From Halobellus litoreus (GTDB taxonomy: Archaea; Halobacteriota; Halobacteria; Halobacteriales; Haloferacaceae): a DNA stretch of 64,000 nt. Position 1 is the first letter of the stretch. Each line of letters begins with the position of its first letter. Where the stretch lies: the NCBI RefSeq assembly GCF_024464595.1, contig NZ_JANHAW010000002.1, positions 1,178,001-1,242,000 of the forward strand, in the 5' to 3' direction. The position numbers and the translations under genes were made by a program. The notes below the pieces were generated by a model. It made no database searches. It had not been told where the DNA came from and saw only the letters and a list, made by a program, of their open reading frames with translations. Of this stretch, positions 1-64,000 are shown in pieces.

Positions 1-1
1 G

Positions 2-655
2 ACGTACAACCTCCTCGAACGGATGGACGACGTCGGCGTCGACAACGTCGTCTTCACCTCCTCGTCGACGGTGTACGGCGAGGCCCCGCGGCCGACGCCA
101 GAGGACTACGCGCCGCTCGAACCGATCTCGATCTACGGCGCGTCGAAGCTCACCGACGAGGCGCTGCTGTCGACCTACGCCCACTCCTACGGGATGACAG
201 TCTGGTGCTTCCGCTTCGCGAACATCGTCGGGCCTCGGCAACGGGGCAACGTCATCCCGGACTTCATCGAGAAACTGCTCGCAGACCCCGAGACGCTCGA
301 AATCCTCGGTGACGGTCGACAGGAGAAGTCCTATCTCCACGTCACCGAGTGCGTCGACGCCATCTGTCACGTCGTCGAGCACGCCGACGACGAACTGAAC
401 ACCTACAACCTGGGGACGCGGACGACCACGTCGGTCAACCGCATCGCCGACATCGTCGCCGACGAACTGGGGCTCGATCCCGAGTACACCTACACCGGCG
501 GCGATCGCGGGTGGACCGGCGACGTCCCGAAGATGCGGCTCTCCATCGAGAAGCTCTCCGCGCTCGGGTGGGAGCCCACGCAGTCCAGCGACGAAGCCGT
601 TCGCCGTGCGACGGCGGAGCTCGTCGCGGAACTCCGGTCGGCGCACGGCGAGTGA
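2..655 (+). CDS. NAD-dependent sugar epimerase/dehydratase, 3' part
   Basis: C-terminal part (about 217 residues) of an extended short-chain dehydrogenase of the UDP-glucose 4-epimerase/dTDP-glucose dehydratase type. The start lies before the window; the frame is open from base 2. Visible family marks are the Ser-rich strand SSSTVYGE, the catalytic YGASK (Tyr-x3-Lys), the FRFANIVGPRQRG substrate loop, and the C-terminal YLHV and YNLGT motifs. Members interconvert nucleotide sugars for glycans or S-layer glycosylation in the cytoplasm. The exact substrate cannot be told. The N-terminal GxxGxxG NAD-binding fold is outside the window. Confidence 0.9.
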   Translation, partial: TYNLLERMDDVGVDNVVFTSSSTVYGEAPRPTPEDYAPLEPISIYGASKLTDEALLSTYAHSYGMTVWCFRFANIVGPRQRGNVIPDFIEKLLADPETLEILGDGRQEKSYLHVTECVDAICHVVEHADDELNTYNLGTRTTTSVNRIADIVADELGLDPEYTYTGGDRGWTGDVPKMRLSIEKLSALGWEPTQSSDEAVRRATAELVAELRSAHGE

Positions 656-735
656 CGTCGGGCGCGTCGCCGGTCCGCTCCGACTCGCGGGCGGTGTTGC
701 GAAGGATTAACATCGAGAGGCGGCTGAGTTAATAT

Positions 736-1164
736 ATGACCGTCGTCAGCGTCTCGATGCCCGAAGCGTTGGTCGAACGAATCGACGCCTTCGCCGAGGA
801 ACACGGTTACACCGGCCGGAGCGAGGTCGTCCGCGAGGCCTCGCGGAACCTCCTCGGGGAGTTCGAGGACAAGCGACTGGAGGAACGGGAGCTTATGGCC
901 GTCGTGACCGTCGTCTTCGACTACGAGACGACGAACGTCGAAGAGCGGATGATGAAGCTCCGCCACGAGTACGAGTCGCTCGTCGCCTCGAACTTCCACA
1001 GTCACGTCGGCGAGCACCGCTGTATGGAACTGTTCGTGCTCGAAGGTCGTCTCGAAGACATCTCGACGTTCGTCGGGAAGATCCGCGCGACGAAGGACAC
1101 CCTCAGCGTCGACTACTCGGTGATGCCGGTCGACGAGTTCAGCGGCTTCGAGATGGGCGAGTGA
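736..1164 (+). CDS. nikR: NikR-type nickel-responsive ribbon-helix-helix regulator
   Basis: 142 residues. Residues 1-45 form a CopG/MetJ ribbon-helix-helix ([15 protein letters not shown], then [12 protein letters not shown]). The C-terminal part is an ACT-like NikR domain. The nickel ligand pattern His-x10-His-x-His-x5-Cys is complete at H77, H88, H90 and C96, matching the spacing known for E. coli NikR (76/87/89/95). It is therefore likely a metal-dependent DNA-binding repressor. No nickel transporter or hydrogenase gene lies nearby, so its targets are elsewhere or it is autoregulated. The annotation rests on motif spacing and length. Confidence 0.85.
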
Positions 1165-1176
1165 GCGGCGCGTCCG

Positions 1177-1674
1177 TCACTCGTCCCGGTCGTTCTCGCC
1201 GTCCAACCGCGCGGTACACCACGGGCAGAAGTCGAGTTCCGGGTCCAGTTCTTTCCCGCAGTTCGGACAGCTCTCCGCGTCGGACTCTCCCGGTGACGCG
1301 GTCCCCATCGTCGCCGTCGCGGTGACGCCCGTACCGTAGTCGTCCCCGTCCTGGTTCACCGCCGTGCCCGCGTCGCGTGACGCCGCCGCTTCCCGTCGCG
1401 CCCGCTGCTGGCGACGACGCGCCAGGACGTACGCGTCGGCGATGCTCGCGACGCCGACGACGAAGACGGGCGCCAGGTCCGCCGGGTCGCTTCCTTCCCC
1501 CGAAAGTAACGCCTGGGCGGCCTCCGGCGGCACAAACAGGTACGACGCGACGACCGCCGCCACGAACCACGCGAGTCCGCGCCGCCAGCGCCGCAGATAA
1601 AAGTGGCCCAGTCCGGTGGCGAGCGTCCCGAGGAGTGCCGCGAGCCACGGCCGCTTCCCCCGCTTCCGGTCCAT
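1177..1674 (-). CDS. Membrane protein with C-terminal zinc ribbon
   Basis: 165 residues. Residues about 8-105 hold three to four hydrophobic segments separated by an Arg-rich loop (LRRWRRG); a TM2-like GLGHFYLRRW signature sits at the first helix turn. A low-complexity linker follows. Residues about 136-158 carry two CxxC knuckles (CPNCG and CPWC), a zinc-ribbon tail facing the cytoplasm. The family is common in haloarchaea, but its function is unknown to me. It is convergent with nikR (13 bp apart). Confidence 0.75.
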   Translation of the reverse strand: MDRKRGKRPWLAALLGTLATGLGHFYLRRWRRGLAWFVAAVVASYLFVPPEAAQALLSGEGSDPADLAPVFVVGVASIADAYVLARRRQQRARREAAASRDAGTAVNQDGDDYGTGVTATATMGTASPGESDAESCPNCGKELDPELDFCPWCTARLDGENDRDE

Positions 1675-1848
1675 ACGCCCACCTTCGGACGCCGCCGATT
1701 AGGTCTTGCGGGTTCGGCTGTCGCTCGTTCCGCGCACCCGACTCCTCCGAGGGTCTCTCAACGACACCCGCGGCGAGGGCGACGTGCCGCGGCGGACGTC
1801 GCCCTCGCCGTTCGCGCCTCAACGGACCTCGCGCATCGCGACTGAGAG

Positions 1849-1992
1849 TTAACGCGGCCGCTCGCAATTCACACAGACAGTACTCTCGACGCTCTCCTTC
1901 GGTACGACCGCGCCACAGCGCCGGCACCGGAACCGACTGTGCGTGTACTGCGTGTGTGATTCGACGGAGGCATTTTCAATATTCCCTGGCAT
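1849..1992 (-). CDS. Small zinc-finger protein (47 aa)
   Basis: A short reading frame starts with ATG at 1992 and ends with TAA at 1849. The 47-residue product contains CRRC (about residues 23-26) and CVNC (about 40-43), a two-knuckle zinc finger with basic flanks. Haloarchaea are known to encode many such one-domain zinc micro-proteins, several important for stress, swarming or biofilm. The region immediately upstream is AT-rich (about 1993-2040), as expected of a promoter. The function is unknown. The paired CxxC spacing in an otherwise non-random frame is the main support. Confidence 0.6.
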   Translation of the reverse strand: MPGNIENASVESHTQYTHSRFRCRRCGAVVPKESVESTVCVNCERPR

Positions 1993-2142
1993 AAGGTTCT
2001 ATACCACAAGCTAATTTAAAAAATTTCTGGATGAAATGGTGTTTATATCAGCAGGTATTGGACGGGTAGGCAGCCTTCAGAGCGGTATCTGGGCGAGCGT
2101 AAAAGCGGCCGAGAGGACCGGCCCGCGCCGCGATCGCCGGCA

Positions 2143-2766
2143 CTACCGGAAATCCTCGACGAACCGGGCCGGCAGCCGGTCGACGAGATGTCGGGGGAGC
2201 GCGTCGACGAGTTTCTGGGTGACGATCACCATCGGTTTGCGCACGAGGACGTACAGCGCGGAGACGGCGAGGGCAGCGAGGACGGCTGTTTCCGCGACCC
2301 CGTCGAGGACGTACACCGCGGGGGCCGCGAACGCGAGAGCCACGAGGAGGTCCTCTGGCGCGCCGTCGTAGCGGACCCACCGTCGGGGGCGGATCCATCG
2401 GCCGTGATAGTGGCTGTAGACCGCCCGTTCGGACGTCCCGAGCCACGGCTTCAACTCCAGGCCGCCGCCGAGGGCGTCCATCGCGGAGTGCAACGCGGCC
2501 GCCGCGAGGAAGAGCGCGGCGGCGACGGTAAGCGCCGTCGGGGCGACGACGGCCACGACGGCGACGAGGACGGCGGCGACGCTGAAGTACACCGGAAAGT
2601 GCAACGTCCGACGGTGGCCGGCGTAGAGGTCGAAGTCCGGGAAGAGCCCGCCGAGCGCGGCGGCTGCGACGGGTAACACGGACGTTCCCGCGACGCCCTC
2701 CGGAAAGAGGACGCCGACGAGTACGGCGAGCACGACGCCGGCCAGCGCGTGCGTAGTTGCCATCAT
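2143..2766 (-). CDS. Membrane-bound metal-dependent hydrolase-like protein (YdjM/DUF457 type)
   Basis: About 207 residues with several transmembrane helices. The early TTHALAG motif, then GGLFPDFD, HRRTLHFP and HSAMDALGGG, are the His/Asp-rich marks of the YbcI/YdjM (DUF457) family of inner-membrane putative metal-dependent hydrolases. Three possible starts follow one another (GTG 2769, ATG 2766, ATG 2763); an ATG is preferred. The biochemical role of the family is not established. It stands alone on the minus strand, with its promoter in the 2770-2936 gap shared with the divergent gene. Confidence 0.8.
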   Translation of the reverse strand: MMATTHALAGVVLAVLVGVLFPEGVAGTSVLPVAAAALGGLFPDFDLYAGHRRTLHFPVYFSVAAVLVAVVAVVAPTALTVAAALFLAAAALHSAMDALGGGLELKPWLGTSERAVYSHYHGRWIRPRRWVRYDGAPEDLLVALAFAAPAVYVLDGVAETAVLAALAVSALYVLVRKPMVIVTQKLVDALPRHLVDRLPARFVEDFR

Positions 2767-2936
2767 CACCCGGTCGTACGCGAATGGACGGTATGACAGT
2801 TTCGTGTGTCACGGTATCACGACTGTTGAACGTCTAGTCGCTGCGAAGCACGTCGCCGAGGGAGGCGAGCGGCGCGAGCACGGCCGTCGCGGGCGACACT
2901 GCGCATTTTTTCCTCGTCGCCGAACTATCGCCCGGT

Positions 2937-3551
2937 ATGTGGCGACCGGCTCGGTCGGTGAGTGCGCGGTCGATCGCCAGCGCGATGCGGATGAGCATCG
3001 CGGTCGTCCTCGGTTTCGGAATCGCGACGCTGAACGTGAGCGTCGTCGTCAACGCGGTGCTCGCACTCGGAGTCACGTACCTGCCCGCGGTACTGCGTCG
3101 AGACTGGGACCTCCGCCTCTCGCCGGAGTTGACCCTCGTCGTGACGCTCGCGGTGCTCCTGCACACGATCGGAATGGTCGGCCTCTACGAGCGCCTCTGG
3201 TGGTACGACCACCTGACGCACACCCTCTCGGCGATGATCGTCGCCGCCGTGGGCTACGCCGTCACGCGGGCGCTCGATCGCTACTCGGACGGTGTCTCGT
3301 TCCCACCGCGGTTCCTCTCGGTCTTTATTCTACTTTTCACGCTCGCGCTCGGCGTCCTCTGGGAGGTGATCGAGTTCCTGGCCCGGATCGCGGCGTCGGC
3401 CGTCGGCGTCGAGGCCGTACTCGTGCAGTACGGGCTCGAAGACACCGTCCTGGACCTCGTCTTCGATACGGTCGGCGCGGTCCTCGTCGCCCTGTTCGGC
3501 ACCGAACGGCTCTCCGAGTTGGTGGATGCGGTGCACGATCGGCTCTCGTGA
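2937..3551 (+). CDS. YjdF/DUF2238-like integral membrane protein
   Basis: 204 residues with about five hydrophobic helices. The central WWYDHLTHTLS motif and the later GVLWEVIEF helix resemble the DUF2238/YjdF family, whose conserved His/Asp/Glu sit within the membrane. The function is unknown. Transcription diverges from the YdjM-like gene at 2143-2766, and both may share the AT-containing gap. No enzyme partner is seen nearby. Confidence 0.7.
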   Translation: MWRPARSVSARSIASAMRMSIAVVLGFGIATLNVSVVVNAVLALGVTYLPAVLRRDWDLRLSPELTLVVTLAVLLHTIGMVGLYERLWWYDHLTHTLSAMIVAAVGYAVTRALDRYSDGVSFPPRFLSVFILLFTLALGVLWEVIEFLARIAASAVGVEAVLVQYGLEDTVLDLVFDTVGAVLVALFGTERLSELVDAVHDRLS

Positions 3552-3727
3552 CCGCCGATCCGCTCACCGTTGATCCGACCGTTGCGACCGGTAACGATTA
3601 GACCCTGACCGCCCCAGTTACGCGCAGACGAAATGAACCGGAACGAGCGTGTGCTCTGCTCTCGGAACGTCGATTCGGGCCCGTCGAACCCCCGTACTCC
3701 GCGGCCGTCCGCGCACGGGGCAGGACG

Positions 3728-4156
3728 ATGACCGACGAGCACCTCCAAGCGACGATCAGCCTCCGCGGCGTGGTGTTCGCGCCCTGCGGGGACGTGCTCG
3801 TCGTCCGACGCGCCAGCGACGACGGCTGGGAACTCCCCGGCGGTCGTCTCGGACCACACGAGGACGCACCCGAAGGCGTCCGCCGCGAAATCGTCGAAGA
3901 GACCGGTATCGACGCCCGGATCGGCCGCCCCATCCACGCGGTGTCGTGGCGGAACGAGGGCGATTTCGGTCGCTTCGCGGTCTACTACTGGTGTGAGGCC
4001 CCCGGCGGACTCGACGTCCGAGCCGGCGACGATCCGGTCGCGCTCAGCCACGAGCACACCGACCACGCGTGGCTTTCCCCCGCCGCTGCGACTGACCGAC
4101 TGAGCGACGTGCAGGAGCGAGCGGTCGAAGTCGCGACGGAGGTGTACGGGCCGTGA
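3728..4156 (+). CDS. Nudix hydrolase
   Basis: 142 residues. A complete Nudix box G-x5-E-x7-R-E-x2-E-E-x-G runs from G39 to G60, so it should hydrolyse a nucleoside diphosphate linked to another group (for example a damaged NTP, ADP-ribose or NADH). The substrate cannot be told from sequence. Its TGA overlaps the GTG start of mutL by 4 bp (GTGA), so the two are translationally coupled. A sanitising Nudix enzyme beside mismatch repair is a sensible pairing, but that link is inference. Confidence 0.85.
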   Translation: MTDEHLQATISLRGVVFAPCGDVLVVRRASDDGWELPGGRLGPHEDAPEGVRREIVEETGIDARIGRPIHAVSWRNEGDFGRFAVYYWCEAPGGLDVRAGDDPVALSHEHTDHAWLSPAAATDRLSDVQERAVEVATEVYGP

Positions 4157-6615
4157 GCGGGGACGAGCGGTCCGGCGACGACCCGGACGACGCGTCTGCG
4201 GGGACGGACCGGCCGACCGCCGCGCCGACGATCCGCGAACTCGACGATCGGACGGTCCGGCAGATCGCGGCCGGCGAGGTGGTCGAACGCCCCGCCTCGG
4301 TCGTCAAGGAACTCGTCGAGAACAGCCTCGACGCCGACGCCGGCCGGATCTCCGTCGCCGTCGACGCCGGCGGGACCGAGGGCGTCCGGGTCCGGGACGA
4401 CGGCGTCGGGATGGACCGCGAGTCGGTCCGACGCGCGGTCGAAGAGCACACCACGAGCAAGATCGATGGCATCGACGATCTGGAGGCCGGCGTCGGCACG
4501 CTCGGGTTCCGCGGCGAGGCGCTGCACACCATCGGTGCGGTCGCTCGGCTCGCGATCCGGACGAAACCGCGAGCGCGGCCGACCGACGACGCGAGTGACC
4601 GCTCCTCCGGCGGCCGCGACGCGTCCGGAACCGAACTCCGCGTCGAGGGCGGCGAGGTGACGGGCGTCGATCCGGCGGGCTGTCCCGTGGGGACCGTCGT
4701 CGAGGTGGAGGACCTCTTCTTCAACACGCCGGCGCGCAAGAAGTTCCTGAAGACGACCGCGACCGAGTTCGACCACGTCAACACGGTCGTCACGCACTAC
4801 GCCCTCGCGAACCCCGACGTCGCCATCTCGCTGGAACACGACGGCCGCGAGGTGTTCGCCACCGAGGGCAGAGGGAGCCTCCGGTCGGCGGTGCTCTCGG
4901 TGTACGGTCGCGAGGTGGCCGAATCGATGATCGACGTCGGGTACGAGCCGTCGGTCGACGGTTCGGACTCGGACGCCGCGAGCGACGGGGGACCGATCGA
5001 CCGCGTTCGCGGACTGGTCAGCCATCCCGAGACGACCCGCAGCACCCGCGAGTACCTCTCGACGTTCGTCAACGGGCGGTACGTCACCGACGCCGTCCTC
5101 CGGGAGGCGGTCCTCGAAGCCTACGACGGGCAGTTGGCGGGGGACCGCTACCCATTCGCGGTGCTGTTCGTCGACGTCCCCGCCGACACCGTCGACGTGA
5201 ACGTCCACCCGCGCAAGATGGAGATCAGATTCGACGACGAATCGGGGGTTCGAGCGGCCGTCGCCGACGCCGTGCGGACCGCGCTGCTCGACGAGGGCCT
5301 GGTCAGATCGACCGCGCCGCGGGGTCGCTCAGCGCCCGAAGAGACGGAGATACGACCGGAATCGCCGGACGCGACGGTCAGCGGCGGTGCGGGACACGGG
5401 CCGCAACCGGGAGCCGCCGACCCCGACGGCGATACCACCGCCGATTCCGACGGCGAGGTCGCCTCGGAAACCGTCGCCGACTTCCGGGCGGAAGGATCTG
5501 ACGTCGGCTCCCAGACCGGAGGATCCGATGCCGACGCGGAGCCCGGAAGCCACGAGCGCGAAACCGCGGCCGGCGTCGATCCGACCGACGACGATGCCTG
5601 GACGGTCGACGGACTCGGCGGCGAGGGCAGCGACCGGACGGCAGAGTCGACGCCGGAAGGGGTCGACCGCTCCGGCTTCGGATCCGGTTCCGACTCCGAT
5701 CTGTCCCCGGGACTGGACGCGGATCGATCCGTCGGGACGGGATCCGGGCCGGACGACGCGGAAGCGGCGTCGTCGTCGACCGCCCGCGACGAGTCAGGGT
5801 CGCGGTCGTCGACGGGGCGGCAACAGCCCCCGACGCAGGACTCGAACGCCGGCGAGACGTCGAGTCCCAGCGAGCCAGACGCGAACGGCACGAGCGATCG
5901 AGGGCGACCGGGAGCGACGGAGACACAGCCTCGGGCGTCGGGGCCGACGGGCTTCGTCGGGCCGACCGTCCAGCGCGACCTGCAGGGCGACGCGGCGACG
6001 CTGGAACCGCGGTTCGGCTCGCTGCCGTCGATGCGGATTCTCGGACAGCTACACGACACCTACGTCGTCGCCGAGGCCGACTCGGGGATGATCCTCGTCG
6101 ACCAGCACGCGGCCGACGAGCGGGTGAACTACGAACGGCTGCAGTCGGAACTCGACGGCGACGTGGTGACGCAGGCGCTCGCCGAGCCGGTCGAGATCGA
6201 ACTCACCGCCCGCGAGGCGGCGCTGTTCGACGAGTACGCGGAAGCGCTCTCGGACCTCGGGTTCCGCTCGGAACGGGTCGGCGACCGGACCGTCGCGGTC
6301 GAGACGGTTCCGGCGGTCTTCGCCGAGACGCTGGAGCCGGAACTGGTCCGAGACGTTCTCTCGGCGTTCGTCGCCGAGGGCGGCGACGGCGACGAGACGG
6401 TCGAGGCGGTCGCCGACGACCTGCTCGCGGATCTGGCGTGCTACCCGTCGGTCACCGGGAACACCTCGCTCACCGAGGGGTCGGTCGTGGAACTCCTCGA
6501 AGCGCTCGACGACTGCGAGAACCCCTACTCGTGCCCGCACGGCCGGCCGGTGCTCATCCACGTCGACGGCGACGAGATCGGCGACCGGTTCGAGCGGGAC
6601 TACCCGGGGCACTGA
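4153..6615 (+). CDS. mutL: DNA mismatch repair protein MutL
   Basis: 820 residues, starting at a GTG overlapping the preceding stop. The GHKL ATPase comes first: ELVENSLDADA (53-63), DDGVGM (82-87), TTSKI (100-104) and GFRGEAL (118-124). The transducer domain follows to about residue 390. Residues about 390-597 are a very long acidic Asp/Gly/Ser linker. The C-terminal dimerisation domain carries DQHA-x2-E-x4-E at 650-661, the metal-dependent nicking-endonuclease motif, and CPHGRP near 794. This is therefore an endonuclease-type MutL that nicks DNA after MutS recognition. mutS lies 33 kb away at 39497 rather than next to it. Confidence 0.97.
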   Translation: MSGDERSGDDPDDASAGTDRPTAAPTIRELDDRTVRQIAAGEVVERPASVVKELVENSLDADAGRISVAVDAGGTEGVRVRDDGVGMDRESVRRAVEEHTTSKIDGIDDLEAGVGTLGFRGEALHTIGAVARLAIRTKPRARPTDDASDRSSGGRDASGTELRVEGGEVTGVDPAGCPVGTVVEVEDLFFNTPARKKFLKTTATEFDHVNTVVTHYALANPDVAISLEHDGREVFATEGRGSLRSAVLSVYGREVAESMIDVGYEPSVDGSDSDAASDGGPIDRVRGLVSHPETTRSTREYLSTFVNGRYVTDAVLREAVLEAYDGQLAGDRYPFAVLFVDVPADTVDVNVHPRKMEIRFDDESGVRAAVADAVRTALLDEGLVRSTAPRGRSAPEETEIRPESPDATVSGGAGHGPQPGAADPDGDTTADSDGEVASETVADFRAEGSDVGSQTGGSDADAEPGSHERETAAGVDPTDDDAWTVDGLGGEGSDRTAESTPEGVDRSGFGSGSDSDLSPGLDADRSVGTGSGPDDAEAASSSTARDESGSRSSTGRQQPPTQDSNAGETSSPSEPDANGTSDRGRPGATETQPRASGPTGFVGPTVQRDLQGDAATLEPRFGSLPSMRILGQLHDTYVVAEADSGMILVDQHAADERVNYERLQSELDGDVVTQALAEPVEIELTAREAALFDEYAEALSDLGFRSERVGDRTVAVETVPAVFAETLEPELVRDVLSAFVAEGGDGDETVEAVADDLLADLACYPSVTGNTSLTEGSVVELLEALDDCENPYSCPHGRPVLIHVDGDEIGDRFERDYPGH

Positions 6616-6700
6616 GGGGAGTGTCGGGGACGACGGAGAGTGATCGCTCCCGCGTCGGCACCGACTCGGTGCGGCCCCCGGGCGCTTCGCGTACTGCGGG

Positions 6701-6740
6701 ATAATCGCAATTATGTACTCCCTGGCGCAAGAGGGGAGTA
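6701..6740. promoter_or_regulatory. Nested inverted repeats at the KDG kinase start
   Basis: Two inverted repeats sit just before the KDG kinase start: ATAAT-N4-ATTAT (6701-6714), overlapping the expected TATA position, and TACTCCC-N11-GGGAGTA (6716-6740), which ends on the A of the ATG. The outer arms resemble the TACT/GAGTA halves of the archaeal sugar regulator TrmB site, but the spacing is wider than the 7-8 nt I recall for it. Candidate operator. Confidence 0.4.
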
Positions 6741-7699
6741 TGACCGACATCGTGACGTTTGGCGAGACGATGCTCAGGCTCTCGCCGCCCCGGGGCGAGC
6801 GACTCGAACGGACGTCCGAACTCGGCGTCCGGGCGGGCGGTGCCGAGAGCAACGTCGCCGTGGCGGCCGCCCGCCTCGGCTGTGAGTCGACCTGGATCTC
6901 GAAGCTGCCGGACTCGGCGCTCGGCCGGCGTATCGTCTCGGAACTGCGGAGCCACGGCGTCCGGACGGACGTCGCCTGGGACGACTCCGAGGCCGCGCGG
7001 TGTGGCACGTACTACCTCGAACACGGCGGCGAACCGCGCGGGACGAACGTGATCTACGACCGGACGGACGCGTCGGTGACGACCGCGACGCCCGAGGAAC
7101 TCCCGGCCGGCGCGCTCGACGACGCGGAGGTGTTTTACACGAGCGGGATCACGCCGGCGCTCTCGGCGACGCTCGCGGAGACGACCGAGACCCTCCTCCG
7201 AGCGGCCCAGGAGACGGGGGCGACCACGGCGTTCGACCTGAACTACCGAGGGAAGCTGTGGCGACCCCCGGAGGCCGGGGAGCGCTACGAGTCGCTGTTC
7301 CCGTACGTCGACGTGCTCGTGGCGGCCGAGCGCGACGCGGCGACCTGTCTCGGTCGCGAGGGCGACCCGGTGGAGGTGGCGAACGGTCTGCTTCGCGACT
7401 TCGACTTCGAGACGGTCGTGCTCACGCGCGGCGAGAACGGCTCCGTCGCGGTCCGGGGCGGCGAGGTGTACGAACAGGAGGTCTACGACGCGGAGACGTT
7501 CGATCCCATCGGGACGGGCGACGCGTTCGTCGGCGGCTTCCTCGCGCGGCGACTCGACGGCGGCGACGTCCCCGACGCGCTCGCGTACGGCGCGGCAACG
7601 GCGTCGCTGAAGCGCACCATCGACGGCGACCTGGCCGTCCTCACGCCCGAGGAGGTCGAGGCCGTCGTCGATCGCGAGGCGGGGGGAATCTCGCGGTGA
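6740..7699 (+). CDS. kdgK: PfkB-family sugar kinase, probably 2-keto-3-deoxygluconate kinase
   Basis: 319 residues; start chosen at ATG 6740 ([12 protein letters not shown]) rather than a longer in-frame ATG at 6713, because the family begins here. It has the ribokinase fold with [16 protein letters not shown]-like N-terminal glycines and the C-terminal [10 protein letters not shown] motif (about 258-267), whose Asp is the catalytic base. Overall similarity to haloarchaeal KDG kinases of the semi-phosphorylative Entner-Doudoroff pathway suggests phosphorylation of KDG to KDPG in the cytoplasm. A different acidic sugar is possible. Inverted repeats precede the start. Confidence 0.85.
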
Positions 7700-7712
7700 G
7701 TCCGAGCCGAGT

Positions 7713-8402
7713 ATGATCCCGCAAACGACCGGCCGGTACCGCGTCCTCGGACGGCCGCGCGACCCCGACGAACTCCTGCTCGTGTCGCTCGCCGATGCCG
7801 ACGATGGGTCGGGGTCGACAGACGCCGATCCGGCTCCGGAGCGAAGCGCCGCGGCCGGCGCGGAGTCGACCTTCGACCCGGCGTACGTCGAGACGACGGG
7901 CTACGAGGGTGAACTCGCCGACGCCGTCGCCGCGCTCGCTCCCGGGACGCTCGTCGACGCGACGCTCGCGTGGGTCGACGGCGACCCCCGGTTCGAGTCC
8001 GTCGACGTCGTCGCCGAGAGCTCCTTCGAGTTCTACGACGGCGTCACCGGCATCTTCGAGGCGGCGAAGGAGGCGTGGATGGTCGCCGAGGCGGACAACG
8101 CGGCGATGAACGGGCGCGTGACGAAGAACACCGACGGCGAGCCGAACGGTGCGCTGTACGTGTTCGCGAAGCAGTCGGGGGCCCGCGACCTCTTCGAGGA
8201 GTTCAGGACCGGCGTGACGCCGATCGATCCGCTCGTCCGCCGCGCAGACGAGGGCGAGTCGGTGCCGCCCGAGGCCGAGCAACCGCGCGCGGTGTTCGTG
8301 TTGCGACCGGTCGACGAGCCGTTTCTCGTCGTGTACGTGGTGTTCCGGCGCGACGGCGTGTTGGCGGAGACGATCCGATCGACGTACGTCGGACCGGAGT
8401 GA
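7713..8402 (+). CDS. Conserved haloarchaeal hypothetical protein (DUF6663-like)
   Basis: 229 residues, 13 bp after the KDG kinase and on the same strand, probably co-transcribed. It is soluble and acidic, with no signal peptide or membrane segment. The N-terminal half includes a short disordered insert (about residues 30-50). The C-terminal half holds a conserved-looking FEFYDGVTGIFEAAKEAW segment and a beta-rich end. It resembles a haloarchaea-restricted family I remember as DUF6663. No function can be assigned. Confidence 0.65.
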   Translation: MIPQTTGRYRVLGRPRDPDELLLVSLADADDGSGSTDADPAPERSAAAGAESTFDPAYVETTGYEGELADAVAALAPGTLVDATLAWVDGDPRFESVDVVAESSFEFYDGVTGIFEAAKEAWMVAEADNAAMNGRVTKNTDGEPNGALYVFAKQSGARDLFEEFRTGVTPIDPLVRRADEGESVPPEAEQPRAVFVLRPVDEPFLVVYVVFRRDGVLAETIRSTYVGPE

Positions 8403-8541
8403 AGCCGCACGCGGTGGTGAGGCGCCCCGACCGACGATCCGTCGGCGGGATCGGGACCGCGTCGTCGCGTGTGCATCTCTTGTACCGTTCAATATTATAG
8501 TACGAACAAAATTGGGCCCGATAGCGTCGACAGCAGAAAGA

Positions 8542-8612
8542 GCCTAGGCCGGGATTTGAACCCGGGGTCTCGTCCTTACCAAGGACGCGCTTTACCGCTA
8601 AGCTACCCAGGC
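8542..8612 (-). tRNA. tRNA-Thr (anticodon GGT)
   Basis: Read on the minus strand the 71 bases form a full cloverleaf. The acceptor arm pairs GCCTGGG with CCTAGGC (one G-U pair), the D stem pairs GCTT with AAGC, the anticodon stem is CGTCC/GGACG with loop TTGGTAA (anticodon GGT, reading ACC/ACT), and the T arm is CCGGG-TTCAAAT-CCCGG. No intron is seen and CCA is not encoded. T-rich tracts downstream on the minus strand (about 8500-8540) would fit termination. Confidence 0.96.
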
Positions 8613-8691
8613 GCAGTTCTCCGTAGCGCGGATTCGTCTTTAGGCGTTTCGATTCAGCGGTGCCGTCGGGCGCTCCCGAGGCGGGCGCCGC

Positions 8692-9387
8692 TCACGGGTC
8701 CGTCGCCGACGACGGGACTCGATCGTCAGAGCCGCCGACGGCCGACAGCGACGCGATGCGCTCGACGGTCGCCTCCGAGAGCACCGTCTCGGCCGGGCGT
8801 AACTCGCCGTCGGCGTCGCAGTCGCGGCCCAGTTCGGCGGCATACTCCAGCAGGGCTGGCGAGGGCGTCGCGCCGGCGGCCGTCGTGCCGGCGACGACCG
8901 CGAGGGCGAAGACGTCCGACTCGAGGTTCCGATCGAGCGACTCGACGTCGGCCCCCTCGCCGCGCCTGAGCGTCTGATCCCGCCCGAAGGCGCGGACCAC
9001 GTCGACCGCTCGGCCGGCGGCGTCGGTCCGGGCCAGCAGGTAGAACCCCCGGGAGACGAACACGTCGGCGGCGAGCACGTCGAGATCGGCGGCGATATCG
9101 CCGGAGACGTCGCCCTCCGCGACTCGCGTCCAGGGCTCCTCGTGGGCCAGCGATCGAGTGAGCCGAAGGCCTTCGTAGATCAACTGTACGCCGGCAGCGC
9201 GCTCTGCGAGGCCGTCGGCGTCGGTGTCAACTCCGGTTTCGGGTGCGCGAGCGCTCACAAGCGCCAACACGGCCGGCGTCATCGGCGCGTCGGAGAGGCG
9301 CTCGAACAGTACCTCCCGGAGCCGGTCGGGTTCGACGTCTTCGACCGCCTCGTGCGCGGCGTCGCGGACCCGCACGGCGTCGTCCAT
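8692..9387 (-). CDS. Conserved haloarchaeal protein, degenerate isoprenyl-synthase-like fold
   Basis: 231 residues, helical and acidic, with no transmembrane segment. The middle region (AAGVQLIYEGLRLTR, then IAADLDVLAADVFVSRGFYLLA) has the helix pattern of polyprenyl synthetases but lacks the DDxxD metal-binding motifs. It is therefore probably not an active prenyltransferase. It may belong to the haloarchaeal family I remember as DUF7114. Transcribed divergently from riboflavin synthase. Confidence 0.6.
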   Translation of the reverse strand: MDDAVRVRDAAHEAVEDVEPDRLREVLFERLSDAPMTPAVLALVSARAPETGVDTDADGLAERAAGVQLIYEGLRLTRSLAHEEPWTRVAEGDVSGDIAADLDVLAADVFVSRGFYLLARTDAAGRAVDVVRAFGRDQTLRRGEGADVESLDRNLESDVFALAVVAGTTAAGATPSPALLEYAAELGRDCDADGELRPAETVLSEATVERIASLSAVGGSDDRVPSSATDP

Positions 9388-9526
9388 CGACCCTTCCTAG
9401 CGACGGGAGCGGCAAAGACCTTTGGAAACCCGGTCCGCCGGGATGCGGGGCTGAAATCGGGGTTCACAGCCCGACGCAGCCGCTCGGTTCCGAGACGTTT
9501 TTCAGAACTGGGACGAACCCGTAGGT

Positions 9527-10225
9527 ATGTTCACCGGAATCGTCGAGACGACGGGTACCGTCGTCGAGGCGAACGACGACGAGGGCGGCCGACGGCTCAG
9601 AATCGAAGTCGGGGGCGGAGACGGTGAGGAGCGCATCTCCACCGGAAACCGGACAGCGGGCGAATCCGAGGACGGCGATTCCGGCGCGGGCGTCGCGTAC
9701 GACGACCTCCACCACGGCCAATCGATCGCCGTCAACGGCGTCTGTCTGACCGTCGAGGCGTTCCGGACCACTCCAGTCCCGACGTTCGAGGTGTTTCTGG
9801 CCGCCGAGACCGTCGAGAAAACCTACCTCGGCGAGGTGGCGGCGGGCGATCGGGTAAACCTCGAACGCGCGCTCGCCGCCGACGGCCGGTTCGACGGCCA
9901 CCTCGTGCAGGGGCACGTCGACACGACGGCCGAGGTGACGGGCGTCGAGCGCGTCGGCGACGACTGGTACTTCGAGTTCGCGCTGCCGCCGGACGTGAAG
10001 CAGTACGTCGTGCAGAAGGGATCGATCACGGTCGACGGGATCAGCCTCACCGTCGCCGACCGCGGCGACGACCGCTTCGCCGTCGCGATCATCCCCACGA
10101 CGTACGACCTGACGACGCTCTCCGAGAAGGCCGTGGGCGATCCGGTGCACCTGGAAGTGGACGTCGTCGCGAAGTACGTCGAGCAGATGGTCGCGGGCTA
10201 CCGGGACGCCATCGAGCAGGCGTAG
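9527..10225 (+). CDS. ribE: Riboflavin synthase (alpha-type)
   Basis: 232 residues with two lumazine-binding repeats. The first begins MFTGIVETTGTV and contains NGVCLTVE; the second begins HLVQGHVDTTAEV and contains DGISLTVAD. The enzyme dismutates two 6,7-dimethyl-8-ribityllumazine to riboflavin and the pyrimidinedione, in the cytoplasm. An acidic insert at about residues 20-60 of the first barrel is a halophile-style extension. It stands alone; the following gene is convergent, 25 bp away. Many methanogens use an unrelated riboflavin synthase; this is the bacterial-type trimer. Confidence 0.95.
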   Translation: MFTGIVETTGTVVEANDDEGGRRLRIEVGGGDGEERISTGNRTAGESEDGDSGAGVAYDDLHHGQSIAVNGVCLTVEAFRTTPVPTFEVFLAAETVEKTYLGEVAAGDRVNLERALAADGRFDGHLVQGHVDTTAEVTGVERVGDDWYFEFALPPDVKQYVVQKGSITVDGISLTVADRGDDRFAVAIIPTTYDLTTLSEKAVGDPVHLEVDVVAKYVEQMVAGYRDAIEQA

Positions 10226-10250
10226 CCGACGAAGCGACCGATCGGGCGGC

Positions 10251-11255
10251 TCACTCGAACTCGGTCAGTTCCGACTCGAAGTCCGATTCCGTCGCGGGCG
10301 GCGTGTGCGCCTGGCGGTAGCTGTCGCGGTACTTCTGGATCTTCCGGAGGAGGAAGAGCCCGAAGACGCCGTCGTAGAGCACGACGTAGATCAGGAACGG
10401 CGCGAGACCCGAGAGCCCGGTCACGGCGCCGATGATGCCGGATCCGATCCCGACGGTGGTGTTGTACGTCGCGTGGACGAACGCCGCCAGCAGGATGCCC
10501 TTCACGACGATCGGTCCCCGGTTGCCCGGGTTGAACTTCGCGAGGCCGAGGTAGTAGCCCGCGATGGCCGAGTAGATGACGTGTCCCGGCCCGGCGAGCG
10601 CCCTGATCGCGGTGATGCCGCCGCCGACGCCGATGAGGCCGAGACCCACGTCGAGTCCCTGGTCCGGGAGCTGTCGGGTGATGTAGAGCGCGTTTTCGAT
10701 GACGGCGAAGCCGAGGCCGGCCATCGCGCCGTAGACTGTCCCGTCGAGGACGGCGTCGAACCGGTCGTCGGTGTAGGCGTACAGCCGAACGGCCAGCAGT
10801 TTCACTACCTCCTCGACCGGCCCGACGACGATGTAGAAGAACAGCGCCGTCCCGAGAAACCCGAGCACCTGGAAGTACGGCCGGAGAACGGTGTTGAGGA
10901 CGGCCGCGAAGTTCGCCGTCAGGACGCCGAGGAGGAACGTCGCCACCAGGAGCGACAGCGGTTCGCTCGACGTCACGTCCGTCGAGTAGACGTACGCGGC
11001 CAGACCGATCGCCGGAACCGCCGAGAGGAGCGTGAGCAGGCCGATCTGCGGGTCGGTCAGCGCCGCGAGACCGCCGATACCGAGGAGCAGGAGAAACGCG
11101 AACCCGACCACGGCGAGCCGGGCCGATCCGGCGGCGATCCGCCAGATGAGCGCCGACGCCTTGTCCAGCGGGGTTCGCACGTCCCAGGTAGCCACGTCGT
11201 AGAGGTCCATCGAGTCCCCTGCAGCCTCTTCGATCGGATCCTTTCTGTCCCGCAT
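10251..11255 (-). CDS. PrsW-family intramembrane protease
   Basis: About 334 residues with eight or so transmembrane helices. PrsW/CAAX-like motifs are visible: PVEEVVK (the catalytic Glu-Glu pair in a helix), then a GLGFAVIEN helix, and FVHATYN (metal-binding His). Family members cleave membrane proteins, such as anti-sigma factors in Bacillus; no archaeal substrate is known to me. An in-frame ATG 75 bp upstream (11330) exists, but the first 25 residues look unlike the family, so ATG 11255 (MRDRKDPIEE) is preferred. Confidence 0.85.
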   Translation of the reverse strand: MRDRKDPIEEAAGDSMDLYDVATWDVRTPLDKASALIWRIAAGSARLAVVGFAFLLLLGIGGLAALTDPQIGLLTLLSAVPAIGLAAYVYSTDVTSSEPLSLLVATFLLGVLTANFAAVLNTVLRPYFQVLGFLGTALFFYIVVGPVEEVVKLLAVRLYAYTDDRFDAVLDGTVYGAMAGLGFAVIENALYITRQLPDQGLDVGLGLIGVGGGITAIRALAGPGHVIYSAIAGYYLGLAKFNPGNRGPIVVKGILLAAFVHATYNTTVGIGSGIIGAVTGLSGLAPFLIYVVLYDGVFGLFLLRKIQKYRDSYRQAHTPPATESDFESELTEFE

Positions 11256-11465
11256 CGCCGGCCGGTTCTCACGCGGCGACCTAAGGTCTTCGGCCGCGGG
11301 GGTCGAAACGGTGTCGACCGCGACCGTCATCGGCTGGCCGACGGCCGGCGCTAAGGGTGGATGACGGCCGAGGCTGTCGAGTCGCCGCCCGAGCGAAGTT
11401 AGGGAGTCGACGCCGACGGCGACTGACTGGATTCAAAAGTCAGCCGTCCGTATCCACGCGTACCG

Positions 11466-11837
11466 ATGCACTTCGATCAACGCACCCAGGCCGCGCTCCG
11501 GGAGGTCGGCCTCTCCCGCGAGGAGGTCCGGGAAGCCTCCGACCTCGTCTCGGCGGCCGTCGACCGCGACGCCGATCGCCTCCGGGAGTTCTTCGACCGC
11601 GACGTCGTCTACTCGGATATGGAGATGGCGCACAGCGCCGGCGGAATCAACGAGCACGCCGTGCAGTTCGTCGATCTGTTCACCCACGGCAGCGACCTCC
11701 GCGGCTACCTCCGGTTCGACACGTGGGGGGTTCCGGTCGAGGGCGGCCGCGTCCTCTCGGAAGACGTCGTCGAACTCTCGCTCGGACCGACGGTCCACGA
11801 CAGAGTGCGGTTCGCCCGCGACGAGGACGTGCTGTGA
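11466..11837 (+). CDS. Small conserved haloarchaeal protein (DUF7532-like)
   Basis: 123 residues, soluble, strongly acidic. It reads as a compact alpha/beta protein ending in VHDRVRFARDEDVL. Its TGA overlaps the ATG of the FAU-1 gene by one base (TGATG), so it is co-translated with that RNA-binding protein. The role is unknown, but tight coupling suggests a link to RNA metabolism. Confidence 0.65.
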   Translation: MHFDQRTQAALREVGLSREEVREASDLVSAAVDRDADRLREFFDRDVVYSDMEMAHSAGGINEHAVQFVDLFTHGSDLRGYLRFDTWGVPVEGGRVLSEDVVELSLGPTVHDRVRFARDEDVL

Positions 11838-13423
11838 TGGGCGGCGACGGCAGCAGCGGGAACGGCGAAGCCGCCGCAGGCGAGGAAGACGGAGCGAGCG
11901 ACGAGTCCCCCGCGGGCGAGGCGCCCACGACACCCCGCGTCCGGGTCCGCGGCATCTACACGACGGCCGTGACGCGACACCTCCTCGACGCGGGCGCCGA
12001 GGTCGTACAGGCGTCCGAACCGATCCGGGAGCGCTTCGACGCCGACTTCGGCGACGGGGCGCACGACGTCACCGTCGCGACGACTGGCGACCGCCAGGGC
12101 GTCGGCGTCGACGGCGACCCCGACGCCGTCGCGGCCGTCGACGCGGAACTCCGGGGCATCGGCCGCGACACCTTCGCGTGGGACGATCCGACCCCGCCGG
12201 GCGCGGTGTTCGCGGCGACCGTGAGCGAGACGCTCGGCTCCGGCGCGGTCTGCGACCTCGGGGAGAGCGAGGGCTTTCTTCCCTACCGCGACGCCGAGGA
12301 TCACCTCGAAGCGGGCGACGCAGTCCGGGTGCAGGTCAGAGAGAGCGCCCCGCCGTGGATCGACCGCCGGGCGCGGCTCGGGACCGAGATCCGGGCCGAC
12401 GCCGGACTCGCGACCCTCGTCCGCGATCGCGACGGCGTCACGGTCGACACCCGAGACGACGCCGCCGGCCGCGAACTCGCCGGGATGACCGACCTGCTCT
12501 CGGTCGACGCGCCGGACGGGTGGGGCATCGAGTGGTCCCACGCCGCCACCCGAGCCGAGATGAGCGCGCTCGAAGCCGCGCTCGACCGGGCCGCCGGACG
12601 CGCGGAGGATCTCGCCGCGGCGGTGGACGGGACCGATGCCGACGAAACGGAGTCGCCGTCGGAGCGACCAACCGCGCTCGCGACCCCCGCGGCGGGACGT
12701 TGGCTGTGGTTCGGCCGCGAGTCCCGATTCGCGCTCGACGGGGCCCGACGGGCGGTGACGACGACGATGCCGGGCCACCACCGCACGAAGGCCGCCAGCG
12801 ACTCGGCGAGTGCCGGAGTCGACCTCGCGGAGGCGCTCTGGGCGGCGGAGGGGGCCGCCGGACCGGCTGGCGGCGTCGCTGACGATGCCGCGGAGTCGGA
12901 CGACGGGAGCGACGGTCCCGACTTCCCGTTCGACGTCGTGACCCGGCAGTTCGGCCCCGTCGCGGGCGACACCGTCGAGATCAGACACGGGAAGCCGGAC
13001 GGCCGCGCGTTCTCGCTCGGCAGCGGCGAGGTGACCGACTGGGGCGCCGACGGCTCGCTCGACGTGACGCGGACGCTCTCGGGCAGCGGCACGTACGACG
13101 GACTGGGGACCCGCCGGGAGGCGGGCGACACCGCCCTCACGAAGTTCCGCGAGGGCCGCTGGTGGTACCCGACCGTCTACCGGAGTGCCGAGGGCGAGCA
13201 CCGCGGAACGTACGTCAACGTCTGTACGCCCGTCGAGTGTTTCCCCGACGAGATCAGGTACGTCGACCTCCACGTCGACGTCGTGAAGCGTCCCGACGGC
13301 ACCGTCGAGCGGGTCGACGACGACGAACTCGACGCCGCGGTCGAGGAGGGAAACGTCCCCGAGGCCGTCGCCGAAAAGGCGCGGGCGGTGGCCGCGAGCC
13401 TCGAACGCGCGCTCTCGGAGTGA
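11837..13423 (+). CDS. fau-1: FAU-1-type RNA-binding protein (archaeal RNase E/G relative)
   Basis: 528 residues from ATG 11837; an upstream in-frame extension is non-coding and overlaps the previous gene. After an acidic disordered N-terminus (1-33) comes an RNase E/G-like RNA-binding part with an S1-like segment. The C-terminal DUF402 domain (about 370-500) contains YVNVCTPVECF and YVDLHVDVVKRPDG. FAU-1 proteins bind AU-rich RNA, and some have been reported to cleave or process 5S rRNA precursors. It is coupled to the small upstream gene by TGATG. The assignment rests on domain order. Confidence 0.85.
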   Translation: MGGDGSSGNGEAAAGEEDGASDESPAGEAPTTPRVRVRGIYTTAVTRHLLDAGAEVVQASEPIRERFDADFGDGAHDVTVATTGDRQGVGVDGDPDAVAAVDAELRGIGRDTFAWDDPTPPGAVFAATVSETLGSGAVCDLGESEGFLPYRDAEDHLEAGDAVRVQVRESAPPWIDRRARLGTEIRADAGLATLVRDRDGVTVDTRDDAAGRELAGMTDLLSVDAPDGWGIEWSHAATRAEMSALEAALDRAAGRAEDLAAAVDGTDADETESPSERPTALATPAAGRWLWFGRESRFALDGARRAVTTTMPGHHRTKAASDSASAGVDLAEALWAAEGAAGPAGGVADDAAESDDGSDGPDFPFDVVTRQFGPVAGDTVEIRHGKPDGRAFSLGSGEVTDWGADGSLDVTRTLSGSGTYDGLGTRREAGDTALTKFREGRWWYPTVYRSAEGEHRGTYVNVCTPVECFPDEIRYVDLHVDVVKRPDGTVERVDDDELDAAVEEGNVPEAVAEKARAVAASLERALSE

Positions 13424-13567
13424 GTGACGTCCAACCGTCGCCTGCGGCCGTTCTTAGAACCTCGGACGCGATCACGTCTATACCGCCGGCTACGACCGTC
13501 TCCGTCGGCCGGAGGCGAACAGCGTGGAAACCCGTCCCACACCGTCTGTCGGGTGGAGAACAGCAAC

Positions 13568-13618
13568 TTTATCAGTCGCTCGTGGCGAATTGCACCCAAG
13601 ATTACTCTCTAGGAGGTC
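13568..13618 (+). promoter_or_regulatory. Leadered promoter and Shine-Dalgarno of aIF2-gamma
   Basis: A TATA-like TTTATC at 13568-13573 would place transcription start near 13597. AGGAGGTC at 13611-13618 then lies a few bases before the GTG start at 13623, a full match to the 16S 3' end. This is unusual among the mainly leaderless genes here, and it decides the GTG start. Confidence 0.65.
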
Positions 13619-13622
13619 AATA

Positions 13623-14852
13623 GTGACACAACAAACACAACAACCGGAGGTGAACATCGGACTCGTCGGGCACGTCGACCACGGGAAGACGACGCTCGTG
13701 CAGGCGCTGTCCGGATCGTGGACGGATCAGCACTCCGAGGAAATGAAGCGCGGCATCTCTATCCGACTCGGCTACGCTGACGCCACGTTCCGGAAGCTCC
13801 CCAACGTCGACCCGCCGGAGTGCTACACGGTCGAGGAGACCGGGCCGGACGGCGAGGAGACCGAGGTGCTGCGGACGGTCTCGTTCGTCGACGCCCCGGG
13901 CCACGAGACGCTGATGGCGACGATGCTGTCGGGCGCGGCCATCATGGACGGCGCGGTCCTCGTCGTGAGCGCGACCGAGGACGTCCCCCAGGCCCAGACC
14001 GAAGAGCACCTGATGGCGCTGGACATCATCGGCATCGACAACATCGTCATCGCGCAGAACAAGATCGACCTGGTCGACCGCGAGCGCGCGGTCGAATCCT
14101 ACGAGCAGATCCAGGAGTTCGTCGAGGGCACCGTCGCCGAGGACGCGCCGATCGTCCCCGTCAGCGCCCAGCAGGAGGTCAACATCGACCTCCTGATCGA
14201 CGCCATCGAGCGGGAGATTCCGACGCCCGAACGCGACGAAAGCGAATCGCCGCGGCTGTTCGCGGCCCGCTCGTTCGACATCAACCGCCCCGGGACCACC
14301 TGGGAAGACCTCAAGGGCGGCGTCGTCGGCGGGTCGGTCGTGCAGGGCAAACTCGCCACCGGCCAGGAACTCGAACTCCGCCCCGGCCGCGAGGTCGAGG
14401 AGGGCGGTTCCTCGGAGTGGGAGCCGATCACGACTGAGATCCGGTCGCTGCAGGCCGGCGGCCAGTCCGTCGAGGAAGTCCGGCCGGGCGGCCTCTGCGG
14501 GATCGGCACGGGACTCGACCCGAGCCTCACGAAGGGCGACGCGCTTGCCGGACAGGTCGCGGGCGAGCCCGGGACCCTCCCGCCGACGCGCGAGGAGTTC
14601 ACGATGGACGTCGAACTCCTCGACCGGATCGTCGGCGAGGACGAGGGAAGCGTCGAGGAGATCTCGACCGGCGAACCGCTGATGCTCACTGTCGGGACCG
14701 CGACGACCGTCGGCGCGGTCACGAGCGCTCGGACGGGCGAGGCCGAGGTGTCGCTGAAGCGCCCCGTCTGCGCCGAGTCGGGCGCGAAGATCGCCATCAA
14801 CCGCCGGGTCGGCGCGCGGTGGCGGCTCATCGGCATCGGGACGCTGCAGTGA
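13623..14852 (+). CDS. eif2g: Translation initiation factor aIF2, gamma subunit
   Basis: 409 residues from GTG 13623. The P-loop GHVDHGKTT is at 16-24, then [10 protein letters not shown] (switch I region), DAPGHE (G3) and NKID (G4), with two beta-barrel domains after about residue 210. This GTPase brings initiator Met-tRNA to the ribosome in the aIF2 complex. It heads a gene string with the PIN nuclease, Rpo7, Spt4 and DPCK, an informational cluster typical of haloarchaea. Confidence 0.98.
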
Positions 14853-14949
14853 CGATCGGCCGAGACGGCGCGGGCCGTCGGCCGAGCTGAAGGCGGCGGC
14901 GACAGCGGGACGCGACCACACGACGGAGACGACAGGACGACACACGAGG

Positions 14950-15333
14950 ATGACGACGGTGATACTGGACACGAACGCGCTGATGATGCCGGTCGAACTC
15001 GACGTGCGGGTCTTCGAGGAACTCGACCGCCTCGTCGGCGCGGACGCTGACCTCGTCGTCCCCCGCGCCGTCGTCGCCGAGCTGGAGAAGCTCGCCGAGG
15101 AGGGCAGCGGCGTCGAGGCGACAGCCGCGAACGTGGGCCGGGACCTCGTCTCGCGGTGTCGCGTCGTCGAGACCGGCGTCTCCTACGCCGACGACGCGGT
15201 GGTCGAACTCGCCGACACCGAGGGCGGATACGTCCTCACCAACGACAGGCCGCTCCGCGACCGGTTGCTCGAACGCGGCGTTCGCGTAATCGGTTTAAGG
15301 GGTCGAAACACATTGGAGATAACAGAACCATAA
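14950..15333 (+). CDS. PIN-domain nuclease, FCF1/VapC9-like
   Basis: 127 residues, one PIN domain. The N-terminal LDTNALMMP carries the first acidic metal ligand, EL (about residue 38) is in the conserved helix, and TNDRPLRDRL near the C-terminus provides the last acidic residue. It is related to the Fcf1/Utp24 family, which cleaves pre-rRNA in eukaryotes. Its place between aIF2-gamma and Rpo7 supports an rRNA-processing role over a toxin role, and no antitoxin frame is seen beside it. It ends 3 bp before the Rpo7 ATG. Confidence 0.85.
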   Translation: MTTVILDTNALMMPVELDVRVFEELDRLVGADADLVVPRAVVAELEKLAEEGSGVEATAANVGRDLVSRCRVVETGVSYADDAVVELADTEGGYVLTNDRPLRDRLLERGVRVIGLRGRNTLEITEP

Positions 15334-15336
15334 CAT

Positions 15337-15915
15337 ATGTACAAACGGGTACGACTCAAAGACACAGTCGAGGTACCGCCGAAGCACCTCGCGGACGTGA
15401 CGCCACAGCGGGTCAAGCGGCTCCTGCAGGACAAACTAGAAGGACGGATGGACGAGGACGTCGGCAGCGTCGTCAGCGTCGTCGACGTACACGACATCGG
15501 CGAGGGGACAGTGCTCCCCGGCCGCGCCGGCGTCTACTACGAGGCGGAGTTCGACGCGATCACGTTCGACCCCTCGATGCAGGAGGTCGTCGACGGCGAG
15601 GTCGTCGAAGTCGTGGAGTTCGGCGCCTTCGTCGGCATCGGCCCGGTCGACGGGCTGCTGCACGTCTCACAGATCTCCGACGAATACCTCGCCTACGACG
15701 GCGAGAATCAGCAGTTGGCGTCGACGGAGTCGAACCGGACGCTGAGCGTCGGCGACTCCGTCCGCGTGCGCGTCGTGACGAAGAGCATCGACGAGCGCAA
15801 CCCGCGCGACTCGAAGATCGGCCTGACCGCCAAACAGCCGGGGCTCGGCAAGCACGGCTGGCTGGAAGCCGACCGCCAGGCGAACACCGCGACGACCGGA
15901 GCGGAGGGCGAGTAG
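15337..15915 (+). CDS. rpo7: DNA-directed RNA polymerase subunit Rpo7 (E')
   Basis: 192 residues. The N-terminal RNP-like domain (MYKRVRLKDTVEVPP) is followed by an S1 OB-fold from about residue 80 (EVVDGEVVEVVEFGAFVGI, then LLHVSQIS). With Rpo4 it forms the polymerase stalk that binds nascent RNA and aids promoter opening. The C-terminal tail after residue 175 is short and acidic. It directly abuts spt4 with no spacer. Confidence 0.97.
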   Translation: MYKRVRLKDTVEVPPKHLADVTPQRVKRLLQDKLEGRMDEDVGSVVSVVDVHDIGEGTVLPGRAGVYYEAEFDAITFDPSMQEVVDGEVVEVVEFGAFVGIGPVDGLLHVSQISDEYLAYDGENQQLASTESNRTLSVGDSVRVRVVTKSIDERNPRDSKIGLTAKQPGLGKHGWLEADRQANTATTGAEGE

Positions 15916-16113
15916 ATGGCCGAATCCCGTCTCGCCTGCCGGGAGTGTCACTACATCAATCACGGCGACGCGCAGGCGTGTGAGAACTGCGGCTCCAGCA
16001 GTCTCACCGAGGACTGGGCGGGCTACGTCGTCATCACGCACCCCGAGCGATCGGAGATCGCCGACGAGATGAACGTCAACGAGCCGGGCGGCTACGCGCT
16101 GAAGGTCCGCTGA
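15916..16113 (+). CDS. spt4: Transcription elongation factor Spt4
   Basis: 65 residues. A four-Cys zinc finger (CREC near residue 8, CENC near 23) is followed by the small NGN-binding beta domain ending GYALKVR. Formerly annotated as RpoE''. It pairs with Spt5 to keep RNA polymerase processive. Starts on the base after the Rpo7 stop and lies 5 bp from the next gene. Confidence 0.95.
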   Translation: MAESRLACRECHYINHGDAQACENCGSSSLTEDWAGYVVITHPERSEIADEMNVNEPGGYALKVR

Positions 16114-16118
16114 GGCGG

Positions 16119-16667
16119 ATGCTCACGCTCCCAGACGACTTGCGAGGCTCGTTCAAGGACCCCTTCGGTCCCGTCTACACCGACGCAGCGGCGCTGCTCG
16201 CCGACGCCGGCCGCCCCGTGATCGCCGTCGGCGACGTCGTCACGTATCACCTGCGGCAGGCGGGTCACGCGCCGTCGGTCGCGCTCGTCGACGGGAAGAC
16301 GAAGCGCGAGGCGGTCGACGCGGAGATCCGCGAGGCGCTGTCGGATCCCGAGCACAGGCGCGACGTCGAGAGTCCACCCGGCGCGCTCTCGGAGTCGCTT
16401 CTGTCCGCGCTCGCCGAGGCCGTCGCCGCCGCTGATCCGATCACGATCGTCGTCGACGGCGAGGAGGACCTCGCCGCGTTGCCGGCGGTGCTCGCCGCCC
16501 CGCTGGGCGCGACGGTCGTCTACGGCCAGCCCGACGAGGGGATGGTCCGCGTCGACGTCACCGAGGACGCGAAGGCCGAGATGCGGTCGCTGCTGGAGGA
16601 GATGGACGGCGACGTCGCGAGCGCGCTGGCGATCCTCGGCGTCGACGCGACCGAGGAGTCCCGCTGA
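16119..16667 (+). CDS. GTP-dependent dephospho-CoA kinase
   Basis: 182 residues of the DUF359 family, the archaeal dephospho-CoA kinase that uses GTP in the last step of CoA synthesis. Visible marks are the N-terminal FKDPFGPVY, GDVVTYHL, VDGKTKRE and, near the C-terminus, IVVDGEEDLAALPAVLAAP and VYGQPDEGMV. This order matches the family. It lies in the aIF2-gamma/Rpo7/Spt4 string and is probably co-transcribed. Confidence 0.92.
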   Translation: MLTLPDDLRGSFKDPFGPVYTDAAALLADAGRPVIAVGDVVTYHLRQAGHAPSVALVDGKTKREAVDAEIREALSDPEHRRDVESPPGALSESLLSALAEAVAAADPITIVVDGEEDLAALPAVLAAPLGATVVYGQPDEGMVRVDVTEDAKAEMRSLLEEMDGDVASALAILGVDATEESR

Positions 16668-16753
16668 ACGACGTCGGAGCGTCGACGACGGACCGCGTTC
16701 GCCTCTTCGAAATCCTTTTACTCCTTTCGGGAGGATGGTAGGACAACTGAACC

Positions 16754-17068
16754 ATGGAAATCGACATTATCTCCGAGGACGAGAATCCGATGTTGCATCG
16801 GACCGACGTCCGGTTCGAGATCGTTCACGACGACGCGACGCCCTCGCGGCTCTCCGTTCGCGACAGCCTCGCCGCGAAACTGAACAAGGATTCGGCGGAA
16901 GTCGTCGTCCACGAACTCGACACGAAGTTCGGAATGCGAAAGACCGTCGGCTACGCGAAGGTCTACGAGTCGCCGGACTTCGCCCGCGACATCGAGCAGG
17001 ACTACATGCTCGATCGGAACAAGATCGAGGCCGAGGAAGGCGGCGAAGCGGAAGCCGAAGAGGCCTGA
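16754..17068 (+). CDS. rps24e: Ribosomal protein eS24
   Basis: 104 residues. MEIDIISEDENPMLHRTDV and KFGMRKTVGYAKVYES are the family marks; an acidic C-terminal tail is halophile-typical. A TATA-like TTTTACT lies near 16713-16719. eS27 (rps27ae) does not follow: only 33 bp separate this stop from the Kae1-Bud32 start. Confidence 0.96.
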   Translation: MEIDIISEDENPMLHRTDVRFEIVHDDATPSRLSVRDSLAAKLNKDSAEVVVHELDTKFGMRKTVGYAKVYESPDFARDIEQDYMLDRNKIEAEEGGEAEAEEA

Positions 17069-17101
17069 TTCGGCCGCACAGCGACCTAACACACCTTCTC
17101 G

Positions 17102-18703
17102 ATGCGAATCGTCGGAATCGAAGGGACCGCCTGGGCCGCCAGCGCCGCGCTCTACGACACCGAAACCGACGAGGTCGTCATCGAATCCGATCCCTACGAA
17201 CCCGAGAGCGGCGGCATTCACCCGCGTGAAGCGGCCGAGCATATGGGATCGGCGATCCCCGAAGTCGTCTCGGCGATTCTCGATCACGCGGCGACGACTC
17301 CCGGTGAGAGCGCGGACGGCCTCGGCGTCGACGCCGTCGCGTTCTCACGCGGTCCCGGGCTCGGCCCGTGCCTCCGTATCGTCGGCACCGCGGCGCGGGC
17401 GCTGGCGCAGACGCTGTCGGTGCCGCTCGTCGGTGTCAACCACATGGTGGCGCACCTGGAGATCGGTCGCCACCGATCGGGGTTCGAGTCGCCGGTCTGT
17501 CTGAACGCCTCGGGCGCGAACGCGCACCTGTTGGGCTATCACGACGGCCGCTACCGGATTCTGGGCGAGACGATGGACACCGGCGTTGGGAATGCAATAG
17601 ACAAGTTCACGCGGCACCTCGGCTGGTCTCACCCCGGCGGCCCGAAGGTCGAAGCGCGAGCGAAGGCGGGCGAGTACCACGACCTTCCCTACGTCGTAAA
17701 GGGGATGGACTTCTCCTTCTCCGGGATTATGTCGGCGGCGAAGGACGCCGTCGACGACGGCGTGCCCGTCGAGGACGTCTGCGCCGGCCTCCAAGAGACG
17801 ATCTTCGCGATGCTGACGGAGGTCTCCGAACGGGCGCTGTCGCTGACGGGGACCGACGAACTCGTCCTCGGCGGCGGCGTCGGCCAGAACGCGCGCCTCA
17901 GGGAGATGCTCGCGTCGATGTGCGAGCAGCGCGGCGCGGACTTTTACGCGCCGGAACCGCGGTTCCTCCGCGACAACGCCGGGATGATCGCGGTCCTGGG
18001 CGCGAAGATGTACGCCGTCGGCGACACGATCGACGTGCCGGACTCCGCGGTCGACCCGAACTTCCGACCCGACGAGGTCGCGGTGACCTGGCGCGGCGAC
18101 GACGAGTCAGTCGTCCGCGATCCGACGGCCTCGGGAACGATTCGCGGTGCGGAGGCGACCGTGACGATCGAGGACGACCGCGTGATCAAGCGGCGCGTCC
18201 CGAAGGCGTACCGGCATCCGGCGCTCGACGACCGCCTGCGCGCCGAGCGCACGCGGGCGGAGGCGCGGCTCACGAGCGCCGCGCGTCGCGTCGGCGTCCC
18301 GACGCCCGTCGTCTACGACGTCGACCCGACGGAGGGGACGCTCGTCTTCCAGCGCGTCGGCGACGACGACCTCGCCGCGGCGCTCTCGGCGGACCGGTGC
18401 CGGGCGGTCGGACGACACCTCGCGACCGTCCACGGCGCCGGCTTCGTCCACGGCGATCCCACGACCCGGAACGTCCGCGTCGACGCCGAGCGGACGTACC
18501 TCATCGACTTCGGCCTCGGCTACCACACCGGCCACGTCGAGGACCACGCGATGGATCTCCACGTGTTCAAGCAGAGCGTCGCCGGAACCGCCGCCGACGC
18601 GGAGCCGTTGCTCGACGCCGTCGAGGCGGGGTACGCCGCCGTCGGCGACGAGACGGTCCGGACGCGACTCCGGGAGATCGAGGGACGCGGACGGTACCAG
18701 TGA
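17102..18703 (+). CDS. kae1-bud32: Kae1-Bud32 fusion, tRNA t6A37 synthase and kinase of KEOPS
   Basis: 533 residues. Kae1 (1 to about 325) is an ASKHA-fold enzyme with metal-binding His-x3-His at H114/H118 (NHMVAH) and VLGGGVGQN. It transfers the threonylcarbamoyl group to A37 of ANN-decoding tRNAs. Bud32 (about 340-533) is a small kinase/ATPase with HGDPTTRN (450-457) and DFG (469-471), needed to drive the KEOPS complex. The fusion is a common archaeal arrangement. It sits between eS24 and RdgB, typical haloarchaeal synteny. Confidence 0.97.
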   Translation: MRIVGIEGTAWAASAALYDTETDEVVIESDPYEPESGGIHPREAAEHMGSAIPEVVSAILDHAATTPGESADGLGVDAVAFSRGPGLGPCLRIVGTAARALAQTLSVPLVGVNHMVAHLEIGRHRSGFESPVCLNASGANAHLLGYHDGRYRILGETMDTGVGNAIDKFTRHLGWSHPGGPKVEARAKAGEYHDLPYVVKGMDFSFSGIMSAAKDAVDDGVPVEDVCAGLQETIFAMLTEVSERALSLTGTDELVLGGGVGQNARLREMLASMCEQRGADFYAPEPRFLRDNAGMIAVLGAKMYAVGDTIDVPDSAVDPNFRPDEVAVTWRGDDESVVRDPTASGTIRGAEATVTIEDDRVIKRRVPKAYRHPALDDRLRAERTRAEARLTSAARRVGVPTPVVYDVDPTEGTLVFQRVGDDDLAAALSADRCRAVGRHLATVHGAGFVHGDPTTRNVRVDAERTYLIDFGLGYHTGHVEDHAMDLHVFKQSVAGTAADAEPLLDAVEAGYAAVGDETVRTRLREIEGRGRYQ

Positions 18704-18728
18704 AGCCGGGGCTGGAGCGGCGTTGGGG

Positions 18729-18898
18729 GCGAACAGTCGGCACCTGGCTGGGGGGCCGGCCAGTCCCTCGCCCGACTGGCGGCCGCTCCCCTGTCCCGCG
18801 CCGACGTGCCGAGCGATCGCGGCCCGACGCGGGGTGGCTGCTACGTCACGGGGACGATGGCCGCCCCCTCGTACATAAACGTCAGCGTCGGGGAGCGG
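18729..18898. repeat. Structured intergenic repeat, copy A (second copy at 39262-39432)
   Basis: About 170 bp, estimated by eye to be around 80% or more identical to a second copy upstream of mutS. Both copies keep a hairpin (18754-18765 with 18774-18784: 11 pairs, one bulge, 8-base loop) and an outer pairing TCGGCAC (18737-18743)/GTGCCGA (18806-18812). Both end with a TATA-like ATAAAC block. One hairpin difference (A in A, G in B) keeps pairing as G-U if the plus strand is transcribed. No reading frame is conserved between copies, because of an indel. Confidence 0.75.
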
Positions 18899-18950
18899 TC
18901 GACTGTCCGCCGATCCCCGACAGACTGTCAGCGAGCCGATGCCAAAACGA

Positions 18951-18957
18951 TTTATTA
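18951..18957 (+). promoter_or_regulatory. TATA-like box of the DUF5808 gene
   Basis: TTTATTA centred 25 nt before ATG 18979, the spacing of a leaderless haloarchaeal promoter. It lies just downstream of repeat copy A, so the gene has its own promoter. Confidence 0.55.
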
Positions 18958-18978
18958 CCGCCCGGCGTACCCTGTCGT

Positions 18979-19263
18979 ATGGCAGACAAACCGAAGCAGG
19001 GAGAGATCCTCGGGATTCCGTACAACTTCGAGCGGCCGTCGATCGGTCGGATGCTCGCGTCGTACTGGAAGCCCGGCGAGGGAATGCTCGTGAAGAAGCC
19101 CTTCGGCATCGGCTACACGCTGAACCTCGCGAACTGGCGCTCCTGGGTCGCCCTCCTCGTGGTCGGCGGTCTCCTCTGGCAGGAGCAGAAGTCCCGGAGC
19201 GGCGAGGGCGACCTCGACGCCGACGAGGACGACGACGGGCCGGTCGAAGTTATCGTCGACTGA
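18979..19263 (+). CDS. DUF5808 family small protein
   Basis: 94 residues from ATG 18979 (MADKPKQGEILGIPYNFERP). The GIPYNFERPSIGRML and KKPFGIGYTLNLANWRSW blocks fit the DUF5808 family. One hydrophobic segment (SWVALLVVGGLLW, about residues 58-71) suggests a membrane anchor with an acidic cytoplasmic tail. The function is unknown. A TATA-like TTTATTA precedes it, and the roughly 170-bp repeat lies further upstream. Translation upstream in the same frame is not part of the gene. Confidence 0.75.
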   Translation: MADKPKQGEILGIPYNFERPSIGRMLASYWKPGEGMLVKKPFGIGYTLNLANWRSWVALLVVGGLLWQEQKSRSGEGDLDADEDDDGPVEVIVD

Positions 19264-19404
19264 AGCGGCCTTCGGGGTCGACCGGGAGCCGCGGCGGTAT
19301 GGAGGTGACCGGGGCGACGGCGCCCCGTCCCGTGTCGACTCCTCGTTGCGTCGGCGGCGCGGAACCGACGATACTTTCTCGCGACTCGACGCACGTTCCG
19401 GTAG

Positions 19405-20052
19405 ATGCTTCGCTACGTCACGACGAACGCGGGGAAAGTGCGGGAGGCGCGGGAGTACCTCGACGGCGTCGAGCAGTTGGACTACGATTACACCGAGGTC
19501 CAGGCGTCGAATCTCGATCCGATCGCCGCGCGCGGCGCGCGAGAGGCGTACCGGCACGCGAACGAACCCGTCCTCGTCGACGACGCCGGCCTGTTCGTCG
19601 AGGGGTTCGACGGCTTCCCCGGCCCGTATTCGGCGTACGTCGAGGACACGCTGGGCGTCGAGGCGGTCCAGCGACTCGTCGAGCGCGAGACGGCGGAGCC
19701 GCACCGGGCGTCGTTCCGGTGCGTCCTGGCGTACTGCGACGGCGAGCCGTTCGAGGCGAGTCCGGATCCGATCGACCGCGACGACCGGAGCGCGGCGGCG
19801 GCCGCGGACGCGGCCGCCGAGGCGAGCGAGGACGACGGCGAGTCCGACGTGCTGCCGGTGAAACTGTTTCACGGGAGCGTTCCCGGCCGGATCGTCGAAC
19901 CGCGCGGCGAGGGCGGGTTCGGCTACGATCCGATCTTCGAACACGACGGGACCACGTTCGCCGAGATGCGTCCCGAGGAGAAGAACGCCGTCTCCCACCG
20001 GGGACGGGCCTTCGCGAAGTTCGCGGAGTGGGCGCAAGAACGAACCCAGTAG
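19405..20052 (+). CDS. rdgB: XTP/dITP pyrophosphatase (RdgB/HAM1 family)
   Basis: 215 residues. TTNAGKVREA at the N-terminus, VDDAGLFVEGFDGFPGPYS (catalytic Asp loop), GFGYDPIFE and SHRGRAF are the full set of Ham1/RdgB motifs. The enzyme hydrolyses deaminated purine NTPs to monophosphates and so keeps inosine and xanthosine out of DNA and RNA. An acidic Ala/Asp-rich insert (about residues 115-150) is an additional halophilic loop. Downstream of Kae1-Bud32, as in other haloarchaea. Confidence 0.95.
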   Translation: MLRYVTTNAGKVREAREYLDGVEQLDYDYTEVQASNLDPIAARGAREAYRHANEPVLVDDAGLFVEGFDGFPGPYSAYVEDTLGVEAVQRLVERETAEPHRASFRCVLAYCDGEPFEASPDPIDRDDRSAAAAADAAAEASEDDGESDVLPVKLFHGSVPGRIVEPRGEGGFGYDPIFEHDGTTFAEMRPEEKNAVSHRGRAFAKFAEWAQERTQ

Positions 20053-20140
20053 CGGCGGACCTGTCCGTCGGCGACGCCGGATTCTCTCGAAGTCGAGGGA
20101 GAGAGCGCGGGCGAGGTGTCCGTCAACTGTGTATCGAAAC

Positions 20141-20197
20141 TGATAGCGGGACGCGAACGTTGATACCGCTCCGTTCTCGCGGGGGGTCCCGTTATCA
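20141..20197. promoter_or_regulatory. Inverted repeat upstream of the transducer gene
   Basis: TGATAGCGGGAC (20141-20152) and GTCCCGTTATCA (20186-20197) form 12-bp arms with one mismatch and 33 bases between. A further TGATAC (20161) and GATAAC (20212) repeat the core. The block ends about 50 bp before the start of the transducer gene, just upstream of its CTTAAG TATA-like box (20221-20226). Candidate operator. Confidence 0.45.
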
Positions 20198-20250
20198 GTG
20201 AGTGAGAACGCGATAACAGACTTAAGCGTAAGCGTCCGGTGGGCCAGCGT

Positions 20251-21948
20251 ATGAGCCTACTCGAATCGTACGAACGCCTCCTCTGGGGAACGATGGACGC
20301 GCTCGGAATCTCTCACTCCGTCGCCCGGAAAGTGCTCGCCGCGGTCGGGATCCAGTTCGGCATCTCGGTCGCCCAAGCGGGCCTCCCGTGGGTCACGAGC
20401 GGGCGAACGACGGCAGTGCTCTCGATACTGCTCCTGACCGGGGCGACCGTCGCGTTCCTCAACACCGTGCTGATCGTCCGCCGCGACGTCGTCGATCCGA
20501 TCGATCAGCTCTCGGCGTCCGCGTCCGCCGTCGCCGCGGGCGACCTCTCGACGTCGCCCCCCACGACCGACGGTAACGACGAGATCGCGGAACTCGTCGA
20601 GGACTTCGGCGACATGCACGAGCATCTCCGACTCGTCTCGGCGCAGGCGACCGCGATGGCCGACAGGGAGTTCGACGACCCCGTGCTCGACGAGCGGCTG
20701 CCGGGGGAGTTCGGCGACTCGCTCGGCCGGATGGCGACCGACCTCACCACCCACACGCGGGCGCTCCAGCGGCTCGTCGACGCCTTCGGCGAGGCCACCG
20801 AACGCGCCCGCGAGGGCGACCTGACGGCGCTGATGCCGGCCGAGAAACTCGCCGAAGAGGACGAGCGCTACGGCGAGGTGGCGCGCTCGTACAACGAGTT
20901 CCTCCGGACGCTCTCGGCGACGATCGGCGAGGTCCAGACGTTCGCCGACAGGGTGGCGGAGATGAGCGACGAGGCGCGGACGCACGTCGAGCGCGCGACC
21001 GAGTCGAGCGAGGCAGTCGCGGCCGCCGTCGACGAGATCGAGGACGGGGCCGACGAGCAGACCGAGCACCTCCAGACCGTCGCCTCGGAGCTCTCGACGC
21101 TCTCGGCGACGGTCGAGGAGATCGCCGCCTCGGCCGACGAGGTCGCCGGGACGGCCGAGCGCGCCGCCGAGCGCGGGCGCGAGGGACGCGACGTCGCGAC
21201 GACGGCGATGGAGGAACTCGACGCGGTCGAACGGCAGATCGACGAGGCGGCGACGGCGATGGAGGAACTCGCCACGCACATCGACGAGATCGAGGAGGTC
21301 GCGGCGTTCATCGACGAGATCGGCTCCCAGACCGACCTGCTCGCGATCAACGCCTCGATCGAGGCGGCGCACGCCGGCGACGCCGGCGACGGGTTCGGCG
21401 TCGTCGCCCGCGAGGTCAAGGCGCTGGCGGAGGAGACCCGCGAGTCCGCCGACGAGGTGTCCGGGCTCATCGCGGACGTGACAGAGCGCTCCGAGGAGAC
21501 GCTCTCGATCGTCCACGAGACCGACGAGCAGGTCAAATCCAGCGTCGACACCGTCGAGACCGCCATCGACGAGTTCGAGTCGATCGTGAGCGAGGTCGAG
21601 GGGATCGACCGGAGCATCCGCGAGGTGAGCGACGCCACCGACCAGCAGGCCACGTCCGCGCAGGATGTCTCCGCGCGGGTCGACGAGGTCGCGAACATCT
21701 CCGAGGAGACGACCGCCCAGACGACCGCCGCGGTCGAGGACGCGACGAAGCAGTCGCAATCGCTCGGCGAACTCGAATCGCAGGCCGCCACGCTCACCGC
21801 GCAGGCGAGCGGCCTCGACGACCTGGTCGACTCCTTCGAGATTCTCGACGGCGACGGCGAACGGGCGGACGGACAGCGGGTCGGCGACGGCGCAGACCTC
21901 GGCGGGCCCGTCGAGTCCTCGGCGGCAAGCGCTCCCTCGGACGATTGA
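20251..21948 (+). CDS. Methyl-accepting chemotaxis-type transducer (HAMP plus MCP signalling domain)
   Basis: 565 residues from ATG 20251 (a GTG 12 bp upstream is possible). Two transmembrane helices lie close together (about residues 30-78) with almost no extracellular loop. A HAMP domain starts at [19 protein letters not shown], then a long coiled coil with the MCP hairpin tip ([21 protein letters not shown], near 355-375). Glu/Gln pairs flanking the tip are likely methylation sites. Without a periplasmic sensor it should sense an intramembrane, cytoplasmic or partner-protein signal. The CheA/CheW genes are not in the window. Confidence 0.9.
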
Positions 21949-22032
21949 GAGCCCCTCGTTGCGGGCGGCCCCGACACCCGACGCGGACCCGCAGTCTATA
22001 GCCTTATCCGTCCGCCGGTCGAACCGGAGAAT

Positions 22033-23892
22033 ATGAAGATAGTGCCGGACACGAGCGCGGTCATCGACGGTCGCGTGTCCGAGCGGGTCGAGTCCGAGGA
22101 CGACGCGGGGCCGATTTTGGTCCCGGAGGCGGTCGTCGGCGAACTCGAATCGCAGGCCAACGACGGCTTCGACACGGGATGGGAGGGGCTCGAAGAGCTC
22201 CAGCGACTCGCAGCGCTGGCTGACGAGGGCCGCGTCGACGTCCGATACGTCGGCCGGCGGACGAAGCCCAGCGAGGCCACCGGAGCCCACGAGGGCGACA
22301 TCGACGCGCTGATCCGCGACGTCGCCGAGGAGGAGGGCGCGACGCTGCTCACGAGCGACGTCGTCCAGTCGGAGGTCGCGAAGGCGAAGGGCCTCGACGT
22401 CGAGTACGTCGAACCGCGCGTCCGCGGCTCCGGTGAACTCGTCATCGAGAAGTTCTTCGACGAGCAGACGATGTCGGTCCACCTGAAGACCGGAACGAAG
22501 CCGAAGGCCAAACGCGGGGACATCGGCGAGATGCATTATCAGACGATCGACGAGGCGGTGAGCGACGAGGCGACGATGAAGGAGTGGGCCGACGACATCG
22601 AGGAGACCGCCCGCAGCAGTTCGGAGGGCTTCCTCGAACTGTCGGAGCCCGGAATGAGCATCGTCCAGTTCCGCGATTACCGGATCGCGGTCGCTCGGCC
22701 CCCCTTCGCCGACGGCATCGAGATCACCGCCGTCCGGCCGATCGTCAAGACCGACCTCGAGGACTACGAGTTCGCCGAGGAACTCAAGGACCGGCTGAAA
22801 GAGCGCCAGCGCGGCGTCCTCATCTCCGGGTCGCCCGGGGCGGGGAAGTCGACGTTCGCGCAGGCGGTCGCGGAGTTCCTCACCGACTCGGACTACGCGG
22901 TGAAGACGATGGAGAAGCCCCGCGACCTCCAGGTCGGCGACGACATCACCCAGTACACCGCCCTCGGCGGCGATATGGAGAAGACGGCCGACTCCCTCCT
23001 CTTAGTCCGACCGGACTACACCATCTACGACGAGGTGCGGAAGACCAAGGACTTCGGCGTCTTCGCGGACATGCGACTGGCGGGCGTCGGGATGGTCGGC
23101 GTCGTCCACGCCACCCGCGCCATCGACGCCCTCCAGCGGCTCGTCGGCCGCGTCGAACTCGGGATGATCCCGCAGGTCGTCGATACGGTGGTGTACATCG
23201 AGGACGGCCGCGTCGACACCGTCTACGACGTGACGACGGAAGTGAAGGTGCCCGAGGGCCTCACCGCGGAGGACCTCGCCCGCCCGGTCATCCAGGTCGC
23301 GGACTTCGAGACCGGGAAACCGGAGTACGAGATCTACACGTTCAACCGCCAGGTCGTCACCGTTCCGATCGGCGACGGCGACGGGAGCGACGAGACCGGC
23401 GTCGGCCGACTCGCCCGCCAGGAGATCGAACGCGAGATCAGATCGATCGCCCGCGGGCACGTCGACGTCGAACTGAAGGGGCAGAACGACGCGGTCGTCT
23501 ACGTCGAGGAGGACGACATCTCCTACGTCATCGGCAAGGGCGGCGGCCGGATCTCCGACGTCGAGGACCGACTCGGCATCGACATCGACGTGCGGACGCA
23601 CGACGAGAAGCCCGGGGCGAGCGGCGGATCGGGCGGATCGTCCGGTTCCGGCGGGCGCGGGGACTCCGACGACGGCGTCGTCGTCACGCCCGAGGTGACC
23701 TCCCGGCACGTCGTCGTCCGGATGGACGAACACGTCGGCGAGACCGTCGAGATCCGGGCCGACGGCGAGTACCTCTTCACCGCGACGGTCGGCCGCGGCG
23801 GCGACATCCAGGTGTCGCGGGGGAGCGCCATCGCCGACGAACTCGAACAGGCGATCGACCGGAAACAGCGGATCACGGTCCACCCGGCCTGA
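22033..23892 (+). CDS. pinA: PINA: PIN-domain/KH-domain ATPase
   Basis: 619 residues. A PIN domain comes first (VPDTSAVIDGRV; 1 to about 125), then a PilT/VirB11-type ATPase with Walker A GSPGAGKST at 266-274 and YDEVRKTKDF. A KH-like motif YVIGKGGGRI lies near 498-507, followed by a Gly/Ser linker and a C-terminal beta domain ending RITVHPA. In Sulfolobus, PINA is a hexameric ATPase that promotes Holliday-junction branch migration with Hjm and Hjc. The gene is nearly universal in archaea. Its last 75 bp are partly duplicated at 25785-25861. Confidence 0.93.
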   Translation: MKIVPDTSAVIDGRVSERVESEDDAGPILVPEAVVGELESQANDGFDTGWEGLEELQRLAALADEGRVDVRYVGRRTKPSEATGAHEGDIDALIRDVAEEEGATLLTSDVVQSEVAKAKGLDVEYVEPRVRGSGELVIEKFFDEQTMSVHLKTGTKPKAKRGDIGEMHYQTIDEAVSDEATMKEWADDIEETARSSSEGFLELSEPGMSIVQFRDYRIAVARPPFADGIEITAVRPIVKTDLEDYEFAEELKDRLKERQRGVLISGSPGAGKSTFAQAVAEFLTDSDYAVKTMEKPRDLQVGDDITQYTALGGDMEKTADSLLLVRPDYTIYDEVRKTKDFGVFADMRLAGVGMVGVVHATRAIDALQRLVGRVELGMIPQVVDTVVYIEDGRVDTVYDVTTEVKVPEGLTAEDLARPVIQVADFETGKPEYEIYTFNRQVVTVPIGDGDGSDETGVGRLARQEIEREIRSIARGHVDVELKGQNDAVVYVEEDDISYVIGKGGGRISDVEDRLGIDIDVRTHDEKPGASGGSGGSSGSGGRGDSDDGVVVTPEVTSRHVVVRMDEHVGETVEIRADGEYLFTATVGRGGDIQVSRGSAIADELEQAIDRKQRITVHPA

Positions 23893-23936
23893 GAGTCAGT
23901 CCTGGTTTTCGGGAAACGTTCACGATTCTCGATAGG

Positions 23937-23973
23937 TTTATCACCGCGGGCTTCGCTACACGGCGAGTGTAGC
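23937..23973 (+). promoter_or_regulatory. Promoter and operator-like inverted repeat of the sensor kinase
   Basis: TTTATCA (23937-23943) is a TATA-like box giving a start near 23967. A perfect inverted repeat GCTACAC-N5-GTGTAGC (23955-23973) spans that predicted start, where a repressor would block initiation. Confidence 0.45.
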
Positions 23974-23974
23974 A

Positions 23975-24058
23975 ATGGTCGGTCCCCTCCGCCGTCGCGC
24001 ACTTCGGAGTCGGGGGCGACCGACCGTTCGTCCGGAGGGCCACCGTCCGTGCTCGTGA
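23975..24058 (+). CDS. Possible 27-aa leader ORF before the histidine kinase
   Basis: ATG at 23975 opens a 27-codon frame rich in Arg and Pro. Its TGA (24056-24058) overlaps a GTG kinase start at 24055 by GTGA. It lies about 8 nt after the predicted transcription start, so a ribosome entering the mRNA would read it first and could be coupled to the kinase. No homology is recognised; it may be chance in GC-rich DNA. Confidence 0.3.
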   Translation: MVGPLRRRALRSRGRPTVRPEGHRPCS

Positions 24059-25746
24059 CCACCCCGATCCTGCTGTCGCTCCTGCTCCGTACCCTCGGGG
24101 TCGGGCTCTCGGTGTATCTGTTGTACCGGGAGCGCGACCGCCGGTTCGTCTTTCTCGTCGTGCTGCTCTCCCTGATGGCGCTGCGGCAGGCACTCACGCT
24201 GTTCGACGTCGGACAGGCGGTGCGGGAAGCGCCCGCGTTCCTCGTCACCGTCCTCGTCGTGGGTCTCGTGTTCTATCTGGTGCAGTACGTTCGACAGGAG
24301 AACGAGACGAAGGCACAGTTGCGAGCGATGAACCGGGAACTGCAGGCGAGTCGGAACCGGCTCCGGGCGGCGATGAACGCGTCACCGGAGTACATCTTTC
24401 TCCTCGACGACTCGGCGCGCTACCGGGAGGTCCTCTCCGGAGAGGACCGGATCACTGTCCACCCCCCGGACGACATCGTCGACAGCGCGGTCGAGGAGGT
24501 CCTGCCCGAGGAGACCGCCGCGGCGGTCCGCGAAGCGGTCGAGCGGACCGCCGAGACCGGCGAGACCCAACGGACCGAGTACCCGATGGCGCGGGACGAC
24601 GGAGTGGAGTGGTACGCGGCGCGGACGGCGTGCGTGCGGTACCCCGAACAGGAGGAACGACACGTGCTGCTCACCGCGCGCGACGTGACCGAGCGGAAGG
24701 AACGCGAACGGAAGCTACGCCGGTTCCGCCGCGCCATCGAGACCGCCGGGCACGCCATCTACATCACCGACGACAGCGGCACGATCACGTACGTCAACCC
24801 CGCGTTCGAGGAGATCACGGGCTACGCGAGCGAGGACGCCATCGGCCGGACGCCGGAGTTTCTCGACTCGGGACAGATGCCCGAGGACTACTTCGCGGAG
24901 TTGTGGGCGACCGTCCAGTCGGGGGAGGTGTGGGAGGATGAGATCCTCAACGAGCGTCGCGACGGGTCGCTGTATTACGCCCAACAGACCGTCGCGCCCG
25001 TTACCGACTCGGGGACGGTCCGGGAGTTCGTGGCGATCCAGACGGACATCACACCGCTGAAGGAGCGAGAGCGCCAGTTGAACGTACTCTCTCGGGTGTT
25101 GCGACACAACCTCAGAAACGAGATGAACGTGATCCTCGGGAAGGCGCAGGCCATCCAGGAGTCGGCCGACGGAGACCTCGCGGCCGACGCGGCACAGATC
25201 GAGCGGGTCGGCGGACGGCTGTTGAACCTCGCGGAGACGTACCGCGAGATCCTCGACCTCATCGAGACGTCGGGGGCGCGCCATCGGATTCAGCTCCTGG
25301 ATCGGCTCCGCACGGAGGTTCGAGAGTTCCGCGAGGTCCATCCCGAGGCGGACCTCGACGTCGAGTTCGACTGTCCCGACGACGTCGCCGTCGTCGCGAT
25401 TCCGGGCGTCGAACGCGCCGTCTGCGAACTGCTCGAGAACGCCGCGGTCCACTCCGACCGCGAGTCGCCGCGGGTCAGCCTCTCCGTCGAAGCGACGGGC
25501 ACTCACGTGCGGATTCGGGTTGCGGACACCGGCCCGGGGATCCCGCCGACCGAGTGGAAGGTTCTGACGGGCGAACACGAGATCGACCCGCTCTCTCACG
25601 GGACGGGGCTGGGGCTGTGGCTGGTCCACTGGCTGATCACGAGCGCCGGCGGCCGCCTCTCGTTCGAGGAGAACGACCCGCGCGGCAGCGTCGTGACGAT
25701 ACAGTTGCAGCGCGCCTCGGACGCTGACGGCGGATCCGACGGGTAG
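24055..25746 (+). CDS. PAS-domain sensor histidine kinase
   Basis: 563 residues from GTG 24055 (GTG 24049 is the alternative). Two to three hydrophobic helices span about residues 3-80. A divergent PAS follows, then a clear PAS/PAC (TAGHAIYITDDSGTITYVNP, about 225-345). The phospho-acceptor His is codon 25105-25107 in VLRHNLRNEMNVI, followed by HATPase boxes (ENAAVHS, DTGPGIP, GTGLGLWL). The large family is common in haloarchaea, and the stimulus cannot be told. No response regulator is adjacent. The gene is bracketed by direct repeats of the pinA 3' end, suggesting insertion. Confidence 0.88.
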   Translation: MTTPILLSLLLRTLGVGLSVYLLYRERDRRFVFLVVLLSLMALRQALTLFDVGQAVREAPAFLVTVLVVGLVFYLVQYVRQENETKAQLRAMNRELQASRNRLRAAMNASPEYIFLLDDSARYREVLSGEDRITVHPPDDIVDSAVEEVLPEETAAAVREAVERTAETGETQRTEYPMARDDGVEWYAARTACVRYPEQEERHVLLTARDVTERKERERKLRRFRRAIETAGHAIYITDDSGTITYVNPAFEEITGYASEDAIGRTPEFLDSGQMPEDYFAELWATVQSGEVWEDEILNERRDGSLYYAQQTVAPVTDSGTVREFVAIQTDITPLKERERQLNVLSRVLRHNLRNEMNVILGKAQAIQESADGDLAADAAQIERVGGRLLNLAETYREILDLIETSGARHRIQLLDRLRTEVREFREVHPEADLDVEFDCPDDVAVVAIPGVERAVCELLENAAVHSDRESPRVSLSVEATGTHVRIRVADTGPGIPPTEWKVLTGEHEIDPLSHGTGLGLWLVHWLITSAGGRLSFEENDPRGSVVTIQLQRASDADGGSDG

Positions 25747-25784
25747 ACTGGGGGCCGTCCACACCGCTCGCGCTCGGAGCGATA

Positions 25785-25861
25785 GCGGCGTCGCCGACGG
25801 ACTCGAACGGTCGATCGATCGGGAGCAGCGGATCACGGTCCATCCCGCCCGGAGAGTCGGT
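25785..25861 (+). pseudogene. Degenerate duplicate of the pinA 3' end
   Basis: 77 bp that align to 23825-23900 (last 23 codons of pinA plus the bases after the stop) with roughly 84% identity by eye. The translated remnant reads DREQRITVHPA where pinA has DRKQRITVHPA, but the pinA stop is changed to Arg and there is no upstream gene body. It lies 38 bp after the histidine-kinase stop and marks the right edge of a likely insertion or duplication. Confidence 0.7.
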
Positions 25862-25903
25862 TGCGTCCTCGTCTCGACAGTCGCGTACGGCGGTCCCGAC
25901 GGG

Positions 25904-26275
25904 TCAGACGGACGTTTCGACGGCGGGAGAGAGATATGCGTCGGCGACGGTGTCCATGATGGTTTCGACGGCCGGAGAGCCGTTCGTGAACACCACGTAT
26001 TCGGTGGCGCGGTGATATTCGACCACGTTCAGCTCGTACAACCGCGGCAGGTGCGTGTGGAGCAGTGAGATGTACACGCGGGTAACGGTCTCATCGGAGA
26101 CCTCGTCCGGGCATGATCCTTGCTCTGCAGCGGCGATCTCGGTCGCGAGATCGCGGATGGGCATCCGGCCCTCGGATTCCCGTAAACACAGAATCGCACG
26201 GAGACGCCGCTCGTGCCCCAGTAGTTCGAATGCGTTGCTGAGTGTATGCAGATCGGCCGCGTCTGTTGTCCTCAT
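25904..26275 (-). CDS. Haloarchaeal winged-helix regulator (DUF7344-like)
   Basis: 123 residues from ATG 26275; a longer frame upstream runs into AT-rich promoter DNA and is not coding-like. HTH helices are seen in LSNAFELLGHERRLRAILCL and VSDETVTRVYISLLHTHLPRLYELNVVEY, the winged-helix layout of DUF7344 proteins. These are very abundant, little-studied haloarchaeal DNA-binding proteins. A likely transcription regulator with unknown target. Confidence 0.8.
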   Translation of the reverse strand: MRTTDAADLHTLSNAFELLGHERRLRAILCLRESEGRMPIRDLATEIAAAEQGSCPDEVSDETVTRVYISLLHTHLPRLYELNVVEYHRATEYVVFTNGSPAVETIMDTVADAYLSPAVETSV

Positions 26276-26606
26276 TAGCCGGTGGTGCGACAAACAGATA
26301 GGGCGATGATAAGTGTTTTTGACAAAATAAAGAATAAATCGAGTACAAATAATAATGATGAAATGATCTGCGCTCAATTTATGCATTTTTGGACAGTGTT
26401 AACACTCCCTCACTGCGGCGAGCGACGCGGGACGGGCAGATGTGGTTCCGGGGACGCTGGACGCGCGAGGTGCACGAGTGCCGGACCGCCGATGCGCCAT
26501 CGGCGACCGTCCTCGCGGATCCGGGAGCGCACTGCCAAGAGGCCTCTCAGGGGTGCCGCCGTCGCCGAACCGGACGATTCTTTTCCCGACCGCGACACGC
26601 ACGGGT
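26276..26606. other. AT-rich intergenic region
   Basis: 331 bp between the divergent DUF7344 gene and hisE. Bases 26285-26400 are strikingly AT-rich (AATAAAG, AATAATAATGATGAAATGA) against about two-thirds GC around, and probably hold the regulator promoter on the minus strand. The rest is GC-rich with no convincing gene. Confidence 0.5.
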
Positions 26607-26909
26607 ATGGAACCCGATACGCCGCCGGAAGCGGTCCTCGACGAACTGTTCGCAACGATCGAGGACCGGAAGGAGACGCTTCCGGAAGAGTCGTACACGG
26701 CGTCGCTCTTCACCCACGAGAAGGGCGAAAACGCCGTCTTGGAGAAGCTCGGCGAGGAGACGACGGAGGCGATCCTGGCCGCGAAGGACGACGACGATGA
26801 AGAACTGCTGGCCGAGAGCGCGGACCTCGTGTATCACCTGCTCGTGCTGCTCGCGATGAAAGACGCGACGCTGGACGACCTCCGGATCGAACTCCGCGAG
26901 CGGTTCTGA
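26607..26909 (+). CDS. hisE: Phosphoribosyl-ATP pyrophosphatase
   Basis: 100 residues from ATG 26607. EKGENAVLEKLGEETTEAILAAKDDD and ESADLVYHLLVLL carry the EExxE and ExxD metal-binding motifs of the MazG-like HisE fold. It converts PR-ATP to PR-AMP in histidine synthesis. Not clustered with other his genes, as is usual in haloarchaea. Confidence 0.94.
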   Translation: MEPDTPPEAVLDELFATIEDRKETLPEESYTASLFTHEKGENAVLEKLGEETTEAILAAKDDDDEELLAESADLVYHLLVLLAMKDATLDDLRIELRERF

Positions 26910-27053
26910 AGCTGCCGGGTATCGCTCTCTCAGGAGCTTCACGGCTCCGGAGAGGAGGATCTGCCGCGGACTGACAGCCGGCAGTCCGATCGCCCGGCTG
27001 GTACGAGTCCGAACCCGGGCGAGTGAGCGTCCAACCGCGGTATATCGGCGGCG

Positions 27054-27707
27054 TTACCCCTGCAACAGGTTCATCACCTCGTCGACGACGTCGGGTTCGA
27101 CGGCGATGACGTATCGGCCGCCGGCCGCGAGAGTCGTGTCGGAGCGCGCGATCCGCTGTCCGTTCTCGTCGGAGACGACCAGCGTCCCCGCCGGGAAGCG
27201 GACCTCGGAGAGCTGCTTGCCGGCCGCCGGAGCGCCTTCGGCGACCCGAACGAGCATAATGTCGAGCGTCCCCGTCACGTCCGCCAGCGTCTGGACGTCG
27301 CTGCCGCTGATCTCGTTCGCGGCCACCCGCGCGCCGGCGCGCTCGGGGAACAGCACCGCGTCGACGAAGCGGGTGTACGACTCGCGGGCCTTGCGGTCGA
27401 TCCGGGCGACCGTTCGGATCTCCGGGGCCAGCTCCGAGGCGGCCAAACAGACCGCGAGGTTCAGCCCGCTCTCGCCCGTCAGCGCCGCGATCACGTCGGC
27501 TTTCCCGACATCGGCCTGTTCGATGATCGCCGGGTCGGTCGCGTCGCCGTGGATCACCGTCGCGACCCACTCGTCGGCGATGTCGGAGACCACGCGATCG
27601 TCGCGTTCGATGATCGTGACGTCGTGGCCGCGGTCTGCGAGCAGTTCTGCTGTCTGGAAGCCGACTCTACCGCCGCCGGCGATGATCACGTCGAGGGTTC
27701 CGGTCAT
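27054..27707 (-). CDS. TrkA-type NAD-binding (RCK) regulatory protein
   Basis: 217 residues. The Rossmann N-terminal domain has GGGRVGFQTAELLADRGHDV (GxGxxG) and an acidic end of the second strand (IIERDD). The C-terminal TrkA-C/RCK-C domain begins about residue 140. It follows the APC permease gene by 2 bp in one operon. It probably gates that permease (or a Trk channel) in response to NAD(H) or nucleotide binding. Confidence 0.88.
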   Translation of the reverse strand: MTGTLDVIIAGGGRVGFQTAELLADRGHDVTIIERDDRVVSDIADEWVATVIHGDATDPAIIEQADVGKADVIAALTGESGLNLAVCLAASELAPEIRTVARIDRKARESYTRFVDAVLFPERAGARVAANEISGSDVQTLADVTGTLDIMLVRVAEGAPAAGKQLSEVRFPAGTLVVSDENGQRIARSDTTLAAGGRYVIAVEPDVVDEVMNLLQG

Positions 27708-27709
27708 AG

Positions 27710-29158
27710 TCAGTCGTCTACCTCTGGGGTCATTTCGATGTCAGTTCCGTCGTCTCGCTGCGGCTCCGTTCGCACTCGGTTCAGCACCACGTAGGCCACG
27801 CCGCCGAGCAGTATCCACCCGACGCTGAGTCCCAGCGCCAGCGGGTCGGTCCGGATCAGATACTCGACGAGTACCACCGTCAGAATCAGGTTGAGCGCGA
27901 CGCCGATGAGCGGTGGGGCGGGATAGAACGGCATCTCGTAGGGGCGGTGCATGTCGGGACGCTCCCGCCGGAGTCTGATCACGGCGACGTTGACGATGAT
28001 GAACGACAGCAGGAAGAACAGACTCGACATATTTCCGGCGCTCTGGGTCGGCAGCGCGACGGATCCGAGCATCACCACCGCGCTCGCGAGGATCGCGACG
28101 AACGGCGTCCCGTACCGGTGGTGGAGCTGCCCGAAGGAGGGCAGGAGTTGCCCCTCGCGACCCATCGAGAACGCGACGCGCGAGGAGGCGATCACGACCG
28201 CGTTCAGCGCGGTCAGCGTCGAGAACACCGCGCCGAAGACGATGAGCGCGCCGCCGTTCCGAATGACCGGGAGGCCGGTCGGCATGAACGACGTCGCCGC
28301 CGCCGCGATGCCCGCCTCGCCGGCGTCGGCGAGCCCCTGCGCACCGAGCGTTCCCACCGCGACGGTCACGACCGCCAGGTAGACGATCACCGTCGCGACG
28401 AGGCTCAGGAAGATGGCCTTCGGAATGTTCTTTCTGGGGTTCTCGACCTCCTCGGTGACGGTCGTGATGAGGTCGTAGCCCTCGAAGGCGATGAAGGTCA
28501 GGCCCATCGCGGGGAGGATCGCCGCCGCGCCGCCGCCCGCGGGGAACAGCGGTTGGAACTCGGCGCCGGAGAACATCGGCGAGGCGAGCCCGAAGCCGAC
28601 GAAGATCACCAGGATGCTCACCTTGATGATCGTGAATATCGTCTCGGCGCTCCCGCTCGCGGCCGTCGACACGGCGTTGAGCGCGACCAGGCCGAGGACG
28701 GCGACGAACGCCAGGAGAAACGCCAGCGGCAGCGTCGCGTCGACGATCGGGAGGGCGATCGCCCCCACCTGATCGGGCGGAGCGACCACGCCGTAGACGT
28801 GCAGCAGTTCCAGGAAGTTCGGCGCGAAGCCCAGCGCGTACAACGCGCCGGCGATCATGTAGGCGAACCAGAGCATCCAGCCCATGATGAACGACGAGAG
28901 GTCGTCGAAGATCTCCCGCACGAAGGCGTAGCCGCCGCCGCTCTTCGGGATCGACGCAGCGAGCTCCGCGTAGGAGAGCCCCGTAAACGCGGTGACGACG
29001 CCGTTCAGGGCGAAGACGACGATCGCGGCCGGGCCCGCGATCTCCGCCGCCAGTCCCGTGAGCACGAAGATGCCGGCCCCGATCATCGCACCCATCCCGA
29101 TCATCGTCGCGTCGAGCAGGCCGAGTTCGGCGTTCGGGGAACGACTCTGGCTACTCAT
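27710..29158 (-). CDS. APC-family amino-acid permease
   Basis: 482 residues with 12 or so transmembrane helices. GMGAMIGAGIFVLTG in the first helix is the substrate-binding loop of the APC fold, and EGYDLITTVTEEVENPRKNIP matches the helix 6-7 region. It imports or exchanges amino acids or related cations. Its product is coupled with a TrkA-type protein encoded 2 bp downstream. The substrate is undetermined. Confidence 0.92.
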   Translation of the reverse strand: MSSQSRSPNAELGLLDATMIGMGAMIGAGIFVLTGLAAEIAGPAAIVVFALNGVVTAFTGLSYAELAASIPKSGGGYAFVREIFDDLSSFIMGWMLWFAYMIAGALYALGFAPNFLELLHVYGVVAPPDQVGAIALPIVDATLPLAFLLAFVAVLGLVALNAVSTAASGSAETIFTIIKVSILVIFVGFGLASPMFSGAEFQPLFPAGGGAAAILPAMGLTFIAFEGYDLITTVTEEVENPRKNIPKAIFLSLVATVIVYLAVVTVAVGTLGAQGLADAGEAGIAAAATSFMPTGLPVIRNGGALIVFGAVFSTLTALNAVVIASSRVAFSMGREGQLLPSFGQLHHRYGTPFVAILASAVVMLGSVALPTQSAGNMSSLFFLLSFIIVNVAVIRLRRERPDMHRPYEMPFYPAPPLIGVALNLILTVVLVEYLIRTDPLALGLSVGWILLGGVAYVVLNRVRTEPQRDDGTDIEMTPEVDD

Positions 29159-29407
29159 TTCGGTTCGCTCGTGGGTCTCGCGTGGATATCGTACATTCGT
29201 GGAACCGATCCGCGTTCGAAAATTCGGTCGCGCTACTTTACCATTGTGGCGTTCGTCCGTCCTCGGGAATCACGCCGGCGATTTATCCGATTGCGGTCTG
29301 CCCGGGGACGATCGGTGACCGAAGGCGAGCTACCCGGAACGAACGTCGGGACACTCTTGCAACGAACGTTGGGGGCCCGCTTACCGGAGCGCGACGCCGA
29401 GGCGCTC

Positions 29408-30076
29408 CTATCGGAACGAGACGCCGAGGTCCGCCAGGTCGTCGTTCTCGCGCGAGAGGTTGATCAGGAGCGGCGTCAGAGACTCGACCTCCGCGGCGTT
29501 CGCGAGCCCGCCGGCGTCGAGCGCCCGGAGACCGTCGACGTCCGCTATCAGACCGGCGACGACGTCTTTCGCGCGCCCGTCGTCGCCGACGAGCAGCGCG
29601 TCGATACCGAGGTCGGCGTCGAGGTCGGCGAGGCGACCCGCCGAGAGGGAGTGGAACGCGCCGACGACGGGAACGCCCTCGGGGGCGGCGTCGGCGACGA
29701 GCGCCGTGACGCTGCCCGCCGTCGGCGGATGGGCGTGGAACCCCGCCTCGTCGCGCTGCATCCCCGCGGCGGGCGTGACGACGACGTCGTCGGATGCGAG
29801 ACCGTCGGCGACGGATTCGACGGTATCGGCGACGTGGTACGGCGGGACCGCGAGGACGACGACGTCGGCGCGGGCGGCCGCCATTCCGTTCTCGAACCCG
29901 GTGATCTTGACGTCGCGGCCGCGTTCCGTGACGATATCGGCGTACTCGTCGGCCGCCGCGTGCGCGTCGTCGGGGTCGCGAGAGCCGATCACGACGTCGT
30001 GGTTCGTGTGAAACGCCCAGCGGAGCGCGAGTCCCTCGCCGAGGTCGCCGGTGCCGCCGAGCAGTGCGATGCGCAT
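29408..30076 (-). CDS. npdG: NADPH-dependent F420 reductase
   Basis: 222 residues. It begins MRIALLGGTGDLGEGLALRW, the GGTGxxG NADP fold of F420:NADP oxidoreductase. IGSRD follows at the end of beta-2 (Ser-Arg prefers NADP), and GAFHSLSA lies in the F420-binding part. It transfers hydride between F420H2 and NADP in the cytoplasm. Stands alone. Confidence 0.92.
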   Translation of the reverse strand: MRIALLGGTGDLGEGLALRWAFHTNHDVVIGSRDPDDAHAAADEYADIVTERGRDVKITGFENGMAAARADVVVLAVPPYHVADTVESVADGLASDDVVVTPAAGMQRDEAGFHAHPPTAGSVTALVADAAPEGVPVVGAFHSLSAGRLADLDADLGIDALLVGDDGRAKDVVAGLIADVDGLRALDAGGLANAAEVESLTPLLINLSRENDDLADLGVSFR

Positions 30077-30173
30077 AGGAACGCCTGCGGAAGCGAGCGG
30101 GTAAAGGATTGTGAGAAGTGATCGGGGAGTTGCGCGGGGGGCGGAGACAGCGGACGACCCGGAACGGCGGTCC

Positions 30174-30386
30174 CTACGTGGATTCCGAGACGGCCGGCGC
30201 GTACACGACGAGGAACCCCAGCAGGGGCGCGACGAGGAGCGTCCCGAAGAGGATGGCCGTCCGGAGCGGCGTCCCCGGCGGGAGCAGGCTCCACAGTCCG
30301 AGGCCGAGCGCGTCGACGACGAGCACCACGGCGACGAACCGGAGGAGGTTCGATTTCACGTCGCCGAGTGAGGAGTCCTCAGTCAT
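30174..30386 (-). CDS. Small two-helix membrane protein
   Basis: 70 residues with two hydrophobic helices (about 14-35 and 42-64) separated by a Pro-Gly turn. Similar small proteins occur in many haloarchaea, but no function is known. Lies upstream of npdG and downstream of another membrane-protein gene on the same strand. Confidence 0.65.
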   Translation of the reverse strand: MTEDSSLGDVKSNLLRFVAVVLVVDALGLGLWSLLPPGTPLRTAILFGTLLVAPLLGFLVVYAPAVSEST

Positions 30387-30429
30387 CGTCGGTCGGCCCC
30401 CTCGACACAGACTCGGTGCTCGGTTCCCC

Positions 30430-30813
30430 TCACGCCGCCGCCTCCCGGTTCCAGCGCCGCGGGTTCAGCCGCCGGGCCTTCGCCGCGGCGAGCCAACTGG
30501 CGGCGAAGACGAACAGGCTCGGGCCGGTGCCGTCGTAGCCGAGCGATCCGAGCGCGAGTCGCCCGACGAGGGCGACGGCGAAGAAGACGACGTACTGGAC
30601 GGTCTGATCGCCCGGTTCGGCGTCCCAGGAGGCCGCCCCCTTCGAGAGGCGCGCGGCGATCGGCGCCACGAGGGCGAACGTGACCACCCCGACGACGAGC
30701 GGGGCGAGGCCGGTCGGATCAGGGACGAGCACGAGTGCGACCACGAGCGCAACGAGGGCGGCGAAGACGCCGGCCCAGAACAGCCGTTCGATCCGGAGCG
30801 CGGTCGTCTCCAT
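30430..30813 (-). CDS. Hypothetical membrane protein (127 aa)
   Basis: 127 residues with four predicted membrane helices (about 12-30, 36-52, 72-90, 94-108) and a basic C-terminus (RRLNPRRWNRE). No family is recognised. It starts 6 bp after the stop of the HAD phosphatase gene, so it is probably translated from the same mRNA. Confidence 0.65.
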   Translation of the reverse strand: METTALRIERLFWAGVFAALVALVVALVLVPDPTGLAPLVVGVVTFALVAPIAARLSKGAASWDAEPGDQTVQYVVFFAVALVGRLALGSLGYDGTGPSLFVFAASWLAAAKARRLNPRRWNREAAA

Positions 30814-30819
30814 CCGCGG

Positions 30820-31689
30820 TCACCCCTCGAAGAGCAGCGCCGGGAGGTCGTTCACGGAGTCGACGACCGCGGCCGCGCCGACGGACTCGAACGCCGCCCG
30901 ACCCGACTCGCCGGTCAGTCCGCCGGTGAGAACGCCGATGCCGTGATACGTCCGGTCGGGGTCGGCCTCGGCGGCGTTGACGGCAGTCTTCACGTCGTCG
31001 AGGGTGTCGCCGGCGAAGGCGACGCTGTCGGCGTCGAACCGTTCCGCGAGCGTCGTCAGCGCGTTGGGATGCGGCTTGCCCTCCGCCCAGTCGTCCATCG
31101 TGAAGCGGTGCTCGTCCGGGAGGTCGAGACCGGCGCGTTCGAGCGCGATATCGGCCTCCGCGGCCGGTCGACCGGTGAGGACGCCCACCGCCGCGTTCGC
31201 TTCGAGCGCGTCGAGCGTCTCCGACTCGACCAGCACCGGTTCGTCGTGGATGTACCCGGCGGTCTCGAACGGCGGGTCGCCGCCTTCGAGGTCACGGTAC
31301 AGCTCAGCGCCGAGATACAGCGCCTGGAACGCGTCGCGGAGCCCCTCGCGGTCCCACTCGGCGCGGACCGCGGCGAGGGAGTCGCCGCCGAGGTGATCGG
31401 CCGCGACCGACTCGGCGGCGTCCAGGCCGCCGCCCGCCGCCGCGATCCGCTCGGCGAACGTCGCGAGATCGATCGGGTCGCGCTCGTCCACGAGGACGTA
31501 CAGCGCGGCCGCGTCCGTCACGTCCCAGTCGTTGTTGAACCCGCCGGCGTCCTTGAACAGCTGGACGTCGTCGCGGTCGATCGTCCGCCCGTACAGTCGC
31601 TCGACGGACTCCACGATCGCGCGCCGGTAGGAGTCGGCGACGTCGAGGAGGACGCCGTCGATGTCGAGGACGACCGCGTCTGCGTGCAT
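30820..31689 (-). CDS. HAD-superfamily hydrolase (TIGR01548-like)
   Basis: 289 residues. Motif I is [17 protein letters not shown] (Asp nucleophile within DxDGV), motif II lies in GVLTGRP, and motif III/IV lies in [14 protein letters not shown]. The cap region between residues 20 and 160 is long. It resembles the TIGR01548 haloarchaeal/cyanobacterial HAD family, probably a phosphatase for a small metabolite. First gene of a short minus-strand operon with the 127-aa membrane protein. Confidence 0.85.
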
Positions 31690-31810
31690 ACCGGGAGTCG
31701 GCCGGCCGGTGGCCTTAGCGTTGTCCCTTCCGCGCGGTCGGCAGCCGTAGCGTCGCCCCCTCGACGCGGCTTTCCTCCACCGGACGACGCCACCGTCCGA
31801 GTTAGGAGCT

Positions 31811-31817
31811 ATTTTAC
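31811..31817 (+). promoter_or_regulatory. TATA-like box of leuS
   Basis: ATTTTAC centred about 27 nt before ATG 31841, fitting a leaderless transcript and supporting the chosen start. Confidence 0.5.
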
Positions 31818-31840
31818 CGTCCCGTTCAGTGAGGGTAGGT

Positions 31841-34753
31841 ATGGACTACGACCCGCAGGAACTCGAAGCGCGCTGGCGCGAGCGGTGGGCCGAGGAGGGT
31901 CGCTACGAGGCCGATCCGGCCGAGGCCGAGGCGGCTGCCGCGGCCGACGCTGACCCCTCCGACGACGCCGACAGCGACGACCCCACGTTCATCACGGTCC
32001 CCTATCCGTACCCCAGCGGCGGGATGCACATCGGTCACGCCCGGACGTACACCGTTCCCGACGTCTACGCCCGCTACCGACGGCAGCAGGGCGACAACGT
32101 GCTCTTTCCGATCGCCTGGCACGTCACCGGTACGCCGATCATCGGCGCGGTCGAGCGGCTGAAGAAGGGCGAGGAGGACCAGCTCTCGGTCCTGCGCGAC
32201 ACCTACAACGTCGCCGAGGACACGCTCGAAGACCTGGAGACGCCGATGGGCTACGCCCGCCACTTCATCGAGGAGCACTACAAACGGGGGATGAAGAATC
32301 TCGGGCTCTCGATCGACTGGCGGCGGGAGTTCACCACCAACGACGACCGCTACTCGAAGTTCATCACCTGGCAGTACGAGACGCTTCGCGACCGGGGGCT
32401 CCTGGAGAAGGGCCTGCACCCCGTGAAGTACTGTACCAACGAGGAACAGCCGGTCACGACGCACGACCTGCTCGAAGGCGAGGAGGCGGAGTTCCAGGAG
32501 TACACCCTGATCCGCTTCGGCCACGGCGACACGGTCGTGCCGATGGCGACGCTCCGGCCCGAGACCGTCAGAGGGGTCACGAACGCGTACATCGACCCCG
32601 ACGCCGACTACGTCGTCGCCGACGTCGACGGAGAGGAGTGGTTCGTCTCCGCCGCGGCGGTCGAGAAGCTCCAGCTACAGGGTCACGAGGTCGTCCCCGA
32701 GCGCACCGTCTCGGGCGAGCACCTCGTCGGCGAGCGCGTCACGAACCCGATCACCGGCGACGAGGTCCTCGTGCTCCCGGCGGACTTCGTCGACGCCGAC
32801 AACGCCACCGGGGTCGTGATGTCGGTGCCGGCGCACTCGCCGGACGACTACGTCGCCCTCGAGGAGGCGAAGGCCGACGACGAGCGGATGGCCGAGTACG
32901 GCATCGACCCCGCCGAGGTCGAGGCGATCGAACCGATCCCGATCCTCTCGATCGAGGGCTACGGCGAGATCCCCGCGAAGACGGCGGTTGAGGAGGCCGG
33001 GATCGAATCCAGCACCGACCCCGCGCTCGAAGCAGCGACCAAGGAACTGTACAACAGCGAGTTCCACCGAGGCCGACTGAACGACGAGTACGGCGAGTTC
33101 GCCGGCGAGGTCGTCGAGGACGTCCGGGGGCGATTCAGAGACGCCTACCGCGACGAGGGCGCGTTCGGGACGATGCGGGAGTTCTCCGAGGAGGTCGTCT
33201 GCCGCTGCGGCGGCGACGTCGTCGTCGCCGAACAGGACACGTGGTTCCTCCGGTACAACGACGAGGCGTGGAAGCGGAAGGCCCACGACGTCGTCTCTCG
33301 GATGGAGGCGATCCCGGAGAACACCCGCGGCGAGTACGACCACACGATCGACTGGCTGAACGAGTGGCCCTGCATCCGGAACTACGGACTGGGAACCAGG
33401 CTCCCGTGGGACGACGAGTTCGTCATCGAGCCCCTGTCGGACTCGACGATCTATATGGCGTACTACACGATCGCCCACCGGCTCGACGAGATCCCCCCCG
33501 AGGACCTCGACCGGGCGTTCTTCGACGCGCTCTTCTACGGACCGGAGGCCGTCGACGACCCCGACGAGCGCGCGCTGGAACTCCGTTCGGAGTGGCTCTA
33601 CTGGTATCCGGTCACGTACCGGTTCTCCGCGAACGACCTCATCTCGAACCACCTGACGTTCTATCTCTTCCACCACGCGGAGCTGTTCGACTCCTCGCAG
33701 TGGCCCGAGGGAATCGTCATTATGGGGATGGGCCTGCTCGAGGGCGAGAAGATGTCCTCCTCGAAGGGCCACGTCGTCCTCCCGGGCAAGGCCATCGAGG
33801 AGTACGGTGCCGACACGGTGCGCTTCTTCCTCCTGAACTCCGCGGAGCCGTGGCAGGACTACGACTGGCGCGCCGACCAGGTCGCCTCGGTGAAAAATCA
33901 GCTGGAACGCTTCTGGAACCGGGCGCAGGACGTCATCGACGATCCGGGTCCCGACAAACGTCCCGAACTCGCGACGGCGGACCGGTGGCTGCTCTCGCGC
34001 CTCCAGCGAACCGTCGAGACGGTCACCGAGGCGATGGAAGGCTCGGAGACGAGAACCGCGAGTCAGGCCGCCTTCTACGACTTCGAGGAGGACCTGCGGT
34101 GGTACCGCCGCCGGACGGATCTCTCGCGTCCCGCCGCGCGGTGGACGCTGCGCGAGGCCTTAGAGACCCGTCTGCGCCTGCTCGCGCCGTTCGTCCCGTT
34201 CCTCGCGAACGACCTCCACGAGCAGTTGACGGGCACGCCCGCGGAGGACGCCCCGTGGCCGGCTGTCGACGACAGCCTCCTCGACCGCGGGATCGAGGCC
34301 GCCGAGACGCAGGTCGAACGCCTCGTCGAGGACGTCCAGGGGATTCGGCAGTCGCTGCAGAACGCCGAGGAGGACGTTCCCGAGGCCGATCCCGACCGTA
34401 TTCGGGTCACCGTCGCCGCCGACTGGAAGCACGACGTGTTCGCGACGGTCGCAGAGCTGGGTGCGGACCAGGGCGCGGTGATGGGCGAAGTGATGCAGGA
34501 TCCCGACCTCCGCGAGCGCGGCAACGCCGTCAACGACCTCGTGGGCGAACTGATCGAGTTCGCCCGGGGGCGGGAGGACGCGGAGCTCGCGACGCTCGCC
34601 GAGATCGACGAGGCCGACGCCTACGAGCGCGCCGCGGCGTTCCTCGGCGAGGAGTTCGACGCGGAGATCGTCGTCCAGCGAGAGGGCGAGGACGTCGAGG
34701 CGCGCAAGCAGGCCGTGCCGTTCCGGCCGGCGATCGAACTCGAAGCCGAGTGA
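31841..34753 (+). CDS. leuS: Leucyl-tRNA synthetase
   Basis: 970 residues from ATG 31841 (an in-frame ATG 12 bp upstream is less likely). Class I signature HIGH at 63-66 within [14 protein letters not shown], and KMSSS at 637-641. The CP1 editing domain lies between about 200 and 440 ([15 protein letters not shown]). The C-terminal domain is of archaeal type. It charges tRNA-Leu and edits mis-activated norvaline or isoleucine. An acidic insert follows residue 25. Confidence 0.98.
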
Positions 34754-34801
34754 GGATCGATCGCCGGTCCCGTTCGGCGCCGGTTTGGGCCGGGGGCCCG
34801 A

Positions 34802-35215
34802 TCACAGCGAGATGTGCGACGTCGATCCGTGACCGTCGTCGTCGATACCGCCGGCGTGTAGAAACGAGTAGTTGTCGTCGGTGAGGAACACCGAGCCCGA
34901 CTCGACTTCGATCTCGACGTCGGGGAGTTCGGTCCCGGCGGCTGGCCCGTTGTCGCACGCGCCGCTGCAGACGTCGAACATCGAGCCGTGTCGCGGGCAG
35001 ACGATCTCGCCGTCGCGGACCGCCGCGCCGTCGCCCCGGTCGAAGCGCTGGCGCTCGTGCGTGCAGGTGTTGGGCCACGCTTCGACTCCCGGTTCCTCGT
35101 CGCATCGCACCAGAACGATCTCGGTCTCGGTGGTGAACGCGTCCGCCGCCGTGAACAGGTACGACCCCGATTCGGGGACCTCGTCGACGTCGGCGACCTT
35201 CGTGCCATCGGCCAT
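34802..35215 (-). CDS. Rieske-type [2Fe-2S] ferredoxin
   Basis: 137 residues. Cluster ligands C51-x-H53 (CTHE) and C73-x2-H76 (CPRHGSMF) form the two Rieske loops. No signal peptide or membrane anchor is present, so it is a soluble Rieske ferredoxin that would feed electrons to an oxygenase or act in a redox complex. It is convergent with leuS. No oxygenase gene is adjacent. Confidence 0.88.
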   Translation of the reverse strand: MADGTKVADVDEVPESGSYLFTAADAFTTETEIVLVRCDEEPGVEAWPNTCTHERQRFDRGDGAAVRDGEIVCPRHGSMFDVCSGACDNGPAAGTELPDVEIEVESGSVFLTDDNYSFLHAGGIDDDGHGSTSHISL

Positions 35216-35360
35216 CGGATCGGGGTAGCGGGGACCGGCGCAAAAGCGTGACGTTCGAGGCGGTTACGCTCTTGTAACCCGCTATCACTGCGATATTCGC
35301 CCGGTAGCGCCGTCGCGACTCGCGAAGGTTTATGACCGTTCGACCGCTCGATACGTACTG

Positions 35361-35654
35361 ATGGCAGAGGCAGAACAGGAGAGTCTCGACGACCTCCCGC
35401 CGAGCGCGAAACTGGTCTTCAAAGTGCTCGAGTACAACGGACCGCTGACACAGAAAGGAATCGTCCAGGAGTCGATGCTGTCGGCTCGGACGGTCCGATA
35501 CGCGCTCGAACGGCTCGAAGGAATCGACGTCGTCGACGAGGACGTCTACTTCGCGGACGCGCGGCAGAACCTCTATCAACTCACCGACGACGCGCCGGAG
35601 ACGCACCCCGCCGAGGGCGACGCCGACGAGGCCGAAGCCTGTTGCGCGGAGTAG
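35361..35654 (+). CDS. MarR/ArsR-like winged-helix regulator
   Basis: 97 residues. SAKLVFKVLEYNGPLTQKGIVQESMLSARTVRYALERL is a typical winged-helix DNA-binding segment (about 14-52), followed by the wing (DVYFADARQNLYQL). The C-terminus ends with a Cys pair (ACCAE), which could be redox-sensitive or bind metal. A TATA-like TTTATGA lies about 30 nt upstream. Located just upstream of ubaA; target unknown. Confidence 0.8.
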   Translation: MAEAEQESLDDLPPSAKLVFKVLEYNGPLTQKGIVQESMLSARTVRYALERLEGIDVVDEDVYFADARQNLYQLTDDAPETHPAEGDADEAEACCAE

Positions 35655-35806
35655 CGTTCCGAGGGAGGTCGCACGTCCGATAGGGGATCGCGCGCCCGGC
35701 GGAGGGGTCACTCGGTCGCGGCAGTTCTCGAAGCGACCCGGGACCGACGGGACCGCTCGCCGCCCGTTCCACGAGAAGTTATCCCGCTCGCTCACCGAGT
35801 ACGACT

Positions 35807-36619
35807 ATGTCACTCTCACTCGACTCGACGCAGTTGGACAGGTACTCCAGACACATCATTATGGACGAGGTCGGTCCCGAGGGCCAGTCGAAACTGCTCG
35901 ACTCGCGGGTCCTCGTCGTCGGCGCGGGCGGTCTCGGGGCACCGGTGATCCAATATCTCGCGGCCGCGGGCGTCGGTACGCTCGGCGTCGTCGACGACGA
36001 CGTCGTCGAACGGAGCAACCTCCAACGGCAGGTCATCCACGGCGACGGCGACGTCGGCGAGCCGAAAGTCGACAGCGCCGCGGCGTTCGTCGAGAACCTG
36101 AACCCCGACGTCGACGTCGAGACCTACGAGACCCGGTTGACGAAATCGAACGTCGAAACGATCGTTCCGGGTCACGACGTCGTCGTCGACGCCTCCGACA
36201 ACTTCCCGACGCGGTACCTGCTGAACGACTTCTGTCGCCTCCGGGAGATCCCGATCGCCCACGGCGCGATTTACAAGTTCGAGGGGCAGCTCACGACGCT
36301 CACCCCCGACGGGCCGTGTTACCGCTGCCTGTTCCCCGAAGCGCCCGAGCCGGGGACCGTCCCCGACTGCGCGACGACTGGCGTGCTCGGCGTTCTCCCC
36401 GGAACCGTGGGGTGCATTCAGGCGACGGAAGCGGTGAAGCTCCTGCTGGACGCCGGCGAGACGCTGACCGGCCGCCTCCTGTTCTACGACGCGATGGAGA
36501 TGAGCTTCGAGACGGTCCCCTATCAGCAGAATCCCACGTGTCCGGTCTGCGGCGACGAGCCGATCGATTCGATCGACGACGTCGAGTACACCGAAGCGTG
36601 CACGATCGGTGCGGACTGA
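35807..36619 (+). CDS. ubaA: SAMP-activating enzyme E1 UbaA (MoeB/ThiF family)
   Basis: 270 residues. VVGAGGLGAPVIQYLAAAGVG is the ATP-binding glycine loop, DDDVVERSNLQRQ the Arg finger region, and Cys188 (PDCATTG) the predicted thioester cysteine. Zinc is held by CYRC and CPVC. In Haloferax volcanii, UbaA adenylates the ubiquitin-like SAMPs for protein conjugation and for sulfur transfer into MoCo and tRNA thiolation. No rhodanese domain is fused. Confidence 0.94.
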   Translation: MSLSLDSTQLDRYSRHIIMDEVGPEGQSKLLDSRVLVVGAGGLGAPVIQYLAAAGVGTLGVVDDDVVERSNLQRQVIHGDGDVGEPKVDSAAAFVENLNPDVDVETYETRLTKSNVETIVPGHDVVVDASDNFPTRYLLNDFCRLREIPIAHGAIYKFEGQLTTLTPDGPCYRCLFPEAPEPGTVPDCATTGVLGVLPGTVGCIQATEAVKLLLDAGETLTGRLLFYDAMEMSFETVPYQQNPTCPVCGDEPIDSIDDVEYTEACTIGAD

Positions 36620-36655
36620 AGCGGAGGGTCGCCGCCGTGTCCGGCACTGGGAGCC

Positions 36656-37336
36656 TCACGCCCCGTGGCCGGGAACGTCGTCGACGACCCGCCGCAACAC
36701 CGTCGCCTCCGCCTTGCGGAGGTGCTCGGCGGCGGTGCTCCTCGAACAGCCGAGTTCGTCGGCGACGGGTTCGAGCGTCGCCTCGCGGGTGCTGTTGTAG
36801 TACCCGTTTCGGACCGCGGCACGGAGCGCCTGCCGCTGTCGTGGCGTGAGCGCGGCCATCGGGTCCGCGCTCCGACCGTCGTACGAGCGGATCTGCTGGA
36901 CGGTCACCTCGACGTCGGACGGGAGCCCCTCGAGTGCGGTCTCCACCTCGCCGGACGACCCGACGATCGAGAGGTCGATACACCGGTCGTCGCGGTAGAC
37001 GATCGGCGGCACGACGACGACGCCCGTGTCCAGAAACGCCGCGGTCAATCGGGCGTCGGCGCCGCGCTGGTCCTCGGTGACGACGAGGTGGAAGCCGCGG
37101 CGGGACGATTCGGCGGCGATTTCGTACGCCAGGATGGACGGCTGTTCCTCCAGCGCCGCGGTGTACGCGTCCGGGTCGTCGCCGTCGACGAAGAACACCA
37201 GCGTGTTCCGCTGGCCGACGGCCGGGTTCCAGTGTCGCAGCCGCGTCGCTCGGAAGCCCGGCGTGTCCGCGACGAACGCGTGCATCGGATGGACGTACGG
37301 CGAAGGCAGATCGAGTCGGAGCTGTATCGACCGCAT
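36656..37336 (-). CDS. Bat-type HTH_10 transcription regulator
   Basis: 226 residues. The N-terminal 150 residues are a beta-rich sensor-like domain common to bacterio-opsin activator relatives. Residues about 160-220 are the HTH_10 DNA-binding domain (LTPRQRQALRAAVRNGYY, then VADELGCSRSTAAEHLRKAE). It is divergent from the stand-alone NuoCD gene and shares its TATA-like region, suggesting it controls that gene. No PAS or GAF domain is evident. Confidence 0.88.
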   Translation of the reverse strand: MRSIQLRLDLPSPYVHPMHAFVADTPGFRATRLRHWNPAVGQRNTLVFFVDGDDPDAYTAALEEQPSILAYEIAAESSRRGFHLVVTEDQRGADARLTAAFLDTGVVVVPPIVYRDDRCIDLSIVGSSGEVETALEGLPSDVEVTVQQIRSYDGRSADPMAALTPRQRQALRAAVRNGYYNSTREATLEPVADELGCSRSTAAEHLRKAEATVLRRVVDDVPGHGA

Positions 37337-37357
37337 CGAGACGGACTGGTGAATAGA

Positions 37358-37368
37358 AACTTAAAAAT
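37358..37368. promoter_or_regulatory. Shared divergent promoter of the Bat-like gene and nuoCD
   Basis: AACTTAAAAAT reads as a TATA-like element in both directions. On the minus strand TTTTTAAG is centred about 27 nt before the start of the Bat-like gene (leaderless). On the plus strand CTTAAAAA places transcription start near 37393, shortly before the nuoCD start. The two genes should compete for or share regulation here. Confidence 0.5.
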
Positions 37369-37422
37369 CCACCCCGACAGTGAGGCAGTAATTCCAGGGG
37401 GGTCGTGGCCGAAGGCGTCCGT

Positions 37423-39096
37423 ATGCAGACGCCGCCCGAACAGCCGTCGACGATCGCGGCGGTCGAAGACGACGAGTCCGCGACCGCCGCTGCCGCGATC
37501 GAGTCCCTCGAAACGCAGTTTCGAACGCGCCGGGAGTCCCACGAACACGCGCCGGCGGTCGTCGTCCGCCCCGACGAGGTGCGAGCGGTCCTCCAACACC
37601 TCAGAGACGAGGCGGGGTTCGACCACCTCTCGTGCGCCACCGCACAGCAGTATCCGGACCGCTACGAGACGATCTATCACCTGAAGCAGTACGCGGACCC
37701 GACGACGGAACTGGGCGTGGTCGTCCCGACGCCCGTTGACGACCCCGTCAGCGAGTCCGCGGCCCCCGTCTTTCCGACCGCCGGCTGGCACGAGCGCGAG
37801 GCCTACGACCTCGTCGGCATCGAGTACGAGGGCCACCCGGACCTCCGTCGGCTGCTCCTCCCGGAGACGTGGCAGGGGCACCCGCTGTCGCGGAACTACG
37901 ACAAGGACCGGCCGCAGATCGTTCCCTACACGGAGAACGTCAATCCGATCGAGGACGACGAGCGCGCCGGCGACACCCTGCTTTTGAACATCGGACCGCA
38001 CCACCCGGCGACCCACGGCGTCCTCCACCTGCAGGTCACGCTCGACGGCGAGCAGGTGATCGACGTCGATCCCGACATCGGCTACATCCACCGCTGCGAG
38101 GAGCAGATGTGCCAGTCGAAGACGTATCGGCACCAGATAATGCCGTACCCCGACCGCTGGGACTGGGGCGGCGCGGGGCTGCTCAACGAGTGGGCCTACG
38201 CGCGGACCGCCGAACGGCTCGCGGACCTCGACGTGCCCGAGTACGCACGGGTGATCCGGACGATGGCGGCGGAGCTCTCGCGGATGCTCTCGCACTTCCT
38301 GGCGGTCGGCGCGTACGCCCTGGACGTGATCGGCGACTTCACGGCCACGTTTATGTACGCGATCAAGGACCGAGAGCGCGTCCAGAGCGTGCTCGAAGAC
38401 CTCACCGGCCAGCGGCTGATGTTCAACTACTTCCGGCTCGGCGGCGTCGCCTGGGACCTCCCCGAGCCCCGCGAGGCGTTCCTCGAGGAGATCTACGACC
38501 TCGTCGACGGGCTTCCGGACCGACTGGCCGAGTACCACGACCTCCTCACCGGCAACGAAGTCATCCAGATGCGGACCGTCGACACTGGTGTCCTGCCCGC
38601 GGAGACGGCGAAGGCCTACGGCTGCACGGGGCCGGTCGCGCGCGGCTCCGGCGTCGACTACGACCTCCGGCGCGACGATCCCTACGGCTACTACGAACAC
38701 CTGGAGTGGGACGTCGTCACCGAACCCGACGGCGACAACTTCGCGCGGCTCCTCGTCCGGTTGCGGGAGATCGAACAGTCGGGCCGTATCGTGAGACAGT
38801 GTGCGGACCTGCTCTCGGACTGGCCCGACGCGGAGCGGACGGTCCAGTCGAACGTCCCGCGGACGATCAAGCCCGACCCCGACTCGGAGGTGTACCGCGC
38901 CGTCGAGGCCGCGAAGGGCGAACTCGGCATCTACGTCCGCGCCGACGGCACCGAGACGCCCGCGCGGTTCAAGATCCGGGGTCCCTCGTTCTCGCATCTG
39001 CAGGCGCTCCCGGAGATGGCCCGCGGGGAGTACATCCCGGACCTGGTCGCGACGCTCGGCAGCCTCGACACGATTATGGGCGAAGTAGACCGCTGA
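37423..39096 (+). CDS. nuoCD: Stand-alone NADH dehydrogenase-like subunit CD (fused)
   Basis: 557 residues from ATG 37423 (GTG 37405 possible). Residues about 40-175 are a NuoC-like 30-kDa domain (WHEREAYDLVGIEYEGHPDLRR). The rest is the 49-kDa NuoD, with GPHHPATHGVL, YIHRCEE and the conserved C-terminal PSFSHLQALPEM and LGSLDTIMGEVDR. Haloarchaeal complex I normally encodes this fusion inside a nuo operon; here no other nuo gene is near. At the quinone-tunnel position where DRxDY is usual, the sequence is DRWDWGG, so the quinone-binding Tyr appears replaced by Trp. Probably a specialised paralogue. Confidence 0.88.
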   Translation: MQTPPEQPSTIAAVEDDESATAAAAIESLETQFRTRRESHEHAPAVVVRPDEVRAVLQHLRDEAGFDHLSCATAQQYPDRYETIYHLKQYADPTTELGVVVPTPVDDPVSESAAPVFPTAGWHEREAYDLVGIEYEGHPDLRRLLLPETWQGHPLSRNYDKDRPQIVPYTENVNPIEDDERAGDTLLLNIGPHHPATHGVLHLQVTLDGEQVIDVDPDIGYIHRCEEQMCQSKTYRHQIMPYPDRWDWGGAGLLNEWAYARTAERLADLDVPEYARVIRTMAAELSRMLSHFLAVGAYALDVIGDFTATFMYAIKDRERVQSVLEDLTGQRLMFNYFRLGGVAWDLPEPREAFLEEIYDLVDGLPDRLAEYHDLLTGNEVIQMRTVDTGVLPAETAKAYGCTGPVARGSGVDYDLRRDDPYGYYEHLEWDVVTEPDGDNFARLLVRLREIEQSGRIVRQCADLLSDWPDAERTVQSNVPRTIKPDPDSEVYRAVEAAKGELGIYVRADGTETPARFKIRGPSFSHLQALPEMARGEYIPDLVATLGSLDTIMGEVDR

Positions 39097-39198
39097 GGTC
39101 GGCGGCGTCGCTCTGCACTCGCCGAGGTCGTCGCCGGCATCGCTCTGCGCTCGCCGAGGTCGTCGCCGGTGTCGCTCTGCACTCGCCGAGGTCGTCGC
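39094..39198. repeat. 32-bp tandem repeat (about 3.3 copies)
   Basis: Starting on the nuoCD stop codon, a 32-bp unit (core GAGGTCGTCGCCGG then TCGCTCTGC) is repeated. There is a 29-bp imperfect unit (39094-39122), full units at 39123-39154 and 39155-39186, and a partial one to about 39198. Only two or three bases differ between the full units. No dyad symmetry or spacer diversity, so it is not a CRISPR array; slipped-strand expansion is likely. Confidence 0.8.
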
Positions 39199-39261
39199 AG
39201 ACGGTCTTCGCCCCTCGGCAACTGAAGCCGTCGCTATCGTTGTCGCACCCGGCGGCGATTG

Positions 39262-39432
39262 GCGAACAGTCGGCACCCGCTCAGGGCGGCCGGCCGGTCC
39301 CTCGCCCGACTGGCGGCCGCTCCCTCTCCCGCGCCGACGTGCCGAGCAACCGCGGCCCGACGCGGGATCCCGCTTATATCACGGCGGTGCTGGCCGCTCG
39401 CTCGCATATAAACCTACGTCGCGTCGGAGTGG
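39262..39432. repeat. Structured intergenic repeat, copy B (first copy at 18729-18898)
   Basis: About 171 bp matching copy A. The hairpin arms are 39288-39299 and 39308-39318, and the outer pairing is TCGGCAC (39270-39276) with GTGCCGA (39339-39345). The end carries TATAAA (39407-39412), which reads TTTATATG on the minus strand. If used in that direction it would start a roughly 120-nt RNA near 39383; the same geometry is kept in copy A. The strand is undecided, because the one wobble-compatible hairpin change favours the plus strand. Confidence 0.75.
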
Positions 39433-39467
39433 ATTTCGGCGGGCGACCCACACCACAGACCGCAGCG

Positions 39468-39474
39468 TTTTATC
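39468..39474 (+). promoter_or_regulatory. TATA-like box of mutS
   Basis: TTTTATC centred 26 nt before ATG 39497, consistent with a leaderless mutS mRNA independent of the upstream repeat. Confidence 0.55.
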
Positions 39475-39496
39475 AGCCAGACGCCCACGTGAGCGT

Positions 39497-42334
39497 ATGA
39501 CCTCGCAGGGGATCGTCGAGCAGTTTCTCTCTCTGAAGTCCGAGACTGACGCGGACGTGCTGACGATGCAGTGCGGCGACTTCTACGAGTTCTTCGCTGA
39601 CGACGCGGAACTGGTCGCCGACGAGTTGGATCTGAAGGTCTCACAGAAGTCCTCGCACGGCTCGTCGTACCCGATGGCCGGCGTGCCGGTCGACGACCTC
39701 ACGCCGTACCTGAAGGCGCTGGTCGAGCGCGGCTACCGGGTCGCCGTCGCCGACCAGTTCGAGGACGAGAGCGGCGACCACTACCGGGAGGTGACGCGCG
39801 TCGTCACGCCGGGGACGCTGCTGGAAACCGACGACGCCGACGCGCGCTACATCGCCGCCGTCGTGAGCGACGGGGGCAGCGCCGGCGATGCGGCCGGTTT
39901 GGGCGCTTCAGGCGCTGCAGGGGAGTCCGACGGGATCGGCCTGGCGTTCGCGGACGCGACGACCGGGCAGTTCCTCGTCACGGTCGCCGACGACGCCGAC
40001 GACGCGCTCTCGGAGCTGTACCGCTTCTCGCCGGTCGAGGTCCTCCCGGGACCGGACGTCCGCGCCGACGACGAACTCACCCGTCGCCTCCGCGAGGAGA
40101 CCGACGCGTCGGTGTCGCTGTTCGAGGCCGACGCGTTCGCTCCGGGGCGGGCGAAACACGCGCTCGACGAGCAGTTCGGGAGCGAGACGCTGTCGAGTGT
40201 CGGCCTCGACGACGACCCCGCGGTCCGGGCGGCGGGGGCGGTGCTCCGCTACGTCGAGGAGACCGGCGCGGGCGTGCTGCCGTCGATGACGCGGTTGCAG
40301 ACCTTCGAGACGAGCGAGCACCTCGAACTCGACGCGACGACCCAGCGCAACCTGGAGCTCACCGAGACGATGCAGGGCGGGCGGGAGGGCACGCTCGTCG
40401 ACACGATCGACCACACCGTGACGAGCCCCGGCGGGCGACTGCTCCGGGAGTGGGTGACCCGCCCGCGTCGCGACCGCGGGGAGTTGGATCGACGCCTCGA
40501 CTGCGTGGACGCGCTCGCCTCGGCCGCGCTCGCCCGCGAACGCGTCCGCGACGCGCTCGACGGCGGCTACGACCTCGAACGCCTGGCCGCGCGCGCGACG
40601 TCCGGCAGCGCCGACGCCACGGATCTGCTGGCCGTGCGGGACACGCTCGCGATCCTCCCGGCCGTCGCCGACGCCATCGAGGGATCGCCGCTGGCCGACT
40701 CGCCGCTGTCGGCCGTCGTGGACCGTCCGGACCGAGACGCCGCCCGGGAACTCCGCGAGGAGCTCGACTCGGCGCTCGCCGACGAGCCGCCGAAGACGGT
40801 GACGCAGGGCGGGCTGTTCCGCCGCGGTTACGACGACGAACTCGACGACCTCCTGGACCGGCACGCCGAGGCGAGCGAGTGGATCGACACCCTCGCCGAG
40901 CGCGAGAAGCGACGGCACGGCCTGAGTCACGTCACGGTCGACCGCAACAAGACCGACGGGCACTACATCCAGGTCGGGAAGTCCGTCGCGGGCGAGGTGC
41001 CCGAGCACTACAGTGAAATCAAGACGCTGAAGAACTCGAAGCGCTTCGTCACCGACGAACTGGCCGAACGCGAGCGGGAGATCCTCCGGATCGAAGAGTC
41101 CCGCGGCGAGTTGGAGTACGAGCTGTTCTGTGACCTCAGAGAGCGGGTCGCCGAGCGCGCGGCGGTGCTGCAGGACGTCGGCCGCGCGCTCGCGGAGGTT
41201 GACGCCCTGGCGTCGCTGGCGGCCCACGCCGCGGCCAACGACTGGGTGCGTCCCGAACTGACCGAGGCCGGAGCGCTCGATATCGACGCCGGGCGACACC
41301 CGGTCGTCGAGCAGACGACCGACTTCGTCCCGAACGACCTGCGAATGAATCGCGACCGCGAGTTCCTGCTCGTCACCGGGCCGAACATGAGCGGCAAGTC
41401 GACGTATATGCGCCAGGTCGCGCTCGTCACGCTGCTCGCCCAGATCGGGAGTTTCGTGCCGGCGCGAGCCGCGACGATCGGCATCGTCGACGGCATCTAC
41501 ACGCGCGTCGGCGCGCTCGACGAACTCGCGCAGGGTCGGTCGACGTTCATGGTCGAGATGCAGGAGCTGTCGAACATCCTCCACTCCGCCACCGAGGACT
41601 CGCTCGTGATCCTCGACGAGGTGGGCAGGGGGACGGCGACCTACGACGGCATCTCGATCGCGTGGGCCGCCACGGAGTACCTGCACAACGAGGTGCGCGC
41701 GAAGACCCTGTTCGCGACGCACTATCACGAACTCACGTCGCTGGCGGAGCACCTCGAACGCGTGGTGAACGTCCACGTCGCGGTCGACGACGGGCAAACC
41801 CAGCCGTCTGCGAGCGGGACGTCGTCCCGCCCCGCCGACGACAGCGACGAGAGCGTGACGTTCCTCCGGACGGTCGAAGAGGGACCGACGGACCGCTCCT
41901 ACGGCGTCCACGTCGCGGAGTTGGCGGGCGTCCCCGATCCGGTCGTCACCCGGGCCGACGAGGTGCTCGCCCGCCTCCGCGCCGACGAGGCGATCGAGGC
42001 CCGCGGGAGCGGCGCGCGGGGCGGTGACGAACCCACGCAGGCCGTCTTCGACCTCTCCGCGGGGGAGTTCGTCGACGGAGAACGGACGGACGGCGACGCT
42101 CCGGGCGGGACGGGTGCAAACCGGGAAGACACAGGGGCCGTCGGAAGCGACGGCGAGGGAGCGGGCGCCGTATCCAACGGGACACCGAGAGAAACGACTC
42201 ACCCGCCGGAACTGGAGGCCATCGCCGCCGAGATCGACGAACTGGACCTGAACGAGACGTCGCCGATCGAACTGATGGCGACCGTCCAAGAGTGGCAGGA
42301 ACAGCTCGACGAACAGTCCAAGCGCGACGAGTAA
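39497..42334 (+). CDS. mutS: DNA mismatch repair protein MutS
   Basis: 945 residues. The N-terminal mismatch-recognition domain has DFYEFF (28-33), with the Phe-x-Glu type wedge nearby. The clamp and core follow, then the ABC ATPase with GPNMSGKST (628-636) and DEVGRGT (707-713). An acidic low-complexity insert lies between the ATPase and a short C-terminal helix (about 850-910). It is a MutS1-type protein that recognises mismatches and recruits MutL. In this genome mutL is 33 kb upstream, next to a Nudix gene. Confidence 0.97.
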   Translation: MTSQGIVEQFLSLKSETDADVLTMQCGDFYEFFADDAELVADELDLKVSQKSSHGSSYPMAGVPVDDLTPYLKALVERGYRVAVADQFEDESGDHYREVTRVVTPGTLLETDDADARYIAAVVSDGGSAGDAAGLGASGAAGESDGIGLAFADATTGQFLVTVADDADDALSELYRFSPVEVLPGPDVRADDELTRRLREETDASVSLFEADAFAPGRAKHALDEQFGSETLSSVGLDDDPAVRAAGAVLRYVEETGAGVLPSMTRLQTFETSEHLELDATTQRNLELTETMQGGREGTLVDTIDHTVTSPGGRLLREWVTRPRRDRGELDRRLDCVDALASAALARERVRDALDGGYDLERLAARATSGSADATDLLAVRDTLAILPAVADAIEGSPLADSPLSAVVDRPDRDAARELREELDSALADEPPKTVTQGGLFRRGYDDELDDLLDRHAEASEWIDTLAEREKRRHGLSHVTVDRNKTDGHYIQVGKSVAGEVPEHYSEIKTLKNSKRFVTDELAEREREILRIEESRGELEYELFCDLRERVAERAAVLQDVGRALAEVDALASLAAHAAANDWVRPELTEAGALDIDAGRHPVVEQTTDFVPNDLRMNRDREFLLVTGPNMSGKSTYMRQVALVTLLAQIGSFVPARAATIGIVDGIYTRVGALDELAQGRSTFMVEMQELSNILHSATEDSLVILDEVGRGTATYDGISIAWAATEYLHNEVRAKTLFATHYHELTSLAEHLERVVNVHVAVDDGQTQPSASGTSSRPADDSDESVTFLRTVEEGPTDRSYGVHVAELAGVPDPVVTRADEVLARLRADEAIEARGSGARGGDEPTQAVFDLSAGEFVDGERTDGDAPGGTGANREDTGAVGSDGEGAGAVSNGTPRETTHPPELEAIAAEIDELDLNETSPIELMATVQEWQEQLDEQSKRDE

Positions 42335-42443
42335 CGGGAGCCGAGCCCCGAGAACCGGGAGCGCCGATCCGAGCGGCAGCCTCCCCGCCGCACCCGAATC
42401 GGCGGGTCCAGGCTTTTGTACTCGGAGTGTGTTACGTTGGCAT

Positions 42444-43106
42444 ATGACGTTCATCATCGTCGGGTACGGTCGGGTCGGTGCACGGACGGCCCGGATTCTC
42501 CACGAGGAGGGGTACCCGGTCGTGGTCGTCGACAACAACCCCGACAAGGCCGACCGCGCCCGCGAGGCCGGGTTCGAGGTCGTCGAGGGAGACGGGAGCA
42601 ACGAGTCGGTACTGAAGCGCGCGGGCGTCGAGAACGCCGTCGCGCTCGGCGGCCTCACCGGCGATCCGAACGTGAACTTCGCCGCCTGTATGATCGGCAA
42701 AGATCACGGTTGTCGGGTGGCGATGCGGATCAGCGAGGACTACAGAGAGGAGATCTACGACCGCTACGAAGAGGACGTCGACGAGGTGATTTACCCCGAG
42801 CGCCTCGGCGCGGCGGGGGCGAAGACGGCCTTGCTCGGCGGGAGTTTCAACGCGATCGGCGAACTGACCGAACAGCTACGACTGACGACGGTGACGGTCC
42901 CCGAGGGCGCGCCGGTGGTGGGCCGGAAAGTCAACGACATCGACCTCGGCGACTTCGGCCGCATCTACGCCCACGGTCGAAAGCGCGAGGCGATGACGAT
43001 TCCCCTGCCGGGCACCGTCGTCGAGGCCGGCGACCAGCTCGCGCTCGTGGTCGACGACGAGGACGACGGACTCGAACGGACGCGGGCGACGCTCCTCGGC
43101 GAATAG
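42444..43106 (+). CDS. TrkA/RCK-type NAD-binding regulatory protein
   Basis: 220 residues from ATG 42444. GYGRVGARTARILHEEGYPV (GxGxxG) and VVDNNPDKAD (acidic Asp after beta-2, NAD preference) form the Rossmann domain. The TrkA-C domain spans about 140-215. Members gate K+ channels or transporters by nucleotide binding. There is no membrane partner next door, unlike the TrkA-type gene at 27054. Confidence 0.88.
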   Translation: MTFIIVGYGRVGARTARILHEEGYPVVVVDNNPDKADRAREAGFEVVEGDGSNESVLKRAGVENAVALGGLTGDPNVNFAACMIGKDHGCRVAMRISEDYREEIYDRYEEDVDEVIYPERLGAAGAKTALLGGSFNAIGELTEQLRLTTVTVPEGAPVVGRKVNDIDLGDFGRIYAHGRKREAMTIPLPGTVVEAGDQLALVVDDEDDGLERTRATLLGE

Positions 43107-43196
43107 TCGCGAGAACTCTCTCTAACGGGGAGATTATCGGATGCGTCGTCGCGGGGGACGACGACGCCAACGAACCGGGGTGCAACGTCCGCGTGT

Positions 43197-43350
43197 CGGG
43201 CGCGCGGTGGGAGGATGGGAACTGAGGCCGTTGTAAGGCCCGCTGTCGTCCCTTACCGGCGACCGCGCCACGGGGGAGCGTCCGCCGGTAAACAGGCACA
43301 ACGGAACCTATCAGCGGGACGGACTGACCGTCCCTGGGAATGCGCGCCCG
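43197..43350 (-). ncRNA. Candidate structured non-coding RNA (about 154 nt)
   Basis: The ends close with CGGGCGCGC (43197-43205)/GCGCGCCCG (43342-43350). Inside, an arm pairs 43222-43234 with 43298-43314 (4+2+7 bp, small bulges) and continues to a perfect 9-bp hairpin TTACCGGCG (43253-43261)/CGCCGGTAA (43283-43291). Beside it is a perfect 7-bp hairpin GGGACGG (43316-43322)/CCGTCCC (43328-43334). All helices nest without clash. A minus-strand TATA-like TTTTAAGT (43373-43380) is 26 nt before 43350. On that strand a loop contains UCCUCC, similar to anti-Shine-Dalgarno. It does not look like RNase P, SRP or tRNA. The strand is inferred from the promoter only. Confidence 0.5.
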
Positions 43351-43372
43351 CTCGTTTGCTCTTCCGTACCAC

Positions 43373-43380
43373 ACTTAAAA
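43373..43380 (-). promoter_or_regulatory. Predicted minus-strand promoter of the structured RNA
   Basis: TTTTAAGT on the minus strand is centred about 26 nt upstream of position 43350, where the closing stem of the RNA candidate begins. This is the normal archaeal TATA-to-start spacing. Confidence 0.4.
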
Positions 43381-43472
43381 CTGCGTCAGACGACCGGCAG
43401 ACTGCGGCACCGTCGAGCCGTAACGCCGCGGCTCTACCGGGTCCCGGAGACCGCGATTCCAGCCTGGGGGGA

Positions 43473-43895
43473 TCAACTCCGCCAGGCGCCCTGCAGGTAC
43501 GCGCCGACGAACATCCCGGCGAGCGCCCACAGGATCGTGACGTTGCCGACGCCCAGGCTGGCGTAGGCCGCACCCGGACAGATGCCCGACAGCCCCCAGC
43601 CGACCCCGAATATCGCACCGCCGATCAGCACGTTCCTGTCGAACGGCTTCAGCCGCCGTTCGTACCGGTTCCCGGTCAGCGGCGCGCTGTCCCGGATCCG
43701 AGGGAGGACCGCGAAGGCGATTCCCGAAACGATCGCCGCACCGAACATCACGAACGGGAGTCCGAGGTCTTCGAACAGGAGGAAGTCGATCACGACCTCC
43801 GGCCGCGCCATATGGCTGAATCCGAGTCCGAAGCCGAATATCACGCCGCCGACGAGGATCAGCGGGATGAACAGCGGATGTCGTCCGTCGCTCAT
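43473..43895 (-). CDS. YeeE/YedE-family membrane protein, C-terminal half-type (DUF6691-like)
   Basis: 140 residues with four membrane helices. GVGWGLSGICPGAAYASLG is the conserved Cys-containing re-entrant motif of the YeeE/YedE (TsuA-like) thiosulfate/sulfur transporters. It overlaps the preceding half-transporter gene by 4 bp, so the two halves are made together and probably form one pseudo-dimeric channel for thiosulfate or a related sulfur anion. Confidence 0.88.
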   Translation of the reverse strand: MSDGRHPLFIPLILVGGVIFGFGLGFSHMARPEVVIDFLLFEDLGLPFVMFGAAIVSGIAFAVLPRIRDSAPLTGNRYERRLKPFDRNVLIGGAIFGVGWGLSGICPGAAYASLGVGNVTILWALAGMFVGAYLQGAWRS

Positions 43896-44449
43896 GGGCT
43901 CACCCCCAGCGCGGCGACGACCTGCGCGGTCACGATGGCGACGAGCAGGAAGGTCGCCACGCCGACGAGCGAGGTCTTCGACGCCGAGCCGACGCCGCAG
44001 ACGCCGTGGCCCGACGTACAGCCCTTCCCGATCCGGGTTCCGATACCGACCAGGATGCCGCCGAAGAACAGCCGCCAGGGCTGGACGGCGGTCGTCCAGA
44101 ACGTCACGCCGGCGAACTCGTACAGTTCGCCGGTCGTTCCCGGTTCGTACAGCGACGTCGTGATGACGCCGGACTGCACCGTCGCGGCGAACGCCGTCGC
44201 GCCGAGGATGATACCGAGCGTGAAGACGACGCGCCAGTTCCGCGAGGAGACGTACTTCTGGAAGCGCGACCGCTCGGAAACGTACGACAGCGTCGACTCG
44301 AGGAACGTGCTCGCGCCGGCCGGGATGCCGGTCCCGATGTAGATGACGGCCACCCCGAGTCCGACGAGGAGGCCCCCGACGGCGTAGCGACTGATCCCGT
44401 TGGGGAACAGTTCGGCGGCCAACTGCAGTGGAAGTGGATCTGTTACCAT
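43892..44449 (-). CDS. YeeE/YedE-family membrane protein, N-terminal half-type
   Basis: 185 residues, about five membrane helices. GIGTRIGKGCTSGHGVCG holds the conserved cysteines that line the TsuA/YeeE thiosulfate path. It comes after the MBL-rhodanese gene in a minus-strand operon and overlaps its partner half-gene by 4 bp (ATGA). The likely role is sulfur-compound uptake feeding the TusA/DsrE sulfur carriers encoded divergently. Confidence 0.88.
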   Translation of the reverse strand: MVTDPLPLQLAAELFPNGISRYAVGGLLVGLGVAVIYIGTGIPAGASTFLESTLSYVSERSRFQKYVSSRNWRVVFTLGIILGATAFAATVQSGVITTSLYEPGTTGELYEFAGVTFWTTAVQPWRLFFGGILVGIGTRIGKGCTSGHGVCGVGSASKTSLVGVATFLLVAIVTAQVVAALGVSP

Positions 44450-44488
44450 TCGTGTGTTGTTGGATCGTTTGCGGTAGAGTCGCTTGCG

Positions 44489-45682
44489 TTAGTCACCGGC
44501 GAGGGATTCCTGGCTGGCGGCGCAGTTGTTCGGGCCGAGTTCCAGGGTGAACGCTTCCTCGTCGTCGACGGCGTTCTGTCCGAGGTTCGTCGCGATGATC
44601 TGCTCGTAGTTTGCGGGCCGTGGCGGCATATCCGCGAGGATCACCTCGACGAAGTCGTCTTCGTCCATCGAGAGCGCATCCATCCGCTCTTTCAGGTCGC
44701 CGATCGGCGCCGTGTACGTGCCGTCTTCGGCGGGTTCCGCCGCGTCGCTGAAGTGCGCGCCGCCGACGAGCGTCTCGTCGGGTAGCGGTAGCACGCGTTC
44801 CTGCAGGGACTCGTAGAGCATCCGCGCGGCGTCGGGCGCGCCCTCGTCGCCCTCTTCGAGGTCCGGGCGAGCGACGCTCTCGATGAAGAGACCGTCGCCC
44901 GTCGCCAGGAGGCTCTCGTCCAACAGATACGAGGTCATTCCCGTCGTGTGTCCCGGAGTGTACACCGTCTCGACGGTGGCCTCACCAACCTGGAACGTGT
45001 CGCCGTCTTCGGCGGTCGTCAACTCGTCGGCGTAAGTGACGCCCCGGTCGACCGCCGCGGCGGGGATGACGCCTTCGACGCCGTCCGCGTCGAGGTCGCG
45101 CACGCCCGAGATGTGGTCGGCGTGGATGTGGGTGTCGAGCGCGTACGTGAGCTCGGCGTCTAACTCGGCAGCGTCGTCGAGGTAGCGGTCGGTGAACGCC
45201 CGGAGGGGGTCGACGATGGCGGCGTCGCCGCCGTCGACGAGGAGGTAGCCGAGACAGCCCGAAGAGGGGCGCTGGTACTGATACAGCGTGCCGCTGCCGT
45301 CGTAGTTGGTGACTTCGACGCGCTCGTAGATTTCCGCCCAGCCGTTCATGCCGTTTTCGAGGTGGTTGACGTCGTAGCCGCGGGCTTTGAGCGCGCCGGC
45401 GACGAACTCGCTGGCGCCGCCCTTCGCACAGAGGACCGTGAGTTCGCGGTCGTCGGGCACTTGTTCGAGGACGTCGTCGTCGATGTCGTCCTCCAGAAAG
45501 TGGAAGTACGGGAGGTTGATCGAAGTGACGTTGTCGTCGTCGATGTGCCACTCCTCGTAATCGGACTGCATTCGCGTGTCGAGAAGCGTGACGTCCTCGC
45601 CGGCGTCGATGCGGTCCTTCAGCGCGTCGGGGGAGACGGAGTCGACGTCCGCCTCCGGCGTCGGGAAGTCTTCGGGATTCAT
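44489..45682 (-). CDS. Rhodanese-MBL fold fusion (ETHE1-like persulfide dioxygenase type)
   Basis: 397 residues from ATG 45682; the longer frame upstream is promoter DNA. A rhodanese domain comes first (1 to about 120) with active-site Cys85 in LCAKGG. Next is a metallo-beta-lactamase domain with THIHADH (H185, H187, D189, H190) and GHTTGMTS. Related ETHE1/persulfide dioxygenases oxidise glutathione- or protein-persulfides to sulfite. The order here (rhodanese at the N-terminus) is reversed relative to some bacterial fusions. First gene of an operon with the two YeeE halves. Confidence 0.9.
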   Translation of the reverse strand: MNPEDFPTPEADVDSVSPDALKDRIDAGEDVTLLDTRMQSDYEEWHIDDDNVTSINLPYFHFLEDDIDDDVLEQVPDDRELTVLCAKGGASEFVAGALKARGYDVNHLENGMNGWAEIYERVEVTNYDGSGTLYQYQRPSSGCLGYLLVDGGDAAIVDPLRAFTDRYLDDAAELDAELTYALDTHIHADHISGVRDLDADGVEGVIPAAAVDRGVTYADELTTAEDGDTFQVGEATVETVYTPGHTTGMTSYLLDESLLATGDGLFIESVARPDLEEGDEGAPDAARMLYESLQERVLPLPDETLVGGAHFSDAAEPAEDGTYTAPIGDLKERMDALSMDEDDFVEVILADMPPRPANYEQIIATNLGQNAVDDEEAFTLELGPNNCAASQESLAGD

Positions 45683-45712
45683 ATCGCGTGTTCTCTCGTA
45701 CTGGCTGGTCGC

Positions 45713-45749
45713 ACAAAAATATTTGCATAGTAGTTCGGTAACTGTGCAA
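45713..45749 (-). promoter_or_regulatory. Promoter and operator-like inverted repeat of the sulfur operon
   Basis: On the minus strand AAATATTTTT (about 45713-45722) is a TATA-like element for the MBL-rhodanese gene. Immediately upstream is TTGCATAGT-N9-ACTGTGCAA (45723-45731 with 45741-45749), 9-bp arms with one mismatch. TATTGTGCG near 45931 before tusA resembles one arm. Candidate binding site for a sulfur- or redox-responsive regulator. Confidence 0.45.
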
Positions 45750-45972
45750 TACAAGTTGGGAGAAATATTATCCAGGATGAGGCAGTGGAAACAGGAACCC
45801 CTGATTTAGCGCTACGTGAGCGGTACTGAAGTTGGTTTCCGCACTCGTGCGAGAATCGAGTGGGCGTCCGCTGGCTCCAGTTGTTTGCCGTCTCCACAAG
45901 GATCGACATTCTTTTAATCACCGAACCAATATTGTGCGTTAGCTCCAATACGAAGCACGGAGCAGATATCCC

Positions 45973-46218
45973 ATGAGTGAAGAACTCGACATCACAGAGA
46001 CGCTCGACGTGAAAGGCGCATCGTGCCCGATGCCGGTAGTCAAGACGAAGTCCGCCATCGACGACCTCGCTGAAGGAGCGGTCCTGGAGGTGCTGGCGAC
46101 CGACCCCGGAAGTATGAGTGACCTCGACGGCTGGGCGGCCGGCACGGACGGGGTCGAGATGCTCGAACAGGTGGAAGGCGACGAGGTGTACAAACACTAC
46201 GTCCGCAAGACGGAGTGA
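45973..46218 (+). CDS. tusA: TusA-family sulfur carrier
   Basis: 81 residues. Cys18 in KGASCPMPVVKTK is the persulfide-carrying residue of the CPxP motif, and the SirA/TusA fold follows. It passes sulfane sulfur to acceptors. Divergent from the MBL-rhodanese operon. It is followed within 5 bp by a DsrE gene (a GTG start would even overlap its stop), so the three TusA/DsrE genes form one operon. Confidence 0.92.
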   Translation: MSEELDITETLDVKGASCPMPVVKTKSAIDDLAEGAVLEVLATDPGSMSDLDGWAAGTDGVEMLEQVEGDEVYKHYVRKTE

Positions 46219-46223
46219 CCACG

Positions 46224-46607
46224 ATGGACAAGATCGGAATCATCGTCGACAGCGACAGTCCGAAGAGCCTCGCGATGGCGATGAACCTCGGACACACCGC
46301 CCTCGCCTCCGATACCGAGGTGCTCGTCTACTTCACGTTCGACGGACTGACGCACCTGCTGGAGGGCGAGAAGGACGTCTCCGAGATCCAGGAACTCCTC
46401 GACGAGGGGATGCCGAACCCCTACGACCTGCTCGACGCGTTCGTCGCCGACGGCGGCGACCTCGTCACGACGGTCGCCTGCACGACGACGCTCGATATGC
46501 TCGCGTGGGACCAGGAGGCCATCGACGACTCGCTCACCACGAAGTTCGCCGGCGCGGCGACCTTCCTCGAGGCCGTCGAGGACGCAGATCAGGTGTTCAG
46601 CTTCTGA
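46224..46607 (+). CDS. DsrE-family sulfur-transfer protein
   Basis: 127 residues from ATG 46224 (GTG 46215, overlapping the tusA stop, is possible). IGIIVDSDSPKSLAMAMNLGHTAL and a Cys at VTTVACTTTLDML match the DsrE/DsrF-like fold and its persulfide cysteine. It probably forms oligomers that accept sulfur from TusA. Confidence 0.88.
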   Translation: MDKIGIIVDSDSPKSLAMAMNLGHTALASDTEVLVYFTFDGLTHLLEGEKDVSEIQELLDEGMPNPYDLLDAFVADGGDLVTTVACTTTLDMLAWDQEAIDDSLTTKFAGAATFLEAVEDADQVFSF

Positions 46608-46609
46608 CG

Positions 46610-47206
46610 ATGAGCACGGACACACCCGACTCGACGGCCGGCGACGCGCCCGACGGCGAGGCCGAGGAGGCACCGTCGCGCGCGGAACTCGCCGCGCGCG
46701 TCGAGGAACTCGAAACGCAGCTCTCGGAGGTCGCCGCCGACGAGGGAAGCAAGAAGATGTCCATCGTCGCGACGAAGGGGACCCTCGATATGGCGTATCC
46801 GCCGCTCATCCTCGCCAGCACGGCCGCCGCGTTCGGCTACGAGGTGACGGTGTTCCACACGTTCTGGGGACTGGACATCCTCCACGAGGAGCGCTCGAAG
46901 AACCTCAAGCTCAGTTCGGTCGGCAACCCCAATATGCCCGTCCCGAACGTCGTCGGCGCGCTCCCCGGGATGGACCGCGTGACGACTTCGATGATGGAAA
47001 AGCGGATCGACGACAACGACACCGCGACCATCGAGGAACTCATCGAAACCTCCCTCGATATGGGCGTCGAGTTCCAAGCCTGCCAGATGACGATCGAGCT
47101 GATGGACTACGACGAGGACAACTTCTACGACGGCGTCACCACCGGCGTCGGCGCCGCGACGGCCATCCAGGATATGGCCGACGCCGACATCCAGCTCCTC
47201 GTTTGA
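46610..47206 (+). CDS. DsrE/DsrF/DrsH-like family protein (DsrE2 type)
   Basis: 198 residues from ATG 46610, 2 bp after the DsrE stop. After an acidic N-terminus with a coiled coil (about 20-43), the domain starts KKMSIVATKGTLDMAYPPLILASTAAAFG. It ends with a cysteine-containing FQACQMTIELM helix, the DsrE2 layout. In sulfur-oxidising prokaryotes DsrE2 with TusA shuttles sulfane sulfur to Hdr-like enzymes; no hdr genes are seen here. Confidence 0.88.
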   Translation: MSTDTPDSTAGDAPDGEAEEAPSRAELAARVEELETQLSEVAADEGSKKMSIVATKGTLDMAYPPLILASTAAAFGYEVTVFHTFWGLDILHEERSKNLKLSSVGNPNMPVPNVVGALPGMDRVTTSMMEKRIDDNDTATIEELIETSLDMGVEFQACQMTIELMDYDEDNFYDGVTTGVGAATAIQDMADADIQLLV

Positions 47207-47316
47207 GTCGGATTCGATAGCGCGGAGGCACTTTTCGCTTCGACAGGCGCAGCGGACGACTACGTCGTCGCTGCCGAACCACCAGACTTCTTGCGCGTGG
47301 TGACGCACACTGCGGT

Positions 47317-47982
47317 ATGCAGACGTGGAGGGCGCTCTTCGAGCGGGCGAGCGAGTACGACGTCGACGAGGACGCGATCCGAGAGACCCTCGACGCAGTC
47401 AGGACGGCCGTCGAGAGCGACGGCGACGAAGCGGGTTCGGCGGGTCGTTCGGAGGACGAGGCGGGTTGTTCGGAAGGAGAGGCGGGAGACACCGATGACG
47501 CCACGTCACCGCCGGCGGAGTCCAGCCCCGCGCGGGTCGTCGCCGACGCCGACGTGCTCGCGGCGGATCTGCTCGTCGACGGCGACGCGCGGCGCGCGCT
47601 CGATCACCTCCGCGGGCACTCCTGGACGACGCTGCTCGCGAGCGAGGCCCTCGTCGACGACGCCGAGGCCGTCGTCGTCGACCTGACGGACGCAGCGCTC
47701 GCGGGCGCGTGGCGCGAGCGCGTCTCGGCGTGGTGCGAGTTCGTCGCGCATCCGCCCGGCGACAACCCGGCGCTGGCGACCGCCTACCGCGGCGGCGCGA
47801 TGCATCTCCTCTCGTACGACGACCGACTGCTCTCGGCGAAGGCCGGCGCGGAACTGGGCAGCCGACTCTCGGTGAGCGCTCGGCACCCGGGCGCGTTCGC
47901 GACGCTCTTCGACGCCGAGAGCCTGTACCGGGAGGTCGAGGGCGGCGAGTATCCGGGGCCGGATCGGGATCCGCGCGAGTAG
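47317..47982 (+). CDS. Conserved haloarchaeal hypothetical, PIN-like core
   Basis: 221 residues. Residues 33-70 are an acidic disordered linker. The second half starts VVADADVLAADLLVDGDARRALDHLRGH, which looks like the first strand and helix of a PIN-type fold (Asp at strand end), with further acidic residues (SYDDRLLSAKAG) near the end. I therefore suspect a PIN-like or degenerate nuclease domain (remembered as DUF7384), but activity is unproven. Unlinked in function to its neighbours as far as I can see. Confidence 0.6.
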   Translation: MQTWRALFERASEYDVDEDAIRETLDAVRTAVESDGDEAGSAGRSEDEAGCSEGEAGDTDDATSPPAESSPARVVADADVLAADLLVDGDARRALDHLRGHSWTTLLASEALVDDAEAVVVDLTDAALAGAWRERVSAWCEFVAHPPGDNPALATAYRGGAMHLLSYDDRLLSAKAGAELGSRLSVSARHPGAFATLFDAESLYREVEGGEYPGPDRDPRE

Positions 47983-48075
47983 ACGGGGCTCCGGAACGGA
48001 GCCCCGAGAGCGGGACGCTGGACCGAGACGACCGCGGATCGAAGGGCGTTTCCACGACGCGACGAAGGGACGGCT

Positions 48076-48456
48076 ATGGTGACCGAAACGACGCCGGAGA
48101 AGTTGGCGTCCCGCCTCGACGACGAGGACGTGGCGGTCGTCGACATCCGGGATCCCTCGTCGTACGCGGCCGGGCACATCGAGGGCGCGGTGAACGTCCC
48201 GCCGAACCGACTCTCGCCGGCGGCGCTCGATTCGCCCTGGGCCCGGGCCGAGGAAGTCGTCGTCTCCTGCTACGTCGGAAAGAGCTCGAAGCGAGTGGCG
48301 ACGGTGCTCTCGGAGCACCTCGACGCCGAGGTGTCGAGTCTCCGGGGCGGATTCGACGCGTGGGACGGCCCCGTCGCCGACGGACACCGGAACAGCGGGT
48401 CCGGGGGGTCGGGCAACGGCGGGACCGCATCGGGCCGCACCGACGCCCCGTTCTGA
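48076..48456 (+). CDS. Single-domain rhodanese
   Basis: 126 residues. VVDIRDPSSYAAGHIEGAVNVP is the rhodanese N-terminal signature, and the active-site loop is SCYVGKSSKRV (Cys near residue 63). A Gly/Ser-rich tail of about 25 residues follows. It transfers sulfur to thiol acceptors and, only about 1 kb from the TusA/DsrE operon, may belong to the same sulfur traffic. Confidence 0.85.
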   Translation: MVTETTPEKLASRLDDEDVAVVDIRDPSSYAAGHIEGAVNVPPNRLSPAALDSPWARAEEVVVSCYVGKSSKRVATVLSEHLDAEVSSLRGGFDAWDGPVADGHRNSGSGGSGNGGTASGRTDAPF

Positions 48457-48474
48457 TCGGTCGTCGGGTCGGTT

Positions 48475-48585
48475 CTAGCCCTGCCACCGGAGCCCGCAGT
48501 TCTGGCACACGTTCGGGCCGTCCGGGTCGGACTCGATGTCTGTAGAGCGGCACTTCGGACACTCCGTTTCGGCTTCTGCTGCCAT
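48475..48585 (-). CDS. Small zinc-ribbon protein (36 aa)
   Basis: ATG 48585 to TAG 48475. Knuckles CPKC (residues 9-12) and CQNC (27-30) with 14 residues between and the end GLRWQG give a rubredoxin/TFIIB-like zinc ribbon. Haloarchaea have many such micro-proteins. It follows eL15 on the same strand by 167 bp. Confident as a gene because of the perfect ribbon; role unknown. Confidence 0.7.
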   Translation of the reverse strand: MAAEAETECPKCRSTDIESDPDGPNVCQNCGLRWQG

Positions 48586-48752
48586 ACGCAGCCAGTCGTG
48601 AATTAATCCTAAAAAAGCGTGAGGGTCGTTCTCGCGTTCTTGAATCGACGCGAACAGCCATAAGCACAGTCGAGCGATTTCTCCGGGGCGGTCGCTGCGG
48701 GGTGGAAAAAACGTGAGAACGTGATCCGCGGGGGTTCGTCGTGCCGTTCCGA

Positions 48753-49343
48753 TTACTTGCCGCGACGCCGGTCCGAGGAGATGCTCGGACGGGTGTGCTC
48801 GGCGCCCTTCCCGCGGTTCTGGAGACCGCGGTTGGAGCGACCGGCGTTGGTCAGACCGCGGAAGGCGCGGCCCTTGTGGTCGTCGCTGCAGATCCAGTTG
48901 AGGTCGTCGTCGCTCTGGATCGCCCCGTGCTCGGGATCGACGAGGATCACTTCGTGCCACTTCTGGGAGCCGTCTTCGCCGACCCAGTACGAGGCCAGGG
49001 TGCGGAGGTTCGGGTACTTCCGCGCGGCGCGCTCCTCGGCGATGCGCTGGATGCTCTTGCGGCGGCCGATCCGGTTGACGCCCTGGCGCTTGCTGCGGCG
49101 ACCCGCCTTGAAGCGCTGCTTCCGGGCGTTGCCCTTGCGGACGGCGACGCGCGCCACGACGATGCCCTGTTTGGCCTTGTAGCCGAGTTCGCGGGCCTTG
49201 TCGAGACGCGTCGGTCGGTCGACGCGGACGATGGCGCCCTGGTCGCGCCACTCCTGCTTTCGCTGCCACTGCAGCTCGGCGAGCTTGCCGTCGCCGGGCT
49301 GTTTCCACGCGTCCTTGATGTGAGAGTAGAAGCTTCGTGCCAT
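48753..49343 (-). CDS. rpl15e: Ribosomal protein eL15
   Basis: 196 residues from ATG 49343 (MARSFYSHIKDAWK). Typical blocks are GYKAKQGIVVARVAVRKG, KYPNLRTLASYWVGEDG and GRAFRGLTNAGR. A core protein of the large subunit. Transcribed alone; the minus-strand region upstream (49344-49500) has a TTAAGAA TATA-like element near 49470-49476. The long upstream in-frame extension is not part of the protein. Confidence 0.97.
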   Translation of the reverse strand: MARSFYSHIKDAWKQPGDGKLAELQWQRKQEWRDQGAIVRVDRPTRLDKARELGYKAKQGIVVARVAVRKGNARKQRFKAGRRSKRQGVNRIGRRKSIQRIAEERAARKYPNLRTLASYWVGEDGSQKWHEVILVDPEHGAIQSDDDLNWICSDDHKGRAFRGLTNAGRSNRGLQNRGKGAEHTRPSISSDRRRGK

Positions 49344-49595
49344 TGGTTTCACCACGGGCGCTTGCGATTCGGGCGGCGTTCGACGCCGACCCACATTTCG
49401 TCCCGATCCCTCGGGTGCCCGCTGGCGTCCCGTTCGACCAGCGAGTTGCCCCTTCTTCCCTCGTGGCGTTCTTAACGACTTCGAATGTCGACTGCGACGA
49501 CTCCCGGGAGAGTCGTCGGTGGAGCGCATCGGCGGGGAACTCCGAGTCGACGCGGGAACGAACGGCTTTTGACGGCGGGTATCGGAAGGCTACGT

Positions 49596-49910
49596 ATGGC
49601 TACGGAAACGCAGAGCGGACTCTCCGATCACCTCCGGGGCGTCACGGTCACCACGCTCGCCTGTCTCGCCGGCGTCGTCGCCGCGCTGGTGTCGGCCAGG
49701 TTCGTCGGGACCAGCGTCGCCGCGGCGGCCAGCCAGCAGTCCCTGCTCTACGTCGCGGCGTTCGTCCTCGCCCAGTTCCCGATCCTGCGCGTCGTCGGGA
49801 TCGACATCTCAGAGTTCGGCGTGAAGGACTACCTCTACGTGGCGTTTATGACGTTCACGCTGTGGTTCATCACGTTCGGCGTCCTGCTGACCGAAGGGGT
49901 CACGCTGTAA
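49596..49910 (+). CDS. EMC6-like membrane protein
   Basis: 104 residues from ATG 49596. Three hydrophobic helices, with a conserved-looking loop (ILRVVGIDISEFGVKDYLYVAFMTFT). Similar proteins next to the Rli gene in haloarchaea are called EMC6-like, after the ER membrane-protein-complex subunit. This may reflect a link to membrane-protein insertion. It ends 3 bp before rli, so the genes are co-transcribed. Confidence 0.75.
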   Translation: MATETQSGLSDHLRGVTVTTLACLAGVVAALVSARFVGTSVAAAASQQSLLYVAAFVLAQFPILRVVGIDISEFGVKDYLYVAFMTFTLWFITFGVLLTEGVTL

Positions 49911-49913
49911 ACG

Positions 49914-51743
49914 ATGGCGGACGACAGCATCGCAGTCGTAGACTTAGACCGGTGTCAGCCCGACCGCTGCAGTTACGAGTGCGCGAACTACTGTCCGCCG
50001 AACCGAACCGGAAAGGAGTGCATCGTCACCCGCGGGGAGTACTACGACGAGGACGAGCCGTTCGACGGCGGTCCCGACCAGGTGCGGATCTCCGAGGAGG
50101 TCTGTCTCGGCGAGACCTGCGGTATCTGCGTCGAGAAGTGCCCCTTCGACGCGATCGAGATCATCAACCTCCCCACGGAACTGGAGGACGACCCGGTCCA
50201 CCGCTACGGCGAGAACGCCTTCGCGCTCTACGGCCTCCCGGTTCCGGAGTCCGGGAAGGTAACGGGGATTCTCGGTCCCAACGGGATCGGGAAGACGACC
50301 GCCGTCCGCGCGCTGGCCGGCGAGATCACGCCGAACCTGGGCGCATACGGAGAAGAGCCCTCTTGGGAGGCCGTCCTCGACCGCTTCCGGGGGACCGAGT
50401 TACAGACGTACGTCGAGCGAGTGCAGGCCGGCGACGTCACCATCGCGCGCAAGCCCCAGTACGTCGATCAACTCCCCAAGCAGTTCGACGGCACGACGAT
50501 CGAACTGCTGGAGTCGACCGACGAGCGCGGCGCGCTCGACGACTACATCGACCGGTTGGGCATCCGGCCGGTCGTCGACCAGCCGCTCGATACGCTCTCG
50601 GGCGGCGAACTCCAGCGGGTCGCGCTCGCGGCCACGCTCGCCCGCGACCGCGACTTCTACTTCCTCGACGAGATTTCCCCCTATCTGGACATCGGCCAGC
50701 GCGTCACGGCGGCGCGACTCGTCCGCGAACTCGCCGAGGAAGAGGACCGGGCGGTGCTCGCGGTCGAACACGACCTCGCGATCTTGGACCTCTTGGCCGA
50801 CACGCTGCACGTCGCCTACGGTGAGCCCGGCGCGTTCGGTGTGATCACGGATCCGAAGTCGGTCAGAAACGGCATCAACGAGTATCTCACGGGCTATCTC
50901 TCCAACGAGAACATGCGGATCCGCCCCGACGAGATCGAGTTCCACGAGCACGCGCCGCGGGAGACCTCGAAGGCGACGCCGCTCGTCGAGTACCCCGCAC
51001 TCTCGAAGTCCTACGGCGAGGGCGAGTTCTCCCTGAACGTCGAGAGCGGGACGATCTACGAGTCGGAGGTGTTGGGCGTCGTCGGCCCCAACGGGATCGG
51101 GAAGTCGACGCTCGCGAAACTGTTCACGGGCGCGCTCGAACCCGACGAGGGCGACCTCGACTTCCGGCTGGACATCTCGTACAAGCCGCAGTACATCGAG
51201 ATCGACCAGCCGATGCGCGTCGATTCGTTCCTCTCCTCGATCACCGACGACTTCGGCACCTCCTACTGGAAGACCGAGGTGGCGAACCCCCTCCAGTTGG
51301 AGCGGATCATGGAGCGGAACCTCGACGACCTCTCCGGCGGCGAGCGCCAGCGCGTCGCCATCGCGGCGTGTCTCTCCGAGGACGCCGACCTCTACGTGAT
51401 GGACGAGCCCTCGGCGCACCTCGACGTCGAACAGCGCGTGCAGGCGACGAGCGCGATCCGCAGATACGCGGAGAATCACGACGAGACGGTGCTGGTGATC
51501 GACCACGACATCTATATGATCGACCTACTGGCGGACCGCCTGATGGTGTTCGACGGCGAGCCCTCCGAGTACGGCCACGCCGCGACGCCGCAGGAGATGC
51601 GCGCTGGGATGAACGACTTCCTCTCGGATCTCGACATCACGTTCCGCCGCGACGAGCGGACCCGGCGACCCCGCATCAACAAGCCGGAGTCCCAACTCGA
51701 CCGCAAGCAGAAGAAGCAGGGCGAGTACTACTACGCGCCCTGA
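49914..51743 (+). CDS. rli1: Ribosome-recycling ATPase Rli/ABCE1
   Basis: 609 residues. Two [4Fe-4S] ferredoxin-type clusters come first (CQPDRCSYECANYC and CLGETCGICVEKCP), then two ABC ATPases with Walker A GPNGIGKTT and GPNGIGKST, each followed by LSGGE/LSGGER. It splits ribosomes after termination with aRF1 and Pelota. All cluster cysteines appear present. Operon with the EMC6-like gene. Confidence 0.98.
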   Translation: MADDSIAVVDLDRCQPDRCSYECANYCPPNRTGKECIVTRGEYYDEDEPFDGGPDQVRISEEVCLGETCGICVEKCPFDAIEIINLPTELEDDPVHRYGENAFALYGLPVPESGKVTGILGPNGIGKTTAVRALAGEITPNLGAYGEEPSWEAVLDRFRGTELQTYVERVQAGDVTIARKPQYVDQLPKQFDGTTIELLESTDERGALDDYIDRLGIRPVVDQPLDTLSGGELQRVALAATLARDRDFYFLDEISPYLDIGQRVTAARLVRELAEEEDRAVLAVEHDLAILDLLADTLHVAYGEPGAFGVITDPKSVRNGINEYLTGYLSNENMRIRPDEIEFHEHAPRETSKATPLVEYPALSKSYGEGEFSLNVESGTIYESEVLGVVGPNGIGKSTLAKLFTGALEPDEGDLDFRLDISYKPQYIEIDQPMRVDSFLSSITDDFGTSYWKTEVANPLQLERIMERNLDDLSGGERQRVAIAACLSEDADLYVMDEPSAHLDVEQRVQATSAIRRYAENHDETVLVIDHDIYMIDLLADRLMVFDGEPSEYGHAATPQEMRAGMNDFLSDLDITFRRDERTRRPRINKPESQLDRKQKKQGEYYYAP

Positions 51744-51780
51744 GCGGCCGTTTTCTGGGTTTTGCGCGACGAAAACGGAC

Positions 51781-52905
51781 TCAGGACGGCGGCGTCGATG
51801 CCACCAGCGTCGCTTCCGAACCGTCCGTCCCGCCCTCGATCGACACCTCGTAGCCGAAGGCTCGAACGAGGTCGACGTTCGTGCGGACGTGATCGGTGAC
51901 GCGGGGGATCCGGACGGTCCCGCCGGCGAGCGCCAGCCACACGACGAGTTGGTCGCCGAGGTGGGCGTCGACCGGCGCATCCGTCTCAAACCACCGTTCC
52001 AGCGCGTCGACCGCGTCCGCCGCGACCTCCTCGGAGGGGAAGCCGCGCTCGCCGTAGGCGGAGAAGCCGGCTCGGGGACGCAGCGGCGGCCCGTCACCCG
52101 AGCGGGTCGGTTCCGTCCCCTCGTCGGCGGCGGGCTCCGCGACGATGGTGACGACCGCGCCCGGCGACGTCGACTCGACGTAGGCCGCCGTCGCGGCCGC
52201 GTCGCGGTCGATCTCTCGTTCTTTCAGTTCCTCGACCGCCGTCTCGGCGATCCGATCGGCGACGTCGGCGTCTTCGAGCGCCTCCGACGCGACGGCGTAG
52301 ACGGTGCTCTGGGGGACGTCGACGGACTCCCCCGAGAGTTCGATCGGCGAGAGAGTCGACGGCCGGATCTCGACGGCGAGCTCGCCGCCACCGGCGGGGT
52401 AGAACCCGTGGCGCATCACGTCGACCGTCGCGTCGAGGCCGCAGGCGTCTAACAGCGGCAGTTTGACGTGCCGGAGGTAATCGGCCGGCGGCGACCACTT
52501 CACGTCGGTCCCGCCGACGAGGGTCGCGCGTACGGGTGTGTCAACCCTGACGGCCAACGGGAGCAGTGTGTCGGCGACGAGCGTGACGCTGCCGGCGGTC
52601 CCGACGTCGACCGCGAGGTCCGTCGGGTCGGGTGAGGTACCGTCGACCGACTCGGGCGAGGCGTCGTCGACCCCGTCGCCGGGGTCGAATTCGAGCGTTT
52701 CCGAGCCGACCTCCGCACCGGAGACGTCGGCGTCGACGAGAGCCGCGAGGAGGTCGACGCAGGCGAGGTGCTGCCGCTTCAGCCCGGGGTTCGGTCGGTC
52801 CCCGCGGACGTTCTCCATCCGAAACGAACGGCCGCCGAGCGCCGAGAGCGTGAGCGCCGTCCGGACGAGTTGTCCACCGCCGTCCGTGCCGTCGAGTTCG
52901 AGCAT
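51781..52905 (-). CDS. rtcA: RNA 3'-terminal phosphate cyclase
   Basis: About 374 residues from ATG 52905 (MLELDGTDGGGQ); a GTG at 52917 overlapping the uspA stop is the alternative. The GGGQLVRTALTLSALGG motif and RPNPGLKRQHLACV are RtcA signatures, and HLGDQLVVWLALAGG carries the catalytic His region. It converts RNA 3'-phosphate to 2',3'-cyclic phosphate using ATP. The neighbouring UspA gene is upstream on the same strand. Confidence 0.93.
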   Translation of the reverse strand: MLELDGTDGGGQLVRTALTLSALGGRSFRMENVRGDRPNPGLKRQHLACVDLLAALVDADVSGAEVGSETLEFDPGDGVDDASPESVDGTSPDPTDLAVDVGTAGSVTLVADTLLPLAVRVDTPVRATLVGGTDVKWSPPADYLRHVKLPLLDACGLDATVDVMRHGFYPAGGGELAVEIRPSTLSPIELSGESVDVPQSTVYAVASEALEDADVADRIAETAVEELKEREIDRDAAATAAYVESTSPGAVVTIVAEPAADEGTEPTRSGDGPPLRPRAGFSAYGERGFPSEEVAADAVDALERWFETDAPVDAHLGDQLVVWLALAGGTVRIPRVTDHVRTNVDLVRAFGYEVSIEGGTDGSEATLVASTPPS

Positions 52906-52913
52906 CCGGCCGG

Positions 52914-53360
52914 TCACTTGACGACCGTCACGGGCACGGTCGCGTGCCCGACGAGCCCCTTCGCGACGCTGCCGACCATCCCCTCGATCCGGTCGGAGAG
53001 CCCCCGGTGGCCGACGACGATCCCGTCGACGCCCTCGTCCTCGGCGTAGTCGGCGACGGTGTCGACGGGGTCGCCGTAGAGGAGCGTCGTCTCGACCGCG
53101 ACGCCCGCCTCCTCGGCCCGACTGCGGGCGTCTTCGAGGACCTCCTCGCCGCGCTCCTCGGCGACCTCGATGTCCTCGGTGTAGATCCGCTGCCCGACCT
53201 CGGCGTTCGTCGGTGCCTCTTCACCGCCCTCGACGAGGACGCGCGGTTCGACGGCGTACGCGACGACGAGGGACCCACCGGCACGCGTCGCGAGGTCGAG
53301 CGCGTACTCGAGTGCCTCGGTGCTCGATTCCGAACCGTCGATAGCGACAAGGTACTTCAT
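52914..53360 (-). CDS. Universal stress protein, UspA family
   Basis: 148 residues from ATG 53360 (MKYLVAIDGSE). The ATP-binding motif G-x2-G-x9-G-S is complete in GHRGLSDRIEGMVGSVA. A single Usp domain, probably an ATP-binding dimer. Its TGA overlaps a GTG of the rtcA gene, suggesting coupling. The long upstream AT-rich stretch holds its promoter. Confidence 0.92.
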   Translation of the reverse strand: MKYLVAIDGSESSTEALEYALDLATRAGGSLVVAYAVEPRVLVEGGEEAPTNAEVGQRIYTEDIEVAEERGEEVLEDARSRAEEAGVAVETTLLYGDPVDTVADYAEDEGVDGIVVGHRGLSDRIEGMVGSVAKGLVGHATVPVTVVK

Positions 53361-53763
53361 CTCCCCTCGAAGTACGTGCGGACGTTGCTTAGTTGTTTGT
53401 TCGACCCCAGCGTAGCGAGCCGATCGGAAGCGAATGTAATTCGATAATAGTAAATATTCCATATTAGTAAATTAGTATATATTTTCGATCGTTATTCTTG
53501 GATTACTGGTCGACGAGTGAGCTACGCCGATACCATTTTGGACGTCTTGTGCCGCAAAAATCGCCTCAAATACAGAATCGCGATTCAGGTTTGTGCGAGA
53601 CAGGAGGACAGTATAAAAGATAAATTTCTATTTATTTCACGCTTAAGTATTCTATACTGGTAATAGATTCAGATGGGTAAATCGATCGGGACACTCCCCC
53701 AGTATCGCGTCGGACGGTCGGGAGTCGCTTGCGGGTGGGTCGCGACGGGAGGAGCGGCCCGAT
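53361..53763. other. AT-rich intergenic island with palindrome
   Basis: 403 bp between uspA (its promoter side) and the 3' end of the CoA-ligase gene. Two AT-rich blocks (about 53436-53490 and 53608-53665) contrast with the GC-rich surroundings. The first contains AGTAAAT repeats and TATATATTTT; between the two blocks is a perfect 12-bp palindrome GAATCGCGATTC (53575-53586). A plus-strand TATAAAAG at about 53612-53619 leads to no convincing gene. It probably marks the edge of the catabolic block. Confidence 0.5.
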
Positions 53764-55311
53764 CTATCGGTCGAGTCCCAGTCTGTCCTTGGTCCCTTGA
53801 CGGTCGAGTTTCCCGCTGGGCGTGCGGTCGATCGCCGTCACGAAGTGGTACTGGCGGGGACGCTCGTGACTGGCGACGCTCTCGCTGTCCTGCATCCACG
53901 CGTCGAGGATGTCTTCGGTCAGGTCGCCGCTCCCCTCGACGATAGCCGTCACTTTCTGGCCGTACTCCTCGTCGTCGACGCCGACGACGGCGGCGTTCGT
54001 GACGTCGGGGTGTCGTTCCAGTGCCTCCTCGATCGGTGCCGGCGTGATCTTCACCCCCTTCGATTTGATCTGGAAGTCGATGCGGCCCTCGATGTAGAGG
54101 AAGCCCTCCTCGTCGAGGTAGCCCTTGTCGCCGGAACGCCACCAGCCCTCCTCGAACGCGGCTTCGCCGCGCTCGTCCTCCCACATCCACGCGGGCGCCT
54201 GGTAGCTCTTGACGGCGATTTCGCCGCTCTCGTTCGGCGCGAGCGTGTCGTCGACCCTCCCGTCCGGATCGACGATTCGAACTTCGGTCCCCGACTGCGG
54301 CTTGCCGACGCTCTCGATCCGCTCCTCGGTCAGTTCGTTGTTGTAGAGGACCGTCGAGTGGATCTCCGTCGAGCCGTACGACTGCGTGATGTTCTCGCAG
54401 ATGCGGTCGCGGAGGTCACTCAGCGTCGACGGACTCAGCTTCTCGCCGGTGGAGTTGATCGAACGCAGTGACGCCAAGTCGTACTCTTCCGGCCCGACAT
54501 CGAGGATCTCGTTCCACATCGTCGGGACGAGCACCGCCCGCGTGATGTCGCGCTCGTCGACGATCTCCAGCCACCGCTCGGGGTCCCACTCGCGCATATA
54601 GTAGGTGCTCTCACAGCCGAGCAGCGAGCGGGTGAGAAAGCTCGTCCAGATGAGGAAAGACGGACGGTTGACGACCAGCTGTTTGTCCGAGCGGGTGAAT
54701 CCCGAGCGCGTGCCGAGTTCCATCCCCTTGAGGAACATCGTCCGGTTCGTGTGACACCAGCCCTTGGGGTGGCCGGTGCTTCCGGAGGTCCACGCGACCG
54801 TCACGATGTCGTCCTCCTCGACGAGCACGTCCGGGGCGACCGGGTCCGCGTCGGCGAGTCGCGGCGAGAGCGCCGTCTCGTGCTCCCGTTCCGGTTCTCC
54901 GGTGCTGAAGACGGCGGTGAGTCGGCCCAGCTGTTCGCGCCCGACCATCTCCGCGAACGACTCGGCGATCTCGCTATCGACGACGGCGAGCGTCGGTTTC
55001 GTCTTGTCGAGGCACTGCCGGAACGAGGCCGGCGCGATGCGCTTGTGGAGGTTCGTCGTCACGGCACCGGCCTTGAGCGCCCCGTTGAACAGGATCGCGT
55101 GCTGGACCGAGGGCTTCGAGAAGAACGCGATCCGGTCGCCCTTGCTCACGTACTCGCCGAAGACGTTCGCGGCGCGGCGGCTTCGCTCTTCGAACTCCGC
55201 CCAGGTGACCGACTCGGTGGCGTCCTCGAACGCGATCGCCTCCCCGCTCTTGGCCGCGTTGTGCGCGGAGAGGTCCTTGAGCGCCGGGAGGTCGTTGTGG
55301 ATCCGGTGCAT
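53764..55311 (-). CDS. AMP-forming acyl-CoA synthetase
   Basis: 515 residues from ATG 55311. Motifs of the ANL family: TSGSTGHPKG (P-loop), QSYGSTEIHS (A5), RSGDKGYLDEEGFLYIEGR (A7) and the catalytic Lys in TPSGKLDR (A10). It makes an acyl-adenylate and then a CoA thioester, of acetate, a short fatty acid or an aromatic acid. Last gene of a minus-strand operon after the amidohydrolase (1 bp apart), malate synthase and GMC oxidoreductase. Confidence 0.92.
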   Translation of the reverse strand: MHRIHNDLPALKDLSAHNAAKSGEAIAFEDATESVTWAEFEERSRRAANVFGEYVSKGDRIAFFSKPSVQHAILFNGALKAGAVTTNLHKRIAPASFRQCLDKTKPTLAVVDSEIAESFAEMVGREQLGRLTAVFSTGEPEREHETALSPRLADADPVAPDVLVEEDDIVTVAWTSGSTGHPKGWCHTNRTMFLKGMELGTRSGFTRSDKQLVVNRPSFLIWTSFLTRSLLGCESTYYMREWDPERWLEIVDERDITRAVLVPTMWNEILDVGPEEYDLASLRSINSTGEKLSPSTLSDLRDRICENITQSYGSTEIHSTVLYNNELTEERIESVGKPQSGTEVRIVDPDGRVDDTLAPNESGEIAVKSYQAPAWMWEDERGEAAFEEGWWRSGDKGYLDEEGFLYIEGRIDFQIKSKGVKITPAPIEEALERHPDVTNAAVVGVDDEEYGQKVTAIVEGSGDLTEDILDAWMQDSESVASHERPRQYHFVTAIDRTPSGKLDRQGTKDRLGLDR

Positions 55312-55312
55312 C

Positions 55313-56407
55313 TTACTGCTCGATGAACTCGGGGAAGAGGCGCTTGTGCGGGGGCTCGATGTCGTAGAGGTCACAGAAGTTCCCGCCGAGAATCTTGTTG
55401 AGTTCGTCCTGCGGGACGTCGTGGTCCATCGCGTACTTGTTGAGCATCCGCAGCGAGGTGCCCCAGTAGTCGGGCTGGTGAGCGGGGACGCCGTCGCTGC
55501 TGAACTGCTCCCACCGGATCGACGGGAAGTCCATCGGGCTCTCAGAGTTGTTCGATTTCGCGATCATCGACGCGCCCCAGTCGGTCCCCCACAGGAGTTG
55601 ATCGGGACCGATGTCGGGGTCGTTCATCGGCCGGTTGAGAATGTCGTCCCACCACAGGCCGACTTCGAGGTAGACGTTGTCGTGCTGCTGAGCGACCATA
55701 CACGCGCGCTCGACGTTGTACCGCCAGTGCCCCTGGATGCCACCGTGCTCGAAGACGAGGTCGACGTCGGGGTACTCCGCGAGGATGTCGGTCGCGTTGA
55801 GCGGGTCCCGCCAGTCCGGGAGTTTGTCCTGCTCTCTGAGGCCGCCCGCCTGATACCCGGAGGCCGCGCCGGGGTGCCAGCGGATCGGCACGTCGTGCTT
55901 GGCCGCCACGTCGAAGAACGGTCGGATCCGCTCCTTGCGCTCGCGCCACGTCAGCCGCTCTTCGAGCATCGGGTCCGAGGGCATAAACTCGCCGATGCCG
56001 ACCATCCCGTCCCAGGAGAGGACCTCGTCGAGTTCCTCGGCGGCGCGCTCGGGAGTCCACTCCTCCTCGCCGCGCATCGCGGCCTTCTTCGTCTGGACCG
56101 GGTACGCGCAGGCGACGAACTTCTCGGGGTGCTTGTCGATGATCTGTTTGTTGATCTCGTTGGTCATCCCGAAGGCGGGGAGGAGGAGACACATGTCGAC
56201 CCCGTAGGAGTCCATATCGTAGACGAGACGGTCGGAGTTGTCGTAGACGATGACGGCGTCGTCGTCGTCGGCCTCGTCGGCCGGGGTGGCCGTGTGCATC
56301 AGTTCGCCGAGTCTGGAGTACTCGGCGTCCTCGTCGCTCTGGCTGAATCTGACCGCGTGTCGCTGCCCGTGAACGTGGGTGTCGACGACGAATCGTCCTA
56401 ATTTCAT
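55313..56407 (-). CDS. Amidohydrolase-family protein (ACMSD/amidohydrolase-2 type)
   Basis: 364 residues. A TIM-barrel metal site is seen in VDTHVHG (His-x-His), RWHPGA, FEHGG and the final Asp in WGTDWG. The shape matches amidohydrolase-2 proteins, which include decarboxylases such as ACMSD and lactonases. The substrate is unknown. It is linked to the CoA ligase downstream by a 1-bp gap, so their products probably act in sequence. Confidence 0.88.
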   Translation of the reverse strand: MKLGRFVVDTHVHGQRHAVRFSQSDEDAEYSRLGELMHTATPADEADDDDAVIVYDNSDRLVYDMDSYGVDMCLLLPAFGMTNEINKQIIDKHPEKFVACAYPVQTKKAAMRGEEEWTPERAAEELDEVLSWDGMVGIGEFMPSDPMLEERLTWRERKERIRPFFDVAAKHDVPIRWHPGAASGYQAGGLREQDKLPDWRDPLNATDILAEYPDVDLVFEHGGIQGHWRYNVERACMVAQQHDNVYLEVGLWWDDILNRPMNDPDIGPDQLLWGTDWGASMIAKSNNSESPMDFPSIRWEQFSSDGVPAHQPDYWGTSLRMLNKYAMDHDVPQDELNKILGGNFCDLYDIEPPHKRLFPEFIEQ

Positions 56408-56460
56408 AGCGTCTCATCGGAGTGATCGGACGATAATAATCATTCCGTTGGAACCGACAT

Positions 56461-56505
56461 TCCGTTTCGTTTCGATCCGTTTCGTTTCGATCTGTTCCGT
56501 TTCGA
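56461..56505. repeat. 15-bp tandem repeat, 3 copies
   Basis: Unit TCCGTTTCGTTTCGA at 56461-56475 and 56476-56490 (identical), with a third copy at 56491-56505 differing at a few bases. Lies 54 bp upstream of the amidohydrolase start, in its leader on the minus strand. Confidence 0.85.
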
Positions 56506-56528
56506 TCCGCACCCCGGAGCGAAACCCG

Positions 56529-56623
56529 TCTCCGTCGTCCCGGTCTGTCTCGGTCGTCCCGGTCTGTCTCCGTCGTCCCAGTCTGTCTCCGTCGTCCCAA
56601 TCTGTTTCCGTCGTCCCGGTGGG
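56529..56623. repeat. 19-bp tandem repeat, 5 copies
   Basis: Unit TCTCCGTCGTCCCGGTCTG five times end to end (56529, 56548, 56567, 56586, 56605), each differing at one to four positions. Just downstream of the 3' end of the GMC oxidoreductase gene. No spacers, so not CRISPR; repeats in tandem could change transcript linkage between the two genes. Confidence 0.88.
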
Positions 56624-56659
56624 TGACCTCGCGAGCGGTCCGTTCCGTCCGGGGTCCCG

Positions 56660-58252
56660 CTACTCGTCTTCGGCGATGAGGTCCGCCGCCTTCTCCGCGA
56701 TCGCGAGCGTCGCCGCGTTCGTGTTGCCGCCGACGATCCGCGGCATCACCGAGGCGTCGACGACGCGGAGCCCCGAGACGCCGTGAACTCGGAGCCGGTC
56801 GTCCACGACGGCCGACTCGCCGTCGCCCATCTTGCACGTCCCGACGGGGTGATAGATCGTCTGCGCGTGCTCGCGGACCTGCTCGGCGATCGCCTCGTCG
56901 CTCTCGACGTCCTCACCGGGCCAGACCTCCTCGCCGCGGTACTCGTCGAAGGGCTCGGCCTGCGCCACCTCCCGGGCGCGTCGGACGCCCTCGACCATCG
57001 TGTCGACGTCCTCGCGCTCGGTGAGGTACCGCGGATCGATCGCCGGCTCGTCGAAGGGATCGTCGGATCGAAGTTCGATCCGACCGCGGCTCTCCGGTCG
57101 GACCTGCGTGGCCGCGACGTAGAATCCGTGTCCCTCGTCGGGGTTCTCGAAGCCGTGCCGCATAAAGTACCCCGGTCCGAAGTGGAACTGGACGTCCGGC
57201 CGGTCGAGCGACGGGTCCGAGCGGAGAAACCCGCCGGCCTCGCCGCCGTTGGAGGAGAGCCGCCCCGATCCCTGGGCGTGGTACTCGACGACGTCGTCGA
57301 GCGTTCCCGTGTCGTCGCGGGTGGTCGTTCCCGTACAGGAGTAGTTGACGGCGACGAGGAGGTGGTCCTGGAGGTTCCGCCCCACGCCCGGGAGGTCGAC
57401 CGCGACGTCGACGTCGTGCGACCGGAGGTGCTCGGCGGGACCGATCCCCGACAGCAGCAGCAACTGCGGCGTGTTGATCGCGCCCGCCGACAGGACGACC
57501 TCCTCCTCGGCGTGGACGGTTTGCCGCCCGTCGCCGTCGTCGTACTCCACGCCGACGACTCTGTCCCCGTCGAACAGGAGCTCCGTGACCTGTGCGCCGG
57601 TGCGTGCGGTCAGGTTCGAGCGCTCCAGGAGCGCCGGTTTGAGATACGCGTCGGCCGCGCTGTGGCGCTCGCCGTCCTTCTGCGTGACCTGGTAGAGCCC
57701 GACGCCCGCCTGCTCGCGCCCGTTGAAGTCGTAGTTTCGGGAGTAGCCGGCGGCGATGCCGGCGTCGACGAACACCTGCGAGAGGTGGTACGGCGACTCC
57801 AGTTCGGTGACGTTCAGCGGGCCGCCGACGCCGTGGTACGTTGTCCTGTGTGTCTGGCTGTTCTCGCTGCGCTTGAAGTACGGGAGCAGTTCCTCGTAGC
57901 TCCAGCCGTCGTTGCCCAGCTCGGCCCACTCGTCGAAGTCGCCCGGGTGTCCGCGGATGTGGATCATCGCGTTGATCGAACTCGATCCGCCGAGGGTCTT
58001 CCCGCGCGGCCAGTAGAGTTCGCGGCCGTGCAGCTCTTCCTGCGGTTCGGTGTAGTACTCCCAGTCGACCGAACTCTTGAACAGGTTGCCGACCTCGGCC
58101 GGGACGTGGATCGAGCGGTCGTGGTCGGGTTCGCCGGCCTCTAACACGAGGACGCTTCTGTCGGGGTCCGCCGATAACCGCGTCGAGACGGCACAGCCCG
58201 CGGTTCCAGCACCTACGACGACGTAATCGTAGGAGTCCGTCTGTCCTGACAT
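56660..58252 (-). CDS. GMC-family FAD oxidoreductase (choline/alcohol dehydrogenase type)
   Basis: 530 residues. YDYVVVGAGTAGCAVSTRL at the N-terminus is the FAD GxGxxG fold, with GKTLGGSSSINAMI and HPVGTCKMG as GMC signatures. The catalytic pair appears as His in IYHPVGT and Asn in VGGNTNAAT, as in choline dehydrogenase. It oxidises a primary alcohol to an aldehyde using FAD. In this cluster the product would feed the glyoxylate/malate synthase branch; the substrate is uncertain. Confidence 0.93.
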   Translation of the reverse strand: MSGQTDSYDYVVVGAGTAGCAVSTRLSADPDRSVLVLEAGEPDHDRSIHVPAEVGNLFKSSVDWEYYTEPQEELHGRELYWPRGKTLGGSSSINAMIHIRGHPGDFDEWAELGNDGWSYEELLPYFKRSENSQTHRTTYHGVGGPLNVTELESPYHLSQVFVDAGIAAGYSRNYDFNGREQAGVGLYQVTQKDGERHSAADAYLKPALLERSNLTARTGAQVTELLFDGDRVVGVEYDDGDGRQTVHAEEEVVLSAGAINTPQLLLLSGIGPAEHLRSHDVDVAVDLPGVGRNLQDHLLVAVNYSCTGTTTRDDTGTLDDVVEYHAQGSGRLSSNGGEAGGFLRSDPSLDRPDVQFHFGPGYFMRHGFENPDEGHGFYVAATQVRPESRGRIELRSDDPFDEPAIDPRYLTEREDVDTMVEGVRRAREVAQAEPFDEYRGEEVWPGEDVESDEAIAEQVREHAQTIYHPVGTCKMGDGESAVVDDRLRVHGVSGLRVVDASVMPRIVGGNTNAATLAIAEKAADLIAEDE

Positions 58253-58383
58253 AGGTGAGAGTGAGTCCGGACCGTAATCAATCTACGGTCGCGCGTCAAT
58301 CCGCGGAGATCGACCGACCCGAGGAAGGCTTCGGCGAAGCCCGTTACCCGAAGACGATTCCCGGGGCGCGGTCCCGCCCGCGC

Positions 58384-59691
58384 TCAGTTCCCGACCGCGG
58401 TCGCCCGTTCGACGACGTCAGCGCCGTACAGCTCCGCTAGCTCCTCGTGCTGGTCTGGGCGGTGCTCGTAGACGTCCTGGAACAGCGCGATCGGCGTCCC
58501 CGCCGCCTGGTACGTCGCTTCGTCCCACATCCGATCGTTGCTGACGTCGACGCCGACGCCGTCGATCACGATGGTCGTCGACCGCGTCATCGCGATTGCT
58601 CCCCGTCCGGCCTCCTTGGCCGCCTCGAACTCCTCCATCGAGTCGACGATGTCGTCCATACTCGGGACGTAGGCGGTCATATCCAGCAGTTCCTGTTGGA
58701 GTTCGTCCTCGTCCAGGACGCGTTCGTCGCCGCCGACGCGAAGCGCGTACTCGCCGTCGCCGACCACGTCGAGGCTCACCTCGTCGCCGTCGTACACCTG
58801 CTCGTCGCCGTCGGCGTCGAGCGCGACTTCCTCTCTGCCGACCTCCAGCAGCCAGCGGCCCTCTTCGGGCGGGAGCGGCGCCGTGTTCGCCTCGACGACC
58901 TGCCCGGGCGTGAGAGACCAGATGCCGGTCATTCCCTTCGCCCGGTTCTCCTCCATCCGCTCGCGGTAGCCCGCGACGTCGCGGATGTCGTCGTAGGGGC
59001 CGTCGACCGCGATCAGCCCCGCGGCGCTGGCTCCGCGGGAGGTGTTGTGCCGCAGTTCGGGCCACGGCGGCAACTCGCCGGTCGGCGTCATCGCTCGCAT
59101 ATCCTTGGTGTAGTCGACCTCGCCGTCGACGAGGAGGAAGAGCCGTTCGAGGTTGTTCGAGGGCCTGCCCATCTCCGCGCGGAGGTCCCCCATCGCCAGT
59201 TCGGCCTCGCCGGATTCGACGATCACGGACATCGAGAGGCTTCCTGCCTCGAGGCCGCACTCCTCCTCGACGATGGTGAAGAACTCGTCGGCCTTCTTCC
59301 AGTCGTCGACGTCGCCGACTTCGGGAATCACGAAGCCGTCGATGTGCTCGATCGCGCCCGTGTCCGAGCGGGCGACGCGCAGCATCTGTTGGAAGCCCTG
59401 GTAGCGAGTCGACGGGTCCTCGCGGTGCCAGACGACGCGCGGGTGGATTTCGCCGGGGAACTCCGCACCGTGTTCGGCGACGACGTCGATGATGTTCTCG
59501 ATTCCCTCCTCGCGCATCGAGGGCGCGGTGGCGTCCTCGTTGTCCGGTACCCAGACGTCGGGTGCCTGCATTCCGCGGAGCTGCGCCGCGCTCCGGAGCA
59601 TCTTCGCGGAGTCGTCTTCGCCCTGAACCGCTGTCGGCGAGGTGAAGAACGTCCGCACGAACTCGCGGGTGTAGTGTCGGTTTGTACTCAT
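58384..59691 (-). CDS. aceB: Malate synthase, haloarchaeal type H
   Basis: 435 residues. It closely resembles the Haloferax volcanii malate synthase, which belongs to the HpcH/HpaI-like TIM-barrel group and is shorter than bacterial enzymes. Blocks include QAPDVWVPDNEDATAPSM, RVVWHRED, IPEVGDVDDWKKADEF and EHRPDQHEELAELYG. It condenses glyoxylate with acetyl-CoA to malate. aceA (isocitrate lyase) is not beside it here. A TTTAATA element about 40 nt upstream (59731-59737) gives a short leader. First gene of the cluster, divergent from iclR. Confidence 0.92.
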   Translation of the reverse strand: MSTNRHYTREFVRTFFTSPTAVQGEDDSAKMLRSAAQLRGMQAPDVWVPDNEDATAPSMREEGIENIIDVVAEHGAEFPGEIHPRVVWHREDPSTRYQGFQQMLRVARSDTGAIEHIDGFVIPEVGDVDDWKKADEFFTIVEEECGLEAGSLSMSVIVESGEAELAMGDLRAEMGRPSNNLERLFLLVDGEVDYTKDMRAMTPTGELPPWPELRHNTSRGASAAGLIAVDGPYDDIRDVAGYRERMEENRAKGMTGIWSLTPGQVVEANTAPLPPEEGRWLLEVGREEVALDADGDEQVYDGDEVSLDVVGDGEYALRVGGDERVLDEDELQQELLDMTAYVPSMDDIVDSMEEFEAAKEAGRGAIAMTRSTTIVIDGVGVDVSNDRMWDEATYQAAGTPIALFQDVYEHRPDQHEELAELYGADVVERATAVGN

Positions 59692-60017
59692 ATTTACGTG
59701 TTCACTCGTCCGTCGGCGCGGTATTAAACCTACCGCGCGGGCGTGGAATCGCCTGTTCGGCTCGGAGGGGAATGCGACGCGGAAATCGTGGCGACCTCGA
59801 TCAAACTAGTTTTATAATACAAAATGAAATGCTATGTCGACCACACCGGGCGAGCGGGGGCGGTGAGACGGAGCACAACCGCGCGTCTGGGTAGCACTGC
59901 CGCTCGTCCGAGCCGCACCGCGACGAACGGTGAGTCGGAGACGCGTCCCGGATCAGCGTCAGTGAAGCGTTATCTATTGCTAAACATTGATGTGGATCCA
60001 CGGCATACGGCTGGACA
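59692..60017. other. Divergent control region of aceB and iclR
   Basis: 326 bp. It holds the aceB promoter (TTTAATA, minus strand, near 59734), an AT-rich stretch around 59808-59826 (TTTTATAAT), a TAAACA-like TATA element near 59980 for iclR, and a perfect palindrome at 59992-60001. No gene is seen. Confidence 0.6.
59992..60001. promoter_or_regulatory. Palindrome GTGGATCCAC before iclR
   Basis: Perfect 10-bp palindrome between the predicted iclR TATA element and the iclR ATG (60018). IclR-family proteins bind palindromic sites of about this size, often in their own promoter. Candidate operator for autorepression and perhaps control of aceB. Confidence 0.45.
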
Positions 60018-60782
60018 ATGACCGCCCCCGCCAACCACCCGATCAAGTCTCTGGAGAAGACGGTCGAGATCATCGACGTCCTCAAACGGCGTCGATCGGC
60101 ACACCTCAGGGAGGTGGCCGAGGAACTGGATCTCAACAAGAGCACCGTCCACAACCACCTGAGCACGCTCCGAGAGCACGAGTACGTCGTCAAAGACGGC
60201 GAGGAGTACCGACTGAGCCTGCAGTTCCTCCACATCGGCGGCGTGATCCGAAACGAGATCGACCTGTACGAGGCCGCGAAACCCAAACTCGATCGGCTTG
60301 CCGAGGATACCGGAGAGCTCGTGACGCTCGCGACCAACGAGCGAGGGTTGGGAACCGTCCTCTACAGAGCGAAAGGCGAGGACGCCGTCGAGATCGACAC
60401 GCACGTCGGCAGTCAGCTTTCGCTGCACAACTCGGCCCTCGGGAAGGCGATACTCGGCCACCTCCCCCGATCGCGCGTCGAGGAGATCGTCGCCGAGCGG
60501 GGGCTCCCGGCGACGACTGACAACACGATCACCGACGAAGACGTCCTCTACGACGAACTCGACGACATCGCGGAGCGAGGGTGGGCGTTCGACGACGAGG
60601 AGAACTGGCGCGGACTGCGTTGCGTCGGCGCGCCCATCCTCACCGACGATGGCGTCGTGAAGGGCGCGATCAGCCTCTCCGTACCGAAGAGTCAGCTCGC
60701 AACGGCGGAAGACCGCCAGCAGTACGTCGACGCGATCAAGAACACGGCGAACCTCATCGAGCTCCGAATCACCTACTCCTGA
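60018..60782 (+). CDS. IclR-family transcription regulator
   Basis: 254 residues. The winged HTH (about 10-75: SLEKTVEIIDVLKRRRSAHLREVAEELDLNKSTVHNHLSTL) is followed by the IclR effector-binding domain, with LHNSALGKAILGHLP and GLRCVGAPILTDDGVVKGAISLS. The effector is probably a small organic acid such as glyoxylate, as for many IclR proteins. Its position, divergent from aceB and convergent with the flavin dehydrogenase, points to local control. Confidence 0.93.
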   Translation: MTAPANHPIKSLEKTVEIIDVLKRRRSAHLREVAEELDLNKSTVHNHLSTLREHEYVVKDGEEYRLSLQFLHIGGVIRNEIDLYEAAKPKLDRLAEDTGELVTLATNERGLGTVLYRAKGEDAVEIDTHVGSQLSLHNSALGKAILGHLPRSRVEEIVAERGLPATTDNTITDEDVLYDELDDIAERGWAFDDEENWRGLRCVGAPILTDDGVVKGAISLSVPKSQLATAEDRQQYVDAIKNTANLIELRITYS

Positions 60783-61125
60783 CCGACCCGCGTCACGACG
60801 CTCTCGGACAGACGCTAGCAAAATAACAAACGTACGTATGTTATATTGAAGCAGTTCATCGCAGTTTCATCCGATATATGCGGAAGACCCGATCTCTCCG
60901 TGTACTCCGCGCAGTCCGCTAATCCACACTCTCGAACGGCGAGTAGAATCTACCGACGGCGGGTACGGCGTGACCTCGGAAAAATCGATGCACCGCTCGA
61001 GGCCCAAGTCGGCATCGCACGGCGTTCACGCCGGGACGTCACCGTGTCGGAGTCGTCGCGAGATACGTCCGTGTCGTCTCACTCCCGCAACGTCTCCGTT
61101 TGACAATGTGGAATCGAGTCCGCCG
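60783..61125. other. Gene-free region between convergent iclR and the dehydrogenase gene
   Basis: 343 bp without a credible gene. It contains the 22-bp palindrome at 60823-60844 and an AT-rich patch. Short frames here have no recognisable composition or motif. Confidence 0.55.
60823..60844. promoter_or_regulatory. 22-bp palindrome after iclR
   Basis: ATAACA-A-ACGTACGT-A-TGTTAT, palindromic except for one symmetric A-A pair. It lies 40 bp after the iclR stop, between convergent genes. It could be an operator, or a bidirectional termination signal when transcribed. Too symmetric to be chance in GC-rich surroundings. Confidence 0.5.
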
Positions 61126-64000
61126 CTATCGGGAGTCGATGTCGAGCGCCCGGACGAGCAGTTCGACGGGATGCGGTGGGTGCTCGGAGACGAGCGCGCT
61201 GTCGCCGATCTGGCTCCGGCAGGAACCACCGGGGGCGACCACCTGCGTGGCCTCGCTGGCTCGGATCTTCTCGAACAGCAGTTCGGCGATCGACGTGGAG
61301 ACGTCGTAGTGTTCGGCCTCGTATCCGAAACTGCCGGCCATCCCGCAGCAGCCGGAGTCGAGCGGATCGACGTCGTAGCCCGCCCGCCTGAGAACGCCGA
61401 CGGCGTGGTGGTCCTTCCCCGCGGCGTGCTGGTGGCAGTGACCGTGGTAGGCGAGCGCGTCCGCTTCCAGTCCCTCTCGAACCGGCAACTCCTCGACGAG
61501 TCGATGGACATCGAGGTACTCGCAGACGCCGTAGGAGTGACCGGCGACCCGCTCGGCGGCGTCCGTGGCCAGGAGGTCCGTGTACTCGTCCTGGAAGACC
61601 ACGGCGTCGCTCGGTTCGACCGCGACGACCTCCCACCCGTCGTCGAGGTAGTCGGTGAACGCGTCGACGTTCGTGCGGGCGCGGTCGGCCGCGCGGTCGA
61701 GCAGGCCGACCGAGTAGGCCGCCCGCCCGCTGGGAGCGAGGTCGTCGGGGACGTGAACGTGGACCCCGGCGGCTTCGAGGACGCGAACGGCCGCCTTCCC
61801 GGGTTCGGGGTAGCTGTAGTTCGTGTACGTGTCCGGGAACAAGAGGACCTTGCGGTCGGCCTCCGCCGCCGAGACGGCCGAGTCGCGTCGCCGGAACCAC
61901 TCGACGAGCGACTCCTCGGCGAACGGCGGGAGCGAGCGCTCGGGGGCGATCCCGAAGACCCGTTCCATCACGACGTCCGACCCGGGAAGCTCCATCGCCC
62001 AGTTCGAGAGCGGCGCGAGCCGCGAGCCCCACTTCGAGGCCGCGTCGATGTTCCCGAACAGCTTCGAGCGCAGCCCCGATCCCTCCTCCTCGTGGTATTG
62101 GTGCTTGAGTTCGGCCTTGAGCTTCGCCATATCGACGCCGGTCGGACAGTCCGATTTGCAGCCCTTGCAGCCGACGCAGAGATCGAGGACGTCCTCCTGG
62201 AAGTCCGCTGACCGCAGGCGCTCTTCGGGAATCTCGCCGCTTATTGCTGCCCGGAGCATATTCGCGCGTCCCCGCGTCGTCGCCAGTTCGTCGTCGGTGG
62301 CGCGGTAGGTCGGACACATCACGTCGGTGTCCTGCTGGCGACACGTCCCGCAGCCGTTGCACAGTTCGACGAGGTGAGAGAAGCCGCCCTCCTCGGAGAA
62401 GTCGAGTTTCGTCTGCGGTTCGATCGAGGAGTACGCCGCCCCGTAGCGGAGGTGCTCTCGCATATCCGTCGGGTCGTCGTCGCGGTAGACGACCTTCCCC
62501 GGGTTCATCCGCCAGTCGGGGTCGAACGCCGTTTTGAGCTCTTGGAACGCCGTCCAGAGCTGTTCGCCGTACATCTTCGGGTTGAACTCGGTCCGCGCGA
62601 GCCCGTCGCCGTGCTCGCCGGAGAACGCGCCGTGGTGTTCGACGACGATGTCGGTGACGTCGTCGGTGATCGAGCGCATCGTCTGGACGCCCTCGTCTTC
62701 CTTCAGCGAGAGAATCGGCCGGATGTGCAGCGTGCCGCTCCCGGCGTGCGCGAAGTACGCCGCGGAGGTCCCGTGGTCGTCGAGGATGTCCATGAACTTC
62801 TGCGTGTACTCGGCGAGTTCCGCCGGCGGGACGGTCGCGTCCTCGATGAACGGGTACGGCTTCGGGTCGCCTTCGAGGCTCATCAGGAGCGGAATCGCCG
62901 CCTTCCGGAGCTTCCAGAGGTCCGCCTGCGACTCGTCGGTGTAGGCCTCGATGACGTCGAAGGCGTCGCCGCCGTCGACGAATCGGTCGGTGACCTCGGC
63001 GATCGCCGCCCCGAAGTCGTCGACGAGTTCGGAGTCGAACTCGATCATCAGCGCCGCGGCCGTGCCTTCCGGAATCGGTTCCTCGTAGCGGGCGTACTGC
63101 TCGGATTCCCTGGCGAGCCGGAACACCTCCGCGTCCATCAACTCGACGGCGCTCACGTCGTGTTCGAGGGCCCTGGGCACGGCCTCGAGCGCGTCGATCA
63201 GGTCGTCGAAGCAGTACAGCGCCAGCGCCGTCTCCTCTGGCTTCGTGACGAGCGACAGTTCGGCCTCGACGACGACGCCGAGCGTCGACTCGGCCCCGAC
63301 GAAGAGCTTCGAGAGGTTGATGACCTCGTCGCCGGCGTCGTTCTCGTAGATCACCTTGTCGAGGTTGTACCCCGAGACGTTCCGCTTCAGGTCGGGGTAG
63401 CGGGCGTCGATCTCCGCGTCGTTCTCCTCGACCATCCGGCGGACCGTGCGATGCAGTTCGGCCTCGCGCGTGTCGCGGGCGAGGAGTTCCTTCCACTCCG
63501 GCCCGTCCAGGACGACCTCTCTCGTTTCGATCAGGCTGCCGTCGGCGAGGACGACCGTCAGCCGCTCGGTGTACGCGTCGGTGATCCCGTATCTGACCGA
63601 GTGCGCGCCCGTGGAGTTGTTGCCGATCCCGCCGCCGACCGTCGCCCGGTTCGACGACGCCGGGTCGGGCGCGAACTTCAGCCCGTCCTCGGCCAGGCGC
63701 GCGTCGAGGTGGTCCTGGACGACGCCCGGCTGGACCACCGCCCGCTGCTCCTCGGGCCGGACGTCGAGGATGTCGTCCATATGCGTCGAGACGTCGACGA
63801 CCAGACAGCCGGGACCGACCGCCTGTCCGCCGAGCGACGAGCCGGTCCCGCGGGCGATGACCGGGACGTCGTGGTCGGCGGCGGTCGCGACTGCGGCCCG
63901 GACGTCGTCGACGTGTTTCGGCTCGACGACGCCCGCGGGGCGGGCCTGGTAGATGCTGCCGTCGGTCGCGTAAAGGACCTGTGCGTACTCGTCGAAGCGC
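61126..64000 (-). CDS. FAD-linked oxidase fused to iron-sulfur (GlcD-GlcF-like) dehydrogenase, partial
   Basis: At least 957 residues, running off the window (its N-terminus is missing; the frame is open to base 64000). The FAD_binding_4 domain has VIARGTGSSLGGQAVG and SNRATVGGGIGNNSTGAH. Then FAD_oxidase_C, and a GlcF-like part with two iron-sulfur motifs (CNGCGTCRQQ and CVGCKGCKSDCPTG) and a CCG-type SGCCGMAGSFGY. Such fusions oxidise glycolate or D-lactate and pass electrons to quinone. Next to malate synthase, a glycolate-to-glyoxylate role is attractive; D-lactate dehydrogenase is the alternative. Confidence 0.92.
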   Translation of the reverse strand, partial: RFDEYAQVLYATDGSIYQARPAGVVEPKHVDDVRAAVATAADHDVPVIARGTGSSLGGQAVGPGCLVVDVSTHMDDILDVRPEEQRAVVQPGVVQDHLDARLAEDGLKFAPDPASSNRATVGGGIGNNSTGAHSVRYGITDAYTERLTVVLADGSLIETREVVLDGPEWKELLARDTREAELHRTVRRMVEENDAEIDARYPDLKRNVSGYNLDKVIYENDAGDEVINLSKLFVGAESTLGVVVEAELSLVTKPEETALALYCFDDLIDALEAVPRALEHDVSAVELMDAEVFRLARESEQYARYEEPIPEGTAAALMIEFDSELVDDFGAAIAEVTDRFVDGGDAFDVIEAYTDESQADLWKLRKAAIPLLMSLEGDPKPYPFIEDATVPPAELAEYTQKFMDILDDHGTSAAYFAHAGSGTLHIRPILSLKEDEGVQTMRSITDDVTDIVVEHHGAFSGEHGDGLARTEFNPKMYGEQLWTAFQELKTAFDPDWRMNPGKVVYRDDDPTDMREHLRYGAAYSSIEPQTKLDFSEEGGFSHLVELCNGCGTCRQQDTDVMCPTYRATDDELATTRGRANMLRAAISGEIPEERLRSADFQEDVLDLCVGCKGCKSDCPTGVDMAKLKAELKHQYHEEEGSGLRSKLFGNIDAASKWGSRLAPLSNWAMELPGSDVVMERVFGIAPERSLPPFAEESLVEWFRRRDSAVSAAEADRKVLLFPDTYTNYSYPEPGKAAVRVLEAAGVHVHVPDDLAPSGRAAYSVGLLDRAADRARTNVDAFTDYLDDGWEVVAVEPSDAVVFQDEYTDLLATDAAERVAGHSYGVCEYLDVHRLVEELPVREGLEADALAYHGHCHQHAAGKDHHAVGVLRRAGYDVDPLDSGCCGMAGSFGYEAEHYDVSTSIAELLFEKIRASEATQVVAPGGSCRSQIGDSALVSEHPPHPVELLVRALDIDSR

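Follow-up and report, generated by a model that had tools for sequence, protein, structure and literature searches.

A candidate small RNA gene with its own promoter, a GC clamp and a C-rich loop conserved among haloarchaea

Results and discussion

Locus and gene neighbourhood

The window analysed here, a stretch of 64,000 nucleotides of Halobellus litoreus DNA, contains an intergenic interval between a TrkA-type gene and a gene with a sulphur-transport domain, and the features located in and around this interval are listed in Table 1. An earlier note on this DNA had proposed an independent small RNA gene at the site, lying next to a sulphur operon and the TrkA-type gene. Of the two neighbours the TrkA-type gene proved to be conserved, though not obligatory, while the sulphur genes are incidental. 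A link to the sulphur operon was rejected as the neighbour on that side varies between genera, Haloferax having an ABC-transporter ATPase gene there.

Table 1 Features of the locus (window positions; sequences of minus-strand features as RNA or DNA of that strand)
Feature	Position	Strand	Remarks
TrkA-type gene, convergent	42429-43106	+	Pfam TrkA_N and TrkA_C
Intergenic interval	43107-43472		between TrkA-type gene (+) and sulphur-transport-domain gene (-)
Small RNA gene including promoter	43137-43402	-
P3	43143-43167	-	10-bp hairpin, CCCCC loop; probable 3' end region; kept in genus relatives
3' tail	43168-43197	-	GACACGCGGACGUUGCACCCCGGUUCG...; kept within the genus (comparison with relatives)
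P1, 3' arm	43198-43205	-	GCGCGCCC
Closing stem	43198-43205 x 43342-43349, plus 43197C-43350G		9 bp; plus-strand sequences GGGCGCGC x GCGCGCCC
Conserved segment	43206-43230	-	CGGCCUCAGUUCCCAUCCUCCCACC; contains CCCAUCCUCCC at 43209-43219
P2-arm extension	43231-43315	-	lineage-specific (this genome and G011); C-rich loop at its end
7-bp hairpin	43316-43334	-	GGGACGG/CCGUCCC; shared with the near relatives G009 and G011 only
P1, 5' arm	43342-43349	-	GGGCGCGC; predicted RNA 5' end (start site 43349)
TATA box	43373-43380	-	TTTTAAGT; centre about 27 nt before 43349
Upstream promoter element	43385-43402	-	GTCn3CGn2CGTCTGACG; two GTC half-sites 11 bp apart
Gene with sulphur-transport domain	43473-43895	-	domain match

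The TrkA-type gene was convergent and downstream in 98 of 110 loci, with the RNA start at a median distance of about 170 nt, and in genus g13 the RNA was missing together with any close TrkA relative. Both observations would fit an action in cis in which transcription running towards the TrkA-type gene tunes this K+-transport regulator, whether through polymerase collision, antisense pairing or an overlap of 3' ends, but we consider this unlikely. The RNA was present where no TrkA relative was found at E<=1e-40 (G018 and the four g46 genomes G314, G383, G223 and G279), and five further genomes carried the RNA with the TrkA-type gene located elsewhere, while no RNA was detected beside the TrkA-type gene in G008, G010, G012, G193 and G198. 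Since each was found without the other, the tie is mostly one of synteny, and a cis role on the TrkA-type gene is possible without being required.

The neighbourhoods share more than the TrkA-type gene, as genes for similar proteins (VVADADVLAADLL... type) stand at a distance of a few kb from the RNA in this genome (window 47317-47982) as well as in Haloferax (L061 2126-2602, L072 186-716). In G008, for which the RNA was not detected, three TrkA-type copies are clustered (C1:2526808-2530684; L164, L178).

Fold and closing stem

The minus-strand fold was better than all of 200 dinucleotide shuffles (z -3.73); the plus-strand fold was unremarkable (z -1.57, 15/200 dinucleotide shuffles). The 9-bp closing stem at 43197/43350 described in the earlier note is present in the sequence, and the 7-bp hairpin, a 9-bp hairpin and a bulged arm named there were all recovered in the minus-strand fold. 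The helices of the proposed structure are there, but the closing stem alone is universal. A recent insertion, present in this genome and G011 and absent from other relatives, comprises the 9-bp hairpin and bulged arm. That it folds is shown by six pairs that differ on both sides between this genome and G011 with pairing retained.

The core of the closing stem, an 8-bp GC clamp (P1), was paired in 99.2% of alignment cells, with double changes in five of its eight pairs, and none of 500 shuffles did as well. As the alignment had been fitted to the stem, an arm-swap test was added, in which the arms of 22 variant copies formed 169 of 176 pairs with their own partners and a mean of 160.2 (maximum 164) after swapping. 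Variant arm pairs included GGACGCGC/GCGCGUCC, AGGCGCGC/GCGCGCCU, UGGCGCGC/GCGCGCCA and GGGCGCAC/GUGUGCCC. The compensatory changes that the earlier note had proposed to look for in this stem are thus found in P1 and, together with the arm swap and the compensatory pairs of the arm, indicate that the structure is under selection.

P1 was also kept in sequence, GGCGCG/CGCGCC being nearly invariant. Conservation beyond pairing would be unneeded for mRNA pairing alone, which makes a protein-binding role the main rival to the antisense function considered below. Under such a role a C-rich-binding protein, Lsm or a ribosomal protein would sit on the GC clamp and the CCCAUCC loop, and the RNA would act as a decoy or as the core of a small RNP. 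GC stems are favoured anyway in high-GC genomes, however, and large insertions are tolerated beside the C-rich segment; we regard this reading as rather improbable, though less so than an action in cis.

Conserved C-rich segment

The conserved parts of the loop were CGGCCUC and CCCAUCCUCCC, the columns of the latter being 84-98% conserved. Of 100 copies 93 carried CCCAUCC, whose unpaired probability averaged 0.89, so that a C-rich, aSD-like motif is both conserved and predicted to be unpaired. The importance given earlier to a single-stranded UCCUCC on the minus strand gains support, as the segment that contains it (43209-43219) is predicted to be unpaired and few parts of the RNA are as well conserved. 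C-rich loops were also found elsewhere in the RNA, at the end of the arm and as the CCCCC loop of P3. The CCUCCC half was changed or lost in the family f7 copies and in L011, L015 and L166, which speaks against its use as an antisense seed.

The length from stem to stem ranged from 32 to 152 nt (median 47) with all three phases represented, and no closed ORF of at least 12 codons was present among 100 copies, and a small ORF was rejected on these grounds. From the predicted ends the RNA would measure about 213 nt in this genome, whereas the shortest copies of relatives are about 50 nt long. In the compact copies L135, L137 and L138 P1 leads directly, or after no more than a few bases, into a U-run, which in L135 and L138 is followed by the TrkA stop codon. 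The U-runs right after P1 suggest that the essential RNA is only about 50 nt.

Promoter geometry

A minus-strand TATA-like box at archaeal spacing had been noted previously and was located at this position (Table 1). Among the copies the TTTA of the TATA box was kept in 97-100%, and P1 began 42 nt from GTCTGAC in 102 of 110 loci and 41 or 43 nt from it in the other eight. The RNA gene would thus have its own promoter with the TATA box about 26-28 nt before the predicted 5' end, in a geometry fixed in 110/110 loci.

In 98 thinned copies GTC at -11 to -9, C at -5 and GTCTGAC were invariant; GTCTGAC was also the criterion for extracting copies, so its 100% conservation is partly a matter of selection. 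The first BLAST set was independent of any selection by GTCTGAC or promoter. Information content in the thinned copies was high at the GTC, the C, GTCTGACG and TTTA, fell near background from about +19 to +41 and rose sharply at the first base of P1. From this profile, which is that expected of a TATA promoter followed by a neutral spacer, we infer that transcription starts at 43349.

The element CGTCTGACnnnnTTTWA occurred once in the whole genome and the upstream site therefore seems dedicated to the small RNA gene. A further 11 bp upstream, roughly one turn of the helix from GTCTGAC, lies the second GTC half-site (window 43395-43402). The paired half-sites suggest that a dimeric regulator could act on the promoter.

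P1, a GC-rich inverted repeat, lies where two genes converge, and the conservation might instead mark a DNA or mRNA element such as a terminator, a replication site or a binding site, or a small ORF. This we hold to be very improbable, as the pattern is strand-specific, with the TATA box and the upstream element on one side only, a fixed distance, a neutral spacer and an unpaired conserved loop, and closed ORFs of 12 codons or more are lacking among the copies.

Distribution across haloarchaea

A BLAST search with the intergenic DNA was positive for 24 of 60 related genomes. The matches form two blocks (query about 31-125 and 208-300) that nearly abut in relatives such as G009, most of the DNA between them being inserted in this genome and G011. 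A covariance model of the kind proposed in the earlier note was then run against genomes of the order; this model (R1) consisted of the promoter and the 8-bp stem, so that its matches include the promoter. It detected the gene in 256 of 392 genomes and 67 of 95 genera of the order, almost always as one copy, and in 265/391 when the search was restricted to near-complete genomes. One copy was present in each of the 15 Haloferax genomes, and a pattern scan of named genomes was positive for twelve Haloferax species. All 65 matches in a phylum-wide sample fell within the haloarchaeal order. G034 and G048, which were negative by DNA search, carry diverged copies beside the TrkA-type gene, and the detected fraction is thus a lower bound.

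The comparative evidence strongly supports the original proposal of an independent minus-strand small RNA gene with an archaeal promoter. At the level of sequence these comparisons establish the gene, its promoter geometry, its clamp and a C-rich segment predicted to be open, and we consider it almost certain that an order-wide small RNA gene absent from Rfam 15 exists. Viral spread was considered and rejected, as the pattern matches on viral contigs lack the 3' arm and the TrkA relative is also absent there.

Comparison with known RNAs

No Rfam 15 family matched the locus at its gathering score and the matches at permissive thresholds were weak and unrelated; a tRNA/tmRNA search found none at the locus. 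The Rfam scan suggested earlier thus agrees with the placement of this RNA outside known families. Rfam does hold other structured RNAs of haloarchaea (RNase P, SRP, sot0042 and H/ACA guides), none of which reached the gathering score here. Elsewhere in the window Rfam matched a tRNA gene (RF00005, 8541-8612, minus strand) and an eL15-Euryarchaeota ribosomal protein leader (49361-49415, minus strand), the latter with 34.8 bits, just above the cut-off. Literature searches, run with the sequences CCCATCCTCCC and CCCAUCCUCCC as well as with keywords, returned no description of the RNA, and undescribed here means absent from Rfam 15 and not found in these searches.

Small RNAs of H. volcanii (s194, sRNA132, htsf242/IG1.7, H225.2R, hts10 and htsf359) are likewise intergenic with promoters of their own (PMC3956466, PMC6104027, PMC6560208), and s194 and IG1.7 have C-runs too. 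Four of these, htsf242/IG1.7, H225.2R, hts10 and htsf359, have been reported in 7-19 other haloarchaea (PMC3956466), and any of them could be the RNA of this locus. Unlike this order-wide RNA, s194 and sRNA132 are reportedly confined to Haloferax. In H. massiliensis no CetZ gene was found within about 125 kb of the RNA. Identity with s194 seems unlikely on this indirect ground, CetZ3 being HVO_2013, close to HVO_2011s2 (the s194 locus). Lists from dRNA-seq may also contain the transcript without naming it.

Possible function

Transcription from the dedicated promoter, formed by the upstream element and the TATA box, would start on the minus strand at about 43349, and P1 would close the RNA and hold the C-rich CCCAUCCUCCC open in the loop; in this genus the tail and then the CCCCC-loop hairpin would follow the clamp. 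The exposed segment could serve in trans as an antisense seed for GGGAGG-type, Shine-Dalgarno-like or other G-rich mRNA sites, and pairing of the seed would lower translation of the mRNA or alter its stability. We put the chance of an independent small RNA gene combined with a C-rich seed acting in trans at about even, and the antisense mechanism taken by itself somewhat below that.

A similar arrangement is known from the alpha-r14 small RNAs of alpha-proteobacteria, in which an ultraconserved CCUCCUCCC lies in unpaired regions among changing stems, with a conserved stretch upstream (PMC10746234). The RNA described here resembles alpha-r14/NfeR1 in its CCUCC-type, C-rich unpaired motif, its free stems, its conserved upstream promoter stretch and its stand-alone gene (PMC10746234). 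It differs in having CCCAUCCUCCC as its motif, in one main copy within a terminal GC clamp, and in its unrelated sequence, its archaeal promoter and the mostly leaderless mRNAs of its hosts; homology is not claimed.

In this genome no place other than the RNA locus itself matched the 14-nt complement TGGGAGGATGGGAA exactly, and most sites with two mismatches lay inside likely coding frames, so that the complement search gave no convincing target for the UCCUCC-containing segment. The want of good sites in this search would favour the binding of a protein, for which no partner is known. Haloarchaeal mRNAs are mostly leaderless (PMC4983044) and H. volcanii reportedly lacks Shine-Dalgarno initiation (PMC6104027), which would limit Shine-Dalgarno targets of an antisense seed to a minority of genes.

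A small, single-copy and order-wide RNA might alternatively guide the modification of rRNA or tRNA as a C/D or H/ACA RNA, or pair with rRNA. On the rRNA contig the conserved segment formed a best duplex of -28.8 kcal/mol, no better than those of shuffled motifs, which averaged -28.3 kcal/mol and equalled it in 14 of 30 cases, and Rfam gave no C/D or H/ACA family match. We rejected rRNA pairing of the segment, and a guide or rRNA-pairing role has very little likelihood.

The presence of this single-copy gene in about two thirds of the sampled haloarchaeal genomes, together with its unique promoter element, points to a role that they share. It is tentatively proposed, with less confidence than the antisense mechanism, that this is a core and nearly universal regulatory RNA of haloarchaea, under its own transcription-factor site, whose single invariant C-rich seed would act on many genes. 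If so, it would be a class-wide archaeal counterpart of the global small RNAs of bacteria in a group where small RNAs were reported to be poorly conserved; in a survey of H. volcanii 22 of 27 small RNAs were confined to one species (PMC3956466). The copies with their covariation form a ready Rfam family, and one gene with one seed and one promoter site offers a defined target for deletion or mutation in model haloarchaea. Two copies from the same genus, L011 and L015 (genomes G005 and G004), keep the promoter, P1 and the tail and have lost CCCAUCCUCCC, and are natural seed-loss variants.
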